Virus record (IMG/VR): IMGVR_UViG_3300025280_000067
Coordinates: 1 to 39,527 of that record
Reading direction: 5' to 3' (one strand)
DNA length: 39,527 nt
Source of the DNA: a virus
The notes under the pieces were generated by a model. The model ran no database searches. It was not told where the DNA came from and saw only the letters and a program-made list of their open reading frames with translations. The position numbers were made by a program, and so were the translations under genes. Shown here one piece after another: positions 1 to 39,527 of the stretch. Numbering within the stretch: the stretch's first letter is position 1; every line of letters starts with the position of its first letter.

Positions 1-445
1 GTTTGGTATAGTCTTTCGAAGCACCCGTTGTCTTGTGAAAACTTGCAGCCGCATCATAATTCGCTTTTGTGAATATGATAACCTGTTGAACTGTTCCTTC
101 GAATGCATTTCCCATTAAGTTTGTAAGACTAAAAGTGTTTTTAAGCATGCCGCCCAAGTCGCCAAGAGACATGCTCGCTTCGCCTGCCGCTTCGGCAGCG
201 TTAATAAAAGAACCGGCAATGCCGGTTCTCCATTTTTCTCCAAACGCTCCGGTGATACCGCCGAGGGTTTCGATTTGCTCGGAAACTGTCTGAAGATTCT
301 GTTGCATATCTTTATATGCTTTTATTTGTTTATCTACAGCAGACGTATCCATGTCAAGCTTTTTCAGCGTTTCTTTTTTCTTTTCCTGCTCCTCCAAGAG
401 TCTATTATAGCGTTGTTCAATCTCTAATTGTTCTTTAGTCGCCAT
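1..445 (-). CDS. Probable tail tape measure protein, N-terminal part (runs off window)
   Basis: Open from an ATG at 445 to the window edge, 148 codons without a stop. An SD-like AGAGG lies about ten bases upstream. The N-terminus is a charged coiled coil (residues about 5-60, rich in E, K, Q and L). A glycine- and alanine-rich helical stretch follows, with FGEKWRTGIAGSFINAAEAA and a hydrophobic segment near LTNLMGNAFEGTVQQVIIF. This pattern and the position after sheath, tube and a gp26-type hub protein suggest the tape measure protein (T4 gp29 role), which sets tail length. Only the start is visible, so another large tail or baseplate protein is possible. Confidence 0.6.
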   Translation of the reverse strand, partial: MATKEQLEIEQRYNRLLEEQEKKKETLKKLDMDTSAVDKQIKAYKDMQQNLQTVSEQIETLGGITGAFGEKWRTGIAGSFINAAEAAGEASMSLGDLGGMLKNTFSLTNLMGNAFEGTVQQVIIFTKANYDAAASFHKTTGASKDYTK

Positions 446-457
446 TAATTATTCCTC

Positions 458-928
458 TTAGAGTGTTGCTAAAGCATCATGAATTGCCTTGATGAGCGAT
501 TCTTGAACAAATCCAGCTCTTCTTGTTTCGCCTTCTTCTTCTTCGGGGGCTTCACCGCTGCCGACATCTGTAAAGTCGCCCGTCCTGGCGTCAATGTGAG
601 CCATAAGCTTCTTAGCGAATGTCATATCTTGCTTATCAATATAGCCTTTAATTTTAACAAAATCATCCTGTATTGTGGAGTATACTGCATCATACAGTTG
701 CTGTCCAGCCGCTGTGCCTGTAATGTCGCTAGCAGTAGCTTCTTTGCCCTTAGCAGCCTTCTCGGCAGCCTGCAGATTTTTTCCCACAGTGCCGCCGCCT
801 TCCTTGCCTTTGTCGCCTTTAAGAGCAGACCATGCAGATTTAAGACGGCTCCCCAAGCCCTGTTCAGCTAAAACCTGTTCTGTTGCTTCAAAAATTATTC
901 TTTCTAATTCATCACTTTTCATTTTCAT
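458..928 (-). CDS. Small alpha-helical protein with a gp21-like cleavage motif at its N-terminus
   Basis: 156 codons, ATG start, SD AGGAAA about nine bases upstream. The N-terminus MKMKSDELERIIFEATEQVL is an amphipathic helix that contains I-F-E followed by A15, which fits the T4 gp21 prohead protease rule (L/I)-x-E before a small residue. A K/G/A-rich middle part follows. Residues about 80-115 look helical, a run of glutamates lies near 128-133, and the C-terminus is helical. It sits just before the tape measure gene in the tail cluster. I do not recognise a family. It could be a tail chaperone or an internal head protein; the second rests only on the N-terminal motif. Confidence 0.75.
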   Translation of the reverse strand: MKMKSDELERIIFEATEQVLAEQGLGSRLKSAWSALKGDKGKEGGGTVGKNLQAAEKAAKGKEATASDITGTAAGQQLYDAVYSTIQDDFVKIKGYIDKQDMTFAKKLMAHIDARTGDFTDVGSGEAPEEEEGETRRAGFVQESLIKAIHDALATL

Positions 929-940
929 AATAATAATTTC

Positions 941-1291
941 CTATTTAAATGGCCATTTAATCCCTGTTTTACTAAAAAATTTATTAGCTGCCGAATCTAA
1001 TTTGGCCTTATTCTTAATGACTTTGGGATCAGTAAGTCCGTACTGTTTGGCAGCATCTAGATATCTTTTTTCACGCGATAAGGCAGACATAAAGGCATCT
1101 ATTTCTGATTTGTTACCCCGTACCCTTACAGGAATGTTAACATTTCCAAACATTGCTTTAAGCATCATTTCAACAGCGGTACCGAACATTCCCAGCACAT
1201 TAAACAGTTCATTAACTTGTCCATCGCTATTTTTTAATTGTTGCAAATCAATAATAATTGGAATTAATTCTTTATCGCTATCATCGTTCAT
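941..1291 (-). CDS. Conserved phage protein of unknown function ending GIKWPFK
   Basis: I place the start at the ATG at 1291 (MNDDSDKELIP, 116 codons), which has AAGGAA upstream. An in-frame ATG at 1348 would add 19 residues, but they are encoded by the terminator and promoter region and look non-coding. The body has a hydrophobic helix (NVLGMFGTAVEMMLKAMFG), then a basic beta-like patch (VNIPVRVRGNK), then a helical part with SREKRYLDAAKQYGLTDPK and the end TGIKWPFK. From memory, proteins with this VRG...REKKYL...GIKWPFK pattern recur next to tail genes in marine T4-like phages. No function is known to me. A tail-assembly role is inferred only from the neighbours. Confidence 0.75.
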   Translation of the reverse strand: MNDDSDKELIPIIIDLQQLKNSDGQVNELFNVLGMFGTAVEMMLKAMFGNVNIPVRVRGNKSEIDAFMSALSREKRYLDAAKQYGLTDPKVIKNKAKLDSAANKFFSKTGIKWPFK

Positions 1292-1314
1292 GTAAAATAT
1301 TCCTTGGCGTATAA

Positions 1315-1322
1315 TAAATAGT
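1315..1322 (-). promoter_or_regulatory. ACTATTTA motif, candidate late promoter
   Basis: The coding strand reads ACTATTTATTATA, 23 bases ahead of the ATG at 1291 and directly after the hairpin terminator at 1337-1358. It is one of nine copies or variants listed in the findings. Confidence 0.4.
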
Positions 1323-1324
1323 GT

Positions 1325-1358
1325 AGGAAAAAAATAAAAGCGGGTCAAATCCCGCTTT
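1325..1358 (-). terminator. Rho-independent terminator after the 64-codon gene
   Basis: On the coding strand an 8-bp stem AAAGCGGG / CCCGCTTT (1351-1358 with 1337-1344) has a 6-base loop and is followed by TATTTTTTTT. The first stem arm overlaps the stop codon at 1357. Confidence 0.85.
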
Positions 1359-1551
1359 AAAATTTATGATTGCCTCTAGGAAGCTTAGTCATTTTATTAT
1401 TGTTTTCTGCTGGTTGATTTACATCTTTTAAATGTTTTAATAAGCGCGAAACAAACCAACGGCGCAAGCCGAGCGGTAAAGTATACGCTTCAGAAAAATT
1501 CCAGTTGCCATTCTGTATAAGGAAAAATATTTCCTCATAAACAGATTGCAT
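1357..1551 (-). CDS. Small tail-cluster protein, unknown (possible tail assembly chaperone)
   Basis: 64 codons, ATG at 1551, only 7 bases after the stop of the gp26-type gene; the SD is weak. The first 45 residues carry a pattern of hydrophobic and aromatic residues (YEEIFFLIQNGNWNFSEAYT, then LPLGLRRWFVSRLLKHL), followed by a polar tail. Short proteins of this look between a gp26-type hub gene and the tape measure gene occur in other T4-like phages as I remember them. The location suggests a hub or tail assembly factor (compare T4 gp51), but no residue proves it. The gene ends at a strong terminator. Confidence 0.65.
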   Translation of the reverse strand: MQSVYEEIFFLIQNGNWNFSEAYTLPLGLRRWFVSRLLKHLKDVNQPAENNNKMTKLPRGNHKF

Positions 1552-1558
1552 ATATTTA

Positions 1559-2443
1559 TTATCCAGGCCAAAAAAAGTCCGCTGTAAACGGGACTTCTAC
1601 CTCCTCATCTGACCCACACTCGTTACACACAAATGATTGTATCAAATCAATAGTTGGCATTATATCAGCATAAAGTGCTCTAAAATAGCGTGAATCAAAT
1701 GCTGGCATGTTGTCAACAAATTGTTCTATTATTCTTTTATCTGTTTCATTATTTACTGACACTATAGCTATTTTAAGCTGTTCGGTAATGGCGGTATCGG
1801 GCAAATCATTCTTTCTTCTTCGCTGGGCGGTTTTTGTGAGCTTTACTTCATCTTCACCAGTTAGTAAACGAAACTCAGCGTTGACACCCGACTTTGGCAA
1901 TATGGTTATAAATGTCCCATTTGCAGTTTCTGTAACGCTAAGTTCGCGCCTGCCTTCTGTCATGTTGGTTGATGAAAGTTCATTTAAATCAAAAGTATGT
2001 GTATTGGTTGTGCCACATTTTGGACAGTCAACTTGTGTTTTATAGTCTGCACCATATCCCGAACATCTAGCTGCTAATAATATTGCATTTTTATCGCCAA
2101 TTAATAATGTATTAACTCTAATACTTTGGTCTAACACGATGTTTTGCAACAATCTTTCTACTGCTATTCCTTTTCGTAATAATGTTTGTGATGAAAGAAT
2201 ATCCTCATCTTTAGCTGTCATATAACGGATTTCTATCACTTCTTTATTATAAAGCGGATGTGTATCTGGATAATACTTGCCTCTAGATGGAAGTTCAACA
2301 AACTCTGTTGGCGTTACAAACTGTAATCCATTTGATTCTTCTTGTTTTGGTTGCGCAACCTGCTGTTGCTGCGGCGCAGCAGCGCTCACAGGCGGCTCAA
2401 CTTCGGGAGTGTTTAGACGCTCCTCGTTATTGCGTACTGTCAT
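1559..2443 (-). CDS. gp26: Baseplate hub protein, T4 gp26-like, with a four-cysteine zinc site
   Basis: 294 codons, ATG with AGAGG upstream. Residues 1-40 are a P/Q-rich flexible leader. The conserved core starts at FVELPSRGKYYP (about 48-59), followed by VIEIRYMTAKDEDIL, the opening pattern of the T4-type baseplate family that includes gp26. Two cysteine pairs, C140-x2-C143 and C273-x2-C276, likely bind one zinc ion. The family helps build the central hub of the baseplate around the tail tip. Its place after sheath and tube and before the probable tape measure gene agrees with this. The leader length and the exact hub role are uncertain. Confidence 0.75.
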   Translation of the reverse strand: MTVRNNEERLNTPEVEPPVSAAAPQQQQVAQPKQEESNGLQFVTPTEFVELPSRGKYYPDTHPLYNKEVIEIRYMTAKDEDILSSQTLLRKGIAVERLLQNIVLDQSIRVNTLLIGDKNAILLAARCSGYGADYKTQVDCPKCGTTNTHTFDLNELSSTNMTEGRRELSVTETANGTFITILPKSGVNAEFRLLTGEDEVKLTKTAQRRRKNDLPDTAITEQLKIAIVSVNNETDKRIIEQFVDNMPAFDSRYFRALYADIMPTIDLIQSFVCNECGSDEEVEVPFTADFFWPG

Positions 2444-2489
2444 TTCTACCTCTTATAGTAATTATATTTTAATTTAAAATTTATTAGTT

Positions 2490-3089
2490 TTACACTAATT
2501 TTTGTGGACTATTTCCAACTGTACCATCTCCAGAGACTTCCATTATTGCCCAATCGTAACGAAGTGTTACGCTTATTGATACAAGATCCTCTGTTCCATA
2601 ATCCAGATCACCTAGACTCACTTCTGTAACGAATGGATTATGTAAGTACCATTGCTCAACTACATAGTTGTCTGGGTCTGACGATTCTGGGGCTGGTCCG
2701 AGTTGTTTAATAACGACCTGATTTAGTGAATCTGGTCCAACTGCGGCAGCTTTTGATATGGTTGTTGCCTGAGCCTCAGCGACATTAGAAGGAAAATTAT
2801 AGCCTGCTCCGAGAAGCATTCTGTATAGCATAGCAGTTGCATCGGGATTTACCGGATCAACCAAAGTTACCTCAACTGTACCCCACTCTACTCTACCGGG
2901 ATAATAAAAAGTGTGATTTAAATACTGATGTGGTGTCTCTGTTACAGTGAAACCCGGCTTGCTGACAGATTTAGCTACCCATTTTGATAGATTCCCGCCA
3001 TCAGAACCAAATTCCACGATAAACCGAAATCCTCTTTTCGGTTCTAATGTTGGATTGCTCCAAAAATTATTTGCGCTTGTTTCTGCCAT
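2490..3089 (-). CDS. gp19: Tail tube protein, gp19-like
   Basis: 199 codons, with a strong SD (AAGGAAGGAG) upstream of the ATG. The sequence has the tube-protein pattern: an N-terminal NPTLEPKRGFRFIVEF strand, SVSKPGFTVTETPHQYLNHTFYYPGRVEW in the first half, the segment VEVTLVDPVNPDATAMLYRML, and a C-terminal SISVTLRYDWAIME strand. Hexameric rings of this protein stack to form the rigid inner tube that is driven into the host when the sheath contracts. It follows the sheath gene directly, as in T4. Length is close to T4 gp19 (163 residues), slightly longer. Confidence 0.9.
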   Translation of the reverse strand: MAETSANNFWSNPTLEPKRGFRFIVEFGSDGGNLSKWVAKSVSKPGFTVTETPHQYLNHTFYYPGRVEWGTVEVTLVDPVNPDATAMLYRMLLGAGYNFPSNVAEAQATTISKAAAVGPDSLNQVVIKQLGPAPESSDPDNYVVEQWYLHNPFVTEVSLGDLDYGTEDLVSISVTLRYDWAIMEVSGDGTVGNSPQKLV

Positions 3090-3143
3090 TATTGTTTATC
3101 TCCTTCCTTTATGATAACTAGCCTTGTATATTTATTTTTCCTA

Positions 3144-6044
3144 TTAATCTTCAAAAGAAGCTCCAGAATTTGTAATTGTAAAATCAATTGCAATATATTC
3201 AATTGCTTTGGCTGGCTTTAAGAAGATTTTAGCATACATGATATTTCTATCAATCAAGTCTGGTGTGGTTGTTGTGCTGTCCAGAATTAATCTATAATCT
3301 TCTAGTCCAAATCGCGCCTTTACACTTTCAAGGAAGCTTCTTGCGCGAGCGTTGAATCGATTCCAAGTTGAAGAAACATTTTGATCAAATAGCGTTGTCG
3401 CAGCCATCCGAGAAATCTCTTTCTTGATGAAAATTAGAAGTCTGCGCACATTAACCCTATCCAATGCAGATGGCGTTACTTGTAATGTCTTTTGTCCGAA
3501 TATTACAATACCCTCGGCTGGAAATTGAGCAATGGGGTTGATATTTGCCTCGTATAGCTTGTCGCGTTCTTTAGATGTCAAGCGCTGGCGGATGCCAGTG
3601 ACAGGGAGTCCTGCTGCGCCTTCCGATAATCCGCCTCTGGTAAACCCTGCAGGGGCAAACCACAATTCAGATTTTCTTTGAGCGCTTGATAGCACTCCAA
3701 TAGCCACGATTGAGGGCGGAGCCCATAATTGCGCCCCACTAATGGTATCTTTAATTTGTACCCAGGGATAATAACATGCGCCATAGCTTGTGTTTAGCTC
3801 TCTATCTCGCATGTTGTTTACTGTTGTTGTAACATCTCCCTTGCGAGCAGTCTCAGATTTTGTGTTTTCCGTATTTGGAGTATAGCCACCTTCTACATCA
3901 ATGATAGCTAGAGCATCGCCTCGACTTTCACAAACCCTGATCGCATGGTCAGTAATGACGGTCTTGGTAACTCCGGGTACAGAAAGCAAGTTCATCTCTA
4001 CAACTTCGGGATCCGAAACAGTGTCAATGGCTCGCTTCAAGCTGTAATAAATATAGTTGCTTGCATCTGAAGTCCCAATAGATTCGTTTCTCAGTGGCTC
4101 TTTTTCATAGATATCGAGTCCATCGAACCCTCCGAACATTGGAGCGGTGAACCTATCAAAGCCATTGTTCAAAACGCCCTTATAAGATGCGCTAATTGCT
4201 GTGAATGAATTTTCTGCCGCCCTAGAGCCTGACACATATACTGCGCCAACTGATCCAGTGGGAATCAAGTCGTCCAAAGTAAACACAAAGGAGAACTCCG
4301 TAGCATCGCCCGTGCTGAATGAATCTGCATAATCAGGTAGTACTCTAACCGTATCTTTATAGCTTGGGTCAAATCTATTGTTGCCTGCTTGCGTAGTGTC
4401 GATTCCAAAATACGCCTCTTGGGGGTTTGCCATATCACCATCTGATGCTGACACTCTCAACGGAATAGATGGAAACAGGAAGGAAGCTGTAATTGCCATT
4501 CCTACTGAAGCTGTTCCCACTTCTACTAAGGGCGAGCCGCCATATGCACCCGCAATTGATTGGCAAATACTAGTATCTCCAGCGACCGCTACATTCTCAA
4601 AGTCGTTTGTGGTGCTGTTATCAGTTGGTGCGCCGCTGATGTCAATCGCTTTATCGGAGCCGGAAAGAACAACGAATCCTGTAAATCTAACAGGTCCGAA
4701 GAAGCCAAAAGGCAACAAGGTCGGATCTGTAGAGCCAGCGTCTACATCTTCATTCATTTCGACACGAACATACTTTGATTTATTTGGGTATGCTCCATAT
4801 GTACGATACCTTCTATCAGTATCATCCCATACAATATGTTGAGTACCGATTCGCCTACCAATATAATCTGATGAATATGGATTCAATGTGACATTGCTGT
4901 ATCTTTCAAGAATTCGTACCGCTCCATCGTGATCATCGGCTCTGCGTATTACCACAGAAAATGAGCCGTATGGGTCGAAGGTATTCGTTGAGGATTTAAG
5001 ATCTTGAATAGAAATTTTAATATTTGCTTGTTCCCATTCTCCATTATTAATTCCCTGTAATCTAAATAATTTATTTTGCTGTTCCGCATCAAAAGTACCA
5101 CTGTTGGTTGTAATATCTTGTGATATAAACCAGCCAGTTCGTGCATTTTGTGTGCCAAACTTAAAGTTTGAACCAACGCCAGAGGAGCCACTTTGTAGTC
5201 CAAGGATCATGCCGTATACACCGCCTGAACCGGTCTGGGACACATATCTTTCCACATGACGTTCATAAGTTGGTCCTAGGAAGTACTTCTTTCGCTGGTT
5301 GGTTCTTGTAACATCGTGATTGGTAAGAGTTGGGTTTGTGTTAAACACTTTTCTAACGTATCGGTCGGAAGATCTAGCGAAGTTAAATGCCGTGTCTTCT
5401 ACGATATTGCCACTCTTATCTTTAATGATGGCTCTAAACTGTCTCTTGGCGTCAGTTGACTGAAAAAGTCCTGCGGCTCCTGTTACTATGTTGCCGCCTC
5501 GCAAAGTACCAGATAAGGCAATTGCACCTTCGTTGAGATACCAAACTGCAGCCAATACGCCTGTTGCTGGCGTGGTACCAGCAGCGGCTGAGTTAATCAG
5601 GAACAGTCCATAAGCACCACCATTGGAGCCAATGGCTGCGGCATTCGACTTTTCGGTGGTTGATCCGCCTTCATCTGTTCTCCATCCCGCTTCACCACCA
5701 CCGCCATCTGTTACATCGGCATGCTGTGCTCCCAGTACTCTAACAATTGTTACAGGGGAGCTATTTCTTAAATATGCTTGTGCTGCATATGCCGCATAAG
5801 TAGGAGCCATGTAGTTGCCGTCACGCCAAACATCTCCGCCTCTACCTCCTGCGGATGGGTTACCAAAAATTTCAACAAATTCTGAAAAGGATTCCACCTT
5901 AACTGGTCTTAATCCTGGTCCTTTTTCAAATCTGCCAACTATAACGGGTCCAATTGGCTCAGGCGTTGCGGGTAATTGTGAATTATCAATTTCATCAATA
6001 AAGACGCCTGGAGAAACAAATTTAAATTTTCTTACATCTGACAT
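3144..6044 (-). CDS. gp18: Tail sheath protein, gp18-like, enlarged
   Basis: 966 codons with SD AAGGAG. The N-terminal core (residues about 1-105) has SPGVFIDEIDNSQLPATPE, the GPVIVGRFEKGP segment and the FSEFVEIFG motif. The C-terminal core (about 800-966) has QRLTSKERDKLYEANINPIA, GIVIFGQKTL, NVRRLLIFIKKEISRMA and the final IDFTITNSG strand; this is the contractile sheath signature. Six-fold rings of this protein surround the tube and contract on infection. It is about 300 residues longer than T4 gp18 (659 residues). The extra mass lies in the middle, where S/G/T-rich segments suggest added surface domains. A GACTATTTA motif lies 49 bases upstream. Confidence 0.93.
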   Translation of the reverse strand: MSDVRKFKFVSPGVFIDEIDNSQLPATPEPIGPVIVGRFEKGPGLRPVKVESFSEFVEIFGNPSAGGRGGDVWRDGNYMAPTYAAYAAQAYLRNSSPVTIVRVLGAQHADVTDGGGGEAGWRTDEGGSTTEKSNAAAIGSNGGAYGLFLINSAAAGTTPATGVLAAVWYLNEGAIALSGTLRGGNIVTGAAGLFQSTDAKRQFRAIIKDKSGNIVEDTAFNFARSSDRYVRKVFNTNPTLTNHDVTRTNQRKKYFLGPTYERHVERYVSQTGSGGVYGMILGLQSGSSGVGSNFKFGTQNARTGWFISQDITTNSGTFDAEQQNKLFRLQGINNGEWEQANIKISIQDLKSSTNTFDPYGSFSVVIRRADDHDGAVRILERYSNVTLNPYSSDYIGRRIGTQHIVWDDTDRRYRTYGAYPNKSKYVRVEMNEDVDAGSTDPTLLPFGFFGPVRFTGFVVLSGSDKAIDISGAPTDNSTTNDFENVAVAGDTSICQSIAGAYGGSPLVEVGTASVGMAITASFLFPSIPLRVSASDGDMANPQEAYFGIDTTQAGNNRFDPSYKDTVRVLPDYADSFSTGDATEFSFVFTLDDLIPTGSVGAVYVSGSRAAENSFTAISASYKGVLNNGFDRFTAPMFGGFDGLDIYEKEPLRNESIGTSDASNYIYYSLKRAIDTVSDPEVVEMNLLSVPGVTKTVITDHAIRVCESRGDALAIIDVEGGYTPNTENTKSETARKGDVTTTVNNMRDRELNTSYGACYYPWVQIKDTISGAQLWAPPSIVAIGVLSSAQRKSELWFAPAGFTRGGLSEGAAGLPVTGIRQRLTSKERDKLYEANINPIAQFPAEGIVIFGQKTLQVTPSALDRVNVRRLLIFIKKEISRMAATTLFDQNVSSTWNRFNARARSFLESVKARFGLEDYRLILDSTTTTPDLIDRNIMYAKIFLKPAKAIEYIAIDFTITNSGASFED

Positions 6045-6093
6045 GCGTAATGATCTCCTTATGACACTTAATTTGGGTGCGGTCTGTCGATAG

Positions 6094-6102
6094 TAAATAG
6101 TC
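6094..6102 (-). promoter_or_regulatory. GACTATTTA motif, candidate late promoter of the sheath gene
   Basis: Exact 9-base copy on the coding strand, 49 bases ahead of the sheath ATG at 6044, in an 80-base intergenic gap. Confidence 0.45.
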
Positions 6103-6124
6103 TACAAAATGCCTAAAATCCAAA

Positions 6125-7033
6125 TTACTCTCTATAAAACGGATCTGCGCTTCCTGAGATTTTTCTGTGCTGTGGCACATCTCCAAGTATGACATGCTCT
6201 TTAGGAAATGTTACTTCAACCGCATTTTCTCTATGTACAATTTTGGGCGTATCTTGGTTTTTGCCTGAGCCTATGATATGACCGAGTACACGCACATTAA
6301 TATCGGTCTTATATGAACGCTCTTCATCGCCTAAAGATGTGATATTGTTTTCGACTGCATACTCTGATTCAAAAAAAGCTTCATATTTATGGTTATCTTT
6401 TGATAGTACTTGATAATTTATTGGTCCACTGGATACCATAAACGGCATTATCATTTCGTTCATTTGTTGTTGGTATTCCGTCTTCAAAGTGAGTTTATAA
6501 TTTAATTCTAAATATAGTGGAATTGGGATTGATACAGATTTATAAACTACTTTTTTAGTTTTGCGCGGAAAATTAAGTTGCCCATGTCCTACATTTCTCT
6601 TGCCCATGGGTCCAGTCATTTTTTTTGATTCCGCATTAACAAAATTAGCCGTTTTGTCTTGATTGATAACTCTGGCAATTGTTATGTTGCCATTTTTATG
6701 ATCGCTCATGGGATTTCCCAACCCTCTAATAGAACCCTTTTTCTCTAAATCTTTAACAATCGATGTTCGCTCTATCACAATTAATGGAAGTTTTATGGCA
6801 CCTTTAACATCGCGCACATCTTGTTCGTTTTTAATCTGAAAAGCACGCTCTGCGCCTGCCCATATAATAGGTACCGGAATCCAGCCCTTATTGGTTTGTG
6901 TATGAATCTCTAGATTATCAAGATATTCGAATAAGGCGCGATCAATAGTCTCAATTGTAGAAGGTCTAATTTCTATTTCTTGAGTCTTGTTCTCATAATG
7001 ATCAGACTCATAATATTCATCATCAACAGGCAT
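6125..7033 (-). CDS. gp15: Tail completion / sheath terminator protein, gp15-like
   Basis: I place the start at ATG 7033 (MPVDDEYYESDHYEN, 302 codons) because AGAGGG lies 8 bases upstream. An in-frame ATG at 7072 would add 13 residues and has no good SD. The start overlaps the upstream gene by 11 bases. Gp15-type features are an early VPIIWAGAERAFQIK segment (compare VPITYASKEH in T4 gp15), LPLIVIERTS, then SVSIPIPLYLELNYKLTLKT with EMIMPFM, and a late SYKTDINVRVLGHII strand. In T4 this protein caps the top of tube and sheath and joins the neck. The order gp13-gp14-gp15 supports the call. Confidence 0.7.
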   Translation of the reverse strand: MPVDDEYYESDHYENKTQEIEIRPSTIETIDRALFEYLDNLEIHTQTNKGWIPVPIIWAGAERAFQIKNEQDVRDVKGAIKLPLIVIERTSIVKDLEKKGSIRGLGNPMSDHKNGNITIARVINQDKTANFVNAESKKMTGPMGKRNVGHGQLNFPRKTKKVVYKSVSIPIPLYLELNYKLTLKTEYQQQMNEMIMPFMVSSGPINYQVLSKDNHKYEAFFESEYAVENNITSLGDEERSYKTDINVRVLGHIIGSGKNQDTPKIVHRENAVEVTFPKEHVILGDVPQHRKISGSADPFYRE

Positions 7034-7517
7034 CGAATAGTCCCTCTCTAGATCTAATACATTTAGCAACAATTTCTAATTGATGATCAACCTGACCAAA
7101 TAATTGTTTTGGCTCAGATAAGCTAACAATTTCATAGTATATATCGCCGTAGTAAACAAAGTCCCCTTCTCTAACATATAGTTCTTGGTCTTCTGTTAGT
7201 CTTCTTTTGTGGAAATAAACAGTAATGTTGGATATTTTGTCCATTCCAATAGCTGTATCTGCCTTTGTTTGTAGTCCTTCATAGTCTACTAAAACATGAA
7301 CTCGTATAGGTGAGAGAAATGTTTTTTCAATAGCCTCGCCATATATATCGTGGTAATTTGTATGTTCCCGACTTAGCGGATAATATACAACTTGTTGACC
7401 AATTACTCTTTCAATTAATTCGTCATTAACTTGTTTAACCAAATTTCTTTCTTTTTCCCCTATAAATAATGGGGGGGGCGGATTATCTGGCTGATCCCAT
7501 TTGTTGCCTCCTGACAT
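7023..7517 (-). CDS. gp14: Neck / head-tail connector protein, gp14-like
   Basis: 164 codons, SD AAAGGAG six bases before the ATG. The protein has LVKQVNDELIERVIGQQVVYYPL followed by EAIEKTFLSPIRVHVLV, then LYVREGDFVYYGDIYYEIV and a final GQVDHQLEIVAKC strand. This matches the general layout of gp14-type neck proteins (helix, YxPR-like segment, small beta barrel). It is shorter than T4 gp14 (256 residues). The position between the gp13-like and gp15-like genes is the main support. A run of eight C bases near the start encodes NPPPP. Confidence 0.6.
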   Translation of the reverse strand: MSGGNKWDQPDNPPPPLFIGEKERNLVKQVNDELIERVIGQQVVYYPLSREHTNYHDIYGEAIEKTFLSPIRVHVLVDYEGLQTKADTAIGMDKISNITVYFHKRRLTEDQELYVREGDFVYYGDIYYEIVSLSEPKQLFGQVDHQLEIVAKCIRSREGLFDAC

Positions 7518-7528
7518 AGTTTACTCCT

Positions 7529-8830
7529 TTACCCCAAAAATATTGGTATTGGAGCGCCCTGCTGTATGGTAGTGACCGACTCCGCTTTTGTTGCATCCAT
7601 TTCTAACAGTTTCTGATAAGTTAATTCATCTAATACTGTTTTTAATTCGTCTCTTAGTTTGTCTTGTTCTTCTCTGGCTTGGCTCATCAAATCGGAGCCA
7701 TTAAGGGTTACAGATTCTCCTGGTATTGGGATAGCGGCAAATTTACTTCTTATTTGTCCTAACGTTTCTTTTGTTAAAGATAGCGCAAATCGTCTAATCC
7801 ATTGCTTCCCAATAGAATTAATATTCTCATATGATATATTAGCAAATGGCAAGGTATTCATATTATTAATACCTTCTACCCCTGTTGTTCTGTCGCCATC
7901 TTCTTCCCAAACATCTGTATCGATTGTAAATTTAAAATGAAAATATTTAGGACTTGTAGTAACGGGTGTTGGATATATTCTTAAATTATTATTATGTAAT
8001 TCATATGCATAGTGAGAATTTCTTGTATAAATCGCGTCTTCGAATGCAATTGATTGTGCTTTATTTTGCCACACTGGAACAAGTTGGAATGTAGAATCGT
8101 CTGCATATTGACCATAATTTGCAAGGTTTCCAACTGTATTTAAGCCACCATAATAGCCAAAAAATCTCCACATAGCATGCGGTGTTTTATAATAAACATC
8201 TTTAATAATAACTTTGGTTACACTGCCGCTTGCAATCTTGCCAGCATACGGCACTGGATGTCCAGTGGCGGGATCTGAATTATCGTTGGAGGCGGAATAT
8301 ATTGCTGCTTGTAAATCATAATCTTGCACATCGGCTATTCTTTCAAAAGAGCCCGAATACACAGTCTCTGTGCCCCCCGCATCTGCCTCTTTGGACATCG
8401 CCTGACCAAACCTACGTGCATAAGAAAACTCAATCCTAGGATATTTTAGAGCTACATTTGTTCCGCTAAGACTTGATGAAAGAGTACTGTCCGACATTTC
8501 ACCTTTGTGATCAAATGTGCCAGTTGAATCTCCAAGCATATCAGATAAAACATTTTTTGCTTGATGCACGTTAAGAATATAAGAATATTCCAAACAAGCT
8601 TCTTCATATGCGGCATAAACATTGTCGGCTTTAATTTCTAAATCTAAGACATCACCACCAAGCTTTTTATAAGTATAAGCAACTTGTGATGAGGCTCCAG
8701 AGAGAAAGCCTGCAGATGACGTATAAACCCCAAATGGACATGCGGCTGCAACTAATGATGTGCTACCTGTTGAAGTTAGTGTAGATGCATTAGTAGTACT
8801 TTTTGGTGTTAAGGTTGGTGCCGTTGCCAT
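7529..8830 (-). CDS. gp13: Neck protein, gp13-like
   Basis: 433 codons, ATG with SD GGAGG. After a T/S-rich leader, residues 57-83 (KLGGDVLDLEIKADNVYAAY and on) match the opening of gp13-type neck proteins, where LG.PV..I.V...Q..D.I..A...Y is typical. Further on are DVYYKTPHAMWRFFGY and a late hydrophobic part, with LRIYPTPVTTSPKYFHFKF between them. In T4 gp13 and gp14 close the packaged head and make the site where the tail joins. The gene is longer than T4 gp13 (309 residues). It starts right after a terminator and an ACTATTTA motif, so it probably opens the neck-tail transcription unit. Confidence 0.65.
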   Translation of the reverse strand: MATAPTLTPKSTTNASTLTSTGSTSLVAAACPFGVYTSSAGFLSGASSQVAYTYKKLGGDVLDLEIKADNVYAAYEEACLEYSYILNVHQAKNVLSDMLGDSTGTFDHKGEMSDSTLSSSLSGTNVALKYPRIEFSYARRFGQAMSKEADAGGTETVYSGSFERIADVQDYDLQAAIYSASNDNSDPATGHPVPYAGKIASGSVTKVIIKDVYYKTPHAMWRFFGYYGGLNTVGNLANYGQYADDSTFQLVPVWQNKAQSIAFEDAIYTRNSHYAYELHNNNLRIYPTPVTTSPKYFHFKFTIDTDVWEEDGDRTTGVEGINNMNTLPFANISYENINSIGKQWIRRFALSLTKETLGQIRSKFAAIPIPGESVTLNGSDLMSQAREEQDKLRDELKTVLDELTYQKLLEMDATKAESVTTIQQGAPIPIFLG

Positions 8831-8849
8831 ATATATACCTCCGCTATCA

Positions 8850-8857
8850 TAAATAGT
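8850..8857 (-). promoter_or_regulatory. ACTATTTA motif, candidate late promoter of the neck genes
   Basis: The coding strand reads CACTATTTATGATAG, 19 bases ahead of the gp13-like ATG and just after the terminator at 8894-8917. Confidence 0.4.
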
Positions 8858-8881
8858 GAGTTGGACAAGGAAAATATAGTT

Positions 8882-8917
8882 TTATAAAATAAAAACCCCC
8901 CTGTCAAAAGGGGGGTT
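8882..8917 (-). terminator. Rho-independent terminator after the decoration-type gene
   Basis: On the coding strand an 8-bp stem AACCCCCC / GGGGGGTT (8910-8917 with 8894-8901) has an 8-base loop, followed by TTTTTATTTTATAAA. Confidence 0.9.
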
Positions 8918-8940
8918 AAAATATAAAATATTATTAAATT

Positions 8941-9462
8941 TTAGTTATCCGCGAAAGTGACCCCGGTGTCCGTGGCAGAAACCAAGCTACCAGCTAGGAA
9001 CCAGTTGGTTCCATCACAATAAACCTCAACCCACGTTCCCGCATCTGGGGTGAGAAGATTGACTCTAGAGTTCGATGAAAGATTTGGATGATAAACAACC
9101 ATATCGTCACCGCCATTGTCTGGATCGGATTGCGAAACTCCACCAATATAAAAGTTGGTGTCAGAGCCAGTATTAACCTGAAAGTCTTGGGCATCGGCTG
9201 CGCCGCCGACAAACACGAACCTGTACTGAAGTCCGTCTGCTGCAGTGGGAAGCGAAAAAATGGAATCGGCAGCTAAACCAGCAGCAAGGGGTCCAACTAT
9301 AATAGTTCTTCCGCTTTGTGCTGCCGTTAACGAAACCGTTGCGGTTCCTTTGACAAACCCTGTATAGGCAGCATCCTTAATTGTCGTGTTAGACAAATCA
9401 AGTTCTTCTGCAAATCCCTCCAATCTAGCTTCTAATAAAGCGTGAGATAGTCTTTTAGCCAT
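8941..9462 (-). CDS. Probable capsid decoration / virion structural protein
   Basis: I place the start at ATG 9462 (MAKRLSHALLEARLEGFAEE, 173 codons), where GGAGG lies nine bases upstream; an ATG at 9486 has no SD. A short N-terminal helix is followed by a beta-rich domain with TATVSLTAAQSGRTIIVGPL, ADGLQYRFVFVGGAADAQDF and a late GTWVEVYCDGTNWFLAGS strand. The fold pattern resembles small surface proteins of marine phage virions as I recall them. It follows the major capsid gene and stands alone between two strong terminators with its own GACTATATA motif. This fits an abundant protein made in large excess, such as a capsid decoration protein. The function is inferred. Confidence 0.8.
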   Translation of the reverse strand: MAKRLSHALLEARLEGFAEELDLSNTTIKDAAYTGFVKGTATVSLTAAQSGRTIIVGPLAAGLAADSIFSLPTAADGLQYRFVFVGGAADAQDFQVNTGSDTNFYIGGVSQSDPDNGGDDMVVYHPNLSSNSRVNLLTPDAGTWVEVYCDGTNWFLAGSLVSATDTGVTFADN

Positions 9463-9499
9463 TAATAATTTCCTCCAATACACCAAAGTGCTTTATCTA

Positions 9500-9508
9500 T
9501 ATATAGTC
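9500..9508 (-). promoter_or_regulatory. GACTATATA motif, candidate late promoter
   Basis: Variant of the GACTATTTA element on the coding strand, 37 bases ahead of the ATG at 9462 and after the terminator at 9547-9566. Confidence 0.35.
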
Positions 9509-9534
9509 TGTTCCCGTGTGAATACCACATGTTT

Positions 9535-9567
9535 TATAAAAAAATACCCCCGCCGAAAGGCGGGGGC
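9535..9567 (-). terminator. Rho-independent terminator after the major capsid gene
   Basis: On the coding strand a perfect 8-bp stem CCCCCGCC / GGCGGGGG with a TTTC tetraloop (9547-9566) is followed by TATTTTTTTATAAAA. Confidence 0.95.
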
Positions 9568-9595
9568 ATTAGTATGCTAGGTGCTTGTTTGCTAA

Positions 9596-11422
9596 TTAGC
9601 CAACAAGGTCTAGACAGATGACAAGACCGTAATGGTCTGGACGCACCATCTTCTTACCGTAGCGGGTCATCACGCCCTTACGGGGTACGAAGTCTTCCGT
9701 ACCAAAGATAGTGGGAGTGACCTGTAGTGGCACATAAGGTGCGTATACATAGCCGCTCTCCAAGAAGCTGTTGCCTCTGCGACCTACTAGAACCACGTTA
9801 CGTGGGAAGTAGGGATCGACGTAGACATCGAACTTCTTAGACACATTACCGACGTTGACAGCACTGACAGAACCTCTGTCAGCATCTGCTGTGACGTTTG
9901 CACGGAATCCAGCCGTGAACTCAAGAACGTTGGCAACTTCAGGTGAACACACCAAGAAGTTAGCGCCGCCGCGTAGAGTCTTGCGGTGAATTTGTGCTGA
10001 AACATCGTTGATTGTTTCAACAAGTGTCTCATACCACTCGGATACTGTACCAGTGAAGTCAGGCGTAGCAGTTGTTGCGCCAACCTCAACACCAGTGGTG
10101 CGGTTAACGAACTTGCCTGCGTGACGTGACCAATACCGAACACCAGCAGTTCCACCCTTAACAAGATCTTCAAGAATTTCTCTATCGATCTCTAGAGCAA
10201 TTTGCTCGGATAGAATACTGGTTAGCTCGACTTCGGCATCCAAGTTGTGATAGGCGTTCAAGTCCTGTCCTAACTCGGGTGTCCACTTAGCCTTGAGCTT
10301 CTTGGTTACAGCAGTGATGCTGATGGAGTCCACCTTGATATCAATCTCGGGAATTCCTTCGTCATTCTCAAGTCCCCATGTTGACTGTCCAACAACAGCA
10401 CCAATGGCTTCGTTGGATGCAGCAGCGGGGTTACCTGCGAAATCATCTGCTTCCGGGAAGAAGATCTTAGGTGCGCCAACACATAGTGAAGACGATAAGT
10501 CTTCCAAGTTCGCACTACCAGTACCAACAGCAACAATTAGTAGTTGTGCCTCATTGGGAGAACCCTTATGAGAACCACTATATTGTGTAAGTCGGCGTAG
10601 CTGTGTACCACCCAAGGGTAGTGAGCCATGACGCTTACCGTTGCCTAGACCAGTCTTAGAACCGGAAACTACAACACCAACAAGGTTATCCTTGTTCCAC
10701 TGTGTTAGATTGGACGTTCCCAATCTACCAATTACACACTTAGTTGAACCGGATGTCAGGTCTGGATCATAGCGCAAAATTGCGTCCATGTCCGCGCCTA
10801 CTGAACCGGAACCATCGACAGCGGCTAGTTTATTTGCTCCACCTTGTGAAGAAAGATACCAGACACCACCAAATGTACCTGATGCTAGAACAGTGAATGT
10901 TGCACCAGTGGTTGTGTAAGAACCTGTCGGTGAGGAATATCCTTGGTTTAAGGCATAGAAGCCACGCTCTGCGTTAGCCGCAGTTGTGTCTCCTAAGTCC
11001 ACACCTCCAGTGAGTTGCTGACCAACAACACCGCCACCATATAGTGAATCGTTGTCGTTTTCGCCCAATCGAGGGGCTGTACCGGGTGTCACCTGGAAAT
11101 CTAGAAAGAAGATTAGTCCAGATGGCAAGCTCATGGGCTGCACTGAAACAAGTTCATTTGCAACCAAGCTGCCGAATACACGCCTAACAATTGGGAATGC
11201 TACTGCCGCAAATCCTTCAACATCGCCTGCTGCCATGGTTGAAGCCTCACGAAGTAACTCTTTTGCTTGATTTTCAAGCAACCGAGCCATTGTATCACGA
11301 CCATGCTCATTATTGAGCCCTTCTAGAAGTCCTGTTCTTTCCCACTTGGAGAGAAGAGCAGCACCTTCCTTCTGTAGATCACGACTAACAATGCCTTCAG
11401 TTAATTTTTTTAATACAGACAT
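9596..11422 (-). CDS. gp23: Major capsid protein, gp23-like
   Basis: 608 codons, strong SD AAGGAGG. The N-terminal 59 residues are a helical propeptide that ends in L57-R58-E59 before A60, a gp21-type cleavage site. The HK97-like shell domain follows, with FAAVAFPIVRRVFGSLVANE. Residues about 120-330 hold an inserted G/S/T-rich domain. The gp23 signature KAKWTPELGQDLNAYHNLDA, followed by ELTSILSEQIALEIDREIL, lies near residue 380. The C-terminus has YVYAPYVPLQVTPTIFGTED and TRYGKKMVRPDHYGLV. It is longer than T4 gp23 (521 residues). The gene looks more GC-rich than the DNA-metabolism genes (29 of 60 G+C in the row at 9601 against 16 of 60 in the row at 32101), which may reflect codon choice for high expression. 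Confidence 0.97.
   Translation of the reverse strand: MSVLKKLTEGIVSRDLQKEGAALLSKWERTGLLEGLNNEHGRDTMARLLENQAKELLREASTMAAGDVEGFAAVAFPIVRRVFGSLVANELVSVQPMSLPSGLIFFLDFQVTPGTAPRLGENDNDSLYGGGVVGQQLTGGVDLGDTTAANAERGFYALNQGYSSPTGSYTTTGATFTVLASGTFGGVWYLSSQGGANKLAAVDGSGSVGADMDAILRYDPDLTSGSTKCVIGRLGTSNLTQWNKDNLVGVVVSGSKTGLGNGKRHGSLPLGGTQLRRLTQYSGSHKGSPNEAQLLIVAVGTGSANLEDLSSSLCVGAPKIFFPEADDFAGNPAAASNEAIGAVVGQSTWGLENDEGIPEIDIKVDSISITAVTKKLKAKWTPELGQDLNAYHNLDAEVELTSILSEQIALEIDREILEDLVKGGTAGVRYWSRHAGKFVNRTTGVEVGATTATPDFTGTVSEWYETLVETINDVSAQIHRKTLRGGANFLVCSPEVANVLEFTAGFRANVTADADRGSVSAVNVGNVSKKFDVYVDPYFPRNVVLVGRRGNSFLESGYVYAPYVPLQVTPTIFGTEDFVPRKGVMTRYGKKMVRPDHYGLVICLDLVG
11243..11248 (-). other. Predicted gp21 cleavage site in the major capsid precursor
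   Basis: The codons for E59 and A60 lie here. The context ELLRE before ASTMAAGD fits the T4 rule (L/I)-x-E before a small residue, and it lies just before the conserved shell domain as in other gp23 proteins. Mature length would be 549 residues. Confidence 0.65.
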
Positions 11423-11443
11423 CTATTTTACCTCCTTAATTGT

Positions 11444-12490
11444 TTAATCGATACCTGCTAATTTTTTCATTCGCACAAGTGCGGGATTAGCTGTATTTGT
11501 ATTATTATTTTGCCGTCTTGGCAAAGTTGATGAAGGTCTTGATACTGCTTCGCGGAGTGATTTTGGAGCTTTATTATCTTTCGATACTCCCACTGCGCTT
11601 TGAAGGGTTTCGTATATAACCTTCGCCTCCTCCACCGAATCGGCTTTTGAAATAGATTCGACAATTTTCTCTTTTTGTCGCTCATTCAAGGAGGTGCTAT
11701 TCAAAACACGATTCGTGTAAAGTAATCTTGCATTTGATAAGTTTACGCTTCCTACGCGCTCTTTCAAATTTAATATTGTTTTTGTAAGTTTTGCGGTTTT
11801 TGATTTATATTTCTTTGCTTGTTCCATCAATTCGTCGCGTACTTTTTTAAGTTCTTCGTTTTCTTCTGCTAGTTCATCATCGCGCAAAGCTGCCAAGCCA
11901 ACATCTTCCATTTCTCTGACTCGTGATGTTGGGGTGGTTCTTCCGCCCAGACCAGCATCAGGTGTGCTAAGATCAACTGCTAATGTTTCGGCTAATTTGG
12001 CTATAATTTGTTCATCTAATGAATATTCTTCATCTTCTTGAAGTGCCATTTCTGGTGCGGTCATTTCGTCGGGAGCACCTGCTGCACCCAAACCTTCTAT
12101 GTCTTCAAATCCTTCCAGTCCGCCAACATCTTCTTCGCCAGCTTCAAGCTGGTCAATAGCTGCGCTTAACGCAGGTAAATCAATTTCAACTTCAATTGGC
12201 TCGTTTTCTGCGGGCTGACCTTCTTCGTCTTCGGCTGCAGATAAATCAATTCTTTGTACAACTGGGCTTTCCTCTGCTTCTTCCTCGCCGCCGATGCCAA
12301 GTTCTGCTCCGAGATCTCCTCCCATAATATCCTCAAGCCCCTCTTCCTCTTCGGGCTGCTCAAGAAGCATGTCAACTGCATCTTTAATTTCTGTTGAATA
12401 TTTTTCTAGTATTGTTGATTCGGCATTTTTCATAGCCGCCTCTCTTAATGCTGATGCATCAACAATTGCTTTTTCTAACATAGAAGACAT
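11444..12490 (-). CDS. gp22: Prohead scaffold (core) protein, gp22-like
   Basis: 348 codons with SD GGAG seven bases before the ATG. The N-terminus carries L15-R16-E17 before A18, a likely gp21 cleavage site. Residues about 40-170 are very acidic and glycine-rich. A coiled coil (EENEELKKVRDELMEQAKKY) follows. The gp22 signature SVNLSNARLLYTNRVLNS, then NERQKEKIVESISKADSVEE, comes near residues 245-300, and a basic tail ends the protein. The scaffold fills the prohead, directs gp23 assembly and is then cut up by gp21. Adjacent to the major capsid gene as in T4. A GACTATTTA motif lies 34 bases upstream. Confidence 0.92.
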   Translation of the reverse strand: MSSMLEKAIVDASALREAAMKNAESTILEKYSTEIKDAVDMLLEQPEEEEGLEDIMGGDLGAELGIGGEEEAEESPVVQRIDLSAAEDEEGQPAENEPIEVEIDLPALSAAIDQLEAGEEDVGGLEGFEDIEGLGAAGAPDEMTAPEMALQEDEEYSLDEQIIAKLAETLAVDLSTPDAGLGGRTTPTSRVREMEDVGLAALRDDELAEENEELKKVRDELMEQAKKYKSKTAKLTKTILNLKERVGSVNLSNARLLYTNRVLNSTSLNERQKEKIVESISKADSVEEAKVIYETLQSAVGVSKDNKAPKSLREAVSRPSSTLPRRQNNNTNTANPALVRMKKLAGID

Positions 12491-12524
12491 AGATTCACTC
12501 CATTGTACATAAACTTGTCACAAT

Positions 12525-12533
12525 TAAATAGTC
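12525..12533 (-). promoter_or_regulatory. GACTATTTA motif, candidate late promoter of scaffold-capsid genes
   Basis: Exact 9-base copy on the coding strand, 34 bases ahead of the gp22 ATG at 12490, in a 90-base gap after the fibre cassette. Confidence 0.5.
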
Positions 12534-12580
12534 TGCAAATTCATTAAATGCCACATAATATTGGTTATATCTTTTCTTGT

Positions 12581-15500
12581 CTATGCAATTCTATAAATGC
12601 TAACCGCTGGACTGGCAACGTTAGTTGCTCTCACTCTAAATCTGGCTGAATCCTCGGATCGAATTGCCATGTTTCCTACAAGATCAACACCAGTTCCAGC
12701 AGTCATTGTTATATCTTTATCTGGACCTGTGGCGGCATTTAAAATAACAAAATCAAATGATGAATTAGGTTCTGGATTGGTCATTCCGCCTACAATATTG
12801 GTTGCTGTATCTGTAGCTTTACTGCGATTTTGTGTTGGCGTAACTGTGGCTATTCCCTTTAGCATTTCGGATATTGCAATAGCGGTGGTATCGTCGCCAA
12901 GATCATCTGGTGCCTGTTGTGTCATCATGACGTTGCCACTTATATTTACATCTTCGGTAAATATAGAGCCAAGGAAGGTGGCTCCGCCAGAAGAAGATAG
13001 TGTGCCTTGCAATGTCAACGGACCATGGTTGATACTAGAGCCTGTAACGGTGGCACCAGCTTGAATACTTAAAGAGTGACCGGCAATGCCTGCTGCACCC
13101 GAGATAGAACCAGTAACTGTTAGTGCCCCTGCAGTCATTATACTGCTTGAGGCTTCAATGGTATTTGCAATGATGCCGCCCAGGAAGCTTGCCCCCACGG
13201 AACAAGAGATATTTCCGGCTTGAATTGTTAGAGGTCCGTGTAATTTACCAGATCCTGTAATTTGGAATCCGTTTTGGATAGCAAGCTGGTGCCCTTTAAC
13301 AATTGCGGAACTTGATATATTGCCTGTGACCTCCATGTGTCCACCGGCGAAAATGCTACTTGAGGCTTCAATGGTGTTCGCAATAACGGTGCCTAAGAAT
13401 GTAGCACCAGCGGAAGAAGATATATCATCGGCATATACTGATGTTCCAGATACGTTCAGCCCGTTAGCAAATAATGGCTTGTTAATATTTATTGCAACAT
13501 TGCCAGATACGCTTGATGGGCTAAAGGTGGCAGCAGTCAAAGTTCCACTTACATTTACATCTTCTGCAAATATGCTGCCCAGAAAGGTTGCACCGCCTGA
13601 GGATGATAGAGTGCCGTTTTCAAGCGTTAGTGCTCCATGGATGATGCTAGAGCCCGTAACTTGGAATCCGCTTTGGATAGCAAGCTGGTGCCCTTTAACA
13701 ATTGCAGAGCTTGATATATTGCCTGTGACCTCCATGTGCCCACCGGCAAAAATGCTGCTTGAGGCTTCAATGGTGTTTGCAATGACACCTTGTAAGAAGG
13801 TTGCGCCACCTGAAGAGGAAACATAGGAATCCGATGGGAGCGTAATATTGTGGGAAGATGACAATATGCCATGTAATGTTAGCGCACCGTGATGGGTCGA
13901 TGACCCCGTGATGGCTGCGCCAGCCTGAACTGTCAAAGAGTGACCCGCAATGGATGCTGCGCCCGAGATAGAGCCAGTAACTGTCAACTTGCCAGCAGTC
14001 ATAATACTACTTGAGGCTTCTAATGTATGGGTTATTAATCCTCCGACGAACATTCCACCCTTAGAAGACGACACTGCACCAGCAGTAGTTATAGTTCCAC
14101 TAGTCGCTAGCGTGCTGTTAGCAATAACATTGCCTAAGAAGACCGCGCCTGCTGAAGATGATAAGGTGCCATTGTCAATCGTTACAGAGCCGTGGAACTG
14201 ATTAGATCCCGTAACTTGAATACCTTCTTGGATGGCAAGTTGTTGACCTTTGAGAATTGCAGAACTTGATATGTTACCTGTTACCTCCATCGCACCAGCA
14301 GCCATTATGCTGCTTGAGGCTTCAATGGTGTTTACAATTAAACCGCCTAGAAGTACTGCCCCTGCAGAAGAACTTAATGTTCCTTGCAATGTCACCGGAC
14401 CATGGTGTACGCTTGAGCCCGTAATTACTGCACCGGCTTGAATTGCTAATGAATGTCCTTGAAGCGCCGCAGAAGATGTAATATTACCTGCTGTCGTGGT
14501 AGCGCCTGACACATTAAGAGTATTACTTATGGTTGTGCCGCCACCTACGATAAGATTACCAGCGGCACTACTAATATCTCCGACAATTTTTAAGGATGCG
14601 CTTGCCAATATGTCATTTGAGAAGATTACTTCGCCGCCAAAGATTGCTTCACCGGAAGATGAAAGGTTACCTTGTAATGTTAATGAGCCGTGATTAATGG
14701 TTGAGCCTGTAATTGTTGCACCGGCTTGAATTGCTAAAGAGTGCGCTTGAATGGCTGCGGAAGATGTAACATTGCCCGCTGTAGTAATAGCGCCTGTCAC
14801 ATTAAGAGTATTACTTATGGTTGTGCCGCCGCCTATAATAAGGTTGCCTGCAGCGCTGCTTATATCTCCGACAATTTTTAAGGATGCACTTGCCAATACG
14901 TCATTTGAAAGGATGACTTCGCCGCCAAATATGGCTTCACCGGAAGATGAAAGATTGCCCGCCAAGGTTGTAGTGCCTGATACATTGAGCGTGTTACTAA
15001 TTGTTGTGCCGCCGCCTACGATAAGATTACCCGCAGCGCTGCTGATATCTCCGACAATTTTTAAGGATGCGCTTGCTAATACGTCATTTGAGAAGATTAC
15101 TTCGCCGCCAAATATGGCTTCACCAGAGGAAGAGATGTTTGCAGCATAAACCGACGTACCAGATACGTTCAGCCCGTTAGCAAATAATGGCTTGTTAATA
15201 TTTATTGCAACATTACCAGATACACTTGTAGGGCTAAAGATGGCAGCAGTCAAAGTTCCACTTACATTTACATCTTCTGCAAATATGCTGCCCAGAAAGG
15301 TTGCACCGCCCGAGGATGATAGAGTGCCGTTTTCAAGCGTTAGTGCTCCATGGTGAGTCGATGAGCCTGTGATTACTGCGCCAGCTTGAATTGCTAGGCT
15401 GTGTCCTGAGACGGCTCCAGAGCCTGTTACTGCCCCGGCCACTGTTAATGTGTCTCCATCAAATGTTAAATTAGCCTCACCATCTAACTCCGTTGTTGTG

Positions 15501-15991
15501 CTGCCTATAGAAACTAATCTATTTTCAGATTTATTATTAACTCCTGTAACTGCGCCACCGGGAGTAGCCAGCACAAAGCCGCCTAGGGTGGAAATGGCAA
15601 GAAAACTTCCTGGTCCTGCATGAGTTCCACTTGCAATTAATGTACCAGTAACTTGTCCGTGCATTACTGTGGAGCCTGTTACTTGAAATGATCCGGTTCC
15701 TACACCGCCAGCACTAGGGCTTCCGCTTATAAATACGGTAGAAGCCGTTACATACATTGTGCGCGATGCAGTTAATTCGTGTGTAACGTCGAATGATGCA
15801 GTAGTTTCTAGCTGCGACGGGATTCCTGTTAAACCTTCAGCGTTTCCTTTCCATGGCAGTGATGAAGAAAGCATTCCATCTGAAGAAATTGTAAGCGTGG
15901 TGACACCACCAGAACTGGTAACTACCAATCCGCCTGTGACTGGAGTAGTGCCGGTGCCCGATGATCCCGATATGCTGCCTATAAATGCCAT
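12581..15991 (-). CDS. Giant repeat-built fibre protein C (third of three)
   Basis: 1136 codons, ATG with AGAGGA upstream, three bases after the previous fibre gene. The N-terminus (MAFIGSISGSSGTGTTPVTG) is followed by S/G/T-rich beta strands. Eight copies of the module G(H/Q)(S/Q)L(A/S)IQ.G..(I/V)TGS...HG follow, each with linked S-S-G-G-A-T-F-L-G and I-E-A-S-S-S-I segments. The C-terminal domain (from about residue 1020) is different, starting near VMMTQQAPDDLGDDTTAIAI and ending ASPAVSIYRIA. Such repeats suggest a long trimeric beta-helical shaft. The product is probably a tail or head fibre that contacts the host. No chaperone or adhesin family can be named. Two 210-base near-identical DNA copies lie inside the gene. 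Confidence 0.85.
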   Translation of the reverse strand: MAFIGSISGSSGTGTTPVTGGLVVTSSGGVTTLTISSDGMLSSSLPWKGNAEGLTGIPSQLETTASFDVTHELTASRTMYVTASTVFISGSPSAGGVGTGSFQVTGSTVMHGQVTGTLIASGTHAGPGSFLAISTLGGFVLATPGGAVTGVNNKSENRLVSIGSTTTELDGEANLTFDGDTLTVAGAVTGSGAVSGHSLAIQAGAVITGSSTHHGALTLENGTLSSSGGATFLGSIFAEDVNVSGTLTAAIFSPTSVSGNVAININKPLFANGLNVSGTSVYAANISSSGEAIFGGEVIFSNDVLASASLKIVGDISSAAGNLIVGGGTTISNTLNVSGTTTLAGNLSSSGEAIFGGEVILSNDVLASASLKIVGDISSAAGNLIIGGGTTISNTLNVTGAITTAGNVTSSAAIQAHSLAIQAGATITGSTINHGSLTLQGNLSSSGEAIFGGEVIFSNDILASASLKIVGDISSAAGNLIVGGGTTISNTLNVSGATTTAGNITSSAALQGHSLAIQAGAVITGSSVHHGPVTLQGTLSSSAGAVLLGGLIVNTIEASSSIMAAGAMEVTGNISSSAILKGQQLAIQEGIQVTGSNQFHGSVTIDNGTLSSSAGAVFLGNVIANSTLATSGTITTAGAVSSSKGGMFVGGLITHTLEASSSIMTAGKLTVTGSISGAASIAGHSLTVQAGAAITGSSTHHGALTLHGILSSSHNITLPSDSYVSSSGGATFLQGVIANTIEASSSIFAGGHMEVTGNISSSAIVKGHQLAIQSGFQVTGSSIIHGALTLENGTLSSSGGATFLGSIFAEDVNVSGTLTAATFSPSSVSGNVAININKPLFANGLNVSGTSVYADDISSSAGATFLGTVIANTIEASSSIFAGGHMEVTGNISSSAIVKGHQLAIQNGFQITGSGKLHGPLTIQAGNISCSVGASFLGGIIANTIEASSSIMTAGALTVTGSISGAAGIAGHSLSIQAGATVTGSSINHGPLTLQGTLSSSGGATFLGSIFTEDVNISGNVMMTQQAPDDLGDDTTAIAISEMLKGIATVTPTQNRSKATDTATNIVGGMTNPEPNSSFDFVILNAATGPDKDITMTAGTGVDLVGNMAIRSEDSARFRVRATNVASPAVSIYRIA
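13431..13640 (-). repeat. 210-bp direct repeat, copy 1, inside fibre gene C
   Basis: Aligned by eye with 15144-15353 without gaps, with about ten mismatches in 210 bases. It encodes the end of a module plus the linker with KPLFANGLNVSGTS. Confidence 0.85.
15144..15353 (-). repeat. 210-bp direct repeat, copy 2, inside fibre gene C
   Basis: Partner of 13431-13640. A more diverged relative lies near 16750-16960 in fibre gene B. Confidence 0.85.
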
Positions 15992-15994
15992 TTA

Positions 15995-18900
15995 TTAATC
16001 CTCTAATTCCTGAAGCATCATTTTATACTTCTTGCCTGTTCTATTATTCACCACACATAAATAGTCTTCTTCCTCAAGTATTGTCCAATCTCCTCGCTCA
16101 TTTCTTAGATGTAAGTCGCCTGTATAAAGATTTGCCCACCTCTTTGATGCGCTTCCTAAATTATGAGTATTATCGGCAACTGGTAATACATTTCCTGCTA
16201 CAGTTGTGGCTCCACTTATATTTAGATCTTCGGTAAATATAGAGCCAAGGAAGGTAGCTCCGCCAGAAGAAGATAAGGTGCCCTGCAATGTTAATGAGCC
16301 GTGATTAATGCTCGAACCTGTAATGGTGGCACCGGCTTGAATTGCTAGAGAGTGTCCTTGAATGGCTGCGGAAGATGTAACATTGCCCGCTGTAGTAATA
16401 GCGCCTGTCACATTAAGTGTGTTGCTTATGGTTGTGCCGCCACCTATAATAAGATTACCGGCAGAACTACTAATATCGCCAACAATCGTTAAAGATGAAC
16501 TAGCCAACACAGCATTCGAAAAAATAGCTTCTCCACCGAATATTACTTCGCCAGAAGAAGAAAGATTGCCTGCCAAAGTAGTAGTGCCTGATACGTTGAG
16601 CGTATTACTAATTGTTGTGCCGCCACCTACGATAAGATTACCAGCGGCGCTGCTGATGTCTCCGACAATTTTTAAGGATGAGCTTGCTAATATGTCATTT
16701 GAGAAGATTACTTCGCCGCCAAAGACTGCCTCGCCGGAAGATGAGATATTGGCAGCATAAACTGATGTACCTGAAACGTTGAGCCCGTTAGCGAATATTG
16801 GGCTGTTAACATTTATTTTGACGTTACCGGACATGGCTGATGGAGCGAATGTCGCCGCAGTCAAAGTACCGCTTACATTTACATCTTCGGCAAAGATAGA
16901 GCCAAGGAAAGTCGCTCCACCAGAAGAAGACAAAGTGCCATTTTGAAGAGTTAGTGAACCATGATTAATGCTTGAGCCTGTAACTGTCATACCGCTTTGA
17001 ATTGATAAAGCGTGACCCTGGATTGTCGCTGAGCTACTTACGATTCCAGTAATTGCCAAGGGTTTTGACAAGTCCATTCTTGTATTGCCATGATCCCAAG
17101 TTAAGTGTGCGTTGGCACCACTGATAATTAATCCAAATCCATCCGCATCTGCTGAATCTGCGGCTCCAGAAGCAATAATAAGTGAACCGGACATATCAAC
17201 ATTGTGCGCTGTGGTTGTTGTACTCTTTAGCGTGTTAACTTGTAGTTCGTCAAACGAGCCAATTGATGCGGTAATTGTTCCAACATTATAAATATTTTGA
17301 CTGTTTGCGAATAACGCATTGCTAAGTTTTAAGCCTTCGGAAGCAGTAATCTGCGCCGTGCTGGTTACCACATCAGACGCAGCATTGCCAAGTTGCACAT
17401 TACCACTAATATTTACCACACCAGCAAGGAATGTTGTTCCTGATACTTCTAATGTAGAGTCTGTTATAAAGCCGCCATGAGCACTTACTCCCGAAGAAGC
17501 AGATATTTTAGATGGCGAAAAGGCTCCAGCGGTTGACAATGTGCCACTTATATTTACATCGTTAGCAAATATATCACCAAGGAAGGTCGCGCCACCGGAA
17601 GAAGATAGGGTGCCATTTTCAAGTGTTAGTGCGCCATGATGAGTTGATGAGCCTGTAATGGCAGCACCGGCTTGAATCGATAGAGAGTGTGCAGAAAGTG
17701 CTGCTGCCCCTGAAATGGAACTTGTAACCGTTAGTGCACCTGCAGTCATTATACTGCTTGAAACTTCGACAGTGTTTGCAATAATTCCACCCAAAAACAC
17801 TGCACCAGCGGAAGAAGACAGGGTACCATTTTCAATTGTCAGCGCACCGTGGTGAGTTGACGAGCCTGTAATTGCAGCACCAGCTTGAATTGCTAGGCTA
17901 TGTCCTTCGATTTCCGCTGCTCCTGAAATGGAGCTTGTGACCGTTAGTGCACCAGCAGTCATTATACTGCTTGAAACTTCGACAGTGTTTGCAATAATGG
18001 TACCTAGAAAGCTTGCTCCAGCCGAGGATGATAGGGTGCCATTTTGAAGTGTTAAAGCACCATGATGGGTTGATGAGCCTGTAATGGCAGCACCGGCTTG
18101 AATTGCTAGGCTGTGTCCTTGAATTGCGGCTGCCCCACTAATTGATCCAGAAGCTACAATTGATGTTGCTTTGGTAAAGGTGGCTGTTCCGCCAATCATC
18201 ACTGCTTCTGAGCTAGAGAGCGGAGTGGCAAGAATGAAGTCGTTGTTGCCTGTATGTTTCCAGTAGGCAACAGTTGTAGTCCCATCTTTAATTACTAACC
18301 ATCCATTATTAAGGATTTCCCATGTATTTTCATTATCTTGCAAGACCAATCCGGCTGAGTCCCCAGAACTGTTGCCAATATGTACAAATTTGGTCGCTGA
18401 ATTGGGAGATGCGGGGGATGTCTGACCAATCCCGGCGTATGGAGAGACAATAAGCGTTCCGCTGAAATTTGCATTTTCTGCGAATATATCGCCTAGGAAG
18501 GTCGCACCACCGGAAGAGGATAGGGTGCCATTTTGAAGTGTCAATGAGCCGTGATTAACGCTTGAGCCCGTAATTATTGCACCGTTTTGGATTGCTAGGC
18601 TGTGTCCTTGGATTGCGGCTGTTCCACTTATATTGCCTGAAACTGATACGGTTTTACTAAAACTGGCTGCTCCGTCCATCAGCATGCCGTGAGAAGCTGA
18701 CAGGGCTCCAGAAAGAGTTAATTTGTGACTAACTGTGGTGGTGCCAATTCCTATGTTATCTAGGAAATATGATTTACCCTGATCTCCATAACTGCCTGTT
18801 TGCTGAATAGAGCCAGTAAACGAGTGATCATCGTCCAATGTATCGCCAAACTGGTTAGAACCAGTCTGTGACATAATGGTAGATTGTACATAATTTACGT

Positions 18901-19120
18901 TTCTAACATTTAATGTATTACCAACAATAGTACCAGATACTTCTAAGTTACCTGTTACAGCCATGACATATGTGCTGTCGTTCCAAGTTAATCTGTTGGT
19001 GCCAGAAATGGCAGTGTCACTAGTTTTAAATTGTAGTGAATTGTTGCCGCCAGCAGTGCCGCCACCGGAGCCGGTTATTGCTGTGCCGTCTCCTATATAT
19101 GCCCATCCAAAATCAGCCAT
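15995..19120 (-). CDS. Giant repeat-built fibre protein B (second of three)
   Basis: 1041 codons, SD AAGGA upstream. The N-terminus MADFGWAYIGDGTAITGSGG leads into six copies of the HSLAIQ module. A different domain is inserted around residues 220-310 (FVHIGNSSGDSAGLVLQDNE, then WEILNNGWLVIKDGT). The C-terminus has NTHNLGSASKRWANLYTGDL and a basic end (NNRTGKKYKMMLQELED), a cap that I remember from many marine phage fibre and virion proteins. Likely a long fibre subunit; whether it belongs to tail, baseplate or head is unknown. It shares stretches of nearly the same DNA with fibre A (for example 17741-17810 with 20605-20670). Confidence 0.85.
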   Translation of the reverse strand: MADFGWAYIGDGTAITGSGGGTAGGNNSLQFKTSDTAISGTNRLTWNDSTYVMAVTGNLEVSGTIVGNTLNVRNVNYVQSTIMSQTGSNQFGDTLDDDHSFTGSIQQTGSYGDQGKSYFLDNIGIGTTTVSHKLTLSGALSASHGMLMDGAASFSKTVSVSGNISGTAAIQGHSLAIQNGAIITGSSVNHGSLTLQNGTLSSSGGATFLGDIFAENANFSGTLIVSPYAGIGQTSPASPNSATKFVHIGNSSGDSAGLVLQDNENTWEILNNGWLVIKDGTTTVAYWKHTGNNDFILATPLSSSEAVMIGGTATFTKATSIVASGSISGAAAIQGHSLAIQAGAAITGSSTHHGALTLQNGTLSSSAGASFLGTIIANTVEVSSSIMTAGALTVTSSISGAAEIEGHSLAIQAGAAITGSSTHHGALTIENGTLSSSAGAVFLGGIIANTVEVSSSIMTAGALTVTSSISGAAALSAHSLSIQAGAAITGSSTHHGALTLENGTLSSSGGATFLGDIFANDVNISGTLSTAGAFSPSKISASSGVSAHGGFITDSTLEVSGTTFLAGVVNISGNVQLGNAASDVVTSTAQITASEGLKLSNALFANSQNIYNVGTITASIGSFDELQVNTLKSTTTTAHNVDMSGSLIIASGAADSADADGFGLIISGANAHLTWDHGNTRMDLSKPLAITGIVSSSATIQGHALSIQSGMTVTGSSINHGSLTLQNGTLSSSGGATFLGSIFAEDVNVSGTLTAATFAPSAMSGNVKINVNSPIFANGLNVSGTSVYAANISSSGEAVFGGEVIFSNDILASSSLKIVGDISSAAGNLIVGGGTTISNTLNVSGTTTLAGNLSSSGEVIFGGEAIFSNAVLASSSLTIVGDISSSAGNLIIGGGTTISNTLNVTGAITTAGNVTSSAAIQGHSLAIQAGATITGSSINHGSLTLQGTLSSSGGATFLGSIFTEDLNISGATTVAGNVLPVADNTHNLGSASKRWANLYTGDLHLRNERGDWTILEEEDYLCVVNNRTGKKYKMMLQELED
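16058..16066 (-). promoter_or_regulatory. GACTATTTA motif, candidate promoter of fibre gene C
   Basis: Exact copy on the coding strand, inside the last codons of fibre B (EEDYL) and 66 bases ahead of the ATG at 15991. Confidence 0.3.
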
Positions 19121-19155
19121 TTATTAGTTATCCTTGAATATAATATTAGCACCTA

Positions 19156-19164
19156 TAAATAGAT
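19156..19164 (-). promoter_or_regulatory. ATCTATTTA motif, candidate promoter of fibre gene B
   Basis: Variant of the element in the 86-base gap between fibres A and B, 35 bases ahead of the ATG at 19120. Confidence 0.35.
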
Positions 19165-19206
19165 CGCTAGCTGGATAAACTCTATGGGCTTTGTTATTTT
19201 TTATCT

Positions 19207-21381
19207 TTAGTCAATTCCGTAGTATTCAATGTAGACGCCAATCGTTCCCGCAGACGGGTTTGTAGTACCGTTATCGCCTGCATTGGCAATATACACTTGC
19301 ATATCGGATGCACCTACCCACTGCAGATCATCATTAATCCAGACCTCTTTTTCGTCAACTCCATCCCCCATATTAATATCTTCGGCACCGGAAGCGTTAT
19401 CTGTTGATCTAGTACCCGATGCGCCTGCTCCCAATATTTCAGTCGATACGCTAACATTGGCATGAGATGTGGTCAAATCCGCATCACCTGGATGCTCGTC
19501 TTGATCAATGATAAATATATTATGTGTTTGTGTGCCAAGATTTGAATCTACTTCAACAACTGCAACAACTCTGGTTATAACGGATTTTGCCGGTATCGTA
19601 ATTCCTAGGATTTGTTCGCAAACTGTTTGGGCAGTGCTATCCACAGTTCTGATGTCCACAGAGGAATGGACCATCTTTTTACCCTTACCGACATTAATAA
19701 CTTGTGCACCAAGAGAAGATGATATATTTAGATCGCCTTTGATGAATGTCGAGCCTGTTGCTTCAATGTTGGTGGCTTGAATTCCGCCAAGGAATGTAGC
19801 TCCATAAGAAGAGGAAATAGGACCATGAACTTTAGTCGAGCCTGTAATATTAATTGTATCAGCGGCTGCGTTGCCAAGGACGGTAGAGCCACTCACATTA
19901 AGATCATCTCTCGTGGTTAATGGACCAACAACCGTGCCTGCAGCAGCAACATTTAAAGCACCAGATGTATTTAAATCGCCTTGCGTAGTTACACTGCCTG
20001 TCGCTTCAAGCGTGCGAACTGTAATTAATCCTTGAACAAAAGTGCCGCCGAAAGAAGATGAGTAAGGTCCGTGCTGTGTTGTGGAGCCTGTAATATTAAT
20101 TGTGTCAGTTGTGGCATCTCCAAGAACAGTGGAGCCACTAACGGCTAAACTGCCTTGTGTAACAATACTTCCCGTCGCTTCAATCGTTCGAACTGTAATT
20201 AATCCTTGGGTGAATGTAGCTCCTTGTGAACAAGATACGGGACCATGTAATATGGTGGAGCCTGTAACTGTTGCACCATCTTGAATTGCTAGGCTGTGCC
20301 CTTCGATTGCCGCTGCTCCCGAAATGGAGCTTGAAGCCTCAAGTGTGCCTGCGGTCTGTATGCTGCTTGAAGCCTCAAGGGTGTTTGCAATGATGCCCTG
20401 CAAGAAGGTTGCACCACCAGAAGATGATAAATAAGAATCTGACGGTAGCGTAATATTGGCTGAAGATGACAATACGCCATGAAGTGTCAAAGAACCATGA
20501 TTGATGCTTGAACCGGTTACGATTGCGCCATCTTGAATTGCTAAAGAGTGTGCAGAAAGTGCTGCTGCCCCTGAAATGGAGCTTGTGACCGTTAGTGCGC
20601 CAGCAGTCATTATACTGCTTGAAACTTCGACAGTGTTTGCAATAATTCCACCCAAAAACACTGCACCTGCCGAGGATGATAGGGTGCCATTTTCAATTGA
20701 CAAAGCACCATGATGGGTTGATGAGCCTGTAATGGCAGCACCGGCTTGAATTGCTAGGCTGTGTCCTTGAATTGCGGCTGCACCTGAAATGGAGCTTGTG
20801 ACCGTTAATGCACCAGCGGTCATTATGCTGCTTGAGACTTCAATGGTATTTGCAATGATACCGCCTAGAACTACGACACCGCCAGAAGAACTTAATGTCC
20901 CTTGCAGTGTTAACGGACCATGATTCACGCTTGAGCCTGTAACTACTGCTCCATCTTGAATTGCTAAAGAGTGTGCCGAAAGTGCTGCTGCGCCTGAAAT
21001 GGCGTCGTTAAATGCTGCGGCTCCCTTTTCGGATCCATCTAATGTAAGGAAGGTTGTGTCAGCGCCGCCGTCTGTGCCTTTAAATATAATATCTGTGTTG
21101 TTGGCTGCGGCGTCGATGGTTATATTGCCAGTATCCGTTGTTATGAGTACTGCTGCATCCCCGGCGTTGATATCATCTGCTGCAACGGACGAGCCTGGGG
21201 CTGCGGCAAGACTACCATCATTAGTAATACGGACATCTTGTCCTGTATCATCGGTAAAGAATAGGTCACATGGGGCATTTGATTTTACCCAAATTTGGCC
21301 AACTCCACCTGTATCGGACTCGGCATCTGCCTGTTCCGCGATCTTTACAACTCCAGTGCTTGTGCCGCTCTTAAATCCCAT
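19207..21381 (-). CDS. Repeat-built fibre protein A (first of three) with distinct ends
   Basis: 724 codons. The N-terminus (MGFKSGTSTGVVKIAEQADA, then GGVGQIWVKS and LFFTDDTGQDVRITND) is a start seen, from memory, in many marine phage fibre proteins and may be the virion-attachment part. Four copies of the HSLAIQ module follow, then about 150 residues of related shorter strands. The C-terminal domain (from about residue 570: VDIRTVDSTAQTVCEQILGI to AGTIGVYIEYYGID) is unlike the repeats and could be the receptor-binding tip. The role is inferred from architecture only. The gene starts 16 bases after the upstream 134-codon gene, so it is probably co-transcribed with it. Confidence 0.85.
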   Translation of the reverse strand: MGFKSGTSTGVVKIAEQADAESDTGGVGQIWVKSNAPCDLFFTDDTGQDVRITNDGSLAAAPGSSVAADDINAGDAAVLITTDTGNITIDAAANNTDIIFKGTDGGADTTFLTLDGSEKGAAAFNDAISGAAALSAHSLAIQDGAVVTGSSVNHGPLTLQGTLSSSGGVVVLGGIIANTIEVSSSIMTAGALTVTSSISGAAAIQGHSLAIQAGAAITGSSTHHGALSIENGTLSSSAGAVFLGGIIANTVEVSSSIMTAGALTVTSSISGAAALSAHSLAIQDGAIVTGSSINHGSLTLHGVLSSSANITLPSDSYLSSSGGATFLQGIIANTLEASSSIQTAGTLEASSSISGAAAIEGHSLAIQDGATVTGSTILHGPVSCSQGATFTQGLITVRTIEATGSIVTQGSLAVSGSTVLGDATTDTINITGSTTQHGPYSSSFGGTFVQGLITVRTLEATGSVTTQGDLNTSGALNVAAAGTVVGPLTTRDDLNVSGSTVLGNAAADTINITGSTKVHGPISSSYGATFLGGIQATNIEATGSTFIKGDLNISSSLGAQVINVGKGKKMVHSSVDIRTVDSTAQTVCEQILGITIPAKSVITRVVAVVEVDSNLGTQTHNIFIIDQDEHPGDADLTTSHANVSVSTEILGAGASGTRSTDNASGAEDINMGDGVDEKEVWINDDLQWVGASDMQVYIANAGDNGTTNPSAGTIGVYIEYYGID

Positions 21382-21396
21382 TTGCGTGTGACTCCC

Positions 21397-21801
21397 CTAT
21401 TCAGTAAGGCCAGCGCCAGTAATATTAAACATGCGGCCATTGTCAATTTGTGTCAACTCTGCAATAATTCTAAAATTGCCATCATGACCATAATTGTTAG
21501 AAACATATATTTCTCTAGCCTTAACATTAAAGGTGATAGAGTCTTCGTCACTGTCTAACTCCACATAGTGAAGACCACCAATTACCCTGCCAGAACCTGT
21601 GGGATTAAAATGTACAGCCAAAGTTCCAGTACCATGATTAATTACAGTGATGTTTCTAGAAACTTGTGGAAATACAGCTTTAAATTCCCCGGCTTGTGGT
21701 AATGTTGCGGAGCCGGTTATATATGGAAGTCCAGCAACTTGATATGATCCAACATTGTGTAATCCAACGCCATATTGAGTCCATTTTTCATTTGATGCCA
21801 T
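21397..21801 (-). CDS. Small beta-rich virion protein, unknown
   Basis: 134 codons, ATG with a weak SD. The sequence begins KWTQYGVGLHNVGSYQVAGL, then YITGSATLP, and continues with short strands (RNITVINHGTGTLAVHFNP, ITFNVKAREIYVSN) and ends MFNITGAGL. There is no signal peptide or membrane span. The composition and the place just ahead of the fibre genes suggest a virion protein, for example a capsid decoration or fibre-attachment protein. I recall similar QYGVGLxxVGSYQV proteins in marine T4-like phages, without an assigned role. Confidence 0.75.
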   Translation of the reverse strand: MASNEKWTQYGVGLHNVGSYQVAGLPYITGSATLPQAGEFKAVFPQVSRNITVINHGTGTLAVHFNPTGSGRVIGGLHYVELDSDEDSITFNVKAREIYVSNNYGHDGNFRIIAELTQIDNGRMFNITGAGLTE

Positions 21802-21825
21802 TATATATTCCTATCCCTTGTTATT

Positions 21826-22059
21826 CTATTTTTTGCGCTCTTTATAATTAGTAGCTTGTTTGCTCTTTTCTCTTTCGATTTGTTTTAATTTTCTTCGCCT
21901 TTTTTCATTCTTTTCTTCAGACGGCTTTTTATATCGCAAAGTCTCTTTGTATAAGTCAATAATTTTTGCTTTTTTAACTTTTCGTATAAATCTTTTTATT
22001 ACTCTTTCATTAGAATCGTTCCGTCTAGATCTAACTGTAACGTGGGCTGGCTTGCTCAT
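21826..22059 (-). CDS. rpsU: Phage-encoded ribosomal protein bS21 homologue
   Basis: 77 codons, very basic. It lines up with cellular bS21 over most of its length: VTVR near the start for IKVR, ERVIKRFIRKVKKAKIID for the ALRRFKR..EKAG.L.E helix, LRYKKPSEEKNEKRRRK for the REFYEKPT.ERKR segment, then a lysine-rich helical tail. Length is near that of E. coli bS21 (71 residues). In the ribosome bS21 sits at the platform of the small subunit near the anti-SD end of 16S rRNA. Phage copies may swap into host ribosomes and favour phage mRNA; that effect is inferred here. The gene lies between head-assembly and fibre genes, 9 bases after the previous gene. A different basic nucleic-acid-binding protein is the alternative. 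Confidence 0.8.
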   Translation of the reverse strand: MSKPAHVTVRSRRNDSNERVIKRFIRKVKKAKIIDLYKETLRYKKPSEEKNEKRRRKLKQIEREKSKQATNYKERKK

Positions 22060-22068
22060 TTATAATTC

Positions 22069-22512
22069 CTATTTTATTAATTGTGACCAATTTTGTGTCA
22101 TTGAGCCAAAAATATTGGAGATATCTACGCCCGCATCGGCGGGATCCACGTCGCCCAAAGGAGTGGACCCAGGTGTTTTGTTGCCGCCACCGTTCAATGG
22201 TCTGGTACCCTCGAATAAATTTACTCCATTGTATGAATCTTGACCAATCGCATCTAGCATTTGCGTCTTTGTATTAGATATTTGTTGCTTTCTTTGCTTT
22301 TCTGCTTGTATATATGCTTGTTCTTTTACTTGCTGCGCTTCCTGTATTTGCTGCTGTGTATTTGCTTGTTTTGATTCTGTTAACGTAGAAGCTCCTAGTC
22401 CACGGGTCACTTCCATTATAATTCCTGAGAGTACTCCCTCTTCAAAAATGACTTCTTTTATACACTGCTTTATTAATGGTTTTAAAACTTTTTTTAATTC
22501 CGCCTGTTTCAT
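22069..22512 (-). CDS. Small helical, glutamine-rich protein, possible prohead core or internal protein
   Basis: 147 codons; the ATG overlaps the stop of the protease gene by 4 bases. The N-terminal amphipathic helix (KKVLKPLIKQCIKEVIFEEG) contains two (I)-x-E motifs, I18-K-E and I22-F-E, of the kind cut by gp21. A Q/K/A-rich coiled coil (about residues 48-80) and a G/P-rich C-terminal part (GGGNKTPGSTPLGDVDPADA) follow. I recall the motif LKKVLKPLIKECIKEV..EEG in marine phages but know no function. Coupling to the protease suggests a prohead role. Confidence 0.7.
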   Translation of the reverse strand: MKQAELKKVLKPLIKQCIKEVIFEEGVLSGIIMEVTRGLGASTLTESKQANTQQQIQEAQQVKEQAYIQAEKQRKQQISNTKTQMLDAIGQDSYNGVNLFEGTRPLNGGGNKTPGSTPLGDVDPADAGVDISNIFGSMTQNWSQLIK

Positions 22513-23114
22513 TCTTTACCTTTCAATACTTGATATAGTGCTCTATTAATTCGATCTGCTTTTGTTAATATGTTTGCTTTCTTATTTTCTGCTACCATAA
22601 ATGCTCCTGCAGTGGAGGGCTCGGAAACAAAATCAAAACAAATTAATTGAAAATCATCTTCAACAACAGTTGTGCCTTGATCCTCATGTACAGAACCCAT
22701 GCCGCGAGAAGAAATGCCAAGTTTAACTCCGCAATTAACTAATTCACGCAATATTTGTCCAGATGGGGTATTAAGCACCTGTACCTTGCCCATAACTGAA
22801 TCTTTGTCCCACCATATATCCGTTACCATGTGAGAGGCGTTTGCTAAATTAATAGTGGCAGAATCTGGATGATCTAGTTCTCCTAATGCGCGGCGCTCTC
22901 TTACTAGTTTTTCATAATTCTCAACTTCTCGTCTTAAAATATCTTCGGAATAAACACGACCATTACCATTTAAATGGTTGGATCTCTGCATAACACCTGT
23001 TAAAAATAGTGCGTTGTTTTCTTTGACCATGCGCTTTTCATCTTCCGTAAGAAGATCGTCACATACGCCATCTGGGCAAAGCTCGTAATATTCTCGTAAT
23101 AATAATTTACTCAT
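22509..23114 (-). CDS. gp21: Prohead core protease, gp21-like (S77-type serine protease)
   Basis: 201 codons, AAGGG nine bases upstream of the ATG. The protein shows the gp21 pattern: FLTGVMQRSNHLNGNGRVYS near residues 38-56, GELDHP with the probable catalytic H82, and GISSRGMGS with the probable nucleophile at S135 or S136. QLICFDFVSEPSTAGAFM follows. The enzyme cleaves scaffold and capsid precursor during head maturation. Length is close to T4 gp21 (212 residues). Cut sites that fit its rule are visible in the scaffold and capsid proteins of this window. Confidence 0.93.
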   Translation of the reverse strand: MSKLLLREYYELCPDGVCDDLLTEDEKRMVKENNALFLTGVMQRSNHLNGNGRVYSEDILRREVENYEKLVRERRALGELDHPDSATINLANASHMVTDIWWDKDSVMGKVQVLNTPSGQILRELVNCGVKLGISSRGMGSVHEDQGTTVVEDDFQLICFDFVSEPSTAGAFMVAENKKANILTKADRINRALYQVLKGKE

Positions 23115-23160
23115 AAGCTAAGAGCCCTTGCAGCATCGGCGGACTGGTTGCAACATCCAT

Positions 23161-23472
23161 CTACTTGTCCAAATATTTGTATTCATGTTTAACTCCATTG
23201 TCTCCAAAAACCATATTTAAAATATATGATGTTCCTGATGATAGCCAACCTAAAATAAATAAATTAGCTATCTTATACTCAAACGTAAATAGTTCCGTAT
23301 ATCGATTAATTCCAAATAAAAATGCACCAACCCAGAAGCCCACACACATTGGACATTCAAATAATTTTTTTAATTTGCCCCTTGTCGGTCTTATAGAATC
23401 AAATAGTTTTCCGTAAACTAAAATTTGAGTTAGACCATATGCTGTTAATATAAAATATATTAAATTTATCAT
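23161..23472 (-). CDS. Small membrane protein with CPMCVGFWVG motif
   Basis: 103 codons, starting where the upstream gene stops (shared base at 23472). Hydrophobic segments are seen at residues about 2-20, 43-57 and 68-90. The motif CPMCVGFWVG at about 40-49 resembles the CxxCxGxWV pattern of the DUF1360 membrane family. A predicted inner-membrane protein of unknown function among head genes. A role in anchoring prohead assembly to the membrane can only be guessed. Confidence 0.7.
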   Translation of the reverse strand: MINLIYFILTAYGLTQILVYGKLFDSIRPTRGKLKKLFECPMCVGFWVGAFLFGINRYTELFTFEYKIANLFILGWLSSGTSYILNMVFGDNGVKHEYKYLDK

Positions 23473-24038
23473 TAGATTTTATATACTGCACCTGTGCCAT
23501 ATGGACCCCTTAGCCAGCCTGGGCGTATACTGCCCTTTGTTTCTTCGTGTGGAACTTCGCCTAATTCGGTAGTTTCTTCATCGTTTGGATCGACATATCT
23601 ATCGGATAGCATATCTTCATATGCATCCACATATTCGAAATAAGGTCTTTCTTCATCAATGAATTTGCTAATATTTAATATTAACATTTGTACAGAATCT
23701 ACATCTTCGCTTTGCAAATATGTTGCTTCTAGTGAGCCATAAATATTACCGCCACGAATACTGTCAAGTTGTATTGTGCCCTTCGATCTTAAAAATTTAA
23801 AAAGTCTATCCTGTGTTGCATAAACGTCATCATTCAAAGATTTCTTAGGGAAAGCTAAAACTTTTGTTTCATTTGCGACAATGGCTATATCAACATCTGG
23901 ATGATCTGAGACAATTAAATTGTTATCGAGCGTTTTTCGAATTATAAGCTTTACAGATGTAGTTGGACCTTCTTCTTCGGCTGGAAGTTCTCCCTCGGGT
24001 GGCTCTGCTTGTGAGCCAATTTTAAGTGTTATTGCCAT
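23472..24038 (-). CDS. Conserved protein between portal and protease genes, unknown
   Basis: 188 codons; it overlaps the upstream gene by 17 bases. The N-terminal 28 residues are P/E-rich. The middle has beta strands (SVKLIIRKTLDNNLIVSDHP) and VKVL-like helices (DDVYATQDRLFKFLRSKG). The C-terminus is acidic and then G/P-rich (GSIRPGWLRGPYGTGAVYKI). The location matches that of the small prohead core genes 67 and 68 in T4, but the sequence gives no clear match. Head assembly is a guess from position. Confidence 0.7.
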   Translation of the reverse strand: MAITLKIGSQAEPPEGELPAEEEGPTTSVKLIIRKTLDNNLIVSDHPDVDIAIVANETKVLAFPKKSLNDDVYATQDRLFKFLRSKGTIQLDSIRGGNIYGSLEATYLQSEDVDSVQMLILNISKFIDEERPYFEYVDAYEDMLSDRYVDPNDEETTELGEVPHEETKGSIRPGWLRGPYGTGAVYKI

Positions 24039-24867
24039 TGTTTATTATTTCTTTTGTTAAATTTTGTATATTTAATATATCTGCGAGCATATCTTGATCA
24101 AATGGCTTTTGTTTAAATTCTTCTATTATAGATAACACTTTGTTAGTAGAGGCGGTCATATGAGAATCAGATTTAACTTCTTCAATTGTCAAAGAAGATT
24201 CAATTATCGTTCTAAGCCTGCCGATCTCCTCATTTAAATAAAGTTTAAACTCCGCACCGTTGTCAGCAAAAGACATTATATATTTATTTAACAGTGTTTT
24301 TTGCTCTTCGGATAAAATACCAATATATTGAGAGTTAAATGATTGTATAAATGTTTTAAATATCAAATTATCAATCGGCTTCATAGAATTGGTTTCTTTT
24401 GCGGTAAAGGTTGCGGTCATATCCTTAATAATTTGCTCTTCTAATAAAACGCTTTTTTTAATTGGCGTGTCGGAATTAAATATTTGCGATATCGAAGCTA
24501 AGTTTTTATAACTTGGAACAAAATTAGCATATGTAGTTTTCGGCAAATTTGCATTAATATCTTTAATCAGCGCAGTTTGTTCACCATAAATAGAAGTAGC
24601 GTCCAACGATGAATGTGCCATTTTTACTTTATATAATAATTTTTCTGCTGCATACGGCTCTAATTTGTCGGTTTCGTATATAGCTTTATACAAATCTAAT
24701 TCTTTGCGAAGGTTCGTGCCTTTTTTAAATCTATTTTTTAAAATTGAAATAGCATTATTTTTCTTGGCGCTGTTGCCTTCAAGAATAGATTTTGTTATTT
24801 CACGTATTAACGCCTCATACAAAAAGGCTGTATTTCTTTTTTTATTATGTTTCATTTTTTTCGACAT
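24022..24867 (-). CDS. Conserved helical protein next to portal, unknown
   Basis: 281 codons; the ATG at 24867 lies 23 bases inside the end of the portal gene (an ATG at 24855 is an alternative start). The basic N-terminus runs into NTAFLYEALIREITKSILEG, a stretch I recall as conserved beside the portal in marine T4-like phages. The rest is mostly alpha-helical and K/E/N-rich, with KFLL-type repeats absent and no known catalytic motif. The A/T-rich gene overlaps both neighbours, so translation is probably coupled to the portal. A prohead core or connector-assembly role is possible. Confidence 0.75.
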   Translation of the reverse strand: MSKKMKHNKKRNTAFLYEALIREITKSILEGNSAKKNNAISILKNRFKKGTNLRKELDLYKAIYETDKLEPYAAEKLLYKVKMAHSSLDATSIYGEQTALIKDINANLPKTTYANFVPSYKNLASISQIFNSDTPIKKSVLLEEQIIKDMTATFTAKETNSMKPIDNLIFKTFIQSFNSQYIGILSEEQKTLLNKYIMSFADNGAEFKLYLNEEIGRLRTIIESSLTIEEVKSDSHMTASTNKVLSIIEEFKQKPFDQDMLADILNIQNLTKEIINNGNNT

Positions 24868-26788
24868 TTTTTTTATTAATATCCTTTTCTTCCAACTCAG
24901 TAATTAGGCTCTCAATATCTTGATTGACATTAAATATTTGTGTTTCTTCCATATTCTCAAAAATCTTATTAACGCTAAATAGCCCTGGATCTGTCATCCA
25001 TAGCCCTCGGGCTCCGTCCACACTAGAGTCGCCCTGCCTGGGCGCTCTGCGTGAGTGTCGTTTCCTTGGTCCTATTTTGTTAATTCGTCTTCGATCTTTA
25101 TCTTTTTTAACAGAGTTATATGTATGTCCGTGTGCCTGTTCTTCACCACTTTTTTCAGTTGGTTCGTCTTCTCTTCGCCCAGGAGGTGCGGCTAACAGTG
25201 CTCCCGCAGCTTCTTCATCGCCGGGTTCTTCCAGGGGTTCTTCGCCTCCAAGTCCTTCCTCTCCTTCAAGACCTTCAAGACCGCCCATCTCGTCTTCCAA
25301 GCCGCCGCCCATGCCAGCAAGTCCTTCTTCTCCGCCGCCTGCCGCAGCTTCTGCTTCGGCTTCAAGTGAAGCTTCAAACTTCCTATCATAAAACATTTCT
25401 CTTTGATTTCTAAGAAATTCATCATCGGACATGTTAAAGATTTTTTCAGAAACCCATCGCTTGCTGAAAAAGCCCTCGGTAGCCTGTCCCCCAACTTCAA
25501 ACTTTGTTCTCCAATGCTCCAATTCTTGCAATTCTGCAATTTTAGATGGATTGTTTAGTGACAATTTAAAGCTAATTAAATCTTCGGAACGATAGCCCAT
25601 AGTATAAAGGTGAATAATACCAATCTTTTCCATTTCAGCAATAACAACTCTTTGTAGTCTTTGTATTGTTCTTGCAAATCTAATGTCTTTCTGTGCCAAA
25701 GTGGTCTTGTCTTCTTGTGCTCCTTCGCCTTGTGCAAGATATGATTGAGGTACCTTAAGCGCAGAAAATAATTTTTCTCTTAAATACTTTACATCCTCAA
25801 TATCTCCCGTATACTGTCCGCCTGCTAATGTTTCAACTTTTGTTGATACGCCGCCACGGACGGGAACAAAATAATCTTCATCAACACTCATCGGATTATA
25901 TCTTAAATCTACACGACCTGTAGAAGAATCAACCACCTGATTGCGTTTCATTTGTGTCATTACTTTTTGCATATATTGTTCCACATCTTCTGGTGCAATA
26001 TTGCCAACATCAACATAAAACACTCTTCTTTCGGGTGAGCGCACAATACGATATGTCATCATGGCATCTTCAAGTAATGTTAATTGTCTCCATATGCGAC
26101 GAGAGGGCTCTAGAATAGACGTACCATATGGCGCATATCTATCATTTCCTAAAACTCTAAAATGTGCAAGTTGCCAATTTTCAAAAGTAAGTCCGCCTGA
26201 ATTCCATTGAAATTGTACGTAATTTGGATTTGTTTTATCTTCACCTTCTAATCTTTCGACTTCATGGGTTGGCAATCCAATTGCGCTTGTAACCCCCACC
26301 TGCTCATCAATATCCAAATACAAAAAGTAATCGCCATATTTACACATTGTGCGGCACCAGCCAAATAAATTAAATTCTACATTAAGCACATTGTGATAAA
26401 GTGCTTCCAATACAGCTTTAATTTCTTCATTATTGGTATGTATCGTAAGTAATGGCTGTAAACCAGATGATGTTGTCATTTCATCTGCATAAATGTCCAA
26501 CGATGATGCAATTTCTGGAGTGTATTCCATTTGTTCAAAATCTGAATATCTTTCAGCACGTAGCTGATTTGACATGATTGCAGCACTTAGCTGTTCAAAT
26601 GGGTTATAAGATGATTTTTTAAACTGTTTTCCGCTAGCGGATTTAAACCTATACTTATCTAATTGTGTTCTTCGTAGTTTGCGTGGTGTTTGAACTCGAT
26701 AGTTTGCCATCGGTCCAGAAAATATTCTTGTTAATCTTCTAAACAGTTCGGATTGTGGATTTCGAACATTTTTTTTATTTCCAGCCAT
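24845..26788 (-). CDS. gp20: Portal vertex protein, gp20-like, with long low-complexity C-terminus
   Basis: 647 codons, SD AAAGGA. Typical gp20 segments are RYSDFEQMEYTPEIASSLDI, YADEMTT, YRIVRSPERRVFYVDVGNI, the long helix QYMQKVMTQMKRNQVVD and the segment EDVKYLREKLFSALKVPQSY. Twelve copies form the ring through which DNA enters and leaves and to which terminase and neck bind. After about residue 495 the protein has a G/E-rich tract, then a basic patch (DRRRINKIGPRKRHSRRAPR) and an acidic helical tail. This makes it about 120 residues longer than T4 gp20 (524). Confidence 0.95.
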   Translation of the reverse strand: MAGNKKNVRNPQSELFRRLTRIFSGPMANYRVQTPRKLRRTQLDKYRFKSASGKQFKKSSYNPFEQLSAAIMSNQLRAERYSDFEQMEYTPEIASSLDIYADEMTTSSGLQPLLTIHTNNEEIKAVLEALYHNVLNVEFNLFGWCRTMCKYGDYFLYLDIDEQVGVTSAIGLPTHEVERLEGEDKTNPNYVQFQWNSGGLTFENWQLAHFRVLGNDRYAPYGTSILEPSRRIWRQLTLLEDAMMTYRIVRSPERRVFYVDVGNIAPEDVEQYMQKVMTQMKRNQVVDSSTGRVDLRYNPMSVDEDYFVPVRGGVSTKVETLAGGQYTGDIEDVKYLREKLFSALKVPQSYLAQGEGAQEDKTTLAQKDIRFARTIQRLQRVVIAEMEKIGIIHLYTMGYRSEDLISFKLSLNNPSKIAELQELEHWRTKFEVGGQATEGFFSKRWVSEKIFNMSDDEFLRNQREMFYDRKFEASLEAEAEAAAGGGEEGLAGMGGGLEDEMGGLEGLEGEEGLGGEEPLEEPGDEEAAGALLAAPPGRREDEPTEKSGEEQAHGHTYNSVKKDKDRRRINKIGPRKRHSRRAPRQGDSSVDGARGLWMTDPGLFSVNKIFENMEETQIFNVNQDIESLITELEEKDINKKNVEKNET

Positions 26789-26794
26789 ATTTTA

Positions 26795-28390
26795 TTATCC
26801 TTTATAAAGCCAAGAATACTTTTCCATCATTTTCTTTGCTTTGTCATCTAGACTATTTTTTTGTGTATCCCGTCTTGGATCGTATCCTTTTTGCCCTTTA
26901 ATAGTGGTTTGCAATGTTGTTCGCGCAAGGAACATAGATTCTAAAAAGGCTTTCTTGTATGCAATATCTTTCTTATTCATTTCAAATGCCGTATCTCTAA
27001 CCCAACATCCAATTGCTAATGCCATAGTGAGATCATCGTTATATCCTCTCATCGCCTCCGGTCTACCATTGTTCCAAATAAAAGTTTTTAATTCATTTAT
27101 AGTTCTAGATGAATATACTGTAATTAGTTTATTTCTAATGAATTCCTCTAATTTTGCAATAATCAACGGTCTTGTTTTGGACGATGTTGTAAAGCCTGCC
27201 ACAGCATTAGACATATTTTCCGCTCTTACTTGTTCAACATATTCGTGCGTTGATTTAATTGAAAAATATATATTTGTATAACCTCGTTCTCTCAGCTTGT
27301 CTAAAACTGTAAACCCAACGGAATTATTTTCAACAACCACCATGCAATTGCCATATTCCTTTCCAGCGCTCATAACAATATCTGTAAAAAGATCAGGAGT
27401 TGCTTTGCCTTGATAATCGGCAATTATTTCCATTGTATCTAATTTTAATATATGAAATGTGGAACTATCTTGACCATCACCTCTAGCCACATCTGCTGTT
27501 AAAAGATATGTACATTCTGGTTGATAGTTTTCCCAAATCCAAAAATTTCTATCAAAGCCTGTACGATATTTGGGTTCAACGATCTTTTCTTCAAGCCAAA
27601 CGATATCGTCTGGGTGAATAACCGTTTCTCCAGACATGTTAAAATTACATTCTAATTCTTGTGCAATTTGCCTGCGAGACATATTTTTTGTTTCATTCTC
27701 ATACCATTCTATATCTCTGTCTGGGTGTACTTCCCAGCGAAGCTTCGTTGAAAAAAAATCATTCATACCTTGTTCGGCATCAATATATGTTTGGTGAAAC
27801 CAGTTTCCCACACCATTTGGAGTAGATAAGGCAATACATCGCCCGCCTGTTGATAGTGTCGGGTACAGACCAGTCCACAATTCTTCCAAACCCTCAACAT
27901 GTGCCGCCTCATCAATTACCAACAAAGATAGCGCTTCTGAACGTCCGGCATCTGCACTAGTTGAAGAGGCTTTGATTTCGGATCCGTTAGAAAGAACAAA
28001 TGATGCTCTGTTGTCTATGGTGATATCCGCAATACGTAACCATGGTGGCATGTGCTTAATTATTGATTTAACTTTTTTTACTAAATTTGTTGCGGTTTGA
28101 AATTTGGTGGCAATAACAAGAATATTTTTATTTCTATGAAACAGCATTAGCCATACAACATATGCTGCCGTAATGGTGGAAATGCCAAGTTGCCTAGCTT
28201 TAAGTATTACATTGAATCTATGTTCATTGAAATTTTTAAGTAACTCGTCTTGAAAGTCATACGTCTTAAAAGATATTAGCCCATCAATTGGGTGAGAAAT
28301 TTTGGCATAGTTATTAATAAAATAAGCGGGATCTTTCCCGCTCATCACGATTTCTTTTAATATTTCCTTTTTTGTAAGCTGGTAGCCCAT
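26795..28390 (-). CDS. gp17: Terminase large subunit, gp17-like
   Basis: 531 codons; the ATG overlaps the stop of the upstream gene (TAATG). The ATPase domain has a Walker A-like ARQLGIST (about 65-72), Walker B LLVIDEAAH (about 156-164) and the coupling motif ALSTPNG. The RNase H-like nuclease domain has D300 in TADVARGDG, E354 in VVVENNSVG and YNDDL near residue 475. The enzyme drives DNA into the prohead through the portal and cuts the concatemer. It stands directly before the portal gene here, whereas in T4 genes 18 and 19 lie between them. Length is near T4 gp17 (610), slightly short. Confidence 0.96.
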   Translation of the reverse strand: MGYQLTKKEILKEIVMSGKDPAYFINNYAKISHPIDGLISFKTYDFQDELLKNFNEHRFNVILKARQLGISTITAAYVVWLMLFHRNKNILVIATKFQTATNLVKKVKSIIKHMPPWLRIADITIDNRASFVLSNGSEIKASSTSADAGRSEALSLLVIDEAAHVEGLEELWTGLYPTLSTGGRCIALSTPNGVGNWFHQTYIDAEQGMNDFFSTKLRWEVHPDRDIEWYENETKNMSRRQIAQELECNFNMSGETVIHPDDIVWLEEKIVEPKYRTGFDRNFWIWENYQPECTYLLTADVARGDGQDSSTFHILKLDTMEIIADYQGKATPDLFTDIVMSAGKEYGNCMVVVENNSVGFTVLDKLRERGYTNIYFSIKSTHEYVEQVRAENMSNAVAGFTTSSKTRPLIIAKLEEFIRNKLITVYSSRTINELKTFIWNNGRPEAMRGYNDDLTMALAIGCWVRDTAFEMNKKDIAYKKAFLESMFLARTTLQTTIKGQKGYDPRRDTQKNSLDDKAKKMMEKYSWLYKG

Positions 28391-28962
28391 TACCCCTCAT
28401 TTTTTCTAGTAACGTTGCTAGGTTTTTTAGTTTTAGGATGCTCTTCTTTGCCCCAAGCAACCCAATCTTTAATTGATTTGTCCAGTTGTTTGTCTGACGA
28501 ATCAGCAGAGCCTGCACCCACTTCTTCAACTCCCTTTAAATTATTAATTTTATAAGCTCTGTGAGCTTGAACCCATGCCCTTACGCCAGAAGTGTTCTGT
28601 ACTAAGGCTTCGACCTCGCCATCTGCCTTCAGCGATAGGGAATCGCCCGTAATTGCTTTATACTCTTTCTTCAAAAAATTAGCAATTTGTTGAATCATGT
28701 CTTCAATATCAGACTCAAAATTCTTATTGTGAACTTCTTTTATTCTAATGTCGGAATGATAATTGATAATCAATCGATCACCATGAAACTTGACCCCAAA
28801 ACCATCCATAATTCGTGAGTCGGTAATGGGATCTCCTTCTTCTCTTTTAAGACCTATTTTTCTTTCTTCGCCGTCATATGAATAACGTTCATTGTGTGCG
28901 CCATCATATGAATTTGCGGCTGCTTGTGATATAGCTCTAACGATTTCTAATGTAGTTGCCAT
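28390..28962 (-). CDS. Conserved protein in the small-terminase position, unknown
   Basis: 190 codons; the stop overlaps the terminase ATG. Motifs I recall from the same place in marine T4-like phages are IGLKREEGDPITDSRIMDGF, GVKFHGDRLIINYHSDI and FESDIEDMIQQIANFLKKEY. A KK-rich C-terminal tail ends the protein. It lacks an obvious helix-turn-helix and the long central coiled coil of T4 gp16, so I do not call it small terminase, though the position would fit. The conserved GLKREEG.P..DSR core suggests an important structural or packaging role. Confidence 0.75.
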   Translation of the reverse strand: MATTLEIVRAISQAAANSYDGAHNERYSYDGEERKIGLKREEGDPITDSRIMDGFGVKFHGDRLIINYHSDIRIKEVHNKNFESDIEDMIQQIANFLKKEYKAITGDSLSLKADGEVEALVQNTSGVRAWVQAHRAYKINNLKGVEEVGAGSADSSDKQLDKSIKDWVAWGKEEHPKTKKPSNVTRKNEG

Positions 28963-28968
28963 GTAAAT

Positions 28969-29358
28969 TTATTCTCCTTCATTTGGTCGCCACCCTGATA
29001 GCCATCGTTCCTCTCGGAATTCGACCCATTTAATATAACAATCGTGACAACAATTAAACTTATTCATATAAACATCATCTCTGCCATCAAAAGAATAAAT
29101 ACCGCATACCGGGCATTTTCTATTTGATTCTCTATTAAGTAGTTTTTTAGAGATTAAAAAACCATCCACTTCTATTTTTTCGGTTTTTTCAGCTATAGTA
29201 TTTTGTTTTTGTGCCAATTCTTCGATTTGTGTTAAGTAATCGTCTTCCTTCTCTTTGTTCCAAAATTTTTTTGGATTTTGTACAGCCTCATTGCCGTATT
29301 TTTTTTGAATGGCTTGTTCTATTTTTACAATATAATTTGGATCTTTTTTCTTTGTCAT
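28969..29358 (-). CDS. Small zinc-ribbon protein upstream of terminase
   Basis: 129 codons; the ATG overlaps the stop of the upstream gene by 4 bases. The N-terminal half is a charged helical region. The C-terminal half has C82-x2-C85 and C104-x2-C107 (plus C103), a likely zinc ribbon, followed by IKWVEFREERWLSGWRPNEG. Such a ribbon can bind nucleic acid or protein. It is co-transcribed with the terminase genes, so a packaging or transcription role is conceivable, but no function is known to me. Confidence 0.75.
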   Translation of the reverse strand: MTKKKDPNYIVKIEQAIQKKYGNEAVQNPKKFWNKEKEDDYLTQIEELAQKQNTIAEKTEKIEVDGFLISKKLLNRESNRKCPVCGIYSFDGRDDVYMNKFNCCHDCYIKWVEFREERWLSGWRPNEGE

Positions 29359-29822
29359 TGCGAATTAACAATTTGATTGGTGGCAAAAAATACACCTAAT
29401 GATAAACCAATACCAGCTACTGTGCCGCCTAGTAGCCACCAATCATTATTTTTATTTGGCTGCTCAAGAGCCATTTCACGATATGTATCGATTTCTAACT
29501 CTTTCGCTTCAATCAGTAAATTTAATCTTTCATTTTGTGCGTTTGCGCTCGCATTCAAACTATCAATTTGTAATGTATATCTAGCCTCTAATTTGGCTAA
29601 TTCATATTCAACCCTTAAATCGCATTCAGACATTGAATATTGATGCTCTGTGATCAACTGCGCGGTTGCTACAGGATTAAATAGCGTTCCTGCAAACGGT
29701 GCCGGTTCTCCTAGCTCCAGGTGTGTATATTTTGGCACATCAGAACTATTATCTTGAGCATAAGCAGGGCTATACACAAGCAAGGTACAACATAATATTT
29801 GTGCAATAATTTTATTCAACAT
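29355..29822 (-). CDS. Exported coiled-coil protein with C-terminal membrane anchor
   Basis: I choose ATG 29822 (MLNKIIAQILCC, 155 codons) with GGA upstream; it overlaps the previous gene by 11 bases. An ATG at 29840 would add six residues. The start looks like a signal peptide with a signal-peptidase I site after PAYA and before QDN. No lipobox is seen. The middle (about 60-115) is a coiled coil. WWLLGGTVAGIGLSLGVFFA near the end is a membrane span. The product would be periplasmic and anchored in the inner membrane. Together with the next two genes upstream it may form an envelope or lysis set. A non-canonical spanin is possible. Confidence 0.75.
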   Translation of the reverse strand: MLNKIIAQILCCTLLVYSPAYAQDNSSDVPKYTHLELGEPAPFAGTLFNPVATAQLITEHQYSMSECDLRVEYELAKLEARYTLQIDSLNASANAQNERLNLLIEAKELEIDTYREMALEQPNKNNDWWLLGGTVAGIGLSLGVFFATNQIVNSQ

Positions 29823-30216
29823 ATTCAAATCCAAATTCATCTAAAAGTGTTTTGTTTAGATTGCTCGGATCATTATGATATTGATTCACAATCTCTTTAA
29901 TTCTTGCTCGTTTGTCAAATTTTAATTGTTGTGAAGCGCTCTTATGCGCATCTTCAATTTGATCTAAAATACTATTATATTTTTGTATCGCTTTGTCTCT
30001 ATTCTCAATTTCTTGTTTATATGTTTTGTTAATGCCATCAATTTGGCTTTGATAGCTTTGCTTTGTTGCATCTAATACTTTCATTGCTGCGTCTGTATTT
30101 TTGCGAGACACAAACCAAATAATAAATGTCCATGCAAACAAAAATAACATTTTCCAATGATGCTTAATCCAAAGCCAACTTTTATTCAAGAACAGCTTAA
30201 TAGCTAATAAATTCAT
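29812..30216 (-). CDS. Membrane-anchored coiled-coil protein (spanin-like)
   Basis: I choose ATG 30216 (MNLLAIKLFLNKSW, 134 codons), seven bases after GGAG and two bases after the upstream stop. A GTG at 30222 is too close to the SD. One membrane span (MLFLFAWTFIIWFV, about residues 22-36) is followed by a coiled coil over about 45-95, then a charged end finishing LLDEFGFEYVE. N-in topology would place the coiled coil in the periplasm, as in inner-membrane spanins. Overlap with the next exported coiled-coil gene is also spanin-like. Role inferred. Confidence 0.75.
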   Translation of the reverse strand: MNLLAIKLFLNKSWLWIKHHWKMLFLFAWTFIIWFVSRKNTDAAMKVLDATKQSYQSQIDGINKTYKQEIENRDKAIQKYNSILDQIEDAHKSASQQLKFDKRARIKEIVNQYHNDPSNLNKTLLDEFGFEYVE

Positions 30217-30218
30217 AC

Positions 30219-30416
30219 TCACTCTCCATATTTATAAACCTTCATAATATCAACAGCACCCTGGGTGCCAATGTATACCATTGCGATCAGTCCCCATGTT
30301 TCAGATGTTAAGTCTGACCATATCATCAATCCTGTTGCAGTAAGAAAAGTTAATAACTTTCTTGATATTACCTTATATAATATTCTATCTAATACTCCCT
30401 GCATTGTTCTTCCCAT
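30219..30416 (-). CDS. Small two-span membrane protein (holin-like)
   Basis: 65 codons, AGAGG ten bases before the ATG. The N-terminal 20 residues are amphipathic and basic (VLDRILYKVISRK). Two hydrophobic segments (LLTFLTATGLMIW and WGLIAMVYIGTQGAV) are separated by a short polar turn, and a charged tail KVYKYGE follows. Size and topology fit small class II-type holins, but no family is recognised. It opens the three-gene membrane set just after the gp47-gp46 fusion. Confidence 0.7.
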   Translation of the reverse strand: MGRTMQGVLDRILYKVISRKLLTFLTATGLMIWSDLTSETWGLIAMVYIGTQGAVDIMKVYKYGE

Positions 30417-30434
30417 ATTTATGTACCTCTTATT

Positions 30435-33400
30435 TTATTGGTTAACGCATGCATAATCATTATGCTTATCAATGTTAATTACTGTATCTACACAATCTTT
30501 TAAAGAATCCAAGTGAGATATCATAATAACTACCCTGAAATAAGATTTTACCATATCTAATATTCTGATAAAACCTTCTAAATTTTCTGCGTCCAGGGAT
30601 GTGCCCGGTTCGTCTAATATAAAAATATTCGACTTTGGCAAGTTTGAAACTGAAAGCAACGACAGTCTGATGGCCATTGCTGCAATTGTTTTTTCGGCAC
30701 CGGATCCCATTTCAATTGGTCGTGGATCGTGTTTTGGGTGCTTAATAAAAATATTTAACCTTCTGCCGTCGTCTTCAAAGAATACTTCAAAATCCACGAT
30801 ATTGGCTAGTACTTTTGCTATTTCTTCGTTAATGATTGGAAGTTTATTTTTAATGATGTCATAGGATATTCCACCCGTATGCATACATTGCATGAATAAA
30901 TCATATGCTGCATATTCTTCTCTTAAGTTATTCAATTCCTCTTTCTGTTCTCGTAGGTTGGTTAATTTTTGTTCACATGAGCCATGAGTTACATATAATA
31001 ATTGTAGCTCCTCCTCACAATCAACTAAATTGCTTTTTGTTGATTCAATTTTGTTTGCAATGGTGTTCTTTTTGTTTATTAAGTTTTGAGTATTGTCAAT
31101 AATTTCTTGATTTTTTTCATACTCTAAAATCTTATTTTGTAGTTCCTCCACTTCCTTTACAAGCATTTCCTGTCTTGTGTTGTTGTTTGTAATTTCTAGT
31201 GAAAATATAGAAATTTCATTTTGCGTATCTTTTAACTTTCCTAATAGCTGATTATGCTTGTCTAAATGATCTTCTATATTTTCTGCTCCCAGGTTGTCTA
31301 TATCCTCTATTAAAGCAATGCTGTTGGTTCTAAGATCTTTAATATTGTCTATCGCACCAGGAAGCTCTTCTTGTGCTTTGTGGGCATCACAAATGAATTT
31401 GCAATTTGGAAATTTATCGCCGCACGGGACTTCAGACAACAAGCGTACTCTTCTCCGAAATATTTCCACCTTATCATTCTTTTTGGACAAATCATCTAAA
31501 ATTTCTTCAAGATCTTTTTGTGTATCGGTCATAAGTTGTTTTTTATTTTCTAAATCAACAACATCAAATTGTTCCACAAACTTATTAATCTTTATTTCTA
31601 ATTCTTCCTTTTCTTGTTTCTGTTGCTGTAAAGTTATTAATGTTTCAATGGCACTTTTTAACTCTGATTGCTTTTGGGTTAAATCATTTTTGGAACCATG
31701 GATGTCAATAATTTCTACAGGTGTTGCGCCAATAGTTTCATTTATCTTAGAAAGCTGTTGGGTTAACTTCGTTATGGTGTCGTTATATTTTTTACATTGT
31801 TGTTTGTGCTGTGTTATTTGCTCATTACTATCTTCTAGTGTGTTTTGAGCCGTATCAATATCTGCGTCAAATTCCCTGCCTTCTAGTCGCTTAAGCGCTC
31901 CACGCAGATCTGCAGCGTCTTCTTTAGCCATTTTAAACTTTTTATCAAAAAGTTCTAAATCAAGAAATTTAGCTAGTATTTCTTTTCTTTTTGTAGAACC
32001 CTCTTTAATAAATGATAGCGAATCAAGCTGTGACGCCATAGATGTAAGCAAAAAATCTTCTATCGTGCCGAACATCTTTCTAATGTTTTTATCTGTATCG
32101 TTTCTTGACAGCCCATTACAGCTTATAACTTCATTATCAAAATCACTACAATAATTAAAATCTACAACTGTTTTGGCTTCAAGCGTTTCTTCGCCTTTAA
32201 GTTTTTTAGTATATTTTTCCGATGTTCTTTCAATAGTGTAAAGCTTATCACCAACTCTAATCTTAACTGTGCCCACACCCAAATCTTTATTTTGGTTTAT
32301 AATATTTAAATTCTTTCTTTCGTTTTTGGATGTAGAGTTAAAAATTGTATATAGCATTCCATCTACAATGCTTGATTTACCAGAATAGTTTTTGCCGAAT
32401 ATACCAACTATTCCATTAAGCTTTTTAATATCAAGTTCATTGCCTTCGTCATAATTAAATAAATTGTCCCATTGAAATGACTCAAGTTGCCAATTAATAT
32501 TTCTAGCTACCTCTTCGGTTGCTTCGATTGTTTGATTATATTTTGTATTTAAATCAAAAATTCGTTCCATAATCTCATCATCAACTTCATAATCTTTTAA
32601 AAATTGACGTATTAATTTCTTCTGGACGCCAACATCTCGTAGATTTTCTTTGATAAAATTGTTATTTTGCGCATCAAGCCCATTCCTTGTTCCCAGCGCT
32701 CTATTCAAAAATGTAATGCTTTCTGGTTTAAACCGATGTTTTGCCACATCGACCGCGTGCTTCATCTTATCTAAAGGAAGATTATTGTTAGATACAAGGC
32801 GTAAGCGAGCGCCGATGGGCACATCAATGCTTTTTGGCATTCTGCCTTTAGGGGTTAACTCTATTGTGATAAAAGGCTTGGGATTCTTAATTTCGACATG
32901 TTTAACGTTAAATACATCTTTGTCAGCAATGTCCCAAATTAAATATCCTTTATTATCCTCTTCTCCATGATTTTGCTGTATAGTGCTGCCAGCATATTGT
33001 ATCCGTTGTTTGTAATCCAAGCTTTGTTTTTTGTGAATATCACCAAGCATAGCGTAGTCAAAATTATCAAATATTTCAAGTTCGTGTTCGCCATGCTCCA
33101 TAACCCAGCCTTTGTCTGTTCTACAATTGCTGATTGAGCCGTGATATAGCGCAATATTAACCTTGTTTGTGTCTGTGGGATCGATCCAATTTTCTTCATC
33201 AAACACAGAAAGCACATTTAAACAAAATTTATCATTAAGATGTGTTTCGCCAGAGTTCTTCAATAAATGAATATTAGGCAAATTTAGTGCTTGCACAATT
33301 GGCGTAATTGCATCTTGGCGATTGCTATTGCGTAAATTACCATCATGATTCCCAAGAATGATATATGTGGGTGCTATGCTTGCTAAATTAGTAAAAAAAT

Positions 33401-33584
33401 CTGAACATAATTCCACAAATTCTGGGGAGATTTGTGTTTTAGTGTGTGCAATATCTCCGCAATGGATAATACAATCTATGTTTTCTTCTTGTAGGGATTC
33501 GTATAATTCCTGAAATATCTTTCTATATTCATAATGATACTTCAAATTCTTAATATGCGTATCCGCGATGTGGGCAAACTTCAA
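30435..33584 (-). CDS. gp47-gp46: Fused Mre11/SbcD-type nuclease and Rad50/SbcC-type ATPase (T4 gp47 + gp46)
   Basis: One 1049-codon ORF. The start is TTG (33584) with AGGAG five to six bases upstream; no nearby ATG fits. Residues 1-240 carry all Mre11 phosphoesterase motifs: D8-x-H10, G43-D44, G78-N-H-D81, H148-G149 and G181-D-x-H184. Residues about 365-1049 are Rad50-like: Walker A GKNYSGKS at 397-404, Q-loop region near MASQLDS, long coiled coils, a hook region C721-x6-C728-x3-C732-x2-H735, signature GSGAEK, Walker B IFILDEP and the H-loop ISHLDS. In T4 these are two proteins acting together in recombination-dependent replication and host DNA degradation. The fusion fixes their ratio. Its own promoter lies upstream. 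Confidence 0.93.
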   Translation of the reverse strand: MKFAHIADTHIKNLKYHYEYRKIFQELYESLQEENIDCIIHCGDIAHTKTQISPEFVELCSDFFTNLASIAPTYIILGNHDGNLRNSNRQDAITPIVQALNLPNIHLLKNSGETHLNDKFCLNVLSVFDEENWIDPTDTNKVNIALYHGSISNCRTDKGWVMEHGEHELEIFDNFDYAMLGDIHKKQSLDYKQRIQYAGSTIQQNHGEEDNKGYLIWDIADKDVFNVKHVEIKNPKPFITIELTPKGRMPKSIDVPIGARLRLVSNNNLPLDKMKHAVDVAKHRFKPESITFLNRALGTRNGLDAQNNNFIKENLRDVGVQKKLIRQFLKDYEVDDEIMERIFDLNTKYNQTIEATEEVARNINWQLESFQWDNLFNYDEGNELDIKKLNGIVGIFGKNYSGKSSIVDGMLYTIFNSTSKNERKNLNIINQNKDLGVGTVKIRVGDKLYTIERTSEKYTKKLKGEETLEAKTVVDFNYCSDFDNEVISCNGLSRNDTDKNIRKMFGTIEDFLLTSMASQLDSLSFIKEGSTKRKEILAKFLDLELFDKKFKMAKEDAADLRGALKRLEGREFDADIDTAQNTLEDSNEQITQHKQQCKKYNDTITKLTQQLSKINETIGATPVEIIDIHGSKNDLTQKQSELKSAIETLITLQQQKQEKEELEIKINKFVEQFDVVDLENKKQLMTDTQKDLEEILDDLSKKNDKVEIFRRRVRLLSEVPCGDKFPNCKFICDAHKAQEELPGAIDNIKDLRTNSIALIEDIDNLGAENIEDHLDKHNQLLGKLKDTQNEISIFSLEITNNNTRQEMLVKEVEELQNKILEYEKNQEIIDNTQNLINKKNTIANKIESTKSNLVDCEEELQLLYVTHGSCEQKLTNLREQKEELNNLREEYAAYDLFMQCMHTGGISYDIIKNKLPIINEEIAKVLANIVDFEVFFEDDGRRLNIFIKHPKHDPRPIEMGSGAEKTIAAMAIRLSLLSVSNLPKSNIFILDEPGTSLDAENLEGFIRILDMVKSYFRVVIMISHLDSLKDCVDTVINIDKHNDYACVNQ

Positions 33585-33616
33585 GTGTACTCCTGGTGTA
33601 ACTTGTGCTACTATCT

Positions 33617-33645
33617 AATGTAACATGCTATATTTGCGATGTCAA
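33617..33645 (-). promoter_or_regulatory. Sigma-70-like promoter of the gp47-gp46 gene
   Basis: On the coding strand TTGACA (33640-33645), 17 bases, then TACATT (33617-33622, 4 of 6 consensus). The start codon lies 32 bases further on with an SD between. Confidence 0.7.
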
Positions 33646-33649
33646 GCTT

Positions 33650-34201
33650 TTATTTTAATTCTTTTATTGCTTTTGATAGCTGTTCTTTGACAATTTGTCT
33701 TAGCCTATCTTTGCTTTGTTCTTCCAAGCCTGGGCGTGACATCGAGGCTGTATTTAATTGATCTGGAAGTGTTCCTTGGGGACGGGATTCGTCTGGATCA
33801 TGATGTATGGATGCTAAATTTTCTAATTGTTGTAGAATCCAATCATCGGATCCGCCAGTGCCAAAGGTGCCTTCACCGCCCGATTTTTGTACTTCGTGTG
33901 GCATTTGTTCTACTCCATAGGCTTCAGCTTTGCCGGATATAAACAAGCCCATTAATTTTTCAGACGCAGATGAACCAAAAAATTCATCTTTTAATTCTTC
34001 ATCTCCTGAAATAATAATATTAACAACCAAAGATTGTTCTTGTTCGTCCAAGCCAGCGGCTTGTAGTAATTTGACAAGTTTGGTTGTCTGCGGATCATAA
34101 TGTCCAACTTGCCCACCTTCACTTACTTGAGACTCTTTAAGATTGGAATATCTAAGTTCTTCTGTAATAATTTGCTTAAGTCGGGACTTGGTGATTTTCA
34201 T
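33650..34201 (-). CDS. Small acidic protein with LKQIITEEL N-terminal helix, unknown
   Basis: 183 codons; the ATG overlaps the stop of the 44-codon gene by 4 bases. The N-terminus MKITKSRLKQIITEELRYSN carries I12-T13-E14, a gp21-type motif at the same residue number as in the 156-codon gene near the left end. A central region (LVKLLQAAGLDEQEQSLVVN) is helical. Residues about 95-160 are G/S/D/P-rich, and the C-terminus repeats a related helix (DRLRQIVKEQLSKAIKELK). It may be an internal head protein, but the function is not known. The gene ends just before the sigma-70 promoter of the nuclease fusion. Confidence 0.75.
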   Translation of the reverse strand: MKITKSRLKQIITEELRYSNLKESQVSEGGQVGHYDPQTTKLVKLLQAAGLDEQEQSLVVNIIISGDEELKDEFFGSSASEKLMGLFISGKAEAYGVEQMPHEVQKSGGEGTFGTGGSDDWILQQLENLASIHHDPDESRPQGTLPDQLNTASMSRPGLEEQSKDRLRQIVKEQLSKAIKELK

Positions 34202-34332
34202 AGATAAACCCCCAGAAAATAGCCAATAATTAACCCTTTGACGAATGCGAGATGTAATAAAGCATAGCGCGACAATCCTAGCTTACGTCTTGTTTTGCTT
34301 ATAAAGTTTTTATGCCATTTAATAATATTCAT
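34198..34332 (-). CDS. Short membrane protein, 44 codons
   Basis: ATG at 34332, stop TGA at 34198-34200 overlapping the next ATG. The product starts MNIIKWHKNFISKTRRKLGL (basic) and ends in a hydrophobic span AFVKGLIIGYFLGVYL. The basic-then-hydrophobic layout, exact coupling to the next gene and a filled operon gap support a real gene. No function is recognised. A GACTATTTT motif lies upstream. Confidence 0.55.
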   Translation of the reverse strand: MNIIKWHKNFISKTRRKLGLSRYALLHLAFVKGLIIGYFLGVYL

Positions 34333-34344
34333 TTATTGCGTTTC

Positions 34345-34728
34345 CTATTCGCCAGCCACAAAATAGTCTCCGACAAAAGCCTCTAAGTCATACGCTACGG
34401 CGTCTAACTCTTGAGCAAGAGCTTCTGCCCTGGCAACCTGTGAAGCATCCATGCCTTCTTGAGAGCCGAGCCCTCGCAGAAAAAGAATAGAATCGTTAAG
34501 CCGTGCTTGCATCCAATCCATTGTGAGTGTTGCGGATCCTTTCCGTGTCAAGGGGGGCTCACCAGTTTCGGCTCTTGCGGGCTCGTCAGAAACTTCATAA
34601 TCATCATGCGTGACCATTGAGGTACCAAAACCTCCTGGTACGACACCATCTTGTAAGTTTTTAACTTCTTTCTTTTTCTCGTTCATAAAATATCGAGGAT
34701 CGATAAATTTCTTATTTTTTTTAATCAT
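34345..34728 (-). CDS. Small soluble protein of unknown function
   Basis: 127 codons, ATG at 34728 directly after the previous stop. A very basic N-terminal 30 residues (MIKKNKKFIDPRYFMNEKKK) leads to a G/T-rich linker, then a helical acidic C-terminal half with MDWMQARLNDSILFLRGLGS, SQVARAEALAQELDAVAYDL and the end GDYFVAGE. I do not recognise a family. The gene belongs to the string of small genes between primase and the nuclease fusion. Confidence 0.7.
   Translation of the reverse strand: MIKKNKKFIDPRYFMNEKKKEVKNLQDGVVPGGFGTSMVTHDDYEVSDEPARAETGEPPLTRKGSATLTMDWMQARLNDSILFLRGLGSQEGMDASQVARAEALAQELDAVAYDLEAFVGDYFVAGE
34360..34368 (-). promoter_or_regulatory. GACTATTTT motif, weak candidate promoter
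   Basis: Variant of the element, inside the last codons of the 127-codon gene and 27 bases ahead of the ATG at 34332. Confidence 0.2.
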
Positions 34729-34908
34729 TTAATTACTCTCCTTGAGTTCGACAGGAGGGTTTTGCATGTGTGGGATGCCAATTCGCTCCTGCTCATTTAA
34801 TCTTTCTTGCGTTCTATGATGACTGTAAGAAACAACCGCTAACGTTAGCAAGGATAAAACAATAGCTAATACATCAAGTCGCAGCAATCTTAATAATCTT
34901 TGTTTCAT
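34729..34908 (-). CDS. Short single-span membrane protein, 59 codons
   Basis: ATG at 34908 shares one base with the upstream stop (TGATG), and the stop TAA at 34729-34731 abuts the next ATG. The product has a basic start (MKQRLLRLLRLD), a clear membrane span VLAIVLSLLTLAVVSYS, then a polar tail (HHRTQERLNEQERIGIPHMQ and on) that would be periplasmic if N-in. The tight fit between its neighbours on both sides supports translation. Function unknown. Confidence 0.65.
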   Translation of the reverse strand: MKQRLLRLLRLDVLAIVLSLLTLAVVSYSHHRTQERLNEQERIGIPHMQNPPVELKESN

Positions 34909-35633
34909 CAGAACTCCCCGGTCATCCCATATCTCAGTGCAGATTTGAGATCTTCTACAATTTCTTCTGGTGATCTACCCGCTACCCATTCATCATAAAG
35001 ATCTAATTTATCTACAATCATGCCGCTAAAATCTTCAAATGATAAGCCGTCATCTCTTGTGGAGCTTGCGTGTCCTATCGCCTGTTGTGAAAGTTCTCGC
35101 TCGGCTGGATCACCTTGTTCTTTTAAAAGCTTTGAAAGCTCTTCTTTAATTAATGTTTTAATATAAATCAACGCTTCGCCTTTAACAAATCCTATATCTG
35201 TGCCTCTGTAATCTTGGCTTTGAGAAATCCCCATTTTTTGCAGTAGAGATTCAACCGCTTCCGAAGAATTTGGATGTGATGCCAGAAGCGCAATAATTGC
35301 ATCCGCCAAATCATCAGCAGTAACGGATCCTGCGCCAACCATACCACCCCCGTAGGGAGTCCCAGGCGCTTCTGGGGGTTGCTCTAAGGGATCCCGCACT
35401 GGTGGGTAGGGGCTGACTTCGCGGAGGATTGTATCGACTTCCTCAGCAATAATTTGAGCAAGTTCTCTTGTCGCAAGCTTGATGTCGCTCTCTCTTATTA
35501 TGTTCTCATTAGCGTGCGTGTGAAGAGCGGCAAGATAATCATTTACATCGCCATCGGTGCAGCCAACTTTTTTGCCTTTAGAGCCATCAGCTTTCTTTTT
35601 ATAAACACATTTTCCATCAACTACATACGGCAT
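34908..35633 (-). CDS. Conserved phage protein with GKCVYKK...KKVGCT N-terminal motif
   Basis: 241 codons, SD AGAGGAAAG upstream. The N-terminal 40 residues (MPYVVDGKCVYKKKADGSKG, KKVGCTDGDVNDYLAALHTH) form a small motif that I recall at the start of many marine phage virion proteins. Residues 56-68 are an amphipathic helix with I62-A63-E64. A P/G-rich linker (about 72-100) follows, then helical segments including LIKEELSKLLKEQ, and an acidic end. A virion or internal head protein is possible, but no function is proven. A GACTATTTA copy lies 38 bases upstream, in the end of the primase gene. Confidence 0.75.
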   Translation of the reverse strand: MPYVVDGKCVYKKKADGSKGKKVGCTDGDVNDYLAALHTHANENIIRESDIKLATRELAQIIAEEVDTILREVSPYPPVRDPLEQPPEAPGTPYGGGMVGAGSVTADDLADAIIALLASHPNSSEAVESLLQKMGISQSQDYRGTDIGFVKGEALIYIKTLIKEELSKLLKEQGDPAERELSQQAIGHASSTRDDGLSFEDFSGMIVDKLDLYDEWVAGRSPEEIVEDLKSALRYGMTGEF

Positions 35634-35644
35634 ATAACTTTCCT

Positions 35645-36577
35645 CTATAACGCATTAATACTTGTCTCCAATAAATAGTCGTCTTGTGCTATAAAAGTGG
35701 CATTTTCTTTTCGTTTTTTAAATACTTCTTTTGTCATGCTGCCGACATCATCATATCCGCTGGTATCTATTTTATAAACTTCAACTCCGTAGTTAATAAA
35801 ATTTTTTATTATTCGCTGCTCTTTTTGTTGTGCATCTTGGTCAAGAGCAATGAAAACTGGCGTATCATGTATTACTATTGCTTGAAATAGTTTTGAGCTT
35901 TCCTTTAAAGTCGAGCCCAATAATGGCACAGAATTACGTCCAGCTATTATAGCATCAAAAACGCCTTCTGTAATTATTAAATCATCATCCCAATCCACAT
36001 AAAGCTCATTAAAAATTATATCTTTGCTTACCGAAGGATTGAGATATTTTTTCCAGGAACCGTTATATGTTCTTGCTATAAAATAGTTGACATATCCCTC
36101 TTGATCAAATGATGGAACTATAATTCTGTTTGCATAATACCCAGAAACACAATATCCAATTTTCCAATAAAGAATATCTTCTTTTGTTATGCCGCGATCT
36201 TTTAAATATTTTCTAGCCAACAATGATGTTAAAGGTATATTTTTGCTTACTAATGAATTGAATTCATCAGGCAGGGATGTGCGTTCAAAATTAACATCTT
36301 TTACAGTGTCAAAAAGATGCTCAAAATCTGTAATATTGACTTTGTTTGTTAATAGATCCCATTCTTGAAGTTGTGCAAATGTTCCGAAACGCCGGACCAC
36401 ACGTCTTAAATTGCGACCATTTGTATCGCAAACCCAACACTTGTATACATTCTTGTCAATATTGACAGATAATTTCTTTTTATGATGCTTGCAATATGGA
36501 CAATAAAACAAATATTCATCATTTGTTTTGTAATTATCGCCCAAAATTTTAATCAGAATTTGTCGTTTAGCGTTCAC
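35645..36577 (-). CDS. gp61: DNA primase, CHC2 zinc finger plus TOPRIM
   Basis: 310 codons with a GTG start at 36577. An in-frame TAA directly precedes it, so no earlier start is possible. Zinc-finger residues are C26-x2-C29 and C47-x2-C50. The TOPRIM domain shows ITEGVFDAI with E204 and ALDQDA with D246 and D248; DDVGSMTKE follows near 277. The enzyme makes RNA primers for lagging-strand DNA and in T4 works with the gp41 helicase, which is not in this window. It is a single primase unit without a fused helicase. The promoter at 36584-36612 would start RNA at or within a few bases of the GTG. Confidence 0.9.
   Translation of the reverse strand: MNAKRQILIKILGDNYKTNDEYLFYCPYCKHHKKKLSVNIDKNVYKCWVCDTNGRNLRRVVRRFGTFAQLQEWDLLTNKVNITDFEHLFDTVKDVNFERTSLPDEFNSLVSKNIPLTSLLARKYLKDRGITKEDILYWKIGYCVSGYYANRIIVPSFDQEGYVNYFIARTYNGSWKKYLNPSVSKDIIFNELYVDWDDDLIITEGVFDAIIAGRNSVPLLGSTLKESSKLFQAIVIHDTPVFIALDQDAQQKEQRIIKNFINYGVEVYKIDTSGYDDVGSMTKEVFKKRKENATFIAQDDYLLETSINAL
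35672..35680 (-). promoter_or_regulatory. GACTATTTA motif, candidate promoter of the small-gene string
   Basis: Exact copy on the coding strand within the primase end (DDYLLETS), 38 bases ahead of the ATG at 35633. Confidence 0.35.
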
Positions 36578-36583
36578 TTACTT

Positions 36584-36612
36584 ATTATAACTGACTATAA
36601 CAACAATGTCAA
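36584..36612 (-). promoter_or_regulatory. Perfect-consensus sigma-70 promoter ahead of primase
   Basis: On the coding strand TTGACA (36607-36612), 17 bases, then TATAAT (36584-36589). Both boxes match the consensus at all six positions, with the ideal spacing. Confidence 0.85.
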
Positions 36613-37130
36613 GCAATTATAGGTCCAGCCAGTGCCATTACTATTGCATCTGCCCTATCATCTGTTCCTGGTTGCGGATTGCCCTTGTAAGTTAAATTGT
36701 ATTTAAACTGCCCATTCATTTTATCTGCTATTTGCTCAACTATATAGGTCTTTTTTTGATTGCCCTTTAAGCCTCTAGGAACTTTAATATTTAATTTGGC
36801 TCTAGCAGAAGTGGGATTAATTAACGTTGCATTTTGATTAAAAATTTTTCTGATTGCGTAGCAGCACATACCATTAAATCTTTGTAATTTTGCCATGGTG
36901 AAGGCAGTAGTTTTACCACCCTTAAACATCAAAGCAGGCTGTTCAACATATATTTTATATGGCATATAATAATGCTCTATTTCTTTCATTCTTCTTTCGA
37001 ATTTTACTGCTCTTTCTTCCAATGATTCGCCCTGTTTAAATTTTAGCACTTCGCTAACTAAAATCTTATTTTCATCTAATACGGCGATACCAATTTTAGA
37101 AGAGCTTATATCAAGCCCTAATATTTTCAT
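36609..37130 (-). CDS. ruvC: RuvC-like Holliday junction resolvase
   Basis: 173 codons, ATG two bases after the upstream stop; no clear SD. The RNase H-like fold shows MKILGLDISSSKIGIAVLDE with D7, YVEQP with E63, and GTDDRADAIVMAL with D158 and D161, which match the four acidic catalytic residues of RuvC. The enzyme cuts four-way junctions symmetrically. Here it would resolve recombination intermediates before packaging, a role filled in T4 by endonuclease VII (gp49). Length matches E. coli RuvC (173). It lies with primase and the gp47-gp46 fusion. Confidence 0.9.
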   Translation of the reverse strand: MKILGLDISSSKIGIAVLDENKILVSEVLKFKQGESLEERAVKFERRMKEIEHYYMPYKIYVEQPALMFKGGKTTAFTMAKLQRFNGMCCYAIRKIFNQNATLINPTSARAKLNIKVPRGLKGNQKKTYIVEQIADKMNGQFKYNLTYKGNPQPGTDDRADAIVMALAGPIIA

Positions 37131-37132
37131 AT

Positions 37133-38329
37133 CTAATAATCTAGTTTAAGTTTAAAAGTTAATTCTCTTTCTTCTGTTTTCTTTACTGGAGTTGCTAACG
37201 TGGCAATTCCAATTAAATTTTTGTCTTCATCAAAAAGTCCAATTTTTGAAATATATGTGGTTTTCTTAAAGCTTCCAGTGGGGTCTGCATATGAACTTGA
37301 TGTGGCATTTTTTATTCTCATATTAAATGGCTCTGAATATCCCATTGTGCCGGTGGCAGCTACTAAAGCTTGATCTTTTTCCAGGTAAGTTGGATTGTTT
37401 GAGTGATTAAGCTCTCCCTTGTGCGCATGCGCTAACATTGTTAATGTGGGTATATAATTTGTACCTTGAAAGGATAAATTATAACTTGAAGAAACTACTT
37501 TGCCATCCTCTATTGCGCCATCATTTGCCCCAACTGCAAAAAATATCCAACTTGGATCGCTAGTATCCCCGCCTCCTAAATATGCTTCTCCCCCAAAGCC
37601 TGCATATGAATCATCTGCTAAATTCCAAGCACCAGTTAAGATAAGAAATCCTTCATTATATAAGACAACTCCTGCGACGGAACCCGAGCCTCCGCTGCCT
37701 GTTGGTCCTATTTGTATTAATTCTCCGTTTTGTTTTTGATCTCGTAAATGCCCTATTAGTGTACCACTAACATAAAATTTACACTCAACAGTTCCTTTCT
37801 TTATTGATGAGCCATAAAAAATTGAAGGTATGCTTATTAAGTTTACTTCTTGTTCATCTTTATTACAGCCTGGAATTCTGCTACTGCTAAAAGCATAGTG
37901 TGGGCTTATTATTTCATAATAATTTAATGTATTGCGTAAATTGTATACATGTGCTCGCTCTGTTCCTGTCACACTTGTTGTGAATCTTTCTCTTGTAATG
38001 GTAGCAGATAATGGATAGGTGCCTGATAAAATATCTCCATACTTAAAATCATTTGAAAACTGACTTGTTGTTATTGTCTTGAAGGATGCTAAATTGCTTT
38101 CTTTTCGTACAAAGGGGTATACAAGATTGTTGCTATCTCTATCAACATTTATTTCATATAGATTAAGATAACCAGGGGAAACATGACCGGCGTTAGTTAC
38201 ATTCGCGCCAGCTATCGCAACTCTATTATTGTAAATAACTTTATTGTTATGAATTATAAACTCACATTTTGGATGAGTCTTGATGCGATTTACTAATACG
38301 TCCCCATTTTGAAATTTATAATAAGGCAT
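37133..38329 (-). CDS. Virion-type structural protein, paralogue of the next gene
   Basis: 398 codons. The product is beta-rich and S/G/T/N-rich. Its C-terminal 90 residues match the neighbour to the right: SNNPTYLEKDQ against SANPTYLSSSQ, TTYISKIGLFDEDKNLIGIA against SYITTIGLYSADNELLAVA, then P(L/V)KK and an end KLDY against RLDY. The conserved end suggests a shared attachment or trimerisation unit, and the divergent first parts suggest different positions or ligands. Likely a baseplate wedge or fibre-type virion protein; this is inferred from type and from memory of similar marine phage proteins. Confidence 0.8.
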   Translation of the reverse strand: MPYYKFQNGDVLVNRIKTHPKCEFIIHNNKVIYNNRVAIAGANVTNAGHVSPGYLNLYEINVDRDSNNLVYPFVRKESNLASFKTITTSQFSNDFKYGDILSGTYPLSATITRERFTTSVTGTERAHVYNLRNTLNYYEIISPHYAFSSSRIPGCNKDEQEVNLISIPSIFYGSSIKKGTVECKFYVSGTLIGHLRDQKQNGELIQIGPTGSGGSGSVAGVVLYNEGFLILTGAWNLADDSYAGFGGEAYLGGGDTSDPSWIFFAVGANDGAIEDGKVVSSSYNLSFQGTNYIPTLTMLAHAHKGELNHSNNPTYLEKDQALVAATGTMGYSEPFNMRIKNATSSSYADPTGSFKKTTYISKIGLFDEDKNLIGIATLATPVKKTEERELTFKLKLDY

Positions 38330-38367
38330 AGCAATATAATTAGCCAGAAATTATGATTTTGTTGATT

Positions 38368-39456
38368 TTAATAATCAAGACGAACTCTTAATGTAAATTC
38401 CGTGGTGGGATCTTTCTTAAGAGGTTCTGAAAGTTTTGCTACTGCCAATAATTCATTATCGGCGGAATAAAGACCAATTGTTGTAATATAAGATACTGGA
38501 TTGTCAGTTGTGTTGTTCTTTACGCGAATTTGGCTTGACGATAAATAAGTCGGATTTGCACTATAATTAAAATCATTGTGGTTTACACGGCAGAAATAGA
38601 TTGTTGAATTAAGTTCCGTTGTGTTATTGAAAGAAACATTAGTAATTCTATTTCTAAGACCATCTGCAGATGCGGATAGCGCCGATCCTGTTAGCACTCG
38701 TTCAATACTTCCCGTATCAAAACTAGCATGTAAGGGTCCAAACCCATCAAATGCATTGCCAATAGTTCCTTTTAAGTGTCCAGTGCTGGCGTCTTCACGC
38801 GCAAAGATGCCTCCTGTAACAACAGCAATTCCAGCCTGATAATACAAAAGACCAAATCCAGAATTCACATCGGGTGTTGCTGATGAAGTATATAAGATTG
38901 CGTATTCTCCAGCCGGTGAGTTTACTCTATATTCATTTGCTGCGCCATAATCTCCCAATGTTAATGCTTGGTTCGCATTATCTGGAAATCCGCCTGTAAC
39001 AAGCGATAGGGTGAAGCTGCCTTTCTTAATTTCATCTTTTGTTAATAGCCTTGAGAAGTTTAAGAAAAAAGCTGTTTCCATTTTTCTTCCGCCTGCTGCA
39101 ATATCTCCGTCTTGATCAAACAATCTAATACCACCTGTTATATCATGACCTACAAGAATTTGTGCCATTTGATTATAAATATTAATCTTTTTTGATTGCT
39201 GTACAACATTGGCTGTACCAGACAAGCCAGATGTGGCTGAATATCCAGCCGTAATGTCGAAAATATGATTTGCAGATGAGCTTAAATAAGGATAATCATA
39301 TATAGATTGGAACATTCCGTGAGAATAATCTTTAATATTCTCATCTTGTCCATATGTTCCTGATACAATTGTTCCCGTTAGCGGGATTGCTTCATGTAAA
39401 AGTGTTCTTGTCGATACTACATCGTTACTGAGAAAGCTTTTAAAGGTTGTAGCCAT
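38368..39456 (-). CDS. Virion-type structural protein, paralogue of the previous gene
   Basis: 362 codons, SD AAGGAA. The N-terminus MATTFKSFLSNDVVSTRTLL is followed by SGTYG and YDYPYLSSSANHIFDITAGY, a segment I recall from marine T4-like virion proteins. The middle is beta-rich, and the C-terminus shares the IGLY...AVAKL..P(L)KK...RLDY pattern with the 398-codon neighbour. Both probably come from one duplicated gene. A tail or baseplate surface position is likely but not proven. Confidence 0.8.
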   Translation of the reverse strand: MATTFKSFLSNDVVSTRTLLHEAIPLTGTIVSGTYGQDENIKDYSHGMFQSIYDYPYLSSSANHIFDITAGYSATSGLSGTANVVQQSKKINIYNQMAQILVGHDITGGIRLFDQDGDIAAGGRKMETAFFLNFSRLLTKDEIKKGSFTLSLVTGGFPDNANQALTLGDYGAANEYRVNSPAGEYAILYTSSATPDVNSGFGLLYYQAGIAVVTGGIFAREDASTGHLKGTIGNAFDGFGPLHASFDTGSIERVLTGSALSASADGLRNRITNVSFNNTTELNSTIYFCRVNHNDFNYSANPTYLSSSQIRVKNNTTDNPVSYITTIGLYSADNELLAVAKLSEPLKKDPTTEFTLRVRLDY

Positions 39457-39478
39457 GTTTTATATTCCTTGGTATTAA

Positions 39479-39527
39479 TTATTCGGTCTTAAATTTAATA
39501 AATCTAAGTGGTAAATCTACTCTATAG
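39479..39527 (-). CDS. C-terminal end of a further gene entering from the right edge
   Basis: Sixteen codons are visible, ending RVDLPLRFIKFKTE and a TAA stop at 39479-39481, 22 bases before the next ATG. The other two coding-strand frames are not better placed. Probably the last residues of another structural protein on the same strand; too short to identify. Confidence 0.4.
   Translation of the reverse strand, partial: YRVDLPLRFIKFKTE

Follow-up and report, generated by a model that had tools for sequence, protein, structure and literature searches.

The viral DNA analysed here, a stretch of 39,527 nucleotides referred to as the window, carries on its minus strand at positions 30435 to 33584 a gene for a fused SbcD/Mre11-SbcC/Rad50 protein of 1049 aa, recognized from its open reading frame and from matches in Pfam and PHROGs. 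As stated in the preliminary description, the frame is uninterrupted; its 1049 codons encode the nuclease first and the ATPase second, and the plus strand across the same interval contains many stops. Translation is assigned to a TTG, upstream of which ten more codons are open. Relatives have an ATG at the identical position, their protein beginning with MKFAHIADTHIKN, and thus the TTG is probably the correct start. The SbcD/Mre11 nuclease occupies residues 1–297 and the SbcC/Rad50 ATPase residues 361–1049. Pfam assigns Metallophos to residues 1–185 (E 3.7e-13), AAA_23 to residues 376–615 and SMC_N to a region reaching residue 1040, and the PHROGs matches are SbcD-like phrog_100 at residues 1–243 (4e-36) and SbcC-like phrog_77 at residues 210–1044 (8e-52). 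Solved structures related by sequence comprise archaeal Rad50 as well as bacterial and archaeal Mre11/SbcD.

The Mre11-type phosphoesterase domain spans residues 1–232 (positions 32889 to 33584, minus strand), with D8, H10, D44, N79, H80, H148, D182 and H184 as ligands, none of which varies among the 38 aligned fusions. All Mre11 motifs had previously been placed within the first 190 residues. Indeed, every position is present, but two motifs depart from the consensus throughout the 38 aligned fusions: GDxxD reads GDxxH (H47) and GHxH reads GDxH (D182). Because these motifs deviate from canonical Mre11, the nuclease could differ in metal or rate. In the predicted structure a capping domain follows at residues about 238–297 (32694 to 32873, minus strand), as also supported by structural alignment. 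Comparison of model residues 1–297 with SbcD/Mre11 nuclease and capping chains by VIA-align gave Z scores of 20–26, the best match reaching Z 25.9 with an rmsd of 3.5 over 273 residues.

The ATPase half is likewise encoded on the minus strand and has the usual split organization. An N-terminal lobe (residues 361–560; 31905 to 32504) contains Walker A at residues 397–404 and the Q-loop glutamine Q519, and is followed by a coiled coil delineated from the alignment and the model (residues 561–904; 30873 to 31904) and by a C-terminal lobe (residues 905–1049; 30438 to 30872). The latter holds the SGxE signature at 961–964, a Walker B motif ending in D991-E992, the D-loop at 997–998 and the H-loop residue H1024. 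The location of Walker A, signature and Walker B after residue 390, as originally described, is thus confirmed. The set of motifs, split by the coiled coil, is complete and nearly or fully invariant: K403/S404, Q519, S961-G962-E964, D991-E992, L997-D998 and H1024 are identical in all 38 aligned proteins.

The tip of the coiled coil is formed by residues 721–728, CGDKFPNC (31401 to 31424, minus strand). The zinc hook has been described as a CXXC motif conserved across all life forms and viruses (PMC5093744). The window lacks this canonical form but still presents a cysteine pair at the coil apex, C721-x6-C728. Two hook forms occur in the fusion family, the canonical CxxC and the CGxx[FY]xxC of the window; among 80 viral relatives (L003-L082), 51 have a CG...C[KR]F hook (Cys-x6-Cys, with x7 in one case) and 29 have CxxC. 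A tblastn search of named phages with the hook segment of the window returned nothing, a negative that carries little weight with so short and diverged a query. On a tree built from the head domains only, the two forms alternate, at least six changes being forced by well-supported branches, and their clustering was weak as compared to shuffled labels (41 and 51 of 500 as low). The sister proteins L004 and L071 carry different tip forms, with a good alignment of the coil on either side. Local exchange of the tip between hook forms is the simplest reading of these data, although repeated small indels may have generated the changes instead. Tentatively, the CGxx[FY]xxC tip might have been exchanged with CxxC on several occasions within an otherwise undisturbed protein, which would make it a naturally swappable dimerisation module in marine phages; we regard this as a possibility that is rather doubtful at present. 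A swappable tip would fit known behaviour, since an SMC hinge can replace the Rad50 hook in an engineered protein (Tatebe et al. 2020, PMC6969161). If true, the tip possibly decides which chains become partners during co-infection. The two hook types offer a small natural experiment on the purpose of the Rad50 tip.

To describe the junction between the two halves, we used an AlphaFold2 model built from 37 window and virus sequences (mean pLDDT 78, pTM 0.53). The pLDDT drops to about 50 at the Walker A, signature and Walker B motifs, that is, the ATPase head including its active site is poorly modelled, and for this reason the arrangement of the nuclease on the head is one that we infer. Two helices, residues 318–328 and 336–356 (32517 to 32633, minus strand), are seen in the secondary structure of the model directly ahead of the ATPase, which starts at about residue 361. 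Fold comparison did not align them as a helix-loop-helix; judging from their position, they may correspond to the Rad50-binding helix-loop-helix of Mre11. Separate MR subunits already form 2:2 assemblies. Since the model retains the domains by which separate subunits bind, a conventional 2:2 complex is expected rather than a new geometry, and the fusion probably mimics the normal MR arrangement, i.e. a tethered ordinary complex. It remains plausible, as proposed in the preliminary description, that covalent linkage would hold nuclease and ATPase at 1:1 and restrict the seating of the nuclease. One might ask whether the fused gene nevertheless also yields free Rad50/gp46, either because translation starts internally or because a protease cuts the linker at residues 299–317. 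The segment 299–310 ahead of the helix pair is of low confidence in the model and may be flexible, and an internal methionine, M339, is found in 12 of the 38 sequences. However, none of the methionines close to where the ATPase part begins is conserved across the 38 aligned sequences, and the linker precedes the helix pair, so that cleavage there would yield no plain gp46. A separate gp46 product is thus unlikely.

The surroundings of the gene indicate the type of virus and the pathway concerned. Downstream, the large terminase subunit (26795 to 28390, minus strand) is the first gene of a T4-like head cassette, in which terminase, portal, head protease and major head protein, all of T4-like families, are followed by tail sheath and tube. 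The terminase-portal DNA has weak matches to Flavobacterium, Proteus and Microcystis myophages. Judged by this gene content, the carrier, a marine phage, is a T4-like myovirus. The tail sheath gene (3144 to 6044) encodes 966 aa, which is long for a T4-like sheath, and matches phrog_23 in two stretches, which suggests an inserted domain. Two overlapping small ORFs at 29355 to 30222, conserved in most relatives, separate the fusion from the terminase block; one is weakly Rz-like (spanin, phrog_6197) and the other has a signal-like N-terminus, and the two may constitute a lysis spanin pair. Upstream lie a DNA primase-like gene (35645 to 36577, minus strand) and, as the next gene, a RuvC-like Holliday junction resolvase (36609 to 37130, minus strand). 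Among loci whose flanks are long enough, almost all have a primase gene upstream, and this linkage extends to relatives of only 26–36% identity (Mel-JY01, the 484-kb LR756508, L090 and L092-L094). The RuvC-like gene is shared by most close relatives and LR756508. In view of the linkage to primase and resolvase, the fusion sits in a replication-recombination block.

We therefore consider it very likely that the gene encodes a gp47-gp46 end-processing complex fused into one polypeptide, which serves recombination-dependent replication in a marine T4-like myovirus; by homology, its role is most likely that of T4 gp47/gp46, i.e. end resection. In such a protein, nuclease, capping domain and helix pair would lead directly into the ATPase, tethering the nuclease in cis. 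Two chains would pair via their Mre11 domains, their ATP-bound Rad50 heads and the zinc hook to give the usual 2:2 complex, which would act on phage DNA ends, resecting or trimming them. The resulting 3' strands could invade homologous DNA and thereby feed recombination-dependent replication, alongside the primase and the RuvC-like resolvase. T4 gp46/47 also participates in host DNA breakdown, and the fusion gene adjoins the late head cassette, so one could imagine that the protein mainly degrades host DNA or counters a host defence that senses DNA ends. The near-constant linkage to primase, in most cases extending to the RuvC-like resolvase, argues against such a purpose, as does the finding that almost all jumbo phages have SbcCD among their core recombination genes (PMC7824862). 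We regard this alternative as unlikely.

A scan of IMG/VR detected homologues on 80 contigs, one of them 100% identical and the rest 44–63% identical over the best segment. Apart from truncations at contig ends, all 80 loci contain an unbroken nuclease-then-ATPase frame with the motifs in register; all of the 71 contigs that extend to the nuclease motif have single frames. An assembly artefact or sequencing error that merged two neighbouring genes, conceivable because in split cyanophages the two genes are near neighbours with unchanged order (a gap of about 420 bp in S-SKS1), has a negligible probability, given that the fusion recurs on 80 other contigs, mostly from other datasets, and in the isolate Mel-JY01, and that residues 296–398 spanning the junction align without a break among relatives. 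With fused relatives on so many independent contigs, a chance frame is excluded for practical purposes as well. In nine relatives with 155–194 kb of sequence, the sole SbcC-like and the sole SbcD-like match fall within the same fused frame. Thus, as far as the contigs show, these nine phages rely on the fused form. The window itself is a 39.5 kb fragment, so that its phage could have a second copy elsewhere.

Several further database matches were set aside. Matches to both domains on Vibrio megaplasmids turned out to be two genes, sbcD and sbcC, with only 9 bp between them, which tblastn read through, and matches in Listeria and Enterococcus are likewise split genes and not fusions. An apparent chromosomal copy in a WOR-3 bacterium (L089, 69% identical in the N-terminal half) lies on a scaffold with N runs and phage genes and is no evidence for a bacterial copy. 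This entry, CP070664.1, titled as a WOR-3 bacterium chromosome, includes a close phage relative with phage RuvC and primase genes that is joined through Ns into the MAG, probably owing to a binning or scaffolding error. A different case is the 484-kb phage LR756508.1 (L002, positions 2944 to 7169), where a 305-aa ORF interrupts the homologous gene just after the nuclease motif GDIHKRQKV. The insert has zinc-finger-like and endonuclease-like stretches and resembles a homing element in a conserved site; a search of the insert for an Rfam intron gave no match.

Virus-borne Mre11/Rad50 fusions have been known since 2011, and the window carries another member. The novelty implied by the preliminary description thus does not hold, as fusions precede it in the survey by Yoshida, Claverie and Ogata (2011), in Mel-JY01 and among annotated viral proteins matched by fold. 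Yoshida et al. reported fusions in Mimivirus (R555), Bacillus phage 0305phi8-36, plasmids of Clostridium kluyveri and Deferribacter, and several eukaryotes, and argued that both the order of the domains and the linker fit the MR structure (PMC3175470). The same study found R555 homologues in abundance in GOS, with enrichment in viral size fractions, and proposed that some were phage-borne, although the fusion proper was confirmed only in few long sequences (PMC3175470). Beyond that paper, the open-licence literature yielded no published account of the fusion in this phage group, and no biochemistry on the fusion family was found. R555 has the same Mre11-then-Rad50 order and, by the description given there, the same Asp-to-His change in GDxxD as well as His206 replaced by Asp (PMC3175470). 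That both active-site changes have been reported for R555 is a sign that the protein of the window is of this type; however, R555 comprises 1351 aa and belongs to an amoeba virus, whereas the protein of the window has 1049 aa and comes from a T4-like phage. The fused SbcDC of 0305phi8-36 (A7KV18, 769 aa) ranked 31st in the fold search (E 1.7e-15) and is described as missing the capping/HLH region along with one P-loop segment (PMC3175470). The same search against viral models also returned long SbcCD-type proteins from giant viruses and from Tenacibaculum phages PTm1 and pT24, as judged by annotation and length only. Microcystis phage Mel-JY01 (PP395634.1, 183173-186373, annotated as 'AAA domain containing protein') has a full-length fusion with 32% identity over the whole length and, like the window, a primase-like gene immediately upstream; it differs in having a CxxC hook, SGMEK in place of SGAEK, and DEG rather than DEP after Walker B.

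The contrast initially drawn with the separate gp47/gp46 of T4 and SbcD/SbcC of bacteria is correct. In the T4-like phages S-SKS1 and S-SRM01, the homologous domains occur in equal gene order, yet in separate genes of about 345 and 571–576 aa with small ORFs between them. Cellular SbcCD and Mre11-Rad50 share the folds and largely the catalytic motifs with the window, but consist of two polypeptides with canonical GDxxD and GHxH. A one-chain MR complex could suit structural work. Our data go beyond the 2011 survey in one respect: a large group of marine T4-like phages has the fused form as a rule, and no other SbcCD was found in its sampled members. Long contigs thereby turn the earlier short-read guess, that the fusion homologues of aquatic viromes belong to phages, into a result.
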